DNA of 64,000 nt from Hyaloraphidium curvatum (Eukaryota > Monoblepharomycota > Hyaloraphidiomycetes > Hyaloraphidiales > Hyaloraphidiaceae). Where the stretch lies: the NCBI GenBank assembly GCA_025558095.1, contig JAIVFI010000001.1:1192501-1256500 (forward strand). Direction: 5' to 3'. The notes below the pieces were generated by a model that had not been told where the DNA came from, made no database searches, and was given only the letters and a program-made list of their open reading frames with translations. A program made the position numbers and the translations under genes. Of this stretch, positions 1-64,000 are shown piece by piece; within the stretch, counting starts at the first letter, position 1; every line of letters starts with the position of its first letter.

Positions 1-84
1 TGATTCAAGACCCGCGGCCCAGCCCCGGCCGGCTCTCCTCCAGAGAGCGTCCCAAACGCCACAGCAAACCGCCCAGAGGCCCCG

Positions 85-2298
85 ATGACGGGCCGCGATG
101 CCGCGTCGGCGCCTCCGCCCGACATCCCCGCTGCCGAGCGGGCGCACCTCGTCCGCGCCGCCCTGCTGGCTTTGCCGCCGGGCACCGTCGCCACCGATCC
201 CATCGCGCTCGGTTCCGTCGTCGGCGGAGACCCGCGATCGGCCGGCGCCGACCCGCGGATCGTGGAGTGGATGACGTCGCCGCTCGTCGCCGCGCTGCTG
301 GACTGGCTGGGGCTGCACGCGGAGCTGGCGCGCTCGGGGGACGAAGGCGACGCAAGGTTCAGCGCGGCGGGGATCCCGCTGGGCCAGCTCGTATCCATTG
401 CCCGGAAACACTTCGATGCGATGCTGCGCGAGGAGATGGCGTGGATATTGGAGCAGGGGCCGCCGGCAGCTGGCAGGGCCGCGTCTCCGGCCGTCGACCC
501 GCGGGCGATGGCTCTTGCCTACTCGCTCTTCACCGCCGGGGCGCACTCCGACCTCGGGATGAGCGATTTCGAAGGTGCGCACCTGTACTTTGACCTCCTG
601 ACCTCGGTGTGGCGCCGCGTGGACGTCGGGCGGTACAGACTCTTGGACGCCAAGGATTTGGACGAGTACCAGCTGATCAACGAGTTCGTCGGCCTCTTTT
701 GGATCTCGACGGTGTTCACCAGCTGGCAGGCCATGGCTTCCGGTCTGCCGCCGCCCTTTGATCCGGCGCGGGACTTCCCGGACGTGGCGTTCACGGCCCC
801 GCCGCAGCTCACCATGGCCTTCCTGCCGCCGCTCCTGGAACGAAAGCGCAAGCTGCCCGTTCCCGACATCCTCCGCACCGTGCCGCACATCACCACGCGG
901 ATGTACTACTCCTGGCTGGACCCGCTCGCGGACCCGCTGCCCGAGGCCGAGCGCGCCGCCGTGCTCAAGCAATGCGTCGCGGGGATCAAGGACTTTGGGC
1001 TCGTGCACTTCGGCAGCCTCCTTCCCTACTTTGGCCTCAAGGTCGGGCAGTTCCACCGCTGGCTGCGCGACGAGGCGGGCATGTCCATGCTGGACCTCGT
1101 GCTGGTGGCTTCCCGCCAGGACCCCGCCGATGAGACGGGAATCTTTGCCCCCGGCTCCCCCTTTTCCTCGCGCGTCCTCTCCAACCCGCACCTCCCCGAA
1201 GCCCTCCGACGGCACTCCTTCTTCCGTGACGTGATGCACCGCATCTTTGCCGCCCTCCCGCCCGACGCGCTCGCGGACTCGGCGTCCGGCAACGTCGCTG
1301 CCCTGCAGGCTTCCTTCCGCCTCCCGCCGCTGCTGGTCCAGCTTCTCCTCTCCTACCTGACCCAGCTGCGGCTCATGAGCGCGTCCTTGTGCGCCCCGGA
1401 GCCCTTTGCGGACCACGACCTGCTCAGCGACGACGAGTCCTCGCCCTCGGCCGAGCTTCTCACGGCCTGGTTCGCCACCCCGGCCTTCATCACGGCCTTT
1501 GCCGACGCGTCGGCCATCTCCTCGGCGGTGCGCGGGTACCTCGCCGCCTTCACCCCCGAGGAGATCCGCGGCAACCTGTTCAACGCCATCATCTGCCACT
1601 CGGCCGTGCAGGCCGCCTGGATCCAGGTCCTCGTGCTCCGGAGGTTCGCGATGCTCATGGGGGGCTCCCCCGAGCGGGAGCTCACCGACGCCGCGGCGCT
1701 GCACGGGGCCATCACGCGGGACGCCCAGACGTGCCTCGATCTCCTCGGGGTGATGGGCAAGGACCCGTTCGCGGAGGCGAGGATGCTGCTGGAAGATTTG
1801 CTCGGGGGGAGGGAGACGGGGCTGAGCCCGGGGGAGCGGGCGGTGCTCCGCGCCGCGCGGCAGACGTTTTCGACGTGCGCGCACGGCGCGGGGATGCCGG
1901 GACGGTGCTGGCTGTGCGCCGCGTGGAGGGCGGATCGGGACAACGACGGTAGGGACGCCCAGGGGTCGGAGAGCAGCCTGGAGCCGGGGGAGCTGCGGAC
2001 CGAGCTCGCGTGGCTGTCGCTGTCGGACGCCACGGCCGTCAGCAGCGCGGAGGACGTCGGCAAGACCGCTTCGCCGGCGCCTGCCGGAAGGAATAAGCGC
2101 GTGCGGTTCAGCAAGGACGTCGCGGTGCACGAGACCTACTCGGCAGACGAGTACCGCCGAGGGAGGCTCGCGCTGGATGACGTCGAGGACGCGGGCGGGG
2201 TGGGCGCGCCGATCGGGGCCGCGGGGCACGTCAGCCTCGGCATGCTCAACGCGATACGGGATCCGTCGCAGTATCCGGACCTGAGGCGGTTCTGGTAG
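85..2298 (+). CDS. Orphan fungal protein with C-terminal PP1-docking motif
   Basis: This is an uninterrupted 737-residue reading frame from the ATG at 85. I do not recognise the main body, which is mostly hydrophobic-helical without clear membrane segments or a named domain. Residues of about 665-690 hold a KRVRF sequence followed by an acidic-hydrophobic stretch and a T-Y-S-x-x-E-Y-x-R pattern. That combination (RVxF followed by T..EY.R) is the way several fungal proteins dock protein phosphatase 1, so a PP1-targeting role is an inference from this motif alone. A CxxC-type pair with further Cys and His lies near residues 595-615 but does not form a finger I can name. The frame shows strong third-position GC bias over its whole length, so I am confident it is coding. 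Confidence 0.8.
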   Translation: MTGRDAASAPPPDIPAAERAHLVRAALLALPPGTVATDPIALGSVVGGDPRSAGADPRIVEWMTSPLVAALLDWLGLHAELARSGDEGDARFSAAGIPLGQLVSIARKHFDAMLREEMAWILEQGPPAAGRAASPAVDPRAMALAYSLFTAGAHSDLGMSDFEGAHLYFDLLTSVWRRVDVGRYRLLDAKDLDEYQLINEFVGLFWISTVFTSWQAMASGLPPPFDPARDFPDVAFTAPPQLTMAFLPPLLERKRKLPVPDILRTVPHITTRMYYSWLDPLADPLPEAERAAVLKQCVAGIKDFGLVHFGSLLPYFGLKVGQFHRWLRDEAGMSMLDLVLVASRQDPADETGIFAPGSPFSSRVLSNPHLPEALRRHSFFRDVMHRIFAALPPDALADSASGNVAALQASFRLPPLLVQLLLSYLTQLRLMSASLCAPEPFADHDLLSDDESSPSAELLTAWFATPAFITAFADASAISSAVRGYLAAFTPEEIRGNLFNAIICHSAVQAAWIQVLVLRRFAMLMGGSPERELTDAAALHGAITRDAQTCLDLLGVMGKDPFAEARMLLEDLLGGRETGLSPGERAVLRAARQTFSTCAHGAGMPGRCWLCAAWRADRDNDGRDAQGSESSLEPGELRTELAWLSLSDATAVSSAEDVGKTASPAPAGRNKRVRFSKDVAVHETYSADEYRRGRLALDDVEDAGGVGAPIGAAGHVSLGMLNAIRDPSQYPDLRRFW

Positions 2299-2441
2299 TG
2301 GAGTGCATCCGTGGAGAGTAACGGTGGTCGCGTCGGATTGTGGCCCCTGATCGTCCGGAGATTCGGAACCTAAGGCGGTCCGTTTGTTGATGGATGTTGG
2401 CCGGTGAGTGTCAACGACAGCTCCACCCCACCTCCACCGCG

Positions 2442-5400
2442 ATGTCGGGCCGCCCGGCCGCGTCGCCCGCCAGCACGCCGCAGAGCGGGTCGCCGGCGGG
2501 CGCCGAGGCCGACGCGCCGGTGCCGAGTGCCGACTTTGTGGTGCGGCTGCTCTCCGCGGCGGCCGACGCGCCGATCGCCGACGCGGACGCCGACGCGCTC
2601 GATCGCTTCGCGGTCGCGTTCGCGTTCGCGTTTGAGCCGCGGCCGCCGGCGGGGAAGCGGCGCGGCTCGGCGTCGCCCGGGCGGGCGCCCCCCGCGGGCA
2701 CCGCGTCGTCGCGCGCGCCGCCGCCGCCCCCCGCCGCGTACGCGCTGCCCGCCGACGCCGCGCGCGCGATCGCCGAGCTGCGGCGGGCTTACGTGGGGAC
2801 GGTGGTCGGCGACCCGCACGCCGCGGCACAGCTGCCCGAGCCGCCCGCGGTGGCGACGGCGCCGGCCGGCCTGCAGAGGACACCCGCGCCGTCGGGCGCC
2901 CCGGCGGCACAGCTGTTTGTCACGCGGGCGCAGCTGCCCGCGCTCTTTGTGGCGCCGTTTGCCGCGCCCGGCGCCCTGCCGCGCTTCCTCGCGCTGCTGC
3001 GCCATCTGCGGCCCGTGTACCCGCCCGAGCTGTTCTCCGCCGACTGGTGGGAGCCGCTGCTGCTGCCCGTGCTGCTCGGCTCGCGCTGGCGCCCCGCCTC
3101 CGACGCCGCCTCGGCCCTGGTCGGGGACATGCTCGCCGCTGAGCCCGGCGACCCGGACCTGGTGCGCGCCGCCGTCGCCGCCTACGTCGACGAGGCCGGC
3201 CGCGCCGAGGACCTCTTTTCGCGCGGCGAGGCCGGCGCCCGCCCGCCCGGCGAGGCCAACATCGAGGCCGCCGCCCGCGAGGCCTCGCTCGCCCGCCCGC
3301 GCGACTTTTTCGCCGCCCTCGCGCCCTTCTTCTCCGACCCCTCCACCCGCATCCGCGCAGCAGGCCTGCTCGCCCGCGCCCTGCGCCGGGAAAACGTCTC
3401 GGCGCACCTGCTCGCCGGCACCCCGCTCCTCGACCTGGTCCTCGCCTCCCTCCAGACCGACGTCCACCCGGCCCTCGTAGCCTCCCTCCTCTCCACCCTC
3501 GTCTTCCTCCTCCCGCGCATCCCGACCTCCCTGCCCCCGCTGCTCCCGCGGCTGTTCCGGATCATGGCCCGCGCGGCGCTGTGGGAGGACGCGCTGGCCC
3601 GCGGGCTGGCCCGCGCGGGCGGGCAGGGCGCCGGGGCCGAGGTGCGCGCGGGGGCAGAGTACGCGCGCAGGTCCGCGCGGCGGTGCGCGGGGATGCTGTT
3701 CACCCACCTGTACGGCATGTGGCCGTGCGGGCTGGCGGAGTTTTGCCGGGAGATGCTGGCGGGCGGCGGGGAGCCCAGGGAGGGGGGTGGGGGAGGGCTG
3801 GCGGGGCTGCTGGGGTTCGGAAAGGGGGAGCAGGCGCCGGTGCTGGAGAGGGTGCAGGGGATGGAGGAGCTGGTGGGGGATTTCGAGGGGGCAGAGTGGG
3901 CGGAGCGGAGGGCCGTGCTGGAGCGCGTGTTCGGGGTGGGTTCCGAGTCGGGACAGGCGGGAATTCGAACGCCTCTGACAGTTGTCGACGTGGAATCCCA
4001 CAGGAATACTTCAGGCAGCACACGGTGCACCCGTCGCTCTTCTCGACCACCGCCGCCGCCGAGCTCGCGGCCAACGCCGAGCGCTTCGCCAAGATGGACC
4101 CCGACGAGATCGCCGCCGAGTGCCTCGGCCGGCGCAACCGCACCGCCGGCTTCCTGGACGACGACGGCGCCGGCGCCGCGGAACCCGAAGCCGGCTCCCC
4201 CGCCGAGATCGCCGGCGTCTCGGAACCCGGCGACCCCCCCGCCGTGCCCGCCCCCCCAGCCGCCGACGCCCGCGCGGCCGTGAGCCTCGGCGACGTGCTC
4301 GCGCAGTACGAGCACCTCCGCGGCCTCACGGACCACCGCCGCGACCCCCTGTCCTCCGCCGCGGAGGACGCCGACGCGGCGCCGCGCAACGCCGTGCTCC
4401 CGCTGCTGCTCCTCCTCAACGAGCTCAACCTCGAGCTGTACCTCCGGCAGGTGCACCTCGCGTGGATCCGCCGCCTGCGGCGCGGGGCGAGGGACGGGGA
4501 GGCCGTCGCGGCCGAGGTGGAGGGGATGCGGGGCAAGCTGCGCGCGGCCGAGGCGGCGGTCCGCGCCGCCGAGGTGCTGCTCGGTGCAGAGAGGGCGGCC
4601 CGCGAGGCGGAGAGGGAGCGGGCGGCGGGGATGGTGGCCGAGGCGAGGGCAGAGGCGGCGCGGGCGCGGGGCGAGGCGGCCGAGGGTGGGAGGAGGGAGC
4701 AGGCGCTGCGCGAGGCCGCAGCGGCCGCAGCGGCCGACACCGACGCGGTGCGCGCGCGGCTGGAGGAGGCTAACGGGCGGATATTCGAGCTCGAGACGCG
4801 CATCTCGGTGCTGGAGCCGCGGGCGGCCAAGGCAGGGGAGAGCGAGGCGCAGGCGGCGCAGATGGTGCGGCAGCTGGCCATGTGGGAGCTGGACACCAAG
4901 GCGGGGAGGGCGGCGGCGCAGAGGGCCAGGGAGCTGGAGGGGGAGAAGGCCAACGCGGAGCTGGCGGCGCTCGACCAGGGGAAGGAGGTTGTGGAGCGGG
5001 AGAGGGCGCTGGCGTGGGTGGATCCGCCACGGCGCGAATCTGGTTGCCCTTGCTTACTACCTGCACAGCGAGAGCAGGACTTTTGCGGCGGCGCTGGCGA
5101 GCAAGCTCGAGAGCGCAGAGAAGCGGCTGGAGAAGGTGGACCTCGCCATGAAGGAACAGGTAAGGCAATTCGCGTTCGCACCTCTGTTTGCCAAGCGTGA
5201 CGCGTTTGCAACAGAACACGGCGCTTTCGAGGCTACGGTTGGGCGAAAGCGAGAAGCTCAAGGTGCTGGAGGAAAAGTACCAGACCGTCCGTGGTATCAA
5301 TCTGCAGCTTCAGGTTGGTCGACCTCGGCTCGATGCCCGTGATTTGTTGGTCTCACCCGCCATTTGCGCAAATCGCAGAGCCGAATCGGGTCTCTCATGG

Positions 5401-5750
5401 CCGAGATGGAACAGATCAAGGCCAGCGTTGCCGCCCCGGCCCCGCCCGCGCCCTCGCCGTCACTCCCTTCCAAATCCCTCTCGGACTCTTCCCTGCTGCC
5501 CAACCCCCGCGCCCCCTCCCCTCTTTCCTCCGGCTCGACGGGCAGGCCATCCCCGCGCACGCAGTCGCCCTCGGCGCCGCCGAAATCCCCCTCGAGCGCG
5601 GCGATCCGCGCGAGCCAGGTGCTCCCCTCGCTGCCGGACGAGAAGAAGCCCAGCCGGACGCCGTCGATGGGGAGCGGGCCGCAGCAGTCGCAGCTCTCGG
5701 CCGGGCTGGCGGGGCTGACGAGGCAGGGATCGGACCGGAGCGATGCGTGA
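2442..5750 (+). CDS. TSC1: Hamartin (TSC1), negative regulator of TORC1
   Basis: Hamartin is the stabilising partner of tuberin in the TSC complex that switches off Rheb and TORC1. I read five exons: 2442-3935, 4004-5013, 5069-5159, 5215-5313 and 5379-5750, all joined in phase, giving about 1021 residues. The N-terminal half is a helical-repeat region with the family's proline-rich 'L-P-R-I-P' segment near residue 360 and the Y-G-M-W-P motif just before the second exon, matching the Y-G-x-x-P of hamartin. From about residue 635 a long Ala/Glu/Arg-rich coiled coil runs almost to the end, followed by a Ser/Pro-rich tail. An in-frame ATG at 2394 is possible, but 2442 has the better context. The length is close to the roughly 900-1160 residues usual in the family. 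It ends 23 bp from the end of the convergent channel gene. Confidence 0.85.
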
Positions 5751-5773
5751 GGGTATTGTATTGCTCAACAAAA

Positions 5774-7269
5774 TCACGCCGAAGCTCCGCCATCGGTGGT
5801 CCCATCGTTGGCGCCCTGCGCCCCACCCTCCATCCTGCGCTCGAGCCGCTCCAGCCTCGCATTCATCGCCCGCGTCTCCCGCAGGAGCGCCGCGAGCATG
5901 CCCGCCACGTCATCCCCCTCCGTCTCGGCGCCTTCCTCCCCATCAGCCGATTCTTCCCCGACCTCGTCCGCGAACCGGATCGAAGACCTTCCCTTGCGCA
6001 CGGGGAGCACCGTCACCCTGTCCATCGAGTTCGGGGGGCCGGCGTGGTGGTGCCACTCGGTCGGCGACTCGGGCACGTCGATACTCGGCACCCCCCTCCT
6101 GTCGCCCGTCTCGGGGTCCACCCAGCCCTCCGTGTCCGTGGGGTTGAGGTACCACCACGCCGCCTCCTCGATCGATGCGCGCCATTGCTCGTCCGACTTG
6201 CCGAGGACCGAGAGGAGCTCGGCCAGCCAGATAGCGACGAGGAACGGGGCGCAGACGATCTTGAGGAGGCCGCGGGTGAGGGGTTCGTACGAATGGTGCG
6301 GGAGCACCAGCTTCAGGGGGAGAATCGCGAGCTCGACGAGGTTGAAGGGTGGGAGGAAGGGGTACAGAACGTCTGCGAGGGCGTGCTCGACGACGCGGAG
6401 GGCGAGGCTGAACTGGAACTCGGCCTCGGCGTTCTCGATCACTTTGGAGAAAGACTGGGCAAAGATGGAAATGAGGAGGTTCAGGAGCAGGAGATTCGTG
6501 ATGGCCAGGAACACGACAATGAGGATGGAGCCGAAGACAGGGTCGAGGGCGACAGCTGGAGGCGTTGACAGCTCAGCGATTGCGGTCGCACCTGTGCCAA
6601 AGATCACCCACCGAAGTCAAGAGCACGGAAGTAGAAGCCGATCCATACGAGAATCAGCTCGTAAAGGATCTCGAACCAGCTCGGATGCGGCGTGTCACCC
6701 GGGTCCGCGTCCGGATCGTCCGGCCTCGAGACGGCATACAGCCCTTGCGTAAAGCCCAACAAGTTCACGCCCATGAGGACGAAGAAAAGTGAGGAATCGT
6801 AGACCATCGATCGAACGATGATGATCATGGTGCCGAAGTACCGGAACCGGTCGAGCGCAGCGAAGGCGCGTGGCCACACGATGCAGTTGGCGACCGCAAG
6901 CAAGTCAAAGGCCAGCTTGCGCAGCTCCTGCGAACCCTGCGCGATCGCGACCCAGCGGACGGCAAAGAAGGCGGCGAGGAGACCGAGAGTTGCGACATCG
7001 AACCAGTTCCAGATGCTGCTCAGGTAGATGCGGAGACCCGAATCGATGGCTGCCTTTGCCTCGTCGCAGAAGTACGCCAAACTGAGCACGAGCAGGGTCC
7101 ACTCGACGACTGTGGGTTCAAGAGGGCGTGCGAAGACTTCGACGGTGAGATCAGCTGCTACAGCGGCATTTCGAGGCTCTGGCGTACTGCGGACGAGCTG
7201 AAAACAGCTTGTCTCCCATGGGGTTGCCGACGCCACAGAGGGGCAACAAAGGTTGGTGCGATCACGCAA
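5774..7269 (-). CDS. TRP-type cation channel, 5' end unresolved
   Basis: Two exons are clear: 7269-6612 and 6555-5774, with a 56-base intron (donor GTGGGT, phase 1). The product has a run of hydrophobic helices: one around residues 55-75, one starting N-W-F-D near 88, one near 118-138, then a long S4-S5-like stretch (141-180). After the splice comes an S6-like helix ending N-L-L-I-S-I-F, the gate-region pattern of TRP and YVC1-type channels. Such channels pass calcium and other cations, in fungi often at the vacuole. The first helix and cytosolic N-terminus usual in the family are missing from the frame at 7269, so either another exon lies in 7270-7760 or the gene is truncated. The C-terminal about 200 residues are hydrophilic with a short coiled-coil-like segment. 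About 480 residues are visible. Confidence 0.7.
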
Positions 7270-7762
7270 GGCAGATGAGGGACGTCGCGGCGGAAGTCAC
7301 GCTCAACGCCACCGCTTCAACCGCTGCATCTCCATTTCATTTCAGGTCGGCCGAATGTAGGTTGGGAGTTTTGGAGAACTTCACCGAGTGCCGCACCCGG
7401 GACCCGGGGAGCGGCCCGGAAGGGTGTGTGATGCAAGCGAGTCGGGAAGCCACAACTGCGTGGCGCGCCCCACCGGGGCAGGATGGCCTCAAGTAGCTCT
7501 CTGCTGACTGTCGGACGCAAAGCCTGCACATCTGGAGCACAGGAGGGGGGTATCCACCAAAAAAGGGTCCCGGGGCCTGGTCCAGGCTATGAGCACGCCA
7601 TAAGTTTTCCCCGCGGGGATTCATCCGACAAAGCATTGTTTCCAAAGCACACCGCCGTTTCCCCGGGAATCCGCAGCAGCGCGCCGGCATTTCATCAGCG
7701 TGAGCCGATGCATCCCATCGCCGCCGCAGGCGATTGACCATTCCCGGCGCAGCGCGAGCGAC
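7270..7762. other. 493-bp divergent intergenic region
   Basis: This stretch separates the 5' end of the channel gene (minus) from the sulfate permease (plus). It should hold both promoters and perhaps a missing first exon of the channel. I could not find an exon whose splice phase and hydrophobicity fit, and I see no repeat or RNA gene. Confidence 0.4.
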
Positions 7763-10415
7763 ATGCATCCCGAAGTCCCCGCCGCGGCGAGGCTCCCCCT
7801 CGACGCGGGCGACGACGAGTCGGAGGTCCTCGTCAGCCGCAAGGATGTTGCCGAGTTTGCTCGCAACTTCCCGCGTGCTGCCAAGCGCTACGTCGCCGAG
7901 CTGTTCCCCATCGCGAGCTGGATACCACACTACAACTTGCGATGGGCCCTCGGCGACGCCATAGCCGGCACCACGATCGGCTTAATGGTCGTCCCGCAGG
8001 CTCTTGCTTACGCCAAGCTCGCCGGGCTTCCGCCCGAGTACGGCCTCTACAGCTCGGTAAGCATCCACAACTCCCCCCACGCCGCATAGAACAATACTGA
8101 CCCTCGTGCCGCCTACCCGCCTACAGTTCACCGGAGTCCTCATATACTGCCTCTTCGCCACCTCCAAGGACGTGACAATTGGTCCCACGGCCGTCATGGC
8201 CCTTGCTACGGGACAGATCTTGGCCCGCGTCAACCCCAGCAACTCGGTGCAGGGCAACGTCGCCATCGCCACAACCCTCGCGCTCATGGCCGGCCTCACA
8301 ATGCTCGGCGTCGGCCTCTTTCGCCTGGGCTTCATCCTCGAGTTCATCCCTGGGCCGGTCGTGGCCGGTTTTACCACCGGCGGCGCCGTGACCGTCGTCA
8401 TCTCGCAGATCCCCGCCTTGTTTGGCATCAAGGGGGTCAACACGCGTGCCGACACCTACGTCGTCGTCCAGGGCATCTTCCAGAACATCGGCACCGCCAA
8501 CTGGATCGACTGCATCTTTGGACTCGTCTCCGCCGCCGTCTTGGTCGGGCTCAAGCTGCTGTCGCGGCGATACGCGAGGCGCAGCATCTCCGTGTGGTAC
8601 CTCGGCGTGTCGAGGTTCGCCCTCGTCGTGCTCGTCTCGATCCTCGCCTCGTGGCTCGTCAACCACTCGAATCCTACCTCGCCTCCAATGTCGATCCTCA
8701 AGACGGTGCCCTCGGGGTTCACGTATGTCGCCGTGCCGCCCATAACGGACCCCGCCGTTGCTTCGGCGGCTGCTTCCGGCCTCCCCGTCGTCGTGCTGCT
8801 CGCCCTTCTGGAGCACATTTCCATCGCCAAGTCGTTCGGGAGGATCAACGGCTACCGCATCAACCCGAGCCAGGAGGCGGTCGCGCTCGGTGTCACCAAC
8901 GTCGCGGCCAGCTTCTTCGGCGGTTTCCCTGCGACGGGCAGCTTCTCGCGCACGGCCGTCAAGAGCCAGGCCGGGGTCCGCACCCCGCTTGCCGGCATCC
9001 TCACGGGCCTCATCGTGCTCCTGGCTATCTTCGTCCTCGGACCGATGTTCTACTGGATCCCCAATGCGACGCTCGCCGCGGTCATCATGCACGGCATCAC
9101 CGAGCTCGTGAGCCCCCCCAGCTACTTCAAGCGTCTCTGGGGCATCAGCGTCACGGACTTCATCGTCGCGGCGGTCACGATCCTTCTCTCGTGCGTCATG
9201 ACCATTGAGTTGGCCATTGAGGTCGCCGTCTGCCTCGCCCTTGCTTTCCTCCTCCTCCGCCTCGCCTTCCCCTCCTTCTCCCTCCTCTTCCGCGATTCCG
9301 CGACGGGCGAGTGGATCCCCTCGCGGAACCGCACCCCGAACACCCGGGCTCCCCCGCCCGGCGTGATCGTCTTCCGCCCCGAGGAATCCATGATCTACCC
9401 CAACTCGGACCGCATCCGCGGCGAGATCTGGGACACCATCGCCGCCACCACCAAGGACCAGACCCCGCACACCGTCGAGATCTCCGGCCGCCTGACGGAG
9501 GGCAAGGGGTGGAACGAGTACGCGGGCGTGTCCAAACGCTGGGCTGTTGACTCCAAGTTCGAGGCGTCTGTGGCACCAATGGTGGCGGAATGGAACACCA
9601 GCGTTCGACTTGGTGGCGAGAGCGAAAAGGCGCCGCGTGCGCAGATCGAGGTCACCCTCGCGGACAGCCCGGACAAGAAGCAGGACCTCACGCTAATGGT
9701 TCCAGGGAGCGCAGATCCTCTGCACAACTCCGGAACTGTTTCGACGGTCTCGACGGTCGTGACCCCGGCTACGGCGCCTGTTCTTGCTGCACCGTCGTTC
9801 GAGCAGGCGGATCTCCCGAGCCTCCGAGCGATCGTTTTGGATCTCTCTGCCGTCAACGACGTGGACTCCACCGGGGCCCAGGCGCTCCTCGACCTGTTGG
9901 CGGATGCGGATCGGCGTAGCGGAGCGAGCGGCGTGCGGATGTACTTTGTGCATGCCAGGCGGCGCGTGCGGCGCGTGCTTGTCAGGGCTGGCTTGGTCGC
10001 TGCCCAGATCGCCGTGCCTGTCGTCGAGGCACCGGGCGAGGATCCTGTGCTGGAGAAGCCCGAGATTGCCTTGACCGAGGGCTACGAGGGCAAGGGGGCG
10101 GCGACCTTCGACATGTGGCGCACCATCCGAGGGCTTCGCTTCGGAGCCGTCAAGCAGGCTGTCGATGCCGTCAAGGAGCTCCCCCCTCCCGATCTGGAAG
10201 CCGGCACCGGATCTGCGGTGCCTCAAGAGATTCCCGACGCCTCGGCGGAGACTCCTCGCATTTCGGTCTCGCACCGACCTGCCACCGGCCTCCTCACCCA
10301 CGAGGGCGGGGCCACGACGGCGGAGGAGGTGATCGAGGCGGCCGCGCCTTTCGCAAACGAGTACTTCTACTCCAACATGGACGATGCCCTGGAAGCAGCC
10401 GCGGCGGACCGTTGA
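7763..10415 (+). CDS. SulP-family sulfate/anion permease with STAS domain
   Basis: This is a plasma-membrane type anion transporter of the SulP (SLC26) family. It has two exons, 7763-8056 and 8127-10415, joined in phase 0 by a 70-base intron, for about 860 residues. The family's early signature is present just before the splice (V-V-P-Q-A-L-A-Y-A followed by G-L-P-P-E-Y-G-L-Y), and 10-12 hydrophobic helices follow. A long loop starts near residue 515, and a STAS domain near residues 660-740 contains the D[11 protein letters not shown] core. The loop between membrane core and STAS is expanded compared with small bacterial members, as is usual in fungal sulfate permeases. The substrate (sulfate, or another oxyanion) cannot be fixed from sequence alone. 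The start at 7763 places the N-terminus just ahead of the conserved region. Confidence 0.9.
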
Positions 10416-10704
10416 TCGATTCGCATGGCGGATGAATGAAAAAGGAACACAAGGGTAGCATCTTGGGTCTTTGCACGGTGTAGCTTGGGCAACGGGTGGA
10501 ATGAAGGAGGGGAGAACCTAAGCATCATTCGCCCTCCCGGACCCTCCACATGAAGACGCATCCATCAACCGTAACTGCGCATTGCTGTAGCTCCCAGCGC
10601 GTTCTTCACGCTCGCAGATCGGACGATGTTGGGTCAGATACCGGAAATTCGTCAGTCAGGTTGGTCGGATAGGAAAACTCGCGCGTCCCAAATCGACGCG
10701 GGCC

Positions 10705-13700
10705 ATGGCGACGCCGTCGCCGATCCGCACGCTGCCGGCGAAGCTGAGCGTCGCGGTGAACGCGGTCAGCTCGCCGGCGACCGCGGGCGCGGACACGGTG
10801 GCCAAGTTCGCGGCGTTTGCCGCGCCGGACTGGAGCGTGCAAGAATGGGTCAACCGCGAGCTTGCCGCCGCGAAACCCGTCGAATGGGCCGGCGAGAAGG
10901 GCGGAGGCGTGGCGGACATCGGCGGGTCGGCCGTGTCGCAGCAGGAGCTGGACGGTTTCGCGACCACCGTGCTGGAGGAGGAGGGGGCACGCGACGCGCG
11001 AAAGGAGTCGCCGCTGTCGGCGCCGGCCGGCCAGCTCACGAGTGAGCAGCTGGCGTCGGCGCTCGTGACGAAGCTGCAGAGCATTGCTTCCGAGATTTCG
11101 GCCGCAATCGACAAGGTGGGTCGCGGAGCACCTCCGCGAACGCATCTCTCCGGCCCGAGCTGATTGCATTCCGGGCCGTGCCCGTTTCGACGCTATCCAG
11201 GTTTGCGAGGACTCTCTGAAGAACGTTCCGCGGGTTCTGTACGATCTCGACGCCGTGCGGACCGAGGCCGGAGCCATCAAGGATACCCTGAAGAAGGCCC
11301 AGCGGACATTCGACAGCCCGGCCTATGCCGACGTTGGCAGAGGTCCTTCGCAGGCCATCGTTGCCAACGGTTCCCATGTTCCAGACGCGGCTCTCGCAAA
11401 CGGCTCCCTTCCTTCGCCGGTGTCTCCCCAGGTCGCGCCACAGCAGTCGGCCTTTGCTTCCCTCGTCTCGCTCGACACGGTGCTCTCGCGCATGCTGCAA
11501 TCTCTGGCCGCGCTACAGGAGACGGAGCACTGGACCACGCTGGGCCCCGAAATGGACTCGATCTTTGCCTCGGGCGACCTGGACCGCGCGGCGACGCGCC
11601 TGCTCGAAGCGCAGCGGTCGCTGTCGCTGCTGGAATCCACCGCGGGCTACGAGGAACGCAAGCAGCTCCTCACGGACCTGTGCGACAGGCTGGAGACCGA
11701 GGTCGTGCCGAAGCTCGTGGACGCGATCGAGAAGCGTGACATCGACGTGACGAAAAAGATGAAGGGCGTGCTGGCGCGCATGGGCCGCGCGGGGGAGCTT
11801 TTCGGGCGGCATTACTCCGCGGCGAGGAAACAGGCGCTGGTGGAGATGTGGAAGGGGTGGAGTGCGGGCACCGTGGAACTGGACGTGTTCTTGATCGAGT
11901 TCTACGACGCGGTGCTCACCATGGTCAACAAGGAACTGTCGTGGGCTTCGGGACTGTTTGGAGACGTCGTCGGTGCGATGCACGATTTGTTGGGGCAGGT
12001 TTTCGGCAGCCTGGAACCCGAGCCAGGCGCGCGATTGGGGGAGTTCCTCACGAAAGAAGGTATGTTGGCACGCGGCGCAGCACCGCCCTCCCGCATCTAA
12101 TTTTCATTTCGCTGAAGGCGCGGCTGCGCTTCCGACCCTCGTTCACATCTACACCGTCACGGCTGGCTTTTCCCTGACGATGGAATCGCAGCTTTCCGGC
12201 TTTTCCGAATCCTGGTCGCTGCCCCTGCTCCAGCCTTTCCTGAGCCATCAATCCAACTACGGCACCCTTGAGCAAAGATACCTCCTTTCGCTGCTCGAAG
12301 ACCCGAAGCGGGAGTACTTCGTTGGCCTCAAGGCGCCGCCCTTTTCGCGCGACGTGTCGTCGTCGATGGAGGCCTACGCCGAGACCGTGCAAAAGGTCGC
12401 CGACTCGGTCGTGCCCTTCGCCTTTCAGGCGGCGGAGGCAGCCGTTCACCGCTGCGAGCAGTTCACGTACGGCTTTGCGGACGTGGCGCTCCTCGAGTCG
12501 CTCGACCTGCTGTTCCAAAAGCTGGTAAGGGACGGCATTGGCAGCGTTCTGGCCGGAGTGCGCCGTGCGGCGGGCATGGAACCGCCCGTCGGCGGCGGCC
12601 CGCGGCCCAAGCTGGCCATGGCGGACGGCGGCGAGTGGGAGGTGTTCCAGCTCGGCCTCAAGATCCTCGTGGTGTGCGCCAACCTCGACAGGAGGTTCGC
12701 CGAGTTTGAGCACGGCGTGGTGCGGCCGACGCTCAAGAAGGCGGCGCACCTGTTGGAGCTCGTGGACGTGGACGCGGAAACGGAGCCCGAGAGCGGCACG
12801 CCTGTTTCCAAGGGCGAGCCCAAGGGCCAGGGCAAGTCGCCGCTTGCCACGGCCGTTGCCAACTCGCTCGCGACGCCGTCGTCCAAAGCTACCTTCGACG
12901 CTGTGCCCCAGGCGGCGCTTTCCTTGCTGCGAAGATCGGCGCTCAATTCGCCGCAGCTCCGCGTCCTCCTCACGGACCCTCCTGCAAAGCTCGTCGATCC
13001 GCCGTTGGAGCAGCTCACGCGCTCGGCGCACCGCCTAGTGTTCGACGCCAGCTTCATGCCGATCGAGCGGGAGTTCGAGACCTTTGCTTCGCTTCCCTGG
13101 AGTGCGAACGAGGCTTCCCCCGTGGCGGGCAGCCGCAGGGGCATGATGGAGCTACCGCAGTTTTCCCTCAACCCGTCGCCGTACATCACCAGGATCGGGG
13201 AGCACCTCCTCACGCTTCCGCAGCAGATGGAGCTGTACCAGGACGACGAAGGGCTCTGCTACCGCGCGGAACTGCTGCCGCACCTGGAGCTGCTCAAGCC
13301 CGCAGCGGAGGCCGAATCGGCCCCCACCGATCCGGATGCCGGGGGGGAACCCACGACGCCCGTGCAGGAGGACCCGCTGGCCCTGCCTCCGGCCGCGCTG
13401 TACCTCACAGCGCTCGCCCTCGGCACGCAGCAGCTTCTTGTCAAGTCGGTCGTCGCCCTGCCCGCCCTGTCGGACAAGGGCGCGCGGCAGCTGTCAGCCG
13501 ACGCGGGGTACCTGGCCAACGTCGTTTCTGCGCTGGACGTGGAGGTCCTCCCAACCGTCAAGGCGATCGAGGACATGTGCGGGTGCCCGGCTGCGGAGGC
13601 GGGCAAGAAACTTGAGGCGAAGATGGCGGAGGGGTGCGGCAGGGAGGAGGAAGATCTGCGGAGGAGGCTGCTCGGGCTCCGCACGGGGGCGGCATCGCCG

Positions 13701-13712
13701 ATCAGGGGCTGA
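10705..13712 (+). CDS. COG7: Conserved oligomeric Golgi complex subunit 7
   Basis: COG7 belongs to lobe B of the COG tether, which captures retrograde vesicles at the Golgi and keeps glycosylation enzymes in place. Three exons, 10705-11115, 11201-12059 and 12118-13712, join in phase to about 954 residues. The N-terminus carries the family pattern F-A-A-P-D-W-x-V-x-x-W-V-N, followed by the helical V-P-R-V-L-Y-D-L-D-A-V segment. The C-terminal half matches the order of conserved blocks in animal COG7, including the tract with Y-I-T-R-I-G-E-H-L-L and L-P-Q-Q, and a final S-A-D-x-x-Y-L-x-N-V block. It is longer than human COG7 (about 770) mainly through insertions near residues 50-90 and 700. The three glycosyltransferase-like genes in the window may depend on this complex, but nothing indicates co-regulation. 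Confidence 0.88.
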
Positions 13713-14002
13713 TCAGAAGCTTTACCATCCTAGAAATACTGTAAGCTTATTACACTGGGATTTGCATGCTCTCTTGATCCGCGCCCAGGTGGAAGATCGT
13801 GTGGAAAATCCTCCTCCCGCCGAAGGCACCGCCACAGCGTGGGGACGGACCCCTGTGCAAGCGCCACTTCGTCACACAAACATCGGGCGTTTCTCGAGTA
13901 GAGAGGCCGGTGCCGAACGCATCGGGCCTGCTACCGACTTCTCGAAGGTCGCGGCGCTTTCGCCTTCGCCGCTTCTCTCTGCGGCTGCAGGTTTCGGCCG
14001 CA

Positions 14003-15679
14003 ATGTCTAAGGCCTCTGCGGCATCCCCGGTCGACGAGCGCACCATGGCCGAACCACGGCCAATCTTCTCCCTCCAGCCGGTCTCCGCCGACTCGGCCGA
14101 CTCGCGGGTCTTCGGCGGCCCGCGGCCGCAGCGCTTCAACCTGGCGGTCTTTGACCCTTCCAACGATTACGCTCCGCTGAAGTGGTCGCAGCTGCTCCCC
14201 TCGCACATGCGCCGCATCCACGTGGCCTTTGCCAGCTCGGACCTCTCCTCCCTGGTCCACGTGCACCCCGAGGACTTTGCCGCGCTCAACGCCGGGGACC
14301 CGGACGCGGCTTCCTGGGCGATCGAGGCGACCTTCAACAGGGCGGGCAAGTGGGGCGTGCTCGTCGAGTACGACACTTCCGGCGGTGAGGAGGACGGGAT
14401 GGAAGAGGGGGAAGAGCATGGGCACGGCGGCGCGCACCACCACCACCGCCGGCACGGCCACGACGGGGATAGCGCGGACTATCGGAGGACGTACACGGGC
14501 ACCGCATTGATCGACGTGCTGGAGCCCGCTGATTCGTTGGAAAGCGGGGCGGACCAGGAAGACGACTGGCCCAAAGCGACTTTGATGGACGCAGACCTGC
14601 CGCCGGTCGCCGGCTCCGTGCAGTTCAGAGGCCTGATGCTGGCCCCGGCACCGGACGACCACAAGTGGACCCTGCCGATCATCGCTCCGGACCTGCAGCT
14701 GGACAAGCCGACAACGCCGCGGTCGACGGCATTGGTTAACCAGACCTTCCTCGCCACGTTGAGGACGGTGCCGGCTGTGATCCCAACCAACTCTTGCGTC
14801 ACTGCCATTCTTGAGTTCTTTTTCGCGTCGGGCGACAAGTGGGCGCCCGTCACCACTCTCGCACCATTCCTCGAAGCTTCGGGACACATCACCACGGTGC
14901 ATTCGTCGCTGGGCGAAGTCGGCCATTCGCACACCACCGTCTTCAAGCCTTCCTCGGTTGACGACTCGGCCGCTAGACCCGACGCCCCGATCGACGCCTC
15001 CCTCGTCCCCGACATGTGCTCGTCCGACGACGCCGCGCACTCCCACAAGCCCGACCCCGTCTTTGGCCCCCGGCTCGCCGCCCCGCTCCGCTTCTCCACC
15101 CCGGGCAAGCACGCCGTCTTCCTTCAGTCCGCGCGGCTGCAGGACGGCGGCTTCGTGATGCCTGTCGGCGGAATCGGCCGGGTGATGCTGGCCCCGCGGT
15201 TCGTGGTCGAGGTTGGGAGCGGGAAGGAGGCGACCACGGGGAGGGAGCTCTCCGAAGCCGAAGCCAGGGGTTTGGGTGGGGTTGGAGAGATTCCGCAGGC
15301 ATGGGGGCCGGACGACGGGATGAAAGGGAGGCCCGTGGGGCAGGCCGGATCTGTGCAGGAGGAGGCGGCCGTTCCCCCGAGCCAAGGATCTGGAGGGAAC
15401 AACGCCGCCGCGATCGCCGTCGCCCTGCTCTTCGCCCTCGCGGCGATCGGCGGCGTTTTCCTCTACCGCCGAACCAAGCGGCGGTCGTCCCAAGCTCGCA
15501 GGTACGGCGACGAGTCGCTCCTGCCGACAAACATCTCGCCCATCTTTGCGGGCGGCTTGGGCACGTCGCCGATCGGGTACGAGCAGCTGATGGCTGACCT
15601 TGATTTTCTCGACGACGACGAAAACGCAGAAAAGGGGAGCATGACCATGGAGGCTTTGCAGCAGCATGATGAGAAATAG
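14003..15679 (+). CDS. Membrane-anchored protein with HP-E/metal-handling domains (YtkA-like)
   Basis: The frame is open from 13799, but I prefer the ATG at 14003 (558 residues) because the upstream part is Arg/Ser-rich and non-conserved in look. Near residue 69 it shows I-H-V-A-F-x-S-x-D-L-S-S-L-V-H-V-H-P-E-D. Near 290-310 there is a second G-H-I-T-T-V-H-S...H-S-H arrangement, each followed by a beta-sandwich-like stretch (A-G-K-W-x-V-L-V-E-Y, and P-G-K-H-A-V-F-L-Q). Bacterial periplasmic proteins of the YtkA/heavy-metal-associated kind use the same 'D-L-x-x-F-x-H-x-H-P-E' pattern. A His cluster lies at about 145-155. A single membrane helix at about 467-490 precedes a short acidic cytosolic tail. 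No signal peptide is visible from either start, so an upstream exon may be missing. Metal binding is inferred. Confidence 0.6.
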   Translation: MSKASAASPVDERTMAEPRPIFSLQPVSADSADSRVFGGPRPQRFNLAVFDPSNDYAPLKWSQLLPSHMRRIHVAFASSDLSSLVHVHPEDFAALNAGDPDAASWAIEATFNRAGKWGVLVEYDTSGGEEDGMEEGEEHGHGGAHHHHRRHGHDGDSADYRRTYTGTALIDVLEPADSLESGADQEDDWPKATLMDADLPPVAGSVQFRGLMLAPAPDDHKWTLPIIAPDLQLDKPTTPRSTALVNQTFLATLRTVPAVIPTNSCVTAILEFFFASGDKWAPVTTLAPFLEASGHITTVHSSLGEVGHSHTTVFKPSSVDDSAARPDAPIDASLVPDMCSSDDAAHSHKPDPVFGPRLAAPLRFSTPGKHAVFLQSARLQDGGFVMPVGGIGRVMLAPRFVVEVGSGKEATTGRELSEAEARGLGGVGEIPQAWGPDDGMKGRPVGQAGSVQEEAAVPPSQGSGGNNAAAIAVALLFALAAIGGVFLYRRTKRRSSQARRYGDESLLPTNISPIFAGGLGTSPIGYEQLMADLDFLDDDENAEKGSMTMEALQQHDEK

Positions 15680-15707
15680 ACGGTTTGTGATATGCCTTGA
15701 TACTTCC

Positions 15708-15950
15708 ATGGAGCAGCAAATGGATTACGGCAAAGCCCTCGGAAGAACGCTTGCGGACCGGGCCAAGACCAAAGGGCAGAGATGGGAACTTACGGGACCC
15801 ATATGCGGGGGGTGCGGGCTCATAGCTCAATCGTTCGCGCAGTTCAAAGCTTGCTCGAGGTGCCGGACCGCGTGGTACTGCTCGAAGGAGTGTCAACGGC
15901 AGCACCGGCCCGTTCATCGCCAGATCTGCGCGCCGTCGGCCAAGGACTAA
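15708..15950 (+). CDS. MYND zinc-finger mini-protein (or gene remnant)
   Basis: An 80-residue frame begins 29 bases after the preceding stop and contains little but a complete MYND finger. The order is C-x2-C, then C-x2-C, then C-x3-C, then H-x3-C, with the usual W-Y-C-S-K-E-C-Q core. MYND fingers bind zinc and proline-containing peptides and normally sit at the end of larger proteins. An in-frame ATG at 15666 overlaps the previous gene and seems less likely. It may be a stand-alone MYND protein, the last exon of the preceding transcript used by alternative splicing, or what is left of a larger gene like the one at 56775. Confidence 0.45.
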   Translation: MEQQMDYGKALGRTLADRAKTKGQRWELTGPICGGCGLIAQSFAQFKACSRCRTAWYCSKECQRQHRPVHRQICAPSAKD

Positions 15951-16254
15951 TCACTGAGAGTTTCGGATCCAAAGCACTGCACGCGAAAAAGGAGAACGTG
16001 CTGGAGTCAGCGGCCACTTCGCGAAATGGGCTTCTCTACTATGCCGAGGGGAGATCGCGTCTGGGACACGCGATCGCCGGCAAGAGGCACCGATTCGAAG
16101 GTTCCTGTTGTAGAATGGAGCTTGTAAAGCCAGAAATTGGCGTCATCAAGGCACAATCTGCGTTGCCGAGTGTGTTCGAAGATGGGGCGGGAGTAATGGC
16201 CGTCCGCTCCTTTGGCCGCGGAACTGCGTCGCCTGTCACCCAAATCGGTTCAAC
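15951..16254. other. 304-bp intergenic region
   Basis: I see no reading frame with good coding character, no tRNA-like fold and no repeat here. It presumably holds the terminator of the MYND frame and the promoter of the following Bles03-like gene. Confidence 0.35.
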
Positions 16255-17347
16255 ATGGCCTCGCCTTTCGCGGCCCTGGACGACCCGACCATGGACGATG
16301 CGACGCGGGCGATGATCCTCTCTATGCTGCAGGAGGAGCACGCCGCCCTGGCGCAGCAGGCCACAGCTCAGGCCGCGCCGGGGCCGGCGTCCCTCTTGGT
16401 GCCCGGGCCCGCCGCCGCCGCAAACGCCGCCGGAAACGCCGCCGCAAACGCCGTCGTCGTCCACGGGGAGGGCAACCGGTTCCTGACGTACGACGCCGCG
16501 GTGGACGGGTCGCTGGACGACTTCCTGGAGGACAACAAGCCGACGAAAGTGACGCGGGACGAATACGATTGGATTTCCGTCGTCTCGCCCTCGCACAAGC
16601 CGCAGCGGCCCGACGCGATTCTGGACGCCGTCGCGGCCGCGCAGGAGGAGCTCGCGCAGCCGGGAACGGGCACGGCCAAGGCGAAAAAGGTGCTCGAGGC
16701 CGCAAGGAGGTCCGGCGTCGTGTCAGGAAAATGGCTCGTTTTCTACGACGCGGACGGGTTCGAGATGAACAAGGCGTGGGCGAGGATTGCCAAGGCGACC
16801 GTGAAGGGCGAGCTGGGCAGCGCCGCCAAGATCGCGACCAAGTCTCGTGGGTCCTCCCGATGATTCGGTGCTCCGAGTGCCAATACCTCTGCCAGCGACC
16901 GAGTCGATGCACCTGATTTGCGTCTATGTGGAAGACTTTGACAACAAGCGGACCGTCGGAAGGTTGGTTCATCTATCCGGGCGATGACGGCGACTTAAAG
17001 TGGCTCAACCACGCTCCGCCAGGGTGAAACAGCAGCTCGACGCCTTCGGCCTCCGCTCCAACTCCTTCAAGCCCGATATTTACACCTACATGGGCCTGAT
17101 GTCCAAAAACGACCACGGCATCCCGATCTCGATGTGGAAACCGAAGGACGTGGTCGGATGGGCCAAGGAGTGGGAGGCCGAGGACAAACGGAAGGCGAAG
17201 CGCGCGGCCGACGACGAGGCGGTGGATTTCGACGAGGACCCGGCGCGGAAGGAGGCCCCGAAGGCCAAGAAGAAGAAGCCCGAGCCGCTGCCCAAGTGGA
17301 AGCGCCGCAAGCGCCAGGAGGACCTGTTCGTCGACTCGGTGCAGTAG
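16255..17347 (+). CDS. Bles03/UPF0696 (C11orf68-like, DUF1917) protein
   Basis: Three exons, 16255-16846, 16896-16962 and 17023-17347, give about 327 residues with introns of 49 and 60 bases. The first 90 residues are Ala-rich and probably disordered. The conserved domain starts near residue 80 and contains the family features: S-G-K-W-L-V-F-Y-D-A-D followed by a helix with A-W-x-x-I-A-x-A-T-V, a G-x-A-A-K-I-A-T-K strand, then H-L-I-C-V-Y-V-E-D-F across the second exon and F-K-P-D-I-Y-T-Y-M-G-L in the third. The middle exon is only 67 bases and restores the frame exactly, which strongly supports the model. The C-terminal 40 residues are Lys-rich. The fold is eIF4E-like in the animal protein, as I recall, but its function is not established. 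Confidence 0.85.
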
Positions 17348-17514
17348 GGCTCTTTCCAGCATTTCATTCTTTGTCGGTGTAATGGATCTTGCGCATTCGT
17401 CGCTCATATCGATTAGTTTCGGGTAACCCCTGCGCGGCCGTCTTGATGGGCCTTTGCGATGGCTCGAGCGGGCGAGGCGGATGAAGAGCGTCCAAAACCT
17501 TGCCCCTTCCCACG

Positions 17515-19902
17515 ATGAAGGTCCGCTGGGGCGGCCTCCTTAACATTGCCCTGCTATTGGTGATTATATGGCAGGCGAAACAAGGCGTGCTGTCGCCCCC
17601 GCCGGCGCCCCTGCCGCCGCTGCCGACCCCGTTGCCCGAGCGGACTTTTGAGGACGCACCGCTCGTGCCGCGGGGCGAGGTCGCCCTGCCGCCGCCACCC
17701 GAGCCCGAAAAGATCGATCCGCGCGACGAGACGCTCGTGATCCTTCGGACGTGGGGCGACATCGGCCACCGCAAGCGCGCGCTCATAAAGCGCTACCTCG
17801 CCGGCACGGACGGCATCGCGCGCTTCGCGGTCAACCACGACGCCACGCGGGCGGGCAACCAGAGCTCGATCGAGGAGAGCGTGGCGCACCTGCAGGAGCT
17901 GGCGGCGGGTCCCGACGGCGGGTTCGACCTATACGTCTACAACGAGACTGATGTCAAGGCCCGTTTCCCCCACACGACCTTTGACATCGGGTTCCTGACC
18001 AACTACAACCCGTGGAAGAAGACGGGCACGCAGGTGCTCGCCACCTATCAGGGCGCGGCGCCGTCGACGGTGCTCTTCCTGCGGACATTCCCCACCTCGC
18101 GACTTGAAAAACTAAAGAACGTCTGGATCATCGAGGACGACGTCATGTTCACTGGCGACCTGAAGCAGTTCTTCGGGCGGTACGTGGACGACGAGTCGCA
18201 CATCATCACCAGCAGGTTCAGGGACATGCCCATGGGTTGGTGGTGGGAGCACTCGTTCACCTGGAACGCCACCAAGGCGCACAAGACGGTGCAGGAGGAC
18301 CACGTGACCCGCTACTCGATGCGGCTGCTGAAGCTGCTGGACGACCTGGTGTCGGTCGGCGTGTACGCCCTGGGCGTGCACTTTCCGACGACAGTGTGCT
18401 CTAGCCTCGTCTGGTGCCGCGAGTCGATCCGCAATTTGGACCCCGACGGCGTCATCGCCGAGGAAAAGTACTACGCCGCCTCGGCCCGCGTTTCCGAGGA
18501 TGTGTGGAACGACGCCGTGGCCGGCAAGATCCCCGAGTTGTCGGGCAAGTGGGTCCACGCGACCAAGTGGGACGACGTGCCCGGCAAGGCGGGCGCTGCG
18601 GGCTCCTCGGCGACGCGGCAACCGCCTGCTCGACGATCTCCGCCGGAACAGGTGGCCGTTGCCCCTCTGCCGCAGGTCGACGGCTCGCCTTTGGACCTGA
18701 ACCTCCATCCGACCGTCGTGAATGTCGGCGGGGTGGAGTTTGCATACGAGCTGCCCCCGGGCACCAAGCCCACGGCGGTGCTGCTCATCTTCCCGTCGTG
18801 TCGCTTCGTGCACTTTGATTTTTGGATCCTGGGCCAGCTCCGCGAGATGGTGCACTTTTTCGTCGGCAAGGGGTACGCCGTCATCTCGATCAACGGGCCC
18901 AGGCAGTCCAAGGCCGACAAGGTGGTCAGCTGCCCCGATTACATGGGGACCAGCGACAACCGGCAGGTCAAGGAGTTCCCTGGGGCCCTGTCGAAGCTGT
19001 TTGACCTGTTGGGAAAGGACAAGCCCGAGCTGGCTGGCTTGTCGAGCGTTCCCCTATACGCCTACGGCATTTCCGCGGGCGGCTTCGTCATCTCGATGGT
19101 GACCAAGGAGGTCCCGATGACCGCGGCCGTCTACCAGGTCGCCATCCCCGAGCAGAACTCGGTCCACGCCAAGCACCCGCCGACTCTGTTCCAGCGGATG
19201 GCCGAGGACTTCCACGCGACGGCGGCCAAGGTCGCTGACGCGCGCGCCAAGTTCGCGGCGCTGGGCGTGGAGACCGACGAGCTGGTGCAAGCGCGGACGT
19301 TCGAGATCTCGAGGGATCCGGCGACGGGGCGCCAGGAGCTCTCGTGGTTCTTCGAGGGCATCACGCCCAAGCACTCGCAGGAGCTGATCAAGCTGTACTG
19401 CGACACGTCGCCCAAGCTGTGCAACGTCACCGGGACGGACGCCAAGGGCGTGGAGACCTTCACGCTGGAGCACATCCTCGCCGAGGACCGGCGCAAGGTG
19501 TTTGTGCCCAAACAGGCCGAGTTCCTGGGGGGCATCATGGACTATGCGCTCGCGTTCTACCGCCGCGTGGTGGTTTCGGACGTCGTGGCGTGGCACACGA
19601 CCGCGAAGGACGACGCGGATGCCAAGCTGCTTTGGGACTTCCTGGTCGGCAAGGGGTACATTGTCTGCTGGACCGTGGACGGGTCCAAGCTGTGCCACCT
19701 GGCCAAGGCCGAGGTGTCGAAAGCGGACTGGGCGGAGCTTCTTGCCAACGACGCCCTGGCATCTGCCGCGCGCAAGAAGCTCCTGGACTACTACGACTTT
19801 GTGCTGGAAATGACGTTCCAGCTGCTGGTGCACGAGCACTGCGCTTGGACTCGCGGTCTTCTGCAAGGTTGGCACGAGTGGTACGGGAAGCACGAAAAGT
19901 GA
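17515..19902 (+). CDS. Type II membrane glycosyltransferase-like / alpha-beta hydrolase fusion
   Basis: This is a single open frame of 795 residues from the ATG at 17515 (an ATG at 17500 is also in frame). A short basic N-terminus and one hydrophobic segment (residues about 7-20) give a type II Golgi topology, followed by a Pro-rich stem to residue 60. Residues about 65-360 look like a glycosyltransferase-A-type domain: an R-T-W-G-D start, and at about residue 202 a V-W-I-I-E-D-D-V strand that can supply the acidic metal-binding motif. After a Pro/Ser linker near 370-390, residues about 400-640 look like an alpha/beta hydrolase with the nucleophile elbow G-I-S-A-G near 517. Several N-x-S/T sites fit a luminal location. 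I cannot name the sugar or the hydrolase substrate. No intron signals interrupt the join, so the fusion is genuine at DNA level. Confidence 0.65.
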   Translation: MKVRWGGLLNIALLLVIIWQAKQGVLSPPPAPLPPLPTPLPERTFEDAPLVPRGEVALPPPPEPEKIDPRDETLVILRTWGDIGHRKRALIKRYLAGTDGIARFAVNHDATRAGNQSSIEESVAHLQELAAGPDGGFDLYVYNETDVKARFPHTTFDIGFLTNYNPWKKTGTQVLATYQGAAPSTVLFLRTFPTSRLEKLKNVWIIEDDVMFTGDLKQFFGRYVDDESHIITSRFRDMPMGWWWEHSFTWNATKAHKTVQEDHVTRYSMRLLKLLDDLVSVGVYALGVHFPTTVCSSLVWCRESIRNLDPDGVIAEEKYYAASARVSEDVWNDAVAGKIPELSGKWVHATKWDDVPGKAGAAGSSATRQPPARRSPPEQVAVAPLPQVDGSPLDLNLHPTVVNVGGVEFAYELPPGTKPTAVLLIFPSCRFVHFDFWILGQLREMVHFFVGKGYAVISINGPRQSKADKVVSCPDYMGTSDNRQVKEFPGALSKLFDLLGKDKPELAGLSSVPLYAYGISAGGFVISMVTKEVPMTAAVYQVAIPEQNSVHAKHPPTLFQRMAEDFHATAAKVADARAKFAALGVETDELVQARTFEISRDPATGRQELSWFFEGITPKHSQELIKLYCDTSPKLCNVTGTDAKGVETFTLEHILAEDRRKVFVPKQAEFLGGIMDYALAFYRRVVVSDVVAWHTTAKDDADAKLLWDFLVGKGYIVCWTVDGSKLCHLAKAEVSKADWAELLANDALASAARKKLLDYYDFVLEMTFQLLVHEHCAWTRGLLQGWHEWYGKHEK

Positions 19903-19981
19903 GGGTGCAGAGGGTATCGCATGTCTAGGTTCCTCTCCGTACATGGCCGCCATGTCAACAATGCGCCACCACTACGTCTCG

Positions 19982-22900
19982 TCACGTTGCCGAGAACCCC
20001 CACCCGGGCTTGACGCCCTTGCGCTGTCCCGCCCCGCCGTACTGCATGTCCCACTTCCTGAGCTCCGCGAGGCTCTCCATATCGTCCGTTAGCGACGCCG
20101 GGATCTCCTTGAGCGCGATCTCAAAGTGCTCCTTTGTCAGCAGCCGCTGCGATCCGCCGGGGCTCTGCGCCTGTGCCGTGCCGTCGCCCACGACCGAGCT
20201 CCACTCGTCGATCTCGTCCATCTCCTTGAGGATCCGCGCGCGGAGCTCCGGGTCCTCGGCGGCAGGGTCCGTGAGCGGCGGCAGGCCGTGCCTCGCTTCG
20301 CGGACGACGTTCTCCTTGACGCTGGCCAGCGCCGCCGAGATGCAGAGGTTGCGGAGGTCGGAGCCGCTGTAGAGCTCCGTGCGCTTGGCGAGGTCCACCA
20401 GCGAGATTGAATCGTGTAGCTGCTCGTCCTTGAGGTGGACCCCGAGGATCTTGGCCCGCGACTCCTCGTTCGGCAGGTCCACTAAACGAGCTGTTCAGAA
20501 ACGAACAACAGAGGACGGACACGACGCAGCCCACCGAGGATCCGCCGCGGCATCCGCCTCAGGATCGCGTCGTCCAGGTCGAACGGCCGGTTCGTCGCGG
20601 CCATGATGATGACGCCGCTGTTTCCGCCGCCGATCCCGTCCCACTCGCCCATGAACTCGTTCATGACCTCCCTCCGGCTGGCAAAGGTGTCGCCCTTCCG
20701 GCGGCCAAACAGCGCGTCGACTGCGGAAGCGACATGGATCAGACTCGTCGACAGGCAGGCCGATCGGACGCCGACCTTCGTCAATGAACACGACGCAGGG
20801 CGCCAGCTTCCTGGCCAGGGTGAAGACGGCCTTGACGTTCTTCTCGCCCTCGCCGACGTACTTGTCGAACACGTCCGACAGGGCCACGTTCATGAAGCGC
20901 GCGCCGCCCGAGCGGGCGACGCACTTGGCGAGGAAGGTCTTTCCGGTGCCGGGCTGTGGGAGGAGATCACAATGGAATGTCAGACAACGGACTTGCCCGA
21001 CGGCGGCGCCGACCACCCACCGGCCCGAAAAGCAGCACCCCGGTGAAGCTCGACTTCTGCAATATCCCGTGCGAAAACAGCTTGGGCCTCAGCAGCGGCA
21101 GCGTCACCAGCGTCTGCAGCGCCAGCTTGGTCGACGGCGGCAGGATCAGGTCCGAAAAGCCGACGCCGATGGCCGAGGGATCCACCACGCACGAGAGCAG
21201 CTTCTTCTCGTACGTGTTGGGCTTGTACCCGCGCTCCTGGAGGAAATCCCTGATGGCCCCCTGGTCGTTCCGCCCCTCCTCCGCTCCCGAAGGAGGGTAC
21301 GCCTGCTGCTGCGCCGCCCGCGGCGGGGAAACCTGCGCCTCCTCCCTGTTGTCCACGGTGTCCGCCAAGGCGGCCAGCCCGCCGTCCCCCCGCCCCCCCG
21401 CCGCGCCGCGCGATTCGAGGTGCGCCTCGGCCTCGCGCCGGTGCCGCGCGGCGATCCGCGCTTCGTCCTTCTGCTCCCTGTACTCGGGGTCGTTCATCCG
21501 CTCGTTCTCGATGCCCTCCATCAGGTGGCGCAGGGACAGGGTGGCGGGGACCGAGACGGGCGCGGCGCCGCCGAGCAGCGCCTCGTGCCGCAGCCGCACC
21601 CCGTTGGCGTTGTTGACCGTCTCGCGGATGAAGCTCGGTTCCCACAGCTTGGCCCTGAGCGCGCCCAGGAACGCCGCGAGCTCCGCGTCCGTGGGCTGCA
21701 GGTCCCCGGACCCGCCCGAGACGAGCTCGGCCCACCGCTCGGCGCACATGTCCGCCGTCCGCGAGCCCACGAACGATGCGACGTCGTCCCACGCGCACCC
21801 GAACCGCTGGAACCCGCGCGCCAGCAGCGCGTCCTCGGCCCCGGTCCACCCCCTGCTCCCCTGCGCCCCGCGGAACACCTTGGCCGCGTCGGCGCCCCCG
21901 AGCAGCGCGCCGAGCGGGTGCGCCTCGAGCGGCCGGCCGCGGTCCGAGCACTCGATCGCCGTGGAGCGCCAGTTGATCTCGGCGACGCGGCGCTGCTGGT
22001 CCAGCCGCATGGCGCGCTCCCATTCCAGGAAGCGCGATTCGACGGCGGCGGGGGAGTCGTCGTCGCTGCGCGGGATCGAGGTCGTGGTGTTGGATGTGAG
22101 GGGGTGCTTGGGGAGCGGCGGGGGAGAGAGGTTGATGGTCGCCACGGGGTTGCTTTTGGAGGAGAGGATGTGGCGGTAGGGGAGCAGGCGGAGCTCGTCG
22201 TCGGCAAAGCCGATGCCGGCCTTGGGCGTCTTTTCCCCGGCGAGGATGGCGCGCAGCTCCTCGGCGCCTTCGATGGCCGCCTTCTGCGCCTTGTACTCGT
22301 CCTCGGAGCTGACGGCCGGGTCGATGGCGGAGTAGATCACGGAGGGGCAGGCGCCGGCGGTCAGGACCACGGGCAGACCGGCGCCCCGGAGGCCGTCGAC
22401 GCAGCCCAGGACCGATTCCAGTATCTGCGGGCCGTACGGCCGCGAGCGCTCCGTGTCAAAGTCGTTCAGGTCCTTGAGGTAGACGACCAGGGGAGCTTTC
22501 GAGCCCCTGACGCGGGCGAAGCGGGCCAGGTGCGAGGCCAGCGCCGCGCAGGCCGCGGACAGATCGCCCGCCGCGGCGGCCGCGGATTCACCGGGAGGCA
22601 CGGCATCTTGGCTGTCGTGCCTATGGGGCGCCCGGTCGCCCTGGCGGTACCCACGGTGAGACGGGGCCGGCACCGCCGCCCTCTCGGGCCTGGGGACGTC
22701 GTCCGCGGGGGCCACCCTGCCCCCGCTCCACGACATGTCGGAGGCGGGCGGCTCCATGTCCACGTCCGGCTCGTCGTCGGGGTGCGCGTCGTCGAACGAG
22801 CTGCTGTAGCCGCCGTACCGGTCGTCCTCGTCCTCCTCGCCCTCCTCGTACGGCTCGCTGGCGGCGGTGCCGTCGTCATGGGCCGCGATACGCCGGTCGT

Positions 22901-23570
22901 CGTAGTGCGAGAGGCGGAACACGCGGGCGCCGAACGTGAGCGGGCGCGGGCGGAAGGCCGGGTCGTCCAGGGCCGCCTCGTGGGAGCCCCGCCCGGGCTC
23001 GTGCACGTAGTCATACAGGTCCTTCAGATCGAGGGACAGAAAATCGGCGCCCGCGGCATGGGCCGTCCGCCGCACCAGGTCCTCCAGGTAGTACACGGCG
23101 CCGGGGTGCGGGCACGCCACGACCAGCGCGTTTGCGGGCGGCGGCGGGCTCCGGCCGGGGTCGAATGCCGAGAGCAGCTTGACGTGCAGCCGCTGCGCGG
23201 CGTGCTCGTCGACGTACGGCTGCGGGAAAGAAGGCGGCGCGCCGTCGTCGAACGCCGCGTACTTCGGGGAGAAGAACGGGTCGCCTCCGCCGGGCGGCAC
23301 CGCACCCGATGGCTCTTTCGCGCCCTTCGCCGCTGCGTTCGATGTCCGGAACAGCGCGTAGCCGCGGATCTGCCGCGCATTCGGAGACATCGCGATCGGC
23401 CGGCCCTGTGGGAGTGAGGGGCAAGCCGAGAATGAACGGCCGGAAACGCAGCCGGATCGGGCCGCAGCGGCCGAAAGAGCCGCGATGCGGAGAGTCCATC
23501 GCGTCTGCGGGAAGATCCGGACGACCGAATCGGCCGCGAGGGCCCGAACGGGGCCGGAGACGCGACGCAT
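19982..23570 (-). CDS. Mitochondrial-type AAA ATPase (Msp1/ATAD1-related) with SANT/Myb-like segment
   Basis: Four exons, 23570-21021, 20953-20776, 20720-20535 and 20481-19982, join in phase to about 1137 residues. The Arg/Ser/Ala-rich first 60 residues resemble a mitochondrial targeting peptide. A long low-conservation N-terminal region follows. Near residues 573-620 is a SANT/Myb-like helix-turn-helix with Trp at the expected start (R-G-W-T-G-A-E-D). The AAA domain starts near 795 with the Y-E-K-x-L-L-S-C-V-V block. Walker A (F-G-P-P-G-T-G-K-T) is split by the first intron, Walker B is C-V-V-F-I-D-E-V-D, and the arginine finger region is N-R-P-F-D-L-D-D-A-I-L-R-R. This matches a fungal group of large Msp1-like ATPases, which extract or remodel membrane proteins. 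The SANT-like part lies in the same uninterrupted exon as the rest of the N-terminus. Confidence 0.82.
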
Positions 23571-23683
23571 CTACGCTCAATGTGGCGGCACCTCGCACCC
23601 GGCTCCCAGCCAGAGGAGGCGCTCGCAGCTATCGAAAGAATGCCCTGATCGCGGTTTCCTTGTCCCAATACATTGATGCGAAG

Positions 23684-24936
23684 CTACCATGTAACCATTG
23701 AGATAGCATTCGAGGCACCTTGCTTGACGTAGGAAGCCGCCGCCGACGCTACACCCCAGAAGGTCCTTCTCGCCTTAACGGTCGCTTCGGCCCTTGCTCT
23801 AAAGATACGTTGTAGCTCCTTAAGTTGCTTGGAGATATCCTCCTTGTTCTTGATCATTGAGCGGATTTCCTTGAGCTTCTCCTCAAGCTCGTCCTTTTCC
23901 TTCTTCTTCTTGGCCTTCTTTGACTCGGAGCACCACCAAGACCTGAGATTGGGAATCTGCTTCTCGATCTCTTGAATCCGTGCTTCCAGCTCTTCAGGGG
24001 AAGCTCCTCCATCGCGCAACAGAGCATCCAGCTCATCGATCTTGGTGCTAAGCACGTTGATAGCGTCCTCAAGTTGCGTTCGCGTAAGCACTTGGATTGG
24101 CAACTGATCAACATCAAGGACTTGTTCAGAGGGCCGTTTGAGCCACTCCTGCATTCTTTCCATCCGGTCCTCCCCAGTCGGAATGATGATGTCGGGCTCG
24201 AAAGCTTTGACAAGGTTCTCCATAAACTCCGTGCTTCGTTTCTCTTGTTTCGGTGTGTTGAGCTTCGTGAGGACAACAGCCAATTCGGTCTGGTGCCTGA
24301 ACAAGGCCAAAATGATCTGCAGGTACTCCTCAGCTTCCGGGAGCATTCTGTCCGTTCCATCCGTCACGAAGCAAATTTTGGAGATGCGTTTCGTGCTCTT
24401 TCTTAGGAAATCCACGGTTCGCTGGATCAGTTGCTCACGCACGCCCTCTTCGACGTTTGTGTCAAGAAAACCAGGCATGTCTGCGATGTAGTACGGCCCT
24501 AAAGATGAAACAACGACGTCGCATCAATGTTCTCAACTGGAGCAGCAATCAACTTACGTCCGTCGATGATGATGGCTTGCATGTTGGCTTCGGCCGTGTC
24601 CGACTTTCCCGTGTTCCTAGTCGGATCCTCTTCCCGCAGGAGATGAATCAGGGACGTCTTGCCGCTTCCGGTCATGCCAAAAAGCAGAGTGCACTCGGGC
24701 ACCGGGAACTCGGATGAAGGAACTGTTGGATTGGTCAGCGCGAAGCGACAAAGCAGTATCGGCACTCCCACCCGGACCGCCTCGACTGCCTCGCTCGGAT
24801 GTGGCGCCGTCCTCATCTGCATGAAGCCATTGGGGCCGCGAAGCACGCGTACGCAATCGCATAGAGAGACCCTGTGAGATCTTCGGGCGCGGCACAGCGG
24901 AAGGCGCGACATACGGATCGGGGCACCGCTGAGCAT
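23684..24936 (-). CDS. AIG1/GIMAP-like GTPase with C-terminal coiled coil
   Basis: Two exons, 24936-24558 and 24498-23684, joined by a 59-base intron with a GTAAGT donor, encode about 397 residues. The P-loop G-M-T-G-S-G-K-T lies near residue 87. The next exon supplies a D-M-P-G-F-L-D-T switch II, and a T-K-L-N sequence near 225 may be the G4 site (the expected Asp is an Asn). The last 120 residues are a Lys/Glu-rich coiled coil (helices rich in E-L-E and K-K-K-E-K). The end is mildly hydrophobic (A-S-A-A-A-S-Y-V-K-Q-G-A-S-N-A-I), possibly membrane-touching. The first about 60 residues are uncertain and the start may be the ATG at 24822. It lies head to head with the CbbX-type AAA gene, whose N-terminus resembles it. 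Confidence 0.65.
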
Positions 24937-25141
24937 GGTCTCAAGAAACCGTGCCGAACGACGGCTCCGTTAAGATCCCCAGGCGCGTTTTCTGCAATTG
25001 TGCGCCGATGATGGCGGCGCAGGCGTTTGCTCGTTCGAAGTCGCGGCATTCAGGGTCCGGCTGAGATGCACACACCCCGGGTTGAGTGCCGAGACGGCCG
25101 TGCTGCAAGCACAGTCCCAGACAAGCGCCCACAGGCGCCAC

Positions 25142-26994
25142 ATGCCGCCGCGGCTCTCGGGCAAAGCCTCCGCTGCTGCTGCAGTGCTTTGCGCCGTGTC
25201 ATCTTTCGTCGAGTGTGTGCCGCTCAGCGAGATGTCAGCCGTGTGTCGCGACACGGTGCTGCTTGTGGGAGATGGACACCGATCCCTGAAGGATCTCGTC
25301 TGCTCTCTACGCGGAGAAGAGTCAGAGAGTGTGGACGGTCGACACGATGACGAGTTCGGTCCTAAAGAGGACCATGTTATCCTCAATAGTCGGTGCATTT
25401 GGCCAGTAAAGCGCTCTTCATCTGACGATGACATAGGAAACGCGGTGAACATCGTCACCCACGGAATTGAGGGATCCATCGCTCGTGTTGATGAGCTGAT
25501 GAAATATCTGCGGGCGACGCCACGGATCATTACTCGGGTTTACTTTTGCCAAGACCTTTCACACCGCCTGAGTTCCTCGACTGAAGCGAATGTCGGCGCT
25601 TTGCTTGGATTGTTCCGAAGCCGTGTGCATTTTGGTCTCATCATTGCCGGGGTCACGAGCCAGAAGGCACGGACACGGGCTGAGGAACTTGCACAAACGC
25701 TTCGAAGCAAGTTCGATCCCGAAGAAACCATCTTCGCTGGCGAAGACACCATCGAAGAGCTGAGAAGTGCTCTGATGGTAGAGCCGACTCGAATGATGCT
25801 CGTGGCCAATCTCCCGTCGCTCTCGCTCGAGAACACCACCAGCCTCAAGGTCCGCATCGAGCAGCTGGAGAAGGAGAGGGACCTGCTCGCGAAGGAGCTG
25901 CGAATTGCAAAAGACGAGGTGTTCAAATTGAAGCTGGCCCACCCGGTGGACACCTCAGGCGTTGATGTCGACTTGGCACCAGAGCTGAGGGAGCTGCTGG
26001 GCCATGTGGTCGGCATGCGTGCTGTCGGTGCCTCCTGTCTTGCCACGACGAATCCTTCCTGACAGAAAGTGCTCCTCCAACAGCTCAAGAGCGAAGTTCA
26101 GAACTTCTACGTTGCACAGAAAGTGAACGCCCGGCGCCGCACAATGGGAGTTCCCGTCAAGACTCCTCATCCGTCGATTCTCTTTCGCGGAAATCCTGGA
26201 ACGGGGAAAACTAAAGTTGCACGCATTATCAGGGACGTTCTTGTCAAGGTATGATCACAGATTTTTGCCTTTAGTACATTGGCAACTGAGCGATGGCTAT
26301 TAGGCAGGCATACTGCCACCCAATGCGCCGTTCCAAGAGTCATCTCGTGATGATCTTGTCGGCAAGTACATTGGACACACGGAAGCTAATATGGCCATGA
26401 TATTCGAACGCTTGCGCAACGGAGGCGTCCTCTTCATCGATGAAGCCTACCGACTCGTTCAAGCAGATTCCGATAAAGACTTCGGGAAGATTGCTCTTGA
26501 AGCAATCATGACGCAGATGACGAAATCGGACAACAAGATATCATTCATCTTTGCAGGTGATGGCTCGCCGGGGAGACCTGATTGGATGACATCTGACACC
26601 TCCTGCAGGCTACCCGAAAGAGATGGCTCGGATGCTTGATTCCAACCCCGGAATATCGTCAAGGATCTCTTACACCTTCGATTTCGAGGACTACAGTCCC
26701 GCCGACCTGGCAAAGATCTTCCAGCTACACGCCCAGGAGCAAGGCTTCGTCCTCGACGAAGGGACCCTTCCGCCTTCGCGCCTGGCCCAGTGTTTCGAGC
26801 AACACTTTTCGGGAATTCAACGAAGCAGATCGAACGGTCGCCTGGCGGAGCGCCTCTTCCAGCGGACCCAACTTGTGCAGACGAACCGGATTGCTGGATT
26901 GGGCGACGATACGAGCGCCGAGGTCATGCAGACGATCACTCTCAGCGATGTAGAAACCGCCGCGAAGGAGTTGGGAGAGACGGGGAACATTTAG
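25142..26994 (+). CDS. CbbX/CfxQ-type AAA+ ATPase with degenerate GTPase-like N-terminus
   Basis: I read exons 25142-26005, 26066-26248, 26304-26556 and 26609-26994, about 561 residues. The first junction is ambiguous (26018/26070 also keeps phase), and the start could be 24998. The C-terminal AAA+ module has Walker A G-N-P-G-T-G-K-T, the pore-region K-Y-I-G-H-T-E, Walker B G-G-V-L-F-I-D-E-A-Y and the arginine-bearing S-N-P-G-I-S-S-R typical of CbbX/CfxQ ATPases. The first 270 residues follow, block by block, the GTPase encoded on the opposite strand, but the P-loop has become G-D-G-H-R-S-L-K and no D-x-P-G remains, so nucleotide binding there is unlikely. A short coiled coil (R-I-E-Q-L-E-K-E-R-D) links the two parts. 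What it remodels is unknown. Confidence 0.7.
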
Positions 26995-27219
26995 CTCGGC
27001 AGGTGTGTCGTGGGATGGTAATGAACGGCACGACCAGGTGTCCGCGACGGCCCGTGATCCAACAACAAAACTGGCATGCCATTTGCCCGTGACAGAGACA
27101 CCAAACCGCGGAATAGTCCGCGGGAATCAAACCACCTTGCCGCCTCCGGCTGGCGTCAATCGGCCGCCTCGCCGGCGCCTCCGCCGTCCACCAGGAAGTT
27201 CCCCTCCAAATCGAGTCCA

Positions 27220-27880
27220 TCACAGCTCCCTCTGCGGCGTCTGCGTCAGCAGCAGCCCGAACCGCTTCTTGAGGGTGACCCGGTGCCGCGAGTACTTGTC
27301 GTCGGGCGAGAACCGTGCTGCAGACGGAAAGAAGCGAGGTCAGCACCACTCCTCAAACCCATCCCGCCCTCCTCCGCAATCCGGCAGAATGTCTCAACGC
27401 TACTATCCAATCACAGATATGGAGCGCATCTGTAGATTAGCGATACGGAGATGTTTGCTCTCTGCCGCTTAGAGTGGCCCCCGCCGCCATCCCGCCCCGA
27501 AACCCGTAGGAAACGGGGCGGTCGGTGGGGGCTAAATGGCGGCATTCCGGTCCGTCCGCATTCCCACGGGGAGGGCTCAAGATGTCGGCCGGAGGCGGTC
27601 GCCGCCACCTCCTCCGGCCGGCACCCGGGAAGGCCGCGGGCAGCGGTCGTTCCGCACAACCACCTCCACCCATCGCAGCCCCACCACGCTTCCCCACCCT
27701 CCACACGCCCCGTTGCGCCAATCAACTGACCAGGATGCGCGGATTTGGTAGCGTTCCCGTCCGGCGTCAGTTTCTGTCCGGGCAGTCAGCTCCTTCCTCC
27801 GGGGCGAAAGGGCGGCGCGAACCGACCTTGAGCGTGTAGACGCGCCGCCCGTTGGCGTCGAGGTAGTACATCAGGTGCAT
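27220..27880 (-). CDS. NOP10: H/ACA snoRNP subunit NOP10
   Basis: This gene is too split to stand out as an open frame. Exons 27880-27827, 27773-27731 and 27317-27220 join in phase to 64 residues, exactly the family length. The protein begins M-H-L-M-Y-Y-L, has V-Y-T-L-K-K at the first junction, [15 protein letters not shown] across the second, and ends with K-K-R-F-G-L-L. NOP10 binds dyskerin/Cbf5 and is required for pseudouridylation of rRNA and for telomerase RNA in many eukaryotes. The first intron is 53 bases, normal for this genome, but the second is 413 bases and contains strong RNA secondary structure (separate entry). It is transcribed away from the sugar-kinase gene with about 145 bp between the two starts, so the promoter is probably shared. 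Confidence 0.93.
27318..27730 (-). other. 413-base intron 2 of NOP10, six to eight times the local norm
   Basis: The donor is GTCAGT at 27730 and the acceptor TGCAG ends at 27318, with a CTGAC branch-like sequence about 25 bases upstream. Nearly all other introns in the window are 50-70 bases. The extra length contains no coding exon I can support and includes the hairpins described in the next entry. Confidence 0.85.
27387..27543 (-). ncRNA. Candidate intronic H/ACA-type snoRNA
   Basis: Read on the minus strand, 27543-27483 folds into a strong hairpin. An outer 8-bp stem pairs GCCGCCAU with AUGGCGGC and an inner 8-bp stem pairs CCGCCCCG with CGGGGCGG around a 14-base loop. An AGAGCA at 27461-27456 fits the H box (ANANNA). 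A second hairpin follows, with ACAGAU/AUCUGU pairing around 27437-27410. An ACA at 27392-27390, 63 bases after the H box, is in the expected place. Against it: 21 unpaired bases lie between the first hairpin and the H box, and the pseudouridylation pockets are not obvious. The host gene is a core H/ACA protein, which makes an intronic guide RNA plausible but not shown. Confidence 0.35.
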
Positions 27881-28025
27881 CGCGGCGGGAAGGGGGGGAG
27901 CGTCGACTGTTTTTCGCTCGTCAAGTTCGCCAAGGGCTTTCGGAAGGAGCAGCTAGCGCAGGCACCGGCCGGTGGGGGTCATTCGGCTTCGATCGGGCAG
28001 CAACGCCTCCGTTTCCAGCGCATCG

Positions 28026-29522
28026 ATGTCCTCCGCGCCCGACCTCCCCGTGCTGGACGCGTCCGACGCGTTCGCCGCGCTCCCGCCCGAACCCAACCTC
28101 GACACTCTGGGGGATATCCGCCGCCGCCTCCCCACCGCTCCGTGCCTCGTCGTGCTCGACGACGACCCGACCGGCACCCAGACGTGCCACGACATCTCCG
28201 TTCTGACCTCGTGGTCGGTCGACGAGCTCGAGCGGGAGCTGCGCGAGGGCACCCCCGGCTTCTTCGTCCTGACGAACTCGCGCGCGTTCCCCCCGGAACC
28301 CGCACGCGAGCTGATGCGGGGTATCTGCGCCAACCTCCGCGCCGCCGCCTCCCGCGCGGACAGGGAGGTCCGCGTCGTGCTCAGGGGGGACTCGACCCTG
28401 CGGGGGCACTTTCCCCTCGAACCCGAGGCGGCGGAGGAGGGCCTGGGCGTGCGGCACGACGGCTGGGTGCTGCTCCCGTTCTTTCTGCAGGGAAACAGGT
28501 ACACGATCGGGGACGTGCATTACCTGGGGAAGGAGGGGAAGCTGGTGCCCGTGGGGCAGACCGAGTTTGCAAAGGACAAGGCGTTCGGGTACCGCTCCTC
28601 CGACCTGAAGGACTACGTGGAGGAGAAAACCGGGGGCGCGATCAAGGCGTCGGAGGTGGCCACGATTTCGATCGACGACCTGCGGCTCGGCGGCCCGGGA
28701 AAGGTCGCCTCGATCCTGTCCTCCCTCCCCCCGCGGACCGTAATTGCGGTCAACGCGGCCTCGGAGCAGGACGTCCGCATCTTCGTGCTCGGCCTGCTGG
28801 ACTGCGAGCAGCGCACGGGGAAGAGGTTCCTTTACCGCACCGCGGCGGCGTTCGTTTCCGCGCGGCTGGGGATGCCGCCAAAGAAGCCCGTCGGGCCGGC
28901 CGAGTTTGGCCTGCGGCCGGAGCAGGCGGCTGCGGGGGGCCTCATCGTTGTCGGCAGCTACGTGCCAACCACAACCTCCCAAGTAGAGGCGCTGACGAGG
29001 GACAACGATGAATTGGAGGTGATCACGCTCGACGTCGGGCAGATCGCCGCGCTCGACCCCGACTCGCCCGAACTCGCCGCCCTGGTCGACTCGGTATCCC
29101 AGCGCGCCCGGGACCGCATCATCGACGGCCGGGACTGCCTCATCCTCACCAGCCGCTCCCTCGTCTCGGGCCCCGACGCCGCCTCCAGCCTCGCCATCGG
29201 CTCCCAGGCCAGCGCCGCGCTGGTCCGCATCGTGCGCGGGATCGCCGTGCGTCCGCGGTATCTGGTGGCCAAGGGCGGGATCACCTCGAGCGATCTGGCC
29301 ACCAAGGCGCTGGGGATGCGCAGGGCGGCGGTGGTGGGGCAGGCGGCGCCGGGGATCCCGCTGTGGAGGGGGGACGCGGGGAGCCTCTGGCCCGGGGTGC
29401 CGTACATTGTTTTTCCGGGCAACACGGGGGGGACGGAGACGCTGAGGGAGGTGTACGAGAAGTGGAAGGCCGGCGCAGAGGGTGTGCCGGAGCCGCGGGC
29501 GCCGTTCTCGAAAGGGCGGTGA
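28026..29522 (+). CDS. Four-carbon acid sugar kinase family protein (DUF1537/OtnK-like)
   Basis: A single-exon frame gives 498 residues from the ATG at 28026 (27972 is also in frame). The N-terminal domain has the family start V-L-D-D-D-P-T-G-T-Q-T, and the substrate-binding region contains L-R-G-D-S-T-L-R-G-H-F. The C-terminal nucleotide-binding domain has K-G-G-I-T-S-S-D-L-A near 425 and F-P-G-N-T-G-G near 470. Members phosphorylate tetronates and 3-oxo-tetronates in sugar-acid breakdown. This copy is stand-alone, not fused to the dehydrogenase and aldolase modules seen in some filamentous fungi. The closest look-alikes I know are bacterial, but base composition is like its neighbours, so any transfer would be old. 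The exact substrate is not determined. Confidence 0.88.
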   Translation: MSSAPDLPVLDASDAFAALPPEPNLDTLGDIRRRLPTAPCLVVLDDDPTGTQTCHDISVLTSWSVDELERELREGTPGFFVLTNSRAFPPEPARELMRGICANLRAAASRADREVRVVLRGDSTLRGHFPLEPEAAEEGLGVRHDGWVLLPFFLQGNRYTIGDVHYLGKEGKLVPVGQTEFAKDKAFGYRSSDLKDYVEEKTGGAIKASEVATISIDDLRLGGPGKVASILSSLPPRTVIAVNAASEQDVRIFVLGLLDCEQRTGKRFLYRTAAAFVSARLGMPPKKPVGPAEFGLRPEQAAAGGLIVVGSYVPTTTSQVEALTRDNDELEVITLDVGQIAALDPDSPELAALVDSVSQRARDRIIDGRDCLILTSRSLVSGPDAASSLAIGSQASAALVRIVRGIAVRPRYLVAKGGITSSDLATKALGMRRAAVVGQAAPGIPLWRGDAGSLWPGVPYIVFPGNTGGTETLREVYEKWKAGAEGVPEPRAPFSKGR

Positions 29523-29620
29523 ATCAATGAGCAAGATCTACTTCTCGACGTGCAAATGTCAAAACAAAAAAGACGGTGCCTTCCGGGGCTTCCATAGCTC
29601 GCATCTTCCACATCGCCGGC

Positions 29621-31372
29621 TTAGCACAGGTAGTTTTTGGGAACTGTGGAGCCGTACGCATCAGCAAACCGAAGAGTTGCGTCGTCAACCGAAGCCGTCG
29701 ACCCACCCGTGCCGCTCGTCGCGCCCTTCTTCTCCTGCTTGCCCGGTATCCCCTTCTTGAGCCAGCACTCCCCGCCCGCCGAGTCCGTGTTGTTCTCCCA
29801 CGTCCACGACTTGCACCTCGCCTCCCCGTGGCACAGCTCCGCGCACGCCTGCGGGGTGTCGGAGAACTGGTGGCGGTAGTCCATGCCCTGCCTGTTGACG
29901 TCCCTGTCCACGCGCGTGGCCATCTCCTTGCGCTCCTTTTCCGAGAGGAAGTTGGAGAAGATGCCGCCGTACGTGGTCGGCTGCCGCGCCTCGAGCTGCA
30001 CGCGGTCCACGTCGTAGAGCTTCTGGATCTGCCACGTCAGGAGGTGGTGGAACGTCGTGGGGCGGGAACACGGGTCTTCGGGCCACCACGACTTGGAGTT
30101 GGGCGGCTCGTTGTGGAAGTTGAGGTCCCTGTGGCCCTGCAGCAGGATCCCGGCGTCGCGGAGGCACAGCGCCGTGCGCACGTCGCCGGCCCAGCAGTCG
30201 CGGTAGCGCGCGATGCAGGCGTCGGCGATGGTGAGCATGCGGACGAGGGAGCCGCGGGACATCATGATGCCGGAGCCGCCGTGGGCAAACTGCGGGCCTT
30301 CGCCGTACTTGGAGACGCCGTCGCAGCCGACAAAGAGCTATAGAGACGGGCGGATGGTGAGTTGCGGGTCGGGCCCCGCGCAGGTAACGGGGCAGCTCAC
30401 CGTCGGGGCGCCAAAGTAGTACGAGCTGTCGGGATTCAGGCCCTCGACAGCCTTGGCGATGTTTTCGAGGAACAGATACGTGTCGTCGTCGATCATGAAG
30501 TACCAGTCCGCGTTGGGGAAGGCGTTCCACAGGTGCACGAACCCCGGCAGGTTCTTGTGCGCGTCCTTTTTCCACCCCTCGGCGGCATTGTCCGGCACGA
30601 TCGCGTCTTCCTTGCCGTGGTCCTCGTGCCGCCGGCGCAGCCGCTTGGCGCCCTTTGGCAGCTCGAGCTTCGGGGCGTGGAAGAAGGTCCGGTTCTCGGG
30701 CCGGTCCGCGTGCGGATCCAAGAAATCCGGGTGCGGCGGCTCCGTGTAGAGTGTGGAAAACACGTCGATCACGGGCCGCTCGCCGACGACGACGCCGGGC
30801 GCCTCGCCGATGAGGATCCAGTTGCGCACGTGGCGCAGGAACGAGGCGGCCTGAACCGGCACGCGCTGGTGGGCCGTGGCCGCGCCGGTCTTTACTGCGA
30901 TCGCAAACGAATCGTAGTTGGCGGCCTGCGGCACGAAGGTTGCCGGCCGCACGTGCTGTGCGAGGCGGGCGAGGAGCGCCTCCCTGGCCTTTTCCGAGCC
31001 CTTTGTCCGCAGCGACGCGTTGCGCCCGCCGCCGTCGCCAAGATCGAGCACGGCGTCCAGCCAGCCGTCGGCGAGGATCGCGTCGATGTCCGCGTCTGCC
31101 AGCGGCGGCGGGCGCCTCTCGCGCTCCTCGGCCGCGAGCAGCCGCCCCGCGATGCCGGCGACCCAGCTGCGCCCGTCCGCCGCGGCGCGCACATCGTCGA
31201 TGCTGAGACTGCGCCGCACGAGCAGCCACGCGACGGCGCCGGCCGTGATACACGCGGCAAAGAGCAGCCACGTCCGCACGGTTCCCCGCGACGACGGCCG
31301 CGACGACCGCCGCGGCGGCACGACCGGGCCGACGGTGTACTGCATCGGCAGGATCGGCCGCGCCCCCGACAT
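29621..31372 (-). CDS. Fringe-like type II glycosyltransferase with C-terminal PAN/apple-like domain
   Basis: Exons 31372-30401 and 30337-29621, joined in phase 0 by a 63-base intron, give about 562 residues. One membrane helix (residues about 35-52) after a basic N-terminus indicates a Golgi type II protein. The catalytic part has W-Y-F-M-I-D-D-D-T-Y near 290, giving the metal-binding DDD, then an F-A-H-G-G-S-G-I-M-M-S and W-A-G-D-V-R-T-A-L-C-L stretch typical of Fringe and core-1 galactosyltransferase relatives (GT31). Near 470-530 four or more Cys in the pattern C-x3-C...C-x-S-W-T-W...C-W-L-K resemble a PAN/apple carbohydrate- or protein-binding module. The gene at 60037 has the same architecture. 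Donor and acceptor sugars are unknown. Confidence 0.82.
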
Positions 31373-31527
31373 GGCGGCGGGCGGCCGGAGCGACCGGGGT
31401 CAACGGGAAGGGGCGGTGAGCGTGCGCGGTTTCGCGGCGGTCCCGCGCCTCCTCCAAAGCGCGTCTTCTGGTCAACACACCCGGTATTTGAAGGCTGATC
31501 AGAGTTCGATTTTATTGCAAACACGCG

Positions 31528-32571
31528 ATGCGGATCGTGGCGAAGGACGCCGTGCCCGGCCTGCTGGACGTCGACGCGACGCTGCGGGCCAATGCGCTCG
31601 CGCTCCGTGCTTTGCACCTGCAGGAAGCACAGGTGCCGCTGCGGACCGTGTTGGACGTCAGAGACGGCACATCGCTGTTCATGCCCGCGTGCTACGCGCC
31701 GGCGGGCGGCGGAGGTTCCTCCGGCGACGTGCTGGGCGTCAAGATCGTCTCGGTCATGCCCCGCAACGCGGAGCGCGGCCTCCCGCCCGTCACGGGCACC
31801 CTGATCGTGATGGACCCCACCACCGGCGCGATCCGCGGGCTCGTGGACGCGGAGGAGTCCACGGCGTGGCGGACGGCGGCCGGCTCGGCGCTCTCTGCCC
31901 TCGCCTTCTTCCGGGGGCGAGAATCCGAGGCGCGGAAGCTCGTGGTCTTTGGCGCGGGGCCGCAGTCCCATGCCCACGTGAAGTTCCTGCTGCACGTGCT
32001 GCCCTCGATCGCCTCCGTCGCGGTCGTCGGGCGGTCCGCGGAAAAGCTGGCCGAGTTCGTCACCCATCTCGCCCCGGAGCACCCCGGGGCGTCCTTCGCC
32101 CACCTCCTCGCCTCTGACCCCTCCCTCACCCCCACCATCTCTGACGCCGACATCATTGCCGCATGCACCTCCAGCTCCGCCCCCCTGTTCGACGGCTCCC
32201 TCCCCAAGCCGGGCTGTCACGTTATTGCGGTTGGGGCATACCGCCCCACCACGCGGGAACTGGACGTCGCGCTGATGCAGCGGGCGTGGTGCGTCGCGTG
32301 CGACTCGGCGGCGGCGTGTGGGAAGGAGGCGGGGGAGCTGCAGGGCCTGGGCGAGCCGGGGAGGGCCGTCGATTTGGGGTCGCTCTACGGCGTCGAGGAC
32401 GGGCGCGCGGTGCCGGATGCCGCCAAGTTGGAGGGGCTACGGGCGAAGTACGGCGGAGCGGGGCGGGACCTGTCGGTGTACAAGTCGGTCGGGGTGGCCG
32501 TGCAGGACGTGTTCATGGGCGAGATGCTGCTCTCGCGGGCGGAGGAGCGCGGGATCGGGAACGTGGTGTGA
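31528..32571 (+). CDS. Ornithine cyclodeaminase / mu-crystallin family enzyme
   Basis: A single-exon frame of 347 residues has the usual family length (about 310-350). The N-terminal part contains G-V-K-I-V-S-V-M-P-x-N and the T-G-T-L-I-V-M-D-P-T-T-G-A-I-R-G-L-V-D-A block. The Rossmann fold begins with V-V-F-G-A-G-P-Q-S-H-A-H near residue 140, the dinucleotide-binding glycine motif in which family members keep a Gln/His. Relatives include ornithine cyclodeaminase, alanine dehydrogenase, ketimine reductases and fungal siderophore or opine-type enzymes, so the reaction cannot be named, but NAD(P)-linked imine chemistry is likely. It starts 155 bp from the divergent glycosyltransferase and ends 84 bp from the convergent MDR gene. 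Confidence 0.88.
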   Translation: MRIVAKDAVPGLLDVDATLRANALALRALHLQEAQVPLRTVLDVRDGTSLFMPACYAPAGGGGSSGDVLGVKIVSVMPRNAERGLPPVTGTLIVMDPTTGAIRGLVDAEESTAWRTAAGSALSALAFFRGRESEARKLVVFGAGPQSHAHVKFLLHVLPSIASVAVVGRSAEKLAEFVTHLAPEHPGASFAHLLASDPSLTPTISDADIIAACTSSSAPLFDGSLPKPGCHVIAVGAYRPTTRELDVALMQRAWCVACDSAAACGKEAGELQGLGEPGRAVDLGSLYGVEDGRAVPDAAKLEGLRAKYGGAGRDLSVYKSVGVAVQDVFMGEMLLSRAEERGIGNVV

Positions 32572-32654
32572 TGGTGTCGGATCAGGTGGCACGCGTGTGT
32601 ATCTGGATCGCCAAGAGAGCGATCCGCACGGGCTTTTGTCTACATCTACGGAAT

Positions 32655-33937
32655 CTAGAGGTTCGGGGTCTCGGCGATGCGGTCTGGAAGCTGTGTCACC
32701 AGACAGATCTCGGCGACCGCCGGGAAGCCACTCACAGACGCACTTCTCGCCGCTGATCTTGCCCTCTTCCAGGAGCTTGAGGCCCTCCTTGACGCCGGCG
32801 AGGCCGCCGGGGACAACGCGGACGACGTTGGGCTTGAACTTGCCCTCCTCGAGCCACTTGCCCTGCGAACGCGGTTCAGTCAACGCTCGCCCTCCCACAC
32901 ACGCGCAACACACCCACCAGCTGCCTGAACCACCGCTCGGCAAACTTGTCTTCCTTTCCGACCTCGTGCGCGGTTCCCACCATGGTCCAGCCCGTCGAGA
33001 TGACGTTCTTGGGCAGCGTGGCCTCGGCGTCGGGCTGCAGCGGCAGCACCGTCGTGATCTTGCCGCCCTGGGGCTGCATCGCCTCCCCGAGGTCCTTGAA
33101 CGACGTCGAGTCGCCCGAGGGTGCCGCGTGCGCGTCGTAGGCGACGGTGACCGAGGTGCCCGAGGTGGCGATGGCGGCCTTGAGCTGGCCGACGACGTCG
33201 GGGGTGCGGTAGTCGATCACGGCGTCGCAGCCGAGCTCCTTGGCGAGCTTGGCGCCCGAGCCGGCCACGCCGATCCTGCAACGAACGGTCGATCAGCTTT
33301 GCTGGGGCTAGAAAACGGCGGGAGGCTTTTCGCACACGTAGTACCCGGCGAGCTTCGCCAGTTGCACGGTGAAGGCGCCCACGCTCGAGCTGGCCGCCCA
33401 CACGAGCACACCCTTGCCCTTGGCCTCGGGGTTAGGCTTGCCGTCCGCCGTGGGCTCGACCATGCCGAGTTTTACAAAGAGGCCGATCGCAGCCGTCATC
33501 GCGGCCAGTGGGAGCGTGGCCGCGTCCTCGAAGGTGGTCTTGGGGCCAAGCGGGAAGGTCGTCCACGCCGGGCAGACGGACAGGGTCTGGTACGCGCCGT
33601 ACTGGTTGCCGGAGGCCATTTTGGTGAAGCCGGCCACCTTGTCGCCCTTCTTGAACTCGGTCACGCCCTCGCCGACGGCCTCGATGTGGCCCGCGACGTC
33701 GTTGCCCTACGATGGCCGTATGAGCTGTCGCCAGGTCGCTCGGAAGACAGAAGGTACCTCAATTCCCTCGTAGAACTTGAACTTGCTCAGCTTCCAGTCC
33801 TTGGGGTTCGATGCGACGGCCACGTTGCGGATCAGAACTTCATTCTTGCCGGGAACGGGCGGGAACGGCGTCTGCGGGTTGGGCTGCAGGACGGCACCCT
33901 CGGCCTGGGTGAGGACGACGGCGGGAGGGGCAGCCAT
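32655..33937 (-). CDS. MDR-family enoyl/quinone reductase (zinc-free)
   Basis: Five exons, 33937-33758, 33706-33336, 33275-32918, 32862-32736 and 32683-32655, join in phase to 354 residues. The last exon encodes only ten residues and completes the expected G-E-K-C-V-Y-R-I-A-E-T-P-N-L end. Family features include N-P-K-D-W-K-L near 45, G-N-D-V-A-G-H-I-E-A-V-G at the second exon start, the A-A-T-L-P-L-A-A-M-T-A substrate-loop region and the nucleotide-binding V-W-A-A-S-S-S-V-G. No structural-zinc cysteine cluster is present, placing it with the fungal trans-enoyl reductase/quinone reductase branch of the medium-chain dehydrogenases. NADPH dependence is likely. The native substrate is unknown and there is no biosynthetic cluster around it. 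Confidence 0.87.
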
Positions 33938-34146
33938 TGGGTCGACGGTTGCGAGGGTTGCGGAGGAGACGGCGACGGGACTAGGAATGCTTTGGGAGAA
34001 TAACGTGCCACGGGCTGTTCTTTGGGAGATGGTGCCACGGGCCGGGCCCGCTGTTTACCCGACTGCGAGGCGTCCGCCGTCGCTCACACGACCATGTCTC
34101 GGTCAGGAGGTATAATCAGCACACCAATACACGCTACATCAGCACG

Positions 34147-35934
34147 TCACGCCCTCCTCGACGCCTTTTTGGATGTCGCCTGCGGCTTCGCGATCCGCCA
34201 CAGTTCCGCCTCCCCGCTCTCGTCAGCATTATCCTCGTCGTCCGCGTCTGCGGGCGCCGGTTGATCGCGCCCGGATTCCTCCGACGTATCGTCCGCGAAA
34301 GCGGCTCCGTTGCCCGCGAGCTCCACGTCCGCGAGGTGTCCCGTCGAGGAGGCCGATTCGGCGCCGTCGAGGCGCAGTGGAGGCTTCTTCTTGCTCTTGG
34401 CCTTCTTCTTCTTCGCTTTAGCTGCCGCAACCCCGGGAGCATCGGCGGGCGCCGATTCCTGTCCGGTGACGGTCTCCTGCTCCTCGAGAGCAGCCACAAC
34501 CATCTTCTCTCTTTCCTCTTCCGTAATCGTTCGCACCACGTAGCCCTCCGAGCCTCTCCGCACATGTCGCGGGCCTTCGTCGGCCGCCTTCGCGCTCCCA
34601 AGCTCAACGTCCGCATCCAGCTGGACCGGCGCCGCCGGATCGTCGTACCGCGGTGGCGGGGGGGGAGCCGCGCCGTGGCCTTTCTTCTTCCCGTAAAAGT
34701 CGTAGTACTCGGGCGGCGGGTACATGACCACGACGTGCTTCCGCCCGCCGTGCTCCACGATGGTTCCGTTGCGCCGCGCCGTCTCGTTGACCTCGAACTG
34801 GATCCCGTCGCCCTCGGGGGCCTGCGGCAGGAACCACAGCCACGGGTTTGAGCCGAGGACCTGCTTGAAATTGCGGTACCAGCCCAGGTCGTAGGGTACG
34901 CGGGCGCGCTCGGCAGGCAGCCGGCCCTTTTCGACCAGCTTGTCCATGCGCTCCTTCTCGAACGTCTCGATGGTCGTCGTGTTGACGCCGAGGTAGTAGG
35001 TCTGGAACAGCGTGAGGATAAAGACCGTGAAAAGGAGGACGGCGCAGAGGATGATGTTGCAGATCATGAAGACGAGCTCCGAGAGTCCCGCCTGGGGAGT
35101 CGCGTACTTGGCCAGGTCCGCGGCGCCCTCCGTGTGTGGCCACGGGGTGCGGTAGTACCGGTCGAGGGCGTTGTTGAGGCTCACGAGCGCGTAGATCCGC
35201 ATGCCGATGAGGGAAAGGTTGTAGATGACGCCGAACGAGGTAAAGACGAGGAAACGATAGAAGTGGCCCAGGTTGTTTTGGCCGACGCACACGTTGACCC
35301 AAGGGCCTGCGAGACGAAAGTTAGCAGGCACCAGGCCCATTTCGGTGATACACCCACAGTGGTGGTCCATTTTCAGAACGCAAATATTGCAGTCGCTACA
35401 GTGGTGCGAGCGCGGAGGCTTGTAGCACTGGCAGGTCTTGCAGTACCGCGGCTCGCTCGTGCTCTTCTTGAGCTCCAGCACCATGGCAACAATCTCCTCC
35501 CCCTGCGACTCCCGGCGAGACCCGTCGCCCTTCTTCCCCTTGTTCTTGCGCCGCATGGTCCCATCCCGATCAGCTTTTCCGTTGCCGGTCGCGCTCTCCA
35601 CCAGCGGCTTGTCCGGCGCGTCGTCGTCCGAGACCTCGGCCTCCTCGTCGTCCTTGCTGTGGGCGACCCTGCCTCGCCACGGATCGTAGCCCTTCGGCGT
35701 CGTGCCAGGACCCGTGTACATGGTCAACCAGTAGTACACCCAGAGCGCAAACACGGCGACGTGGAACGGCAAGGTCAGCTTGAAGTAGGTCCCGACCGAG
35801 TAGTAGGTGAGCCAGGGCCAGAAGATGTACACATTCGACGTGACGGGGATAAAGGTAATGAGGAAGAGGACGAACGTGACAAAGCCGAAACCCTCCCAGG
35901 TCTTGAACCCGAGCGGCGGTCGGCAGCAACCCAT
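34147..35934 (-). CDS. DHHC-type protein S-palmitoyltransferase
   Basis: Exons 35934-35358 and 35306-34147 give about 578 residues. Two membrane helices near 15-35 and 50-70 precede the cytosolic Cys-rich domain (residues about 160-200), with Y-C-x2-C...H-H-C-x2-C and the catalytic D-H-H-C. The DHHC is followed by P-W-V-N-V-C-V-G-Q-N-N only after the 51-base intron is removed, the donor lying between the last two bases of the catalytic Cys codon. Two further helices and a long acidic/basic tail follow. The enzyme attaches fatty acids to cysteines of membrane proteins. The first residues, M-G-C-C, are themselves a plausible lipidation site. The intron is a multiple of three and has no stop, so retention would insert 17 residues in the active site. 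Confidence 0.9.
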   Translation of the reverse strand: MGCCRPPLGFKTWEGFGFVTFVLFLITFIPVTSNVYIFWPWLTYYSVGTYFKLTLPFHVAVFALWVYYWLTMYTGPGTTPKGYDPWRGRVAHSKDDEEAEVSDDDAPDKPLVESATGNGKADRDGTMRRKNKGKKGDGSRRESQGEEIVAMVLELKKSTSEPRYCKTCQCYKPPRSHHCSDCNICVLKMDHHCGCITEMGLVPANFRLAGPWVNVCVGQNNLGHFYRFLVFTSFGVIYNLSLIGMRIYALVSLNNALDRYYRTPWPHTEGAADLAKYATPQAGLSELVFMICNIILCAVLLFTVFILTLFQTYYLGVNTTTIETFEKERMDKLVEKGRLPAERARVPYDLGWYRNFKQVLGSNPWLWFLPQAPEGDGIQFEVNETARRNGTIVEHGGRKHVVVMYPPPEYYDFYGKKKGHGAAPPPPPRYDDPAAPVQLDADVELGSAKAADEGPRHVRRGSEGYVVRTITEEEREKMVVAALEEQETVTGQESAPADAPGVAAAKAKKKKAKSKKKPPLRLDGAESASSTGHLADVELAGNGAAFADDTSEESGRDQPAPADADDEDNADESGEAELWRIAKPQATSKKASRRA

Positions 35935-36240
35935 GGCTCGTCAAGGGCGCGACCAGAGTGGCTCAGGTCCAAACACGAGCGCCGAATGGCACGGGGAAAG
36001 CAGTAGCGCCGCTGAGCCGGAAACACGGATTTGATCCGCAGAGGGCCCCCACGCAGGCCCACGGCCGCGCTCCGAACTACCAGAACGATTTGCAGCTGTC
36101 CACTGGAGGCCGCAGGAACAAAGAAATCGGAAGTTCGGCCGACGCGCGACGGCGCCTGGAACTGGCGAGGGATTTCGCGGGCGCAAGCACTCACGCCGAC
36201 GGCAGCGGAGTTGGCGCAAAGAAACAACTACTGAATGCAA
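35935..36240. other. 306-bp divergent intergenic region
   Basis: This lies between the 5' ends of the palmitoyltransferase (minus) and the F-box gene (plus) and should contain both promoters. I see no TATA-like element, repeat or additional reading frame of good quality. Confidence 0.4.
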
Positions 36241-38028
36241 ATGGACGCAGAGGATGGCGACGGGATCGTCGAGGTGGCCCCTACGCGGCCGGCTGCCTCG
36301 CTGCCGATCGAAGTCCTCCTCAACTGTTTCGGACGCCTGGGCAAGCGGGACGTATTCGCTATCGCAACTGTCAACCGGCATTGGAGCAGTGCAGCCGTAC
36401 TGATGCTTTGGGCGGAGGTGGATCTATCCTCCGTGTCGACGACAAAGGCCGGGATCCGTTTGAGCCTGCTCGACCGCGTGGGCAAACCTCTTTCGGGCCC
36501 TTCGAGCCCGCAAAAGACGGAGTCGTCGCCGACCACGGATGCACCGGCAAGCCTGCCGCCAGATCCGTCGGGCGGACTGGACTACGGCTCAATCGTGAAG
36601 GTGCTCACGGCCCGCAGCTGCGATGTCGGGTCCTTGAAGGGCATCTTTGCCAAATGCCGTGCGATTACGCGCCTCGATCTCGCGAGATCAACATTCCGAT
36701 CCCTGCCGAAATCGTTCGACGACGTGTCGGCGTCGCCGTTTGCCTGTTTCGCCGCGACGCTGCGCGCGCTCGACGTCTCCCAGTGCGTCCTCCCCGGGGG
36801 CCGCGAGCATGCCATCCTCGGACTGCTCGCGCTGCATGCGGGGACGCTGGAGAGTCTTAAGATGCACTACACCAGCCTGCGCACATCGGACATCGTCGAC
36901 TTCTTCTGTGGCCCACAGGGAGGCGAATCGGACGAATCGGAAGCCGAGACGCCGAGTTCGGGGCCCCCGCACTTCCGCTCGCTCAACGAGCTTTTCATCG
37001 GCGCGCACCGGGCCAGGTTCACCCCGGAGCAGGGACTGCGGCTCGCCGAGCGCCTGACACCGCGGCTGAAGTCGCTGGGCCTTTTTGGCCAGGACAGGGC
37101 CCTCCTCAAGGACTTTCTTCCGCGCTGCGCGGATCTGGAGACTCTTACCCTGGGGGCCACCGAGTTTCGTCCGCTCGGACGGTTCGCCGAGGCGGCGCAG
37201 GGAATCATTGGGCTCATGACGCAGGCTTTCCGCGCCGAGCTGCCTTGTTCCGACGGGTCTGGCGAGGGCAAAGCGGACAACGTCCCTGCCGAACTTGTTC
37301 CTGAGCCGCCCGTCGTGCCGCCGATCAAGCGGCTCTTTCTTTTCGGCGGGTACTGGACGCTCCCCCTCCTGGAAGCCATGGCCGATCGCCTCCGCGGCTC
37401 GCTACGTCACCTCGCCGTCTCCAACTTCACCTCCGTTTTCCGCGAGCGCGCGGGAAGTTATTTTTGCCGCAACTCTTTGGACGGCGTGAGCGCAATGGCG
37501 GCGTACCTGAACCGGCTCGAGATCCTCGACGTGCACGTGCCGAAAGACCTCCTCCCCTCGGGCGTGCAGGGCCTCGTTGCGATCGCGGCCGGGGCGGGAG
37601 CGAAGCTATCCACGGCACGTTTCCGCAGCGCGATTGAAGACGGCTCTGACGGCTTCGGCGAGCTGGACGAGGGGATCGCGGGCCTCCAACCCGAGGCGCT
37701 CGAACCGATTGCTGCAACGCTCGAAACGCTCGAGCTGCCCGCGCTGTTCTTTGACGGTCCACCGGCGTTCCTCGCGGCCGTAAAGCCGCTGGCGCGGCTG
37801 CGGGAGCTGTCCCTGCGGGACGTCAACAAGGACACGTACGATTCGATCCTCGCCGTGTTTGAGGACGGGGCGGAGGAGGCGAGGAGGTTCCGCGGGGACG
37901 CGGTGTTTGCGAGGAAGCAGGTGCTGAACCGTTTCGGCGCGATCGCAAAGGAAAGGACCGTGGCGATCAGGAGCAGGGGTGCGATCGAGCAGCTCCTTTT
38001 GGAATTGTCAGCGACCGACGATGAATGA
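36241..38028 (+). CDS. F-box protein
   Basis: A single-exon frame of 595 residues from the ATG at 36241 (36235 also in frame). The F-box lies at about residues 20-62: S-L-P-I-E-V-L-L-N-C-F followed by a helix and C-terminal W-x-x-V-D-L. F-box proteins recruit substrates to SCF ubiquitin ligases through Skp1. The rest contains irregular leucine-rich stretches (for example L-K-S-L-G-L-F, L-E-T-L-T-L-G, L-R-E-L-S-L-R-D) that fit a degenerate LRR solenoid. The substrate is unknown. The two other F-box-like genes in the window (53.8 and 61.5 kb) are not close copies of this one. Confidence 0.78.
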   Translation: MDAEDGDGIVEVAPTRPAASLPIEVLLNCFGRLGKRDVFAIATVNRHWSSAAVLMLWAEVDLSSVSTTKAGIRLSLLDRVGKPLSGPSSPQKTESSPTTDAPASLPPDPSGGLDYGSIVKVLTARSCDVGSLKGIFAKCRAITRLDLARSTFRSLPKSFDDVSASPFACFAATLRALDVSQCVLPGGREHAILGLLALHAGTLESLKMHYTSLRTSDIVDFFCGPQGGESDESEAETPSSGPPHFRSLNELFIGAHRARFTPEQGLRLAERLTPRLKSLGLFGQDRALLKDFLPRCADLETLTLGATEFRPLGRFAEAAQGIIGLMTQAFRAELPCSDGSGEGKADNVPAELVPEPPVVPPIKRLFLFGGYWTLPLLEAMADRLRGSLRHLAVSNFTSVFRERAGSYFCRNSLDGVSAMAAYLNRLEILDVHVPKDLLPSGVQGLVAIAAGAGAKLSTARFRSAIEDGSDGFGELDEGIAGLQPEALEPIAATLETLELPALFFDGPPAFLAAVKPLARLRELSLRDVNKDTYDSILAVFEDGAEEARRFRGDAVFARKQVLNRFGAIAKERTVAIRSRGAIEQLLLELSATDDE

Positions 38029-38092
38029 GATTCTTGATCCTCGGGCGGTGCAATGAGTCTGTGATCGACACGCGACGTGTCAACATCTCGAG

Positions 38093-39407
38093 ATGGCCGC
38101 GACTCCGAGCCCGACTGAGGTCCTGCTCGTCGAGAAACACGTCAAGTACATTCAGGAACTCGACACGGTGCTCCCTGCTGCCCGGAACGCGCAACGCCGG
38201 GGGTCCTGACGCGCAGTTTCTCGACAGCGGACGGATGAGTTCGAGTACTGGCTCGCAGAGCACCTCCGCCTTAGCGGCCTATATTGGGGTCTGACAGCGC
38301 TCGATTTGATGGACCGAGCGGACGCGCTGGACCGCGTTGCCGTGGTGGACTTCGTTCGGAGGTGCCAGCACCCCGGCGGCGGATTCGGCGGCAGCCCGGG
38401 GCACGACCCGCACATGCTGTACACGCTGAGCGCGCTTCAAGTACTGGCCATTCTGGACGCGTTGGACGGCGTGGACGCGGAGAAGGCGGCAGAGTGTGGG
38501 TGGTGTCCCTTGAGGGGACGCGGGCAACCAACCTGGGCGCCTTTCGCAGACATCCTGGGGCTGCAGCAGCCCGACGGCACGTTCGCCGGGGACAAATGGG
38601 GCGAGATCGACACCCGCTTCACGTACTGCGCGCTGCAGGCGCTGGCGATCCTGGGGAAGCTCGGGGAGCTGGACCTGGCCAAGATCGCGGCGCGGCTGCG
38701 CGAGTGCATGAATTTTGACGGGGGTTTCGGCAACGTGCCGGGGGCCGAGAGCCATGCCGGCCACAGTGGGTCGCTTCGTTGGCGGTGGAGGCGGGGATCA
38801 CTGACCATTTGCCACCACCGACCAAACCCAGTATTTACGTGCGTCGGGGCGCTCGCCATCGCGGAACGGCTCGAGTTGGTGGACGCAGATCTGCTCGGAT
38901 GGTGGCTCGCCGAGCGGCAGCTCCCCAACGGCGGCCTGAACGGCCGGCCGGAGAAGCTCGAGGACGTGTGCTACTCGTGGTGGGTCCTGTCCTCCCTCAG
39001 CGTGCTGGACAGGCTCGGATGGATCGACGGGGGCAAGCTCAAGCGGTTCATACTGTCGTGCCAGGTGGGGATCGCCGTCCGGTGCGGTGCGTCGGATCTC
39101 CGCCTTCCCGCTAAGATTAGTCACCCCATTTGGTTTTGGGGTCCTCGTCCGGCCACCAGGACGGCGAGGCCGGCGGCATCGCAGACCGACCGGGCGACAT
39201 GCCCGATGTGTTCCACACGCTTTTCGGCGTCGCTGGTGGGTTTTGTGCGCGGTTGTTCAGTCAGGGGTCCTTAGCGCCACTCCGCCAGGGCTCTCGCTTC
39301 TAGGGTACCCGGGCCTGAAGGCGGTTGACCCCGTGTACTGCCTGCCGGCCCACGTGGTTGATCGGATGGGGCTCCGAAAGAGCTCTTGGAGCGAGTACTT
39401 TGCATAG
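38093..39407 (+). CDS. BET2: Rab geranylgeranyltransferase beta subunit
   Basis: Six exons, 38093-38167, 38228-38495, 38550-38765, 38832-39064, 39160-39235 and 39289-39407, join in phase to 328 residues, the usual family length. It shows the prenyltransferase beta repeats: [35 protein letters not shown], the [19 protein letters not shown] block, and zinc-site D-V-C-Y-S-W-W plus [14 protein letters not shown] at the end. It forms a dimer with the Bet4 alpha subunit and, with REP, adds geranylgeranyl groups to Rab C-termini. Exon boundaries were fixed by reading phase and by matching these conserved blocks. No single exon covers more than a third of the protein, so it is easy to miss by ORF search. 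Confidence 0.94.
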
Positions 39408-39904
39408 ACGTGGTTCGTCCGTTGGCTTTGCGTGGTCGGCAGAGGGGTCGGGTGGAAATCTCGGCCCGCCCCTGCCGACCGCCCGAGTCTATTGCTTGCG
39501 CTGACTCGCACGGCCTGCACCATTTTCGCGCCGCCGCCCCGCGCTAGCCCGTCGCTTTAGGGCGGACCGATATAAGAAGCCTGCTGCGCGGCGTGAGCCG
39601 GCTCCGTGCCGCCGCCGGACTCTCCAATCTCGCGGCATCTCCCGCGGACCGCATAGATCCGTGACGCGGTCCCGCAGGTCAGTGCCCGCCGGCCGCCGCC
39701 GCTCCGCATTTTATTCGGCCGATATTGACATTCGTCCCGCCGCTCCGCCCGCCGCCGCCCGCCGCTGCCACGCAGGCCGGTCGCCGCTCCGGAACATTGC
39801 CCCCGCAGAAAACGGCGTCCCCCACCGCCGCCCGCCTCGTGTGCCGCGCCCGGATGCGCCTGCCCCGGCAATTTTAGCCTTTCTCCGAGCCGATCCGTAC
39901 CGCA
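39408..39904. other. 497-bp intergenic region upstream of the GATA factor
   Basis: This long gap in a compact genome contains no convincing reading frame. A TATAAG lies at 39570-39575, about 330 bases before the GATA-factor ATG, and the following GC-rich, pyrimidine-rich stretch looks like a long 5' untranslated leader. Confidence 0.4.
39570..39575 (+). promoter_or_regulatory. Possible TATA element of the GATA-factor gene
   Basis: TATAAG stands out in a very GC-rich stretch and is correctly oriented. Its distance from the ATG would require a leader of roughly 300 bases, so this is tentative. Confidence 0.25.
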
Positions 39905-41424
39905 ATGGGCGACGTGGCGGTGTTCGCGCCCGCTCCGCCGGGTGCCCGCCCCCCAATCGCCACAACCGGAGATCTGGGCGCATTTCCGTACCCGCATGCC
40001 GCCGATGAGAAGCTCCGCACCCATCTGCCGTCATTCGATCACCTGCTGAGCCCCGGCTGGGGCACCGGGGTCCAGATGCCCCCGCACTCGGGACTGTTCC
40101 CCGGACCGCATCCTCCGCCGCACCCGAACCCCTACCCCGCGGGATCTCCCGCTGCCTACTCGTATCCCGGACCCGCGGACAATGCTCCCTCCCCACTCGA
40201 GAGCATCCGCAACCTCGTCGCCGCCGGCGCCATCCGCAGCCCCGCCTCCCAGCCGCGCGATGCCTTCTCCGACACCGAGAGCGCCGGCAACCCGCCTCCC
40301 TTCCCGCGGCGCGGCTCCTCCGCGATGCACGAAAACACGGTCTGCAGCTACTGCGCCACGACCAAAACGCCGCTGTGGAGGCGGTGCCCCGTGTCCGGGG
40401 AACCGATATGCAACGCGTGCGGGCTGTCGGTCAAGGCCAGGGGCGGGCAGCCGCCCGCGAGGCGCGACGTGCCGGCGCCGCGGCTCGAGGGGGCGGTGGC
40501 GCTGGCGGCGGATGCGGTGCCGGGGCCGAACGGCGGGGATGCGCCCGTGCCGCGGAGGGGCACGCCCAAGCCGCGCAGGCGCAAGCGGGCTGACGACGAG
40601 TCGGTCCAGGGCTCGGGGAGCGCCGAGTCGGTCGCCAGCGGCGAGCAATCGGATGCTTCGCCCAAGCCCAAGAAGCAGAGGCGGAAGAAGTTCGACGCCT
40701 CTAGCATGGTGAGCCCCGCTCTCGCGGACGGCCAGCCGTACGAGGCGCCCAAGAGCGAGGAAAAGCTGTGCCACAACTGCGGTGCGACCAACACCCCGCT
40801 TTGGCGAAGGGATGACGACGGGAGCACGATCTGGTGCGTTGCGATCCGCTACAGTTTCGCACCGACTCTTGGTAACCTTGTGTTTTTCCTTCCAGCAACG
40901 CCTGCGGGCTGTGGAAAAAGCTGCACAACGCCGACAGGCCGGTGACGGGCGAGAACAAGCCCATCAAGCGCCGGCGCAGGTTCCCCGCCGGGGTCGTGGA
41001 CCCGCTCCGCCCCGGGGGCGCGCCGCAGAAAAAGGCCCGCAAGGGGGCCGCCTCCCAGCCCGATGCGATGCACAAGCTCGAGCACCTTGAATCCTACGCC
41101 AAACCGCGCCGCACCTCTCCCGGCGCCCCCTCGGAGGCCTCCTCCTGGGGCGGCCACGGCGTGGAGGATTATCCCTCCCCCAGCACCTCGGCTGCCTCCC
41201 TCGCCGGATACCCGCAGCACAACGCGATGCGGAACCGGTACTCCCTGCCCGCCGCGCCTCCGTTCCCTCCGCCCATGACGCCTCCGCGGTCGCCCTCGGA
41301 CCGGTCGTCGCTGGGCGAGCCCCCGGTCACGGGAGCGCCGCCGCAGGGCATGTTCCACCCGATCCCGGAGGTGGACCCGCTGGCGATGCTGGCGAGCGTG
41401 TCGATGGCGATCCTGTCGGCGTGA
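39905..41424 (+). CDS. Two-finger GATA-type transcription factor
   Basis: Exons 39905-40833 and 40896-41424 join in phase 2 to 485 residues. Two GATA zinc fingers are visible: the first near residues 147-172 (C-S-Y-C, T-P-L-W-R-R, C-N-A-C) and the second near 289-315 (C-H-N-C, T-P-L-W-R-R, C-N-A-C-G-L-W-K-K-L-H). The intron falls inside the second finger, splitting the first Cys codon of C-N-A-C. The spacing of two fingers recalls the fungal iron-response repressors (SreA/Urbs1 type), but the Cys-rich iron-sensing region between the fingers is absent and replaced by a basic Lys/Arg stretch (P-K-K-Q-R-R-K-K), probably a nuclear localisation signal. The flanks are Pro/Ser-rich. The target pathway (nitrogen, iron, light) cannot be decided. 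Confidence 0.9.
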
Positions 41425-41733
41425 TCGGCCGTTTGCGGACGGTTGTACATATCGTACATAGCACCCCGGATCCCCCGTGGGCCGGGGCGAAAAAGCGGCG
41501 GCGCCGCACGAAAAAGCATTCTGTATTCCTAGAGCACGAATGCACTGTACAGTCTTTTCCTGCTGCTTTGTTCCGTTCCGGGCAAAGATCGACGTTGATG
41601 GATGACACGCGCCAATCTCTGCGCCACCGCGTCCTCGCCCACCTGACCTCTTGGAACCCCGCTCCTGCGTTCTGCATAGCCCCTAACCGCTCGAGATATC
41701 GAGTGGACGACGGCGCTCCTCTCTGCGGGCCGT

Positions 41734-42978
41734 ATGCGCGCGCCCCTGCTCCGCGCCGCCGCCCCGCTCCGCTCCCGCCTCCCCGCGCGGCGCGCCTTCG
41801 CGACCGCCGTCGACGACTTCTTCCAGCGGATCCGCGCGCAGAAGCCGCAGCAGACCGCCTCCGCTCGGGCGCGCGACGCGGAGCTCCGCGCCGTCGCGGA
41901 CGAAATCATCGCCATGAGCAGGCCGGAGTACCTGCAGCGCTACGGCGACCGCATAAACGAGCGGCTGAAGCAGCTGGGCTTCGAGTCGCTCGAGGACTTT
42001 GAGAGATACACGGAGGGGAAGAGGAAGGAGGAGCAGGCACGGGTGCTGTTGGGGCTGCGGAAGCCCGGAGATAGGGAGGACGTGCTCAAGGTCAAGGAGA
42101 TGGGCGCCGGCGGGGCCTCTGGGCGGCCGAAATCTTCCTCGACCGGAGCAGGTGCGGCGTCGCACTCTGGAGCAGGGGCCCCTGGGCGGGGCGGGGCGGG
42201 AGGCGGCGCGCCGTCGGCGGCCAAGCCGCTGTCGTCGATCGTGCAGCTCGAAAAGTTCGCGCAGCTCGACGCAAAGGCGATCGAGGAGCTGTGGACCGCG
42301 TACCACGCCGACAAGGACTGCCTGAGCGCCGTCGTGCCGGCCGCGACGTACGAGAAGCTGATGAAGAACGGGGGCGAGTTTCCCATGGTGAGTACCGTGT
42401 GCCGATTCGGCAGGGCGGACAAGCGCCTTGCAGGGTCGTTGCCGAGCGCAGAAGTTGCTGACTCTGTCTCTTTCCCACTCATCCAGTTCATTCTCCCCCT
42501 GCCCCGGGACAAGGGCTTCGAATTCTTCCTCCTCCAGTTCCAGCCCCCGCAGCAGATCCTCTTCACCTCCCTGCACGCTTACCAGACCCTCGGTCCGTCA
42601 TGCCGCCCGTATCTCACCCTGACGCTGTACCCGGACCTGTTGGACGCCAAGGGCATTGCGCTGATGCGGGGCGAGGTCGACGCCGAGGTGCTGGGGAAGC
42701 AGATGGGCGTGGAGGAGGCGCGGATGCTCGCCCTGTACATGCAGGCGTACTACGTAGAGGTAGGTCGGGCGCTGGCGGGCCAGCTGCTCTTGCAAGTCTG
42801 ACTGGTTTCCTCCCCACAGCCCAACGAGAGGAAGAAGGAGCTACTGCGGACTTTCCACCAAGAGCCGGCCAAGTTCAACTACCAGGTAAACTTGGAACAT
42901 GACATGCTGCACAAAACCCCAACGTGCTGATCGGTGTTGGCGTAGGACGTGCTGGACGAGATCGAGAAGCTCGTGTGA
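41734..42978 (+). CDS. ATP11: ATP synthase F1 assembly factor ATP11 (ATPAF1)
   Basis: Four exons, 41734-42387, 42487-42759, 42820-42885 and 42946-42978, join in phase 0 throughout to 341 residues. The first 30 residues are rich in Arg, Ala and Ser, a typical mitochondrial presequence. The conserved C-terminal domain includes F-I-L-P-L-P-R-D-K-G-F-E-F-F-L-L-Q-F, and L-T-L-T-L-Y-P-D-L, and the last two short exons encode the P-x-x-F-N-Y-Q-D-V-L end. ATP11 is the chaperone that holds F1 beta subunits until they assemble. A Gly/Ala/Ser-rich linker near 120-155 is an addition to the core. The first intron is 99 bases, a multiple of three and free of stops, so the unspliced frame stays open. Confidence 0.9.
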
Positions 42979-43287
42979 TACCCGGATGTGGTCGGCCCCC
43001 CTGGCGCTGGCAGCGAGATTGCTCATGCATGGTAGAATGGACGTACTGTAGGCTGGATTTGAATGGAAATGAATCAGTTCGCTTGGTGTGCTGCTCTCGT
43101 GACGCGTGGGCAAGGAGGGACGCGGCCGCCCGTGTTCCTCACCAGGCCTTCTGTGAATCGCACCTTATACGCGGAATCCCGGCCCGGAGCCGGCTCATTC
43201 GCGCTCAGTCGCGGGCGCCAGTCACTGGCGGCCGGCCGGCGGTCCTCGGCAGCGAGCCGCGCCCCCTAGGCGACCGCCCGCGGCGCA
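42979..43287. other. 309-bp intergenic region
   Basis: Between ATP11 and DCAF7, both on the plus strand. I see no further gene, RNA or repeat. Confidence 0.35.
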
Positions 43288-44737
43288 ATGCAGCCCGAGT
43301 TCAACGCCCCGCCGCAACAGCGGCACAAGGAGGTCTATTCACACCGGGCGCCGTGGCCGATCTATTCGCTGCACTGGTCGCAGCGCCCCGGCGTGTTCCG
43401 CCTCGGACTCGGGTCGTGCGTGGAGGAGTATGGCAACAGGCTGCAGGTCGTGCAGCTCCCCGCAAAGGGCGAGCCGCTGGTGCCCGTCGCCTCGGCGGAC
43501 CACCCCTATCCGGCGACGAAGCTCATGTGGACGCCGGCAAAGGGCCAGGCGCCGGAGCTCATGGCCACGACGGGGGATTACCTCCGCATATGGGACTTTC
43601 GGGAACGGACCGACATGGTCGACCCGCCGCCTGATCCGGCGGGGAGGAGGGAGCAGGTGGAGCCTTGCGTGCTGACGATGAAAGCGACGCTGGCAAATAT
43701 TCGGCGGAGTGGTCAATCGGTGGGTAGGGCATTCCGGGGGGGAGGATCCACACCTCCCTGGGAACGCGTCCTTGGGACTGGAACGAAATCACTGCTGGGA
43801 AAATCTGCTCGCGGCGAGTGGCACACGACGCCTGACACTCGCGTTTCAGCAGGGCAAGAAGGACCTGTGTGCGCCACTGACGAGCTTTGACTGGAACGAC
43901 ACCGACCCGTCCATGATCGTGACGAGCAGCATTGACACGACGTGTACCGTCTGGGACATTAACGTGAGCTGAAGCTGTGGCTTTTCGGTTTCAAACCGGG
44001 TTTTGAACCAGATTTTGCCTTACAGGCACAACAAGCAAAGACGCAGCTCATCGCCCACGACAAGGAGGTGTTCGATGTCGCTTTTGCCCGCGGGACCGAC
44101 ATTTTTGCCAGTGTGGGCGCCGACGGCTCTGTGCGGATGTTTGATCTCCGGTAGGGACAGAGAGTGCCGCCTGCTAGACGCGAGATCTGACCGCTTGCCA
44201 CGCAGGTCACTGGAGCACTCCACCATCATGTACGAGACCCCTCCCCTCAGCTATCCCTCCTCCTCGCCCCAGGCGACCTCGAGCGCCGGCGCCCCCGCGG
44301 CGCCGGACAACTCCCCCCTCCTCCGGATATCCTGGAACAAGCAGGACCCCAACTACATCGCCACCTTCCAGATCGACAGCCCGCAGGTCATCATCCTGGA
44401 CATCCGCGTGCCGGCGGTGCCCGTAACGGAGCTCGTGGGCCACGTAGGCTACGTGAACGCGGTGCAGTGGGCGCCGCAGAGCAGCGGGCACATCGTCACC
44501 GCGGGTTCGTGGACCCAGCCTGCCGGGCATGGATCCTTCGCTCATATTCCTCCTACAGGCGACGACGCGCAGGCTCTGGTCTGGGAGATCGTCGCGGCGA
44601 CAAAGGGCAAGCCGATCCACGACCCCATCCTGGCCTACACGGCCGAGTCTGAGATCAACCAGCTGAGCTGGAACGCCTCGCAGCCCGAGTGGATCGCGGT
44701 CGCGTTCGGGGACACGGTACAGGCGTTGAGGGTCTAG
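43288..44737 (+). CDS. DCAF7: WD40 protein of the DCAF7/HAN11/TTG1 family
   Basis: Five exons, 43288-43719, 43850-43963, 44026-44150, 44206-44504 and 44559-44737, join in phase to 382 residues. The order of conserved blocks is that of animal DCAF7: [10 protein letters not shown] near 12, L-G-S-x-V-E-E-Y, [62 protein letters not shown] and W-N-K-Q-D-P-N-Y. The family is a seven-bladed propeller scaffold for DYRK/HIPK kinases and can act with DDB1-CUL4. The first intron (130 bases) is longer than usual here, and the last (54 bases) is in frame without stops. Confidence 0.92.
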
Positions 44738-44859
44738 TTTGGCAGGGAGTATGATCTGATACCGTAGATGAAGTGGATATACCGTCTGACGTGGCTGGGA
44801 ATCGTAATGACAAAGAGGCTACATTGCCAGGTATCAAGAAATCAGACCCTCGCTCCGCC

Positions 44860-46580
44860 CTACTTGGACCACGGCAGCCTCGCCGTGCACACGCGCTCCT
44901 TGTGCTCCAGCTTGCGCCTCTCCATCTCCCACTTGGGCCACATCCCGCTGAAGGGGTGCGTGAACCACGACGCGCCAGCGTCACCCCTGATGTCGTAGGC
45001 GACGTCCATGAGCCGGTGCGCGAGCTCCTCGCGGCCGTTGCTGAGGTAGAACTCCGCGAGCGCGTCGAGGGCGTCGATGGCGGCCTCTGCGGGCAAGTGG
45101 CCGTCAGCACCGCGAAAGCCGACGGCTCGGAAGAGATGGCAACTTACCGTAGACGAGCGCCCGGCCGTGCTTCTTACGCGTCGTGTCCGAGCCGCTCTTC
45201 TCCGGGATCTGAAAGCCGATCCCAGGGAGGTGGTCGAGCCAGTGGTCGAACTGGGGCTTGTGCGAGACGGGGATGGCCGATCCCGTCCTGAGGGGTTCTT
45301 CCGCAGCGGGTTCGCGGACAAGGTCGGTGCGGCTGGCGATGAGGAGGGCGGCCATGGCGAGGCGTTCGGGGGAAAAGCGGACGTTGAGTTCGGTGCACTT
45401 GTTCCTGAGCACGAAAAGGCCAGTCAGACGCAAATCGGCACGCGGACCGCGACCGACGCACATTTCGGGTATCGCCATCCAAGCACGCCTTGCCAACTCC
45501 TTGGCACCCGCCTGGTCGACGCACTCTTTCGCTAACCAGAGCGAAATGAGTCGACGCCACAAGCCAAACGGACGATTCAACCAACCAGCAAGATGCTTGG
45601 CGTACTTTATGACAAACTTCTGCGGCTGGTGAGAGTGAAACTCGAAACCGACGACCTCGAGTATTTGCTGCTCGCATTCCTGGAACACGGGCTTCTTCTG
45701 CTCGACCAAGGCCTGGATCTCCTGCTTGGGACAAAATCAGCCCGAATCAGACCACCGCTGTAAAATACTGCTCACAGCTGTGGATTCCTCGCCTGTCGCG
45801 CGGCCCTCGGCACGGTCGAGCCGCAGCAGCTCAGTGATGAGCTCGCGCGACTTTTTCATCGTCTCCTCGGTCTTGGTGGCCAGCAAAAACGCCGTCTGTC
45901 CCACATCCTGTCCATTCGCGTCCTTCAATGGCTGGTCTGCAGTTCGTTGGATTTTGCAGCTCACCGAGGGGATCGCTTTGTAGTCCTGTCCCTGTCGCGG
46001 CGGAAAGGTGGCGTAGAACCGATTGTACAGCAGCTCCGTCGTGTAAATCGTTCGATATGGTCTGTCGCCCGCCAAAATTGAGCTTCGGACCCGAATCCGG
46101 CGAGCCGTCGTAGCCCTACAATCGCATCTTCTTCCCGACGATCCTGAGTTTCCTGTAAATCTCCCAGCGCGTCTGCTTGTCGAACGACCACGCCGTCGAC
46201 AGCTGCCCCGACATGCTCTCCAGTTGGAACCGGTGGTAGTAGTGCCTCGGGTGGTATTCGTCCGAGATCCAAGGGCACCGCAGCATCGAGTGGGCCGGGG
46301 ACGCCGACCCGCCCTCGTCGGGCGAAGTTCCGCCCGAGCGGCGCGAGGAACCGGGCACAGATTTTGACGCCTGACCCGAGATCTTCGGCGTGGGCGTCGC
46401 CTGGCGCGCCGGGGCGCCGGGCTTCGGCACCTCGATCCGCGGCGGCGGCGCGCCCGGGGGGAGCACGGGGCGGAAAATGCCCCGCGCATCCTGCCGCTGC
46501 TCGACGACCTTCGCGCCCGGAAACGGCCCGCCGCTCGGATACGCGCCTCCCCCGGGCGGCGGCGCCGGGTAGGCCGACAT
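44860..46580 (-). CDS. Cyclin of the transcriptional (K/T/CTK2-like) type
   Basis: Exons 46580-46120, 46061-45776, 45721-45586, 45531-45462, 45404-45148 and 45086-44860 join in phase to about 478 residues. The first 100 residues are Pro/Gly/Ala-rich. The first cyclin box runs from about 140 (W-E-I-Y-R-K-L-R, R-F-Y-A-T-F) to A-F-L-L-A-T-K-T-E-E-T. The second part has E-C-E-Q-Q-I-L-E-V-V-G-F-E-F, H-Q-P-Q-K-F-V-I-K-Y-A-K-H-L and R-F-S-P-E-R-L-A-M-A-A-L-L-I-A-S-R. These patterns fit the RNA polymerase II CTD-kinase cyclins (K, T, fungal Ctk2/Bur2), but I cannot separate them. A 42-base stretch after 45965 has a GTGAGC donor and may be a further in-frame intron. A MITE ends 67 bases upstream of the ATG. 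Confidence 0.78.
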
Positions 46581-46638
46581 GCTCGCGAGTCGAGAGACGG
46601 TGAAGGCGTGACTGTGGCAAGGGCGAGCACATTCGAAA

Positions 46639-46646
46639 GTCGAAAG
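46639..46646. repeat. Left copy of 8-bp target-site duplication (GTCGAAAG)
   Basis: GTCGAAAG directly abuts the left end of the element and is repeated exactly at its right end. Confidence 0.85.
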
Positions 46647-46730
46647 CAAGGTCTCTAAGGCCAAGTCCCATATAAATATATTATCCCATCAGTAAATGTA
46701 TTTATATGGGACCTGGCCTTAGAGACCTTG
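46647..46730. mobile_element. 84-bp hAT-type MITE (near-perfect foldback)
   Basis: The element consists of two 32-base terminal inverted repeats (46647-46678 and 46699-46730) that match at 31 of 32 positions, around a 20-base centre. The ends read CAAGG...CCTTG, which fits the YARNG end of hAT transposons, and it is flanked by a perfect 8-bp duplication, the hAT hallmark. The inner part is AT-rich (TATAAATA), unlike the surrounding GC-rich DNA. It has no coding capacity, so it must have been mobilised by a transposase elsewhere in the genome. It lies between the 3' end of the MYND gene and the 5' end of the cyclin gene and could place a TATA-like sequence in the cyclin promoter. Confidence 0.88.
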
Positions 46731-46738
46731 GTCGAAAG
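46731..46738. repeat. Right copy of 8-bp target-site duplication (GTCGAAAG)
   Basis: Exact repeat of 46639-46646, directly abutting the right end of the MITE. Confidence 0.85.
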
Positions 46739-46807
46739 AACTGCACGCTACATTGTCCGCCGCTGTGATGGCCTCCTGCATTATTCTTCGAGAGCTCCCT
46801 TTCGACT

Positions 46808-48240
46808 TCATACGGCAGTCGGGGGCTTGCACACCGTCTTGTGCTTCTTCCACGCCGCGATCTGGCAAGCCTCGAACAGTACCAAGCGAGCTTGCAACGT
46901 CCGCACCGCTGAAGCTTGTTGGTTTCCGATCCTGTCCCGCACTCGTCGCAGCGTGCCTGTCCCGCGGCGCCTTCTTTCCGAACACTGGTCAACAGGCGAG
47001 CGAGAGCGGCATCCACGCCACCGAGCTTCTCGAACTCCGGATCGGCCAAGGCGCTGAGGGAGAACATGCGGGACGAGATGCGAATGTCCGTCTTGAACTG
47101 GAGTTTCAAAGCGGAATCAATACGGTAGACCAACGGAGCGAGCATGGCTTCCGCGAGGGTGTGCTCTCCGCGTCCTTGAAGATCAGCGGAACAGTGGCCG
47201 AACAAAGAGATAATCGGGAGGCCCTTCCCCTTTCGATCAGGCTGACGGACGTGAGAGCTCCATTCCGCCTTGTTTTGCATCACGCAGTGGTGGAGCAAAT
47301 TCAGCACTTCCAGGATGTCCGTGGGCAAACCGGTCTCCACCAGTTCCGCGACCGAGCGCGTAAGGCAGAAAGCGCGAGAATAGTCAATCAGCAACGCAAC
47401 GAGCCCGTCCAGCAAATTCAAATCATTCGAGATGCGCTTGCGCGCGGGCTTCGACGCCACCATGGCGTTCAGCAAGGGGACGATCGAGGTTGCGATTCGG
47501 AGAAGAGGATGCTGCATGTACTTCCGCAGAGCCTCTTTGTTGTGCGACGTGGCGTCCAAATGGTCCTTGGCCGGGCGCCCAGCGAAGAGCGGCTCCCACG
47601 CGGTCCCGATCGATGCGCCAGCAGGGAGTCCTAGATTCCGGTACACCGTGGAGCTCATGATTCGGAGCACGAGCTTGCGGAGCGTGGCGTAGCTTTCGGC
47701 CATGAGATCAGAAAGCAGGTCGAGGCCTTCGCGATCAACGTCTTTCGCGAGATCATTGTACTCGTCGGGATCTTCAGGAACGTGACGTGGCGGAAAGGGC
47801 AGCAGGATTTCCGGCCAGATGCTCAACCTTGCCTCGTCCCAGGCCGCCAATCGTTTGCAGAGATCCTTTTCGGAGATAGCCAGAATCATGGTCGACACGA
47901 TTTCGAAGTGGGGGACGAGCTGGTCGAGTTGCGCGAACGCCCCCTTGGCCCACAGGTCCTCGTAGGAGTGCCTCCCGCTGTCTTTCGTCATCTCCACAAA
48001 AAGGCGGTCAACGCCGGCGTCGAGGGACTTTAGGGTGTGAGCGAAGAGCGAAAGCACCGCCGGACGCGCGGACGCCCAGGAGCGCGGGCGCGGGTCGTCG
48101 AAGCCCCGTTCCGCGAAACGAATGTCGCCGGGCTCCGCGCTGGGACAGGAGGCGAGGTGCTTGCGAATGTAGATCGAGTTCATTGCTGTGGCCACAGAAG
48201 CAGGGGAGTCGTGGGGGTCGGTGCACAAATTCATGTCCAT
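46808..48240 (-). pseudogene. MYND-finger protein with a one-base frameshift in the finger
   Basis: The frame from about 48240 (48300 and 48183 are other possible starts) encodes some 460 mostly helical residues of unknown function and then enters a C-terminal MYND finger: C-D-E-C, C-G-R-C-K, W-Y-C-S. At about 46870 the frame shifts. The remaining ligands (C-Q-I-A-A-W-K-K-H-K-T-V-C, then a stop at 46808) are present in the next frame, exactly as if one G of a GGG run were missing. Unshifted translation runs on to 46702 through the MITE with a nonsense tail. This is either a recent inactivating deletion or a sequencing error in a homopolymer; the rest of the gene shows no damage. The MITE inserted just beyond the expected stop. 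Confidence 0.7.
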
Positions 48241-48357
48241 GTCCTGTCGCACAAAGCAGGACCAAATCTTCGGGCAAGATCTTCGGGCAAATCCTGCCAT
48301 ACAGATCTTTCTCCTCCCTTTTCGCCATGGCCCAGATCCCTGGCTTACTTTCTCAAT

Positions 48358-49563
48358 TCAGACCCCGTTGGGGCACACAACAACGAGCTCCAAAGGCCCC
48401 GTCCGCGCCGCATGCTCCACGGCTTCCACGGCCTTCTCAAGCGGGTACTTGTGCACGTCAATCAGCGAGAGATCCAGCTGCCCGGAAACAACAAGTGGGG
48501 CCAGATCAGCGATGCTGGTTGCCGGATACATGTACTTCGAATACGAAGTCAGACAGAGCGAGATACAAGAGGCCGTTCGAGAGCCCCTTACGTTGCCAAT
48601 AATGGTCCAGTTATTGATCATGATCTCGCCGTAATGGAACTGTAACGGGCTCGACATGCTGCCTTCCAACACCATCGCTCCTCCCCGCCTGAGCAGCCGC
48701 ATGCACGCGACCGTCGCCTCGCTGCTCGTTGCGTTCCCGACAAGATCAATGACCACGTGCGCGCCCGTGTTGGCATCCGACGGGTCCTTGCCGGCGGCCG
48801 CCGCCAGTTTGTCGCCTTCCGAAGAAGGAATGACCTCGCATCTCCGGCCGAATTTGGTGAGCTTGGCCGAGAGCGTCGCGAGGCTGGTCGGGCTGCGTCC
48901 CGTGGCGATCACCTTTCCCGCCCCCAACGCCAGCGCCACGAGGACCGCGCACGACCCGAAGTAGCCCGTCGAACCGTTCACGATGACCACCTGACCCGCC
49001 CGGATGTTGGCGCGGACGAGGCCATGGTAGGCCAGCGCGAGCGCCGCGTTGGTAGCCCACAGGGCCGGGTCGATTTCCGAGTGGGGGAGGGCAGTGACGC
49101 TGCGGATCGGGGCGACGTGCTGTTGGCGCCAGGTTCCTTCGTTCCATATCTCTTGGACTGTAGCGGGACGTCAACACCTTCTGTCCACTGCAAATGCGAG
49201 CAAGCGATACGTACCCCGTCCGCTTTTCTCTCCAAACCGCGTCAACCCGACCAGTACTTCATCGTAAGTTCCCCCATTCTGCCTAGAACCGATCTGCGGA
49301 TCCACGTCCACCAGTTGCCCCGCGGCGAGGTCGAACACGTCCCCCGACGTCTCCCTGACTTTTCCCACGCAACCTGGGCCGAACGTCGTGGGGAACGGCG
49401 GGAGCAGGTAGCGTGGTAGGTCGCCGACGATGACTTGGCCAGCGTATGTCAACACCGGGGCGTAGAGCACGTCGACTAGCACAGCGCCGGAAGCCGGCAG
49501 ACTGGGCACGTCGACCGTGTCCAGGTGAAGCTTGCGGTCATCGTGCACGCGGGCTGCAAGCAT
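48358..49563 (-). CDS. Medium-chain dehydrogenase/reductase (zinc-type, second MDR gene)
   Basis: Exons 49563-49215, 49157-48592 and 48534-48358 join in phase to 363 residues. The N-terminal catalytic domain contains the short F-G-P-G-C-V-G-K-V turn. The Rossmann fold has V-I-V-N-G-S-T-G-Y-F-G-S near 190, followed by G-A-G-K-V-I-A-T-G-R and later H-V-V-I-D-L-V-G-N. The last exon encodes M-Y-P...V-S-G-Q-L-D-L-S, the usual C-terminal turn of quinone reductase/alcohol dehydrogenase relatives. The zinc-ligand cysteines of true alcohol dehydrogenases are not seen. The substrate is unknown. The second intron (57 bases) is in frame and stop-free. It is only distantly similar to the MDR gene at 32.7 kb. 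Confidence 0.85.
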
Positions 49564-49744
49564 CGCGAAGAAGGGAGCTGCTTCGATGCGGGAGTTGCTT
49601 TGATGCGATGCTTCGACGCGTGGTGGGACGGGTCCGGAGTTTCGTGAGCGGCGGAGCGCGAAAACCCGTCCCCTTCCTGTGGCAAGGGCAATGCAGACGC
49701 CTCCAATGACCCGCCAAACGACGTACATGACCTGGATCAAAGAT

Positions 49745-52700
49745 TCATCTCCTTCTCCTCCTTTCGCCCTGCCCCAGATCCCTGGTCCACCGTTGGATCG
49801 CGCCTTCCGTCTCCGTCAGCACGGTCGCCACCACCGCAATGTACAGCTGGACGACGAAAAGCGCCAGAGGAAACACAAAGTGCACGAGCACGTTGGTGGC
49901 AGTCCCGGCCGGCAGCAGGGTCCTCAGGGCTTCCAGAAATGGCGGCAATGCGGAAGTGGCGAGCACGTCCCCACGATGCCGCCGCACGAGGTCCGTGGGA
50001 GAGCCACCCCCGGTTTCGCTCGCCGAAGGAGGAACTGAAGACGATCTCGGCCCAATTGAGCTCCCCCGCGTGGTCCTGGCGCTTTCGCTCCTTGCGTGCT
50101 CAGTGAGCACGCTCCCAGTCTCGTCTGCGCCGTCGAGTTGGTCGACCAGATCGGGTCGGTCAGAAAGGCGGGAGCGACCCCGCTCGGGCGCTTCGACCTC
50201 TCTCCTGTCCTCCTCTTGCACCGCTTCGACCGTCTGCGCGGGAGCCGGCGGCGCCGGGAACTCGGGCGGCACGATCTGCCTCCAGGAGGATCGTCAGCCT
50301 CTCGCCAAAGCATCGAGCAAGCACGGCAATCCAGAGGTACCTACCGGCGACGGTGTGGGCAGCGGTGCAAACTCCATGTACTCCGGGACGTCGTCCAGCT
50401 CGTTGATCGTGTCGAGCTCCCCGACGCTGAGGGCAAAGTTGGCTTCGGCGACCAAGTGTGCGACCATGGAGCTCATCCGATCCACGTGCTGCTCTTCTTC
50501 GCCGAGGGACGATTGAGGAGAAGGGTCCCTGTCCCGCCGATGTCCGTGAGGCGTCCCGTGCCTGTGGTGATGATGGCCGTTGCCGTGATGTCGGGAAGAC
50601 TCGACGTGGTAATGCACCTCGATCCGATCGTGGTGCAGCAGATCGTCTTGAAGCAGAGGAGCGGGCCCCACCGGATCGTCCATGTCCAATGTCAGCGACG
50701 GCTCCCAAGTTGGTGGAGAACTCTGGGCCTCGGCTGCCTTCGCTTCGGCATTCGCAACACCCTGCCGATCCATGCTGACTCGCCGTGAGCCCGCTTCCTC
50801 GCTCTTCTTGGGCAGCGGCGACGGTGCGGCCAGTGCTTCCTCCACCTCCTTTGCTGTCCTCCTTGCATCCTCCATGATCCGCTCCATTTCTTTCTGCAGC
50901 AGATCCTCGGCCCACCCGCCTGGCACCTCGGGCTCGGCCGGCGTCCCGGGCCGCTGCACCGGGGTCGTTGTGCTGCTAGCCGCCCGCGACGCCGCCTTCC
51001 TCGCACGCTCCCTGGCGCCCCTCGTGCGTTCCCGCAGGGCGGCGTCCGAGACCATCGCGCTCGCCACCTCGACCGTGGCCAGCGCCTCCAGGCTGCGCTT
51101 GCGGATCCGGCTGCGCTCCTCCGCGAGACGCGCGTCCTCCGCGGCGAGATCGACCTTGTTCCGGAGCGCCTCGATGGCGAGCTGCAGCCGCGACGGCGAT
51201 CCGTCGAGGTTGGTGGTGGAGGAGGAGCGGGGCAGTGCAGGGTAGAGGATCGAGGAGCCGGCGCGGGAGAGGATGCGCTCCAGGGGAAGGTTCGCGGTCG
51301 TTGCCGCGCGGGGAATCGTAAAGGGTTTGGGAGGTACGATGGGTTTCCTCTCCGGCGTCGTGAAAGCGGAAACAGCTGCCGGCGTCCGACCGGCAACCTT
51401 GTTCGATAGCGCCGGTAGCATCTCCTCCTTCTCCTCATCAGCAATCGCCGCCGCGCTGTCCCACCCGCGCGGCACGCTCTCCTGCGAGAGGTGCTTCTCC
51501 TCCATTTTCGACCCCTGGTCGAGCAAGGATGCGCTGGCCCCGATCGACGACGGACCCGCCCCGAGCGAGGACCTGTCTTCCTCCTCCATGAAGGAAAGCC
51601 CGAGCTCCGTTCCCGACTGCCAATCCTCCCCCGCAAGCCCCGGGTGGTGCCAGTCGTCCTTGGCGGGTGTCGGCGGCGCAATGTCCAGCATGGGCTCGGG
51701 CTGGGGCTCAGGCTCAGGCACCGTCCTGGGCGCGGGCTTGGGTTCGGGTTCGGGTTCGGGCTCGCGTTCCCGTTGAGGCGGCACCACCGTCGTCTTGCCC
51801 GGAGACGAGGGCTTCCCAGACAGCGGCTTCGCCTGCTTCGCTGGCTGACCCTTGACCGGGGACCCCGCCTTGCCTTGAAGCTCCTTCTTCAACGGCGACG
51901 CGGGTTTAGTCGGCTTTGCTGGCGATCCGGTATTTCCCTCCGCGGCCTTGCCCCTGGCCGAAACGTCGGAACCCGAAGCCGACCCCGGCCTCGCCTTTGC
52001 GAGCCTCGGAAGCTTGCTCGCTGCCACTTCCTTCTTCGATGGCGTCTTTTGCGCCGCAGCGGCAGCGGCCCCGGCGTTGCCCGTGTCCGAGGGTGCAGGA
52101 ATCTTGCGCCTTTCGATCGTCTTGTACCCGGCAGGCTTGGCCGGCGAGCGCGGTGCAGCCTGCTTTGCCGGCGCGGACTTGACCGGGGCCGGCTTGGCGG
52201 GCGGCGCTTTCCTCTCCGCCGGCACGCGCGAAGGACTCCGTTCGGGATCGCGCTTCGGCGCCGCGCGCTGTTGCACCGGCGGCGGGGAGGGCATGGGGCG
52301 CACGAGCACGGGTTCATGGTCGGCGTGCAGAACGCGGGGGAGGGTAGGGGCTCTCGCGACGGTAACGGGCGGCTGCGGCTCGTCCGGAACATCAGAGACA
52401 AGATCCAGCTGATCGGGCGAGGCGTGCAGAAGCAGCTCCGGTTCCGGTTCAGGCGCGGCACCAATGTCGGTTTGCGGAACGGGGTTTTCTACCGCCATGA
52501 TCGGTCCCGGTTCGTCTGTGTGCTGGGCAAGTTCCTCGTCCTCGGCTATGATCGCCGGAGAAGCGGAAGCGGGCGGCCACACCGGAACCGCGGGATGCCA
52601 GACCGCCACTTGGGCTGCTTCTTGCCAGTTAGGCACCTCCGCTTCGTGCACCGTCGGCAGAAGCACCTCGGCGCGAGAGGGCTCGGCGGGCTGCCACATT

Positions 52701-53509
52701 GGAACGACCTTGGCAGGCGCCAAGGTAACCGGTTGCTGGTTCGCCACTCCCACCACCGGCTCCACCCGATCACGGGGATTTGACTGTGACATGAAGGCGA
52801 AAATGTCTTCCACGAGGCTCCCGCTCCTGGACGGGAGCTTTGGAACCTCTTGCCTGGGAGGCACGGGGTCGGTCACCACCCGCCTCGCAGGAGGCCCGGC
52901 CCACTCGGGCACCGAATGGAGCATGGAGAGCTGCGAATTGCTGCGGAGTCCCCAAGGTGCCGGTTGCCGCACGGGCGCGGGCGCCGGTATCGGTGCCGGG
53001 AGGGGCTGCGAGAGGGGCATCGGGGGCGCGTGCATGGGAGCGGGGAAGGGTGCCGCGGGAACCAGGGCCGGCGCCGGGAGCGGCGCCGCCACGTCCGCGT
53101 CCCCGTCGGTGCCCGCCGAGTCCGTTGCCTTCTGCTTGTGCGGCTCGCCGGCCTCCCACTTTGCGACCCTGTCGCGCACGCAGCTCTTCTGCGGCGTGCG
53201 CTCCTGCCGGCCCTTCCACGCCTGCGGCACCGCGAACGCCGGCTGCGCCTTGACGTTGGGCGCCGGGCCCGGCGGCGGCAGCGCGGGCATCTCCTTCTGC
53301 CGCGCGGCCGTCGGCGTCGCTTTGCTCTTTGGCGGCTTTGCGGCGAGCGGCGTCGAGACGAGCGCCGACACCCGCAGCCACGCCGCCACAGCGTCGCCCG
53401 GCACCTCCTCCGGCGCGGCCGGCGGCGTCGCGGGCCTCGCAACCCGGTCCGATGCCGCCGGCTTCCATTCCGCGCGCTTCGTGCCGGGGACGTAGCCGAA
53501 CGACTCCAT
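49745..53509 (-). CDS. Large disordered protein with C-terminal membrane anchor
   Basis: Exons 53509-50345 and 50275-49745, joined by a 69-base intron with a GCTGAC branch, encode about 1231 residues (an ATG at 53701 is also in frame). Most of the protein is low-complexity: Pro/Ala-rich to about 330, Lys/Pro/Ser-rich near 440-600, P-E repeats near 610-640, then a Ser-rich part. A helical segment at about 770-870 (R-L-A-E-E-R-S-R-I-R-K-R, A-E-D-L-L-Q-K-E-M-E-R-I-M-E-D) may form a coiled coil, and a His-rich patch lies near 955-975. A single hydrophobic helix about 40 residues from the end followed by a basic tail suggests a tail-anchored protein facing the cytosol. I recognise no domain or family. 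Confidence 0.7.
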
Positions 53510-53838
53510 CGGCCCCGCGGGCAAACAGACGTCCGATGCGGTGCGCGGCCGAGCGAATCCGCCGGCAGTCCCCACCGAAGCGCCGATGCGGTCAATCGGA
53601 GGCAGCCGGCGGTTAGCAGAGGCCTTTCCGAGCCCCGATGGGCGGGACAGCGAGATGGATTCGGAGCACCGCCGCGGAACGATCGGGGCGAGGCCAAACA
53701 AAGGCGAAAACAGTCAAACGGATATCTGCGCACTACCAGTAGTTAGCTCCGACCATATACGACACTTTTCTATGTCGCAACTGACACTGCAAAAGCTCCA
53801 CCTACTCACTTAGCACCAATCAACAAGTCTTTGGGCCG
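53510..53838. other. 329-bp region between two minus-strand genes
   Basis: This contains the 5' region of the disordered-protein gene and the downstream end of the F-box/LRR-like gene. The part around 53720-53820 is AT-richer than average. No further gene, RNA or repeat was recognised. Confidence 0.35.
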
Positions 53839-55007
53839 TCATGGAGCGGTGAACTCAATACCGTCCCGGGTGCGAGCCATTCGGGTCCAAAACGCCTCTT
53901 CCTCCGGCGTGATGTCGTCCTCGAAGTTAGCAATCTCGCCGAAATTGAGATCCACATGATCCAACCGGTTCAAATTCGCTTCGATCTTGGCAAAATCATC
54001 TGGTTCAACAAGCCCGGAAAGCAAGACGTTTGAAGCTACCAGCTTCTTGAGTCCTTGAGGAATCTTCGGCAGGTCTAACGACGAGAGGTGCATGATCTCA
54101 ACTTCTTCAAGTCGCAGGTTCTCCCAGCTCAAGATCCTTTCCCACACAATGTTGCCTCGATCCCACCATTTGCAATCGGTGATGTACTCAAAATCACTTG
54201 CATGATATTCTGCTTGCAACAGCTTCGCCGGCCGAAAATCTCGTCTCTTCATCAGAGACAGGATCTCCTGATACTGTGAAATCTGCCACGTTCACGTTTG
54301 GACGACCTCTATGAGCCTCCTTGGAAATGCCCGGACATCAACGGGGAAAATTCTTCGCTTGTGCAGGTCCATCCCGGTGCCAAAATCGCAGCTGACCATC
54401 TCCAGCACAGGCACCTTCATGCTCAAAGCATCCATGAGGCCCTGATGGTAGAGGCCAGCCAGGTCCAACTGACGAAGGTTGGGTAGCGAAATGCTGGCAA
54501 CGTGCCTCGCTTCGGCCACCTTGTCTCCCTTGGGACCCCCGGACTCGAGCCAATTCTCACCTTCACGGAAAGCCTAGATAAGTTGGGCAGCCAAACATCT
54601 CCCAGCTTCGGTACGATGTCCCACTCAAACTCCAGCGAGAGGTGTTCTGGGTCCAAGTCTGTTCGAGACAGCATGATCCGCACCAGAACCGCCGCCTCGG
54701 CCGAGGCCGCGCGACAGGTCAGAGCCTTCACAAACGAGTACTTGCTGACGCCCGTTAGCTTCTTCATGGTGTCCCTGGACATCCAGCTCCTCAGCTGCTG
54801 CGGACTGGGCCCTATGCCCATCACCGACACGAGTTCCGGGTAGAGCAGTGTGTACAACTCCTTGCAGGTCCGGGCAAGCGTCCAGGTGGCCCAGCGCCGC
54901 GTCCATCGAGGTTCCTTGATCCAATATGGGTCCCCATGGTCTTCCGGGGTCAGCTCCAAGATCCTGCAGACGACTTCTGGCGGAAGCCACGCGCGTCCTT
55001 CCTCCAT
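53839..55007 (-). CDS. F-box/LRR-like family protein, integrity uncertain
   Basis: The first frame (55007 to about 54570) starts with an F-box-like segment (L-P-P-E-V-V-C-R-I-L-E-L-T) and continues through L-A-R-T-C-K-E-L-Y to L-P-N-L-S-R-L-S-V-K. A second frame (about 54530-54292) carries L-P-N-L-R-Q-L-D-L-A-G-L-Y-H-Q-G. The same frame resumes after an in-frame TGA at 54292-54294 and ends at 53839 with E-E-E-A-F-W-T-R-M-A-R-T-R-D-G. Joining the first two parts needs removal of about 41 bases (GTGAGA...ACAAG), shorter than other introns here, and the TGA has no good intron around it. The sequence at 61546-62621 is a paralogue whose conserved residues cover all three parts, so the whole region was once coding. 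It may be a recent pseudogene. Confidence 0.5.
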
Positions 55008-55244
55008 GGGCCCTTACACCGGGGAGGGAGACGTTTTGGTCTTTGCCGGGGGCATGTCGGTTCGATCCTCGCCGGGCATGGGCTGTGTCCGACGATCGAG
55101 GAGGTCTGAGCCTCCTTCAACGCACGATGGTCAGGAAAAGTAGGATGCGGCTCTCCAGCGGTCCACTGCCGGCGGCGCGGGGATGGTCGATGTTTGCGCT
55201 TGTTTACCCGCCATCACCAGCACTCGAACGCCGGGCGACGCACG

Positions 55245-56618
55245 ATGCGCGCAATCCGTCTCGTTGCCACCGCTGCTGTGCTCCTGTTGGGCCTCCTCCA
55301 ACGTGCCTGCGCGGCGCCGGCGTTCGATCGGTTCTACCGCCGCTCGTTTGCGCTCCCGGCCCTGAGGAATGGTCCGCTCGGGACGCGCGCCCGGCCCGCA
55401 AAGAGCACCGGCCTGGCCTCCCCGGCGTACAATGATACCTTCACCGGGGTCCGTGTCTACCGCATCACGGACACGGGGACCGACGGGAACGTCCCCGGGG
55501 TTCCGCACATCCGCCATGAATACAGCCGGCGCCAGGTGTTCAACGCCGACAATTCGCGGTACATCGCCGAGGACGGCAACGGGTTTTGGGCGCTCTTTGA
55601 TGCGTCCACGTTCCGGCGCATCCGGGGACGGCGGCCGAACGGCATGCTCCTGGGCATGGCGGGAGATGCGGAGGCGATCTGGCACCACTCGAATCCGTCG
55701 GTCCTGTTCTACTGGGGCGGCGGTTTGATCTGGTACCGCAAGGATGTGCGCACGGACAGGGACTCGGTGTTGGTCGACTTCACCGGCCGGCTGCCCTGGC
55801 CGCTTGCCTCCCAAGTGTGGTTCAAGGGCGAGGGGACCCCTAGCGCCAGCGGGCGGTTCTGGGGGCTCATGGCGACGCACTACGATTCCGCCGCGCAGCG
55901 CAACATTGTCTATGGTCTCCTGACCTGGGACGCCAACACAAACAGGATCGTTGGCACCCTGCCCGCCTCGGCGTTTGGAGGGTCCATGCCGGACCACGTC
56001 AGCACCAGCGCGAGCGGGAACTACATCGTGCCTTCGTGGGCGTACGAGCCGGCTCTGGGCACCCGAGCGTACAATCGGAATTTCACCTCCTTCCAGCAGC
56101 TCCGCATCGGGTCGTCGCATTCGGACCTGGCCATCGGCCCCGCCGGCCAGGATTTGCTCGTCTATGCCGACTACGACTCGGGCTCGGTGGACGACGGCTG
56201 GATCGTCGCCGTGGACTGCCGCACAGCGACGTCGTTCCGGCTTTCGCCGCTGTATTTCCCGGGTTCCTCGGGAATGGCGGTGCACATCTCGGGCAAGGCG
56301 TTCGCGCGGCCCGGATGGGCACTGATCAGCACCTACGCCGACTCGTCCAACTACGGCGCGGTGACCCCCGCGAACCCTCGGCAGCCCTCGTTCCGGAGGA
56401 TCTTTGCGGTCGAGCTCGTGCCCGGCGGACGCTCGTTTGCGATCGCGCACACCCAGACAGGCGCCAATTATGGTGGATACTTTGGCGAACCCCAGGCGAG
56501 CGTCAACAGGGACTTTACCAGGGTGACGTGGGCAACGAACTTTGGGTCCGGAACGCGGATCGAGTCACTGATGGCGGGCCTTCCGTCATGGGCAATACCG
56601 GCGGCGAGGCGGCCGTAA
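55245..56618 (+). CDS. Secreted beta-propeller-like protein
   Basis: A single-exon frame of 457 residues from the ATG at 55245 (55194 also in frame) starts with a clear signal peptide: M-R-A-I-R followed by a hydrophobic V-A-T-A-A-V-L-L-L-G-L-L core and a likely cleavage near A-C-A-A-P. The mature part is rich in short beta strands with repeated patterns of the kind D-x-x-x-F-R-R-I, I-W-H-H-S-N-P-S-V-L-F-Y, V-Y-G-L-L-T-W-D and V-A-V-D-C-R-T, typical of a six- or seven-bladed propeller. The arrangement recalls the oligogalacturonate lyase-like (PL22-like) propellers, but I see no decisive catalytic motif, so no enzyme activity is assigned. Extracellular location is well supported. Confidence 0.7.
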   Translation: MRAIRLVATAAVLLLGLLQRACAAPAFDRFYRRSFALPALRNGPLGTRARPAKSTGLASPAYNDTFTGVRVYRITDTGTDGNVPGVPHIRHEYSRRQVFNADNSRYIAEDGNGFWALFDASTFRRIRGRRPNGMLLGMAGDAEAIWHHSNPSVLFYWGGGLIWYRKDVRTDRDSVLVDFTGRLPWPLASQVWFKGEGTPSASGRFWGLMATHYDSAAQRNIVYGLLTWDANTNRIVGTLPASAFGGSMPDHVSTSASGNYIVPSWAYEPALGTRAYNRNFTSFQQLRIGSSHSDLAIGPAGQDLLVYADYDSGSVDDGWIVAVDCRTATSFRLSPLYFPGSSGMAVHISGKAFARPGWALISTYADSSNYGAVTPANPRQPSFRRIFAVELVPGGRSFAIAHTQTGANYGGYFGEPQASVNRDFTRVTWATNFGSGTRIESLMAGLPSWAIPAARRP

Positions 56619-56774
56619 TTGACTTGCTGTCATCTCAACATTGCTCAGTCGACTGTACTCAGCATTCTTCATAATCATCACAGTCCGCAGCATCCCAATC
56701 GCAAAGGGCTCGGCGAGGCGGCGGCGCCGGCGGCACCCCAGTCCGATCGCCGTGATGCTGTCACCCAAGCAACT

Positions 56775-57983
56775 ATGGGTGCGAAGCAGAGCCGCCGGCG
56801 CGAGCTGGGCAACTACCGAGGCCTCTGGGAAATCATGTCCGACTACCGCACGGGCCGTCGGACGGGGCCGGTGACGCCGTACCCGGGCGGCGCGGCCGGG
56901 GAGGCGCGCGACCGTGCGGCGCGGGAGGGCCGCTGGGCGCCCTTCAATCACGAGGCGTTCCGCGCCGAGCTGCTACCGCGCATCGAGCGCTTTGCCGCGC
57001 ACCTGCGGGCAGCGGACGGCGGGGCGCCTCCCGACGAGGGCGCGCTGCGCGACCGCGACGAGGCGCTCGCGCTGATCGACGCCGTCTATTTCGGACCGGA
57101 GACCCCCGACCGCTCGGCGGCGGAGCGGTTCTTCGGCGGCGAGGCGCTCCCGGGCGGCTACGCGCCGCCTCCGCTCACCCCCGCGTCGTCGATGCCCTTT
57201 GCCAGGAAGGTGTTCGAAATCGTTGTGCGCATGCGGACCACGCGGAGGAGGCTCGCCGCCGACACAGAGTTCCTGGAGTTGGCCGCGACTGCCGCCGCAC
57301 GGGCCATCGAACCCCTCGTGGAGCCGGCCTTGGAGGAGCTGGAGCGCATGAGGAACCAGTGGGCGCTGCCGTTCTTCAGGATGACGCTGGCGGATCCAAA
57401 GGGGCCCTACATCACGCTCCGGCGGTGGGTCATCCCCCTGGCCGACGTGTGCCGCGAGAGGGGCAAACCTTGGGGCGACGCTGCCCGCACAGCCAAGCGA
57501 GCCGGCCGCGATCCCGGCCTGCTTTTGCTCCTTGCGCACCTGAAAGACGTGTACGAGGCCGTGGACGAGCTCGCCTCTCGGCGTATCCGCCTGATTACGC
57601 TCCCCTGGTACGGCACCCTGACGTGCCCCGCCTTTTTCTGGAGCCCCAAGTTGATGGAACTCCTTTTCCCCCTGGCTATGCTGTACTTCCCCCTCCGGAA
57701 CGCTTTCGCCCCCGAACTCGAATGGAGGCACGCCGTCTTCGGCCCGCCCCGTGCAGCCGAGGACGTCATGGGCGCCTTTGCCCTCCATGACATGGAAGAT
57801 CCCGAGGAAACCTGCGATCGATGCCGCAAGCCCGCCCCGGAATCGGGGCCGCTGCGGCGGTGCGCGCGGTGCCGCGTGACCCTTTACTGCGGGCCCGAGT
57901 GCCAGCGCGACGCGTGGCGGGACGGGCACAAGGATGTGTGCGTGGAGGTGCGGGACATTGCGGCCATAGACTACCCGGGGTAA
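56775..57983 (+). CDS. MYND-finger protein with N-myristoylation-type start
   Basis: This 402-residue single-exon protein starts M-G-A-K-Q-S-R-R-R, which fits an N-myristoylation signal followed by basic residues that would strengthen membrane binding. An upstream in-frame ATG at 56619 would hide this signal and immediately overlaps the previous stop, so 56775 is preferred. The middle is helical and unrecognised. The C-terminus has a complete MYND zinc finger: C-D-R-C, C-A-R-C, Y-C-G-P-E-C-Q and H-K-D-V-C, ending 14 residues before the stop. MYND fingers usually mediate protein contacts. The general layout (helical body, C-terminal MYND) is shared with the frameshifted gene at 46.8 kb, but the bodies are not obviously homologous. 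Confidence 0.82.
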   Translation: MGAKQSRRRELGNYRGLWEIMSDYRTGRRTGPVTPYPGGAAGEARDRAAREGRWAPFNHEAFRAELLPRIERFAAHLRAADGGAPPDEGALRDRDEALALIDAVYFGPETPDRSAAERFFGGEALPGGYAPPPLTPASSMPFARKVFEIVVRMRTTRRRLAADTEFLELAATAAARAIEPLVEPALEELERMRNQWALPFFRMTLADPKGPYITLRRWVIPLADVCRERGKPWGDAARTAKRAGRDPGLLLLLAHLKDVYEAVDELASRRIRLITLPWYGTLTCPAFFWSPKLMELLFPLAMLYFPLRNAFAPELEWRHAVFGPPRAAEDVMGAFALHDMEDPEETCDRCRKPAPESGPLRRCARCRVTLYCGPECQRDAWRDGHKDVCVEVRDIAAIDYPG

Positions 57984-58165
57984 GGCTAAGGCCGTCGGGC
58001 GGAATAAATCGTCCCGTGACGTCGGTGGAAACGCCGTCGCAATGGCACCTCTCGAATTTCTCTCCTTCGATCCTCCCCCATACACTCTCTCCTTCGCTCC
58101 GCCCCCATAAACACGCTCTCCGTAATGCTTCCAGCCAGGTAGCGCACTCGAAACGTCGCTGCGCA

Positions 58166-59779
58166 TCACGAGAAGGGGCAAATCACCTCCAGCGTGAAGA
58201 ACGCCCATCCCTTGAGCACCCCGTAGATCGCAACCGCGAGCGTCACCCCCGTGACTGCCACCGTCCTCAGCAGCCCGCCCGTCACCGGCACGCCGACGAA
58301 CCTCCCCCTCGCGTCCTCGGCCTCGAGCATGCCGCCCAGCACGTCGTCGTACGATCGCAAAGCATCCAGCACAGCGGACCGCGTGCGGGGGTCGCGCGCC
58401 GCCGCGGGGCACGCGGAGATGTCAGCCCTCGCGGCGCGGATCCGGGTCCGTGCGCGGCGGTACGAGGCCGCGGCGGCTTCGATGCCGCGGTTGGAAAAAG
58501 CCACCAGCGCGAGAAAGTGGAAGATGAGCGCCGAGGCCAAGCCGATGGCGAAGACCGAGTGCGCGGTAACGCAGGATCCCGTTGCAAGGTTCACCGCGAC
58601 CAGGAAGAGCTCGGCAAGCATGCCGAGCGCAATGTGACGCACGCGAAGCTCGAGGGAGGAGGTACGATATCGCCAGGCGTCCGTCAGTTGCGAATGGAGG
58701 TAGATCATCGAGTCAGGGGCACGAAAGCGTGCAAAAAGACATTCGATCGCCGCGTCGGAAAGCTCTCCCGTGTGGCCAACCGCCTCTACAGGGGCATCGT
58801 TCGCGCCCTTCTGCAGCAGGGACACGGCGCGCGACACAAGCTCTTCGCAGAGCGAGGCGGCTTCAGAAGCAACGAGCTCAACCGCGCGGCTTTGCAATCG
58901 CCGCTCGATCTGGTACGATACTGCGTTGAACATTCCGATTGCATGCGTTGAAACGGTCAATGTGTAGATAGTTGCCGAGCACAGGAACCACAGGGCGAGA
59001 ACCAGGGACCAGGGGGTGCTCCAGGTTGCTGTTCCGACGGTGTGAAGAGGAGTCCAAGTCATCGAAAAACTCCATCCAAACGTCAAGTAGGTCGTGAGGA
59101 ACAGCGAACCCATCACGATGTCGTACCCGACGTATCGGCCCCGTTTGAGCGGGCCTCCGCCGCATCCAGGTGCGGGGCATGGACACATTGGATCCAAATC
59201 TTCGTGGTCCAGGAGCTTGGTTGCGCCGGAAGCAACGAGCTGTCGGTACCGTATCAAGCTTTCGATTGACGCCACCGGATCGGTTGGAATGTCCGGCGGC
59301 CTCAGCTTCGAAAAGTAAGGGCTCCAGTAGAACGTCCAGTGAGGTACGTGATGTATAGCGAGCACCAGCGTGCTCGCAATGGTGCCAGCGAGCAGCTGCC
59401 GGAAACCGAAGAGTCCAGGGTTGAAGACCCACACGGGTGCAAAGAGGGCCGCCATGGACGCGCACCACGAGCCATGCGAGACGGCGAGGAGACAGCCGGG
59501 CAGTCGAAGCGCGAAAGCGGCCAGCCTGGCGTACGTGGATTCGGGAGCGAGAAGCAGGTGCGCAGCGCAGTCGAGCTGCGCCGGCGTGGAGGGATCCTTG
59601 AGCCGCGCATCCGCCGCCGGTCCGTGCTTGGAGTTTGGCCAGCTGTCCATCGCCATGGGAACCAGGGCTCGCCACTCAACGTCCGAGAATGTGGTGGCGA
59701 CGCTGCTTTCGTCCGCGTCTCCCCTTTCGACCGCGGCGAGAAGCTCCACGGACGCCGGCCCGTCCTCCGCCACGACCAT
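58166..59779 (-). CDS. Polytopic membrane protein of unknown family
   Basis: A single-exon frame of 537 residues. Hydrophobic segments lie at about 100-120, 125-145, 225-250, 262-285, 392-412, 418-440 and 505-525, giving roughly seven membrane helices. A Cys/Pro-rich loop (C-P-C-P-A-P-G-C-G-G-G) lies near 200-210, and a helical soluble stretch spans about 290-380. I recognise no transporter, channel or receptor motif. Coding quality is uniform and the length of uninterrupted frame argues against chance. It begins about 260 bp from the divergent glycosyltransferase at 60037. Confidence 0.7.
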   Translation of the reverse strand: MVVAEDGPASVELLAAVERGDADESSVATTFSDVEWRALVPMAMDSWPNSKHGPAADARLKDPSTPAQLDCAAHLLLAPESTYARLAAFALRLPGCLLAVSHGSWCASMAALFAPVWVFNPGLFGFRQLLAGTIASTLVLAIHHVPHWTFYWSPYFSKLRPPDIPTDPVASIESLIRYRQLVASGATKLLDHEDLDPMCPCPAPGCGGGPLKRGRYVGYDIVMGSLFLTTYLTFGWSFSMTWTPLHTVGTATWSTPWSLVLALWFLCSATIYTLTVSTHAIGMFNAVSYQIERRLQSRAVELVASEAASLCEELVSRAVSLLQKGANDAPVEAVGHTGELSDAAIECLFARFRAPDSMIYLHSQLTDAWRYRTSSLELRVRHIALGMLAELFLVAVNLATGSCVTAHSVFAIGLASALIFHFLALVAFSNRGIEAAAASYRRARTRIRAARADISACPAAARDPRTRSAVLDALRSYDDVLGGMLEAEDARGRFVGVPVTGGLLRTVAVTGVTLAVAIYGVLKGWAFFTLEVICPFS

Positions 59780-60036
59780 TGCGGCGCTCCGTCAGACCCG
59801 CGTGATTTGTCTCCACTAGCAAAGTACGATGATTGATTTTCGGCGCTCCAGGGGACGCAGAGCCGTCCTCGTCATCCCCCTTCGTGGCGAGTGATCGGCG
59901 ACGAAGGCCGGCTGATCGGAGAGAGACCCCTCCCGGCGAAATGCGCGTCGCCCCGGTGTTTCGCAGCGCGGCTGGCGGCGCGAATACGCGGTGATCGTTT
60001 GTCGTCCGTCTGCCGCGGCTCGGCCGCCGCGCACCG

Positions 60037-61275
60037 ATGGCGAAGGTGCGCGTGCGGTTCCTCCTTCTCGTCGTCGGCGCGCTGCTGCTCGTCGCGCACG
60101 CGCTGCTGCGCCACTCGCCGCGGCCGCCGCGCCGCCATCGCGAGTCGCGGCGCGCGCAGATCGTGCCCGCCGCGGCGGGCTACGCGGAGCTCGCGGTCGG
60201 CGTGCGGTCGGCCGCGCTGGACGCCGGCGAGGCGCTGCAGCGCGTGGCCGTGCAGCAGGCTACCTTCTTGCAGTGGGCTGCGAGCGTGGCGCTGGTCGGG
60301 CAGAGGCGTCTCGGCGCTGGCCCGCATTTTTCCGTGGCCGTGGAGGCGCACAACGACACGCACGTGCCTTCGCTGCTGTACCTGCGGAAACGCTTCGGCG
60401 CCGCAGAGTGGTACCTGCTGGCCGACGACGACTCGTACGTTTTCCTCGCCAACATCCGGCACCATGTGCGCCGGCACGGCCTGGAGCCGGGCAAGCCGCA
60501 CTTCCTCGGCTATGCGATGCACTTCCGCGGCTGCGCCGGGATCAAGGAGTTTGGCGAGGGCCCGACGTTTGCCCAGTCATCCTCGGGGATCCTGGTGTCC
60601 CGCGAGGCCCTGTGGATGCTGCAGGAGCGCGGCTCCTGCGCGGGAAAGTACCCGGACTGCGAGGTCGGCGAGGTGCGCCTGGGCCTCTGCCTGCGCGACG
60701 CGGGCGTGAAGATGGGCGCGCAGCGCGACGGATTCCACCTCATCCCGCCGACATCGTCCTCGTTCGCCTGGCCGCCGCCGTGCGAGTACCCGCTCGCCTT
60801 CCCCAAGGCCGGCGGCCTGCTCGCGCAGGCGCTGTACGACGCCGAGCGGGAGAAGCGGCAGGCCGTCGAGGCCAGGCTCGAGGTGCTCGCCCGCGCGGCG
60901 GCCGGGAACCGGACCGATGCCGCCGCGTACCTCGCCAGGCTGAACGCGACGGCGGGCGGGATGTACAGGCTGGCGCCCGTGGTCACCTACGCCGACGTGC
61001 ACGCGCGGCTCGCGCTGCCGGACCACCAGGCGGATCACTTGAAGGCGGACATTGCGGGCGGCGATTTCCACGAGGTGCAGGGGGTGGGCACGTGGGCCGA
61101 GTGCCGCGCCGCCTGCGAGGGCGGGCGGCATCCCGAGGGGATGGGGCCGTGCGTGGCGTGGACGCACGTCGAGGACACGGCCCTGTGCAGGCTCAAGGAT
61201 CGGATCGGGGCGATCAGGCAGGCCGCGACGAACCTGGTGTCGGGCGTGGTTCCGGGGAACTACCGGTGTGATTGA
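60037..61275 (+). CDS. Fringe-like type II glycosyltransferase with PAN-like C-terminus
   Basis: A single-exon frame of 412 residues. A basic start and one hydrophobic helix (residues about 5-22) give Golgi type II topology. The catalytic part has W-Y-L-L-A-D-D-D-S-Y near 125-135, G-E-G-P-T-F-A-Q-S-S-S-G-I-L-V-S near 175 and E-V-G-E-V-R-L-G-L-C-L-R-D-A-G, the same order as in the gene at 29621-31372. A C-terminal Cys pattern (C-R-A-A-C, C-V-A-W-T-H, C-R-L-K-D, ending Y-R-C-D) matches a PAN/apple-like module. It is about 150 residues shorter than the 30-kb copy, mainly in the stem. The two are diverged paralogues, and this one has no intron. Donor and acceptor are unknown. Confidence 0.82.
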   Translation: MAKVRVRFLLLVVGALLLVAHALLRHSPRPPRRHRESRRAQIVPAAAGYAELAVGVRSAALDAGEALQRVAVQQATFLQWAASVALVGQRRLGAGPHFSVAVEAHNDTHVPSLLYLRKRFGAAEWYLLADDDSYVFLANIRHHVRRHGLEPGKPHFLGYAMHFRGCAGIKEFGEGPTFAQSSSGILVSREALWMLQERGSCAGKYPDCEVGEVRLGLCLRDAGVKMGAQRDGFHLIPPTSSSFAWPPPCEYPLAFPKAGGLLAQALYDAEREKRQAVEARLEVLARAAAGNRTDAAAYLARLNATAGGMYRLAPVVTYADVHARLALPDHQADHLKADIAGGDFHEVQGVGTWAECRAACEGGRHPEGMGPCVAWTHVEDTALCRLKDRIGAIRQAATNLVSGVVPGNYRCD

Positions 61276-61545
61276 ATCGAGGCGTGAAGATCATCCTTTG
61301 GGCGAGCGCGTGCCCTGGCCCGGCCAAGATAGGACTTGCAGACTAAAGACGGTTCCAATGACCCGTCAAAGACCCCTGTTTTGCCACGGTCCTGGTCTGT
61401 TCTCGTTGCGAACCTACGGTGATCGATTGTCCCCACTCTCCTTGCTTCCAAACAAACAGTGTTTGCGGCTGACGCCGCGCTTTCCATTGAAGGCGGTCCT
61501 TGAGCCTTGCGGAGAACGGACGACCGGTGGTCGGAATCGGGTCTC

Positions 61546-62621
61546 ATGGCCGACGCGGGAACGACCACGTCTCCCCCCGCTGCGGACGCAGAGACGGAAG
61601 CAGAGCCTCCACGGATCCCGCCGGAGATCTTCCTGCGGATCGTGGAACTGACGCCGGACTGGTATACACAACGGCGGCGGGTCCAATATGCTCTCGCGAG
61701 GACCTGCAAGGAGCTGTACTGCTTGTTCTCTCCGGAGGTCATCGAGCGCCTCTATGTGGATTGGACGCCGAGGCAGCCGAAGAACTGGCTCGCCAAGGAC
61801 ACCATGGAGCAGCTCTCGGGCGACAGCAAGTATTCGTTCGTCAGGGAGTTGAGCTGCACCGACATTTTCTCTGGTGGCTCCCATGTCGTTCCCGAAGCTG
61901 ACCCAGTTGAATCTGGCCGGGTGCTATCACCAGGGCCTTAAGAAAGCTCTGAGCGCGAGAGTGCCAGTTCTCGAGACGGTCAACTGCGCATTTGTGGAGA
62001 ATATGTGCCGCGTCGCCGTCTGGGCATTCCCGAAACGAATCCTCACGTTCACACGTGGCACTGGCAAGCGTCCCGATACCGCGAAGTCGTCTCTTTGATC
62101 CAGAGACGTGACTTCCAGCCGGTTCAGCTCATTCAAGATTGGGATTCGGACAAAGATGTTATTGAGGATATCACAGACCTGGACCTTTGGGACGAAGAGG
62201 GCAACTCTGTGTGGGACGAAAAACTGAATGGAGGAACCCACGCTTGGAGGAGGTCGAACTAAGCTACCTTTCTACGCTGAATCTGACGCGAAGCCTTCCT
62301 TGCCGCCTGAAGAAGCTGACGGTGTCGCGCATGAAGATCTCGGGGCTTCGTGCGGGACAGCTTGCCCAAGTGGAATCCAATCTCAAGCAATTCGATGAGC
62401 TGGACCTACGCTTCAACCGTTTCATCAATGCCGACGGCGAGGATTTCACTCCCGAAGAGCTGGACTTTTGGAAACGCATTGCCGCGACCCGGGATGGCCT
62501 TGACTTCGAGTGTGACATGGAAATGCCAAATGCTGGGGAGGTAGATGTCGATGCTAACCAAGACGAGGATGGAGACGAGGATGGAGAGGAGGATGGGGAC
62601 GAGGACGCTGTAGATGTCTAG
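61546..62621 (+). pseudogene. Broken paralogue of the F-box/LRR-like gene at 53.8-55.0 kb
   Basis: Conserved segments follow the order of the other copy but sit in different frames. The F-box-like start (I-P-P-E-I-F-L-R-I-V-E-L-T-P) and L-A-R-T-C-K-E-L-Y are in one frame to about 61875. L-T-Q-L-N-L-A-G-C-Y-H-Q-G to A-F-P-K-R-I is in a second (to about 62045). T-W-H-W-Q...S-L-I-Q-R-R-D-F is in a third (to about 62240), and R-L-E-E-V-E-L-S to the end is in a fourth position. About 65 codons between the first two blocks, present in the other copy, are deleted. No intron-sized gaps exist at the junctions, so these are frameshifts. The end carries an Asp/Glu-rich repeat (D-E-D-G-D-E-D-G-E) not found in the other copy. 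Confidence 0.7.
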
Positions 62622-62811
62622 GCTTTTCCATAACTAAGTGGTCAAATGTTTGCACAGCAACACTTCGCATTCAATGAAACGGTGCCCAAGTCTACCTGGT
62701 GCAGCCGTCCATACCTGTCCAGAGTCAAAGGAGCTTCCCCGACCGACCACTCAGTCCCGGGGTCCACAATGAGTGGTTCAACCTGGTTCCTGCTCGGTCG
62801 CGCCATTTGTA

Positions 62812-63207
62812 TCATCTGACGGGCCGCAGGCTGGGAAAGAGTGCTGCAAGCGCCTGAGCTGCAAGACCGAGGATTCCCGGTAGGTGGAACCAAGCCGAGA
62901 CAATGTCGACAACGGTACCTCCGCCGAGAGATACCCCCAGCAGCAGCTCGAACGAAAGCAGAAGGGGGAGATAGACAGCCCCCATGAGTAACCGGCCATC
63001 GTGTGACAGCGGAGTCCGGCGGAGAAGCGCGCCTGCCAAAGACCAGGCGGCGAACAGCATGAGCGGGAGTTCGACGAGAACGGCCCACGTCTCTCCCATG
63101 AGGGGCACGAGGACGGGGATCCGGATCAGTGCGATCCCGAATCCGATCACAAAGAGGCCGACAGCGTAGAGTAATCCGGAGAGGACCGCATCGCGGATGG
63201 ATGCCAT
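62812..63207 (-). CDS. Small four-helix membrane protein
   Basis: This 131-residue frame has four hydrophobic segments at about 8-30, 38-60, 70-92 and 98-122 with short loops, and an Arg-rich loop after the second helix. I do not recognise a family. The even spacing of helices and absence of a signal peptide suggest a small integral membrane protein. The start at 63207 is the first ATG of the frame and lies about 175 bp from the divergent beta-helix gene. Confidence 0.6.
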   Translation of the reverse strand: MASIRDAVLSGLLYAVGLFVIGFGIALIRIPVLVPLMGETWAVLVELPLMLFAAWSLAGALLRRTPLSHDGRLLMGAVYLPLLLSFELLLGVSLGGGTVVDIVSAWFHLPGILGLAAQALAALFPSLRPVR

Positions 63208-63381
63208 TGCAACGGAGTTGAAGCGTACGAGGACGTGATCGGAGCGGCGATCGCACCTTCAAACATTGGCTCTGGTTCGCCGTAGGACGCCGTCGTCCGC
63301 TCCGTCGCTTTTCATTCGCGGTCTCCGTCACGTACGGAAGCTGGTTTCGGCCGCGGAATCGCCAAAGTCGCGGCTGGAGAG

Positions 63382-63996
63382 ATGTCGTGGCAGGCAACTC
63401 CCGCGCACATATTCGCCGCACTCCAGACGCGCAAACCCCGGCGCGTCTTTGAAAACCTCAAGGAATCCGCCGAGGTGGTGACGCTCGATGGACCGGGTCC
63501 GGTGCCGGTCCACATCGTTGCCTGCAGCGGCGTGCGATTCTCGTTCTCGGGCACGAAGCTTTCCTCAATAACGGTCGAACGCTGCGAGGACGTCACGGTC
63601 GAACTCGGTTCCGTCATCGGCGCGGTGGAAGTGATTCGCTGCTCGCGTACGTTGCTCTCGGTCCCGGGGGAAACCGCGGGCACCGTGACGCTGGACAATT
63701 GCAAAGCATGCCGCGTGGATCTGCGTGTTGCGCCCGGGACTGGGGACCTACAGGATGCTCTGAGGCGGTGCAGCGGTATGAGCGTGTTTTCGAGCGCGTG
63801 CGAGGGAGCCACGGTCGGAATCGCGGTGGAGGGGAGCACGGCGGAGCTGCCGCGGTACGCAATCCCGGACGATGCCAAGGATGGCAACAGGCTCTGGCGG
63901 CATAGGACGCGGGTGCTGGAGGGCAAGACGGGAACGTGCGCCGTCGGGACACAGTTGGTGAATCTTTACGGCGATGTCGTGTCTGATTCGGGGTAG
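63382..63996 (+). CDS. C-CAP/cofactor C-like beta-helix protein
   Basis: A 204-residue frame ends four bases before the window edge. After about 30 residues it shows short repeating strands of the kind V-x-x-V-x-C-S-G-V-R-F-S-F, L-S-S-I-T-V-E-R-C-E-D-V-T-V, G-A-V-E-V-I-R-C-S-R-T-L-L and G-T-V-T-L-D-N-C-K-A-C-R-V-D-L, the coil pattern of the right-handed beta-helix in the C-terminal domain of cyclase-associated protein and tubulin cofactor C. A late E-L-P-R-Y-A-I-P-D and an N-L-Y-G-D-V-V end also fit CAP-like C-termini. The actin-binding N-terminal parts of CAP are absent, so it is a stand-alone domain. Its partner (actin, tubulin or a small GTPase) is unknown. Confidence 0.62.
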   Translation: MSWQATPAHIFAALQTRKPRRVFENLKESAEVVTLDGPGPVPVHIVACSGVRFSFSGTKLSSITVERCEDVTVELGSVIGAVEVIRCSRTLLSVPGETAGTVTLDNCKACRVDLRVAPGTGDLQDALRRCSGMSVFSSACEGATVGIAVEGSTAELPRYAIPDDAKDGNRLWRHRTRVLEGKTGTCAVGTQLVNLYGDVVSDSG

Positions 63997-64000
63997 AGAT

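Follow-up and report, generated by a model that had tools for sequence, protein, structure and literature searches.

In Hyaloraphidium curvatum, an intact AAA+ module of the SpoVK/CbbX clade is preceded by a degenerate GTPase-family domain, and head to head with this fusion lies a gene for a P-loop GTPase from the same domain family. The fusion and the pairing together suggest that the AAA+ chaperone remodels the neighbouring GTPase, a mechanism that we put forward as a good, directly testable hypothesis and not as a result. The window, that is, the whole stretch of 64,000 nucleotides that was analysed, corresponds to positions 1192501-1256500 of contig C1 in the H. curvatum assembly (31,925,308 bases, 55 contigs). 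The GTPase gene (23684-24936, minus strand) has two exons and the AAA+ gene (25142-26994, plus strand) has four. The head-to-head arrangement had been proposed in a sequence-only reading of the window and was confirmed, and the frames stop exactly at 23684 and 26994. The 205 bp separating the proposed start codons (24937-25141) may act as a shared divergent promoter region. Both genes are located inside a GC dip of the window: the GC content is 0.564 and 0.592 in the two 2-kb bins covering 24001-28000 as compared with 0.592-0.755 in the other 30, and the GC3 of the two genes is 0.63-0.66.

At 20784-23570, long open frames overlap on both strands (877 aa on the plus strand, 867 aa on the minus strand). 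The minus frame, which is probably the real gene of the two, ends with an AAA-like P-loop strand, GVLLFGPVGG. A frame with two GATA-type fingers, read by eye, is also present in the genome.

Exon 1 of the GTPase gene (24558-24936, minus strand, as are all features of this gene) contains the P-loop and starts with the M at 24936 or a later one; the protein has 397 aa counted from the first M, or 357 aa if it begins with the M at residue 41. The splicing of a 59-nt GT-AG intron (24499-24557) links IDG in frame to the DMPG-encoding exon 2 (23684-24498), which carries the second half of the G domain, a coiled-coil-like stretch, and a short C-terminal tail, and which matched itself and its paralogues in a search of its own genome. 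As previously read, the GTPase retains GMTGSGKT as its G1 motif, or P-loop (24655-24678), and the sequence and the alignment both give DMPG as G3 (24470-24481). The spliced GTPase matched the Pfam model MMR_HSR1 at 32.8 bits, above the cut-off of 21.9, and showed weak matches to TrmE, Der, Era, GIMAP7, and Toc33. The earlier label of an AIG1-like GTPase was not upheld: when the genome was searched exon by exon, the Pfam model AIG1 (PF04548) had no match at E 0.001, and it was MMR_HSR1 that matched instead. At the G4 position, the alignment places TKLN (24257-24268), in which the Asp of NKxD is replaced by Asn. Such a replacement shifts GTPases towards xanthine nucleotides. With TKLN as G4, guanine specificity cannot be assumed, and since the pocket drifts across the whole family, the description of this protein as an active GTPase stays an assumption.

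Exon 1 of the AAA+ gene (25142-26027, plus strand, as are all features of this gene) encodes a short leader, the pseudoGTPase domain of 203 aa (25220-25828), a helical linker (25835-25939), and the start of the AAA+ module, where the exon tail matches a paralogue on contig C6. The domain is supported by the genome searches, hhalign, and the predicted fold; the linker, probably a coiled coil, corresponds to a helix at residues 232-266 of a low-confidence model. Intron 1 has ambiguous borders (donor at 26019, 26024, or 26028; acceptor at 26065 or 26069) and contains an in-frame TGA (26060-26062). Exon 2 (26066-26248, starting at 26066 or 26070) carries the Walker A motif GNPGTGKT (26189-26212), and exon 3 (26304-26556) carries the Walker B motif VLFIDEAY (26427-26450). 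Exon 4 (26609-26994), backed by the match of the AAA+ core to CbbX, encodes the sensor-1 GY, the arginine finger region NPGISSR, the lid domain, and the stop. Introns 2 (26249-26303, 55 nt) and 3 (26557-26608, 52 nt) are both of the GT-AG type.

The N-terminal region of the AAA+ protein is a single open frame of 354 codons (24998-26062), and no sequence remained open among 2000 simulated over 1062 nt with a first-order Markov model. The exon 1 tail, ELRELLGHVVG, resembles the ELSGLFTGIVG with which the AAA+ module begins in the C6 paralogue, and for this reason the exon 1 frame and the AAA+ exons are taken as one gene. When the 105-aa exon 1/2 junction was compared with the C6 paralogue by blastp, the match (E 1e-17) covered 92 columns starting in the exon 1 tail, much of the score being contributed by the Walker A region. 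Retention of intron 1 would yield a pseudoGTPase-linker protein lacking the AAA+ module.

The similarity of the AAA+ N-terminus to the GTPase, proposed in the sequence-only reading, was borne out. It is concentrated between strand 4 and the GED turn, in the second half of the domain, and is much weaker in the first. For the profile comparison, the aligned four family domains, with the AAA+ protein excluded, were used as the hhalign query against the AAA+ N-domain. The probability was 97.8, the E-value 1.1e-12, and the score 82.1 over 172 columns; the 200 shuffled controls reached a maximum of 23.3 (mean 13.2, sd 2.5), so the pairwise profile check suggested earlier puts homology far above chance. 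A direct blastp of the GTPase against the N-domain gave E 2e-11. The search of the genome with GTPase exon 2 recovered the N-domain unprompted (E 2.1e-7), and its five matches at E <= 0.001 were the exon itself, two places on C27, one on C5, and the AAA+ N-domain. The reverse search of the same genome with the N-domain found the GTPase (E 9.4e-7), which together with both C27 places stood at E < 1e-4, and a chance-level match on C38 at E 0.36; the C5 domain was not recovered by it. The Pfam scan of the N-domain showed no GTPase, MMR_HSR1 included, and three weak matches to other families. The fold predicted for the N-domain is that of a GTPase, and a search with model 1 (295 aa, pLDDT 49) serves as additional support only.

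With this predicted family fold and the apparent loss of G1, G3, and G4 at the aligned places, the earlier term pseudo-GTPase seems appropriate. In the five-domain alignment, the AAA+ copy has a G1 lacking the Lys-Ser/Thr, RSSS in place of the DxPG of G3, and AGVT as G4. The previously noted GDGHRSLK (25268-25291) indeed lies opposite GMTGSGKT in an ungapped reading, and the noted loss of DxPG holds as well; in the MAFFT alignment, which opens a gap at this place, LLVGDGHR is its counterpart instead. A P-loop or DxPG hidden in another forward frame was rejected, as the forward frames of 24700-25720 contain neither GxxxxGK[ST] nor DxPG. The AAA+ frame has three copies of the looser DxxG (25007, 25349, and 25427), and the last of these, DDIG, is close to the aligned G3 but not at it.

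The AAA+ copy keeps AGED (TGED in its relatives) and an arginine after strand 4. The Arg codon of its LSHR (25565-25567, plus strand) shares an alignment column with the Arg codon of GTDR in the GTPase (24347-24349, minus strand). An arginine is found there in three of the four P-loop members (GTDR, GSQR, and VAIR), the exception being the second C27 domain, C27B, with DPSF. The column is among the 27 common to at least three of the four relatives and not among the 8 common to all. A HMMER profile built from three P-loop members aligned it to the GRYTEEE arginine of GIMAP7 (3zjc), with a domain match of 21.7 bits and an i-Evalue of 0.0015. We take the retained column to be the GIMAP7 arginine that is thought to reach into the pocket of the partner; Schwefel et al. 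reportedly described R103 as the catalytic arginine of GIMAP7 in 2013. GIMAP7 stimulates GIMAP2 via dimerisation and a catalytic arginine finger, according to PMC8066113.

By its sequence, the AAA+ protein is placed in the SpoVK/CbbX/EccA clade, and we do not name it as any of the three. The closest PDB entry to its core was CbbX 3zuh (E 3.4e-34), followed by EccA1 (2.5e-32), and both Walker motifs are intact, in agreement with the earlier description of a CbbX-type AAA+ gene. The NCBIfam models TIGR02881 (SpoVK), TIGR03922 (EccA), and TIGR02880 (CbbX) scored 164, 148, and 147 bits, respectively, all below their equivalog cut-offs (459 for CbbX), and the profile match spans the whole AAA+ and lid. 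The Tyr of the sensor-1 GY, given as a clade feature in PMC10659427, is present, FAGYPKEM aligning with LAGYADRM of CbbX. In NPGISSR, the Asn, which in this clade stands four before the first arginine finger, is present, with Ser at +4 and Arg at +6. The scan of prokaryotic contigs with the AAA+ core yielded at least 480 relatives among at least 594 stretches, and 80 loci were kept. In the 66 of these 80 bacterial loci that have a readable NPG outside Walker A, Arg was found at +6 in 66/66 and at +4 in 9/66. A role as Rubisco activase was rejected: at E 0.001 the genome gave no match to the RuBisCO large subunit model PF00016, which matched in 5 of the 14 controls. Together with the CbbX score far from its cut-off, this speaks against the Rubisco-activase-like system envisaged in the sequence-only reading.

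Among the best candidates scored in the 31.9 Mb genome, five domains of the GTPase family were found: the GTPase and the AAA+ fusion on C1, two on C27, and one on C5. The C27 domains (263070-264893, minus strand) follow one another, both with P-loops, have an Ala-rich C-terminal stretch, and probably form one tandem two-GTPase protein. The first of them, C27A, scored 26.5 bits with MMR_HSR1 (above the cut-off of 21.9), and the C5 domain 18.5 (below it). G4 reads TRLD in C27A, TQAD in C27B, and TYNY in C5; DxPG is replaced by DTPA in C27A and by DTEG in C5. The C5 GTPase (753855-754940, minus strand) likewise has a head-to-head neighbour, an orphan gene (755135-756424, plus strand), whose 430-aa product is Ala/Gly-rich and helical by eye, has no Pfam match above the cut-off, and has no paralogue found in the genome. 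The mutual identity among the P-loop domains is 28-36%, and that of the dead domain is 25% over 104 aa to the neighbouring GTPase and 28% over 116 aa to C27A. The five-domain tree pairs the dead domain with C27B (support 60) and not with its neighbour; this tree is weak because its supports are only 47 and 60. The idea that a duplication made the pair found no support, as the neighbour is no more similar to the dead domain than C27A is, and a recent local duplication is not supported by the tree with its low supports.

The AAA+ core matches among the best candidates scored were on C1, C6, and C42, and the other GTPase domains were on C27 and C5, so that among these candidates no GTPase paralogue was seen beside another AAA+ gene of the clade. 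The C6 gene (850240-852210, plus strand) encodes ankyrin repeats with a CbbX-clade AAA+ and is the only other clade AAA+ found, while the C42 match (E 4.6e-5) is by eye a classical AAA protein of the CDC48/Yta7 kind. The Septin model, for which none of the 14 prokaryotic controls passed the cut-off, had matches on C4, C14, C33, C15, and C6 and none at the GTPase/AAA+ locus.

We tentatively propose, as a reading that is quite possible and still short of probable, that a ring of the AAA+ protein docks the neighbouring GTPase via the pseudoGTPase domain, may trigger its hydrolysis, and disassembles its assemblies. The AAA+ protein would form a ring like others in its clade, and the pseudoGTPase domain would be its docking module, pairing across the nucleotide face with the G domains of family members, the neighbour's first of all. 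The pseudo half would bind little or no nucleotide, but with the GIMAP7-type arginine that it keeps it might set off hydrolysis in the partner. Driven by ATP, the ring would then pull the docked GTPase and dismantle its assemblies, by analogy with CbbX acting on Rubisco. Several observations count against this proposal: the neighbour is not the member most similar to the dead domain, the arginine column is not among the 8 common to all relatives, and the prokaryotic and viral scans brought up no such fusion. A more specific version, which we consider unlikely, is that the remodeller recognises its client by heterodimerising: the fused domain would donate a trans-acting arginine that fires GTP hydrolysis in the client, linking the client's GTP state to disassembly powered by ATP. 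For CbbX-clade AAA+ proteins, clients are rarely easy to guess; here, a dead-looking N-domain with a better-preserved family member next door points to one candidate and to a docking mode that can be tested. If the proposal is true, GTPases of the GIMAP/Toc34/septin kind would join the client range of the SpoVK/CbbX/EccA chaperones, and a pseudoenzyme paralogue would serve as the adaptor of a molecular machine.

The pseudoGTPase could also be an adaptor or regulator only, which binds an unrelated client or a membrane or keeps the ring inactive, its GTPase likeness reflecting ancestry. This is a real possibility on the doubtful side. It agrees with the dead domain resembling a paralogue from another contig just as closely, with the ankyrin repeats, a generic binding module, of the C6 protein, and with the narrow but varied clients of clade members (PMC10659427); the same text describes dedicated chaperones whose variable N-terminal domains possibly recruit the substrate. 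However, of only five family domains in 31.9 Mb, two are head-to-head neighbours, an arrangement that seems improbable as a coincidence, judged from a single genome and with no statistic attached.

The fusion itself would be merely apparent if the 354-aa frame and the AAA+ exons were separate genes or the AAA+ gene were decaying. The in-frame TGA stops the frame unless intron 1, with its ambiguous borders, is spliced, and both genes lie within the GC dip; yet the C6-like exon 1 tail with its junction match, the intact AAA+ motifs, the clean GT-AG borders of introns 2 and 3, and 354 codons without a stop make this explanation improbable. We give still less weight to a defence or self/non-self module of the NLR or GIMAP type, in which the GTPase would sense or execute and the AAA+ protein would regulate it. 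The distant GIMAP7 likeness, the similar head-to-head arrangement of the C5 member and its orphan neighbour, and the small family of low mutual identity would suit such a module, but the Pfam AIG1 model found nothing in the genome, and no known immune domains were seen among the Pfam scan rows shown for these proteins.

The preferred reading, remodelling of the neighbouring GTPase, involves an architecture for which no precedent was found in the searches run, namely a pseudoGTPase ahead of a CbbX-clade AAA+. The literature, searched by titles and abstract openings with thin coverage of subscription journals, yielded no pseudoGTPase-AAA+ fusion, and the searches run found no GIMAP7- or Toc33-34-type GTPase fused to an AAA+. 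In the viral contigs, the scan with the GTPase alignment gave 228 stretches fitting the pattern and the scan with the AAA+ core gave one, with no relatives in either case. The GTPase family profile matched none of the 4488 frames (>=80 aa) at E 10 in the 80 kept bacterial clade loci; as this profile is narrow and had no positive control in these loci, a more distant GTPase domain there would escape it.

Compared with GIMAP7 and Toc33-34, the window GTPase differs in having no Pfam AIG1 match. GIMAP and Toc34 GTPases also pair across the nucleotide face, and we know of no septin fused to a motor. Septins pair via their nucleotide faces, and R-fingers have been reported for Toc34/159 and AIG1/GIMAP, as stated in PMC11238149. 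One septin partner can be a pseudoGTPase, and class I (Spn7 type) is proposed to have no bound guanine nucleotide, according to PMC10731463. Such a septin is a GTPase paralogue with changed G1, G3, and G4, as is the window domain, and it pairs through the G face with another member, a pairing that the window domain may share. The ankyrin CbbX-like protein on C6 has an AAA+ core 48% identical to that of the window protein (spliced by eye) and carries ankyrin repeats where the latter has its GTPase-like domain. The members of the SpoVK/CbbX/EccA clade (CbbX 3zuh and 3syk; EccA1 9lur) resemble the window AAA+ over nearly the full length of the core, in Walker A and B, the sensor-1 GY, NPG..R, and the lid, whereas the window protein is set apart from them by its N-terminal pseudoGTPase.
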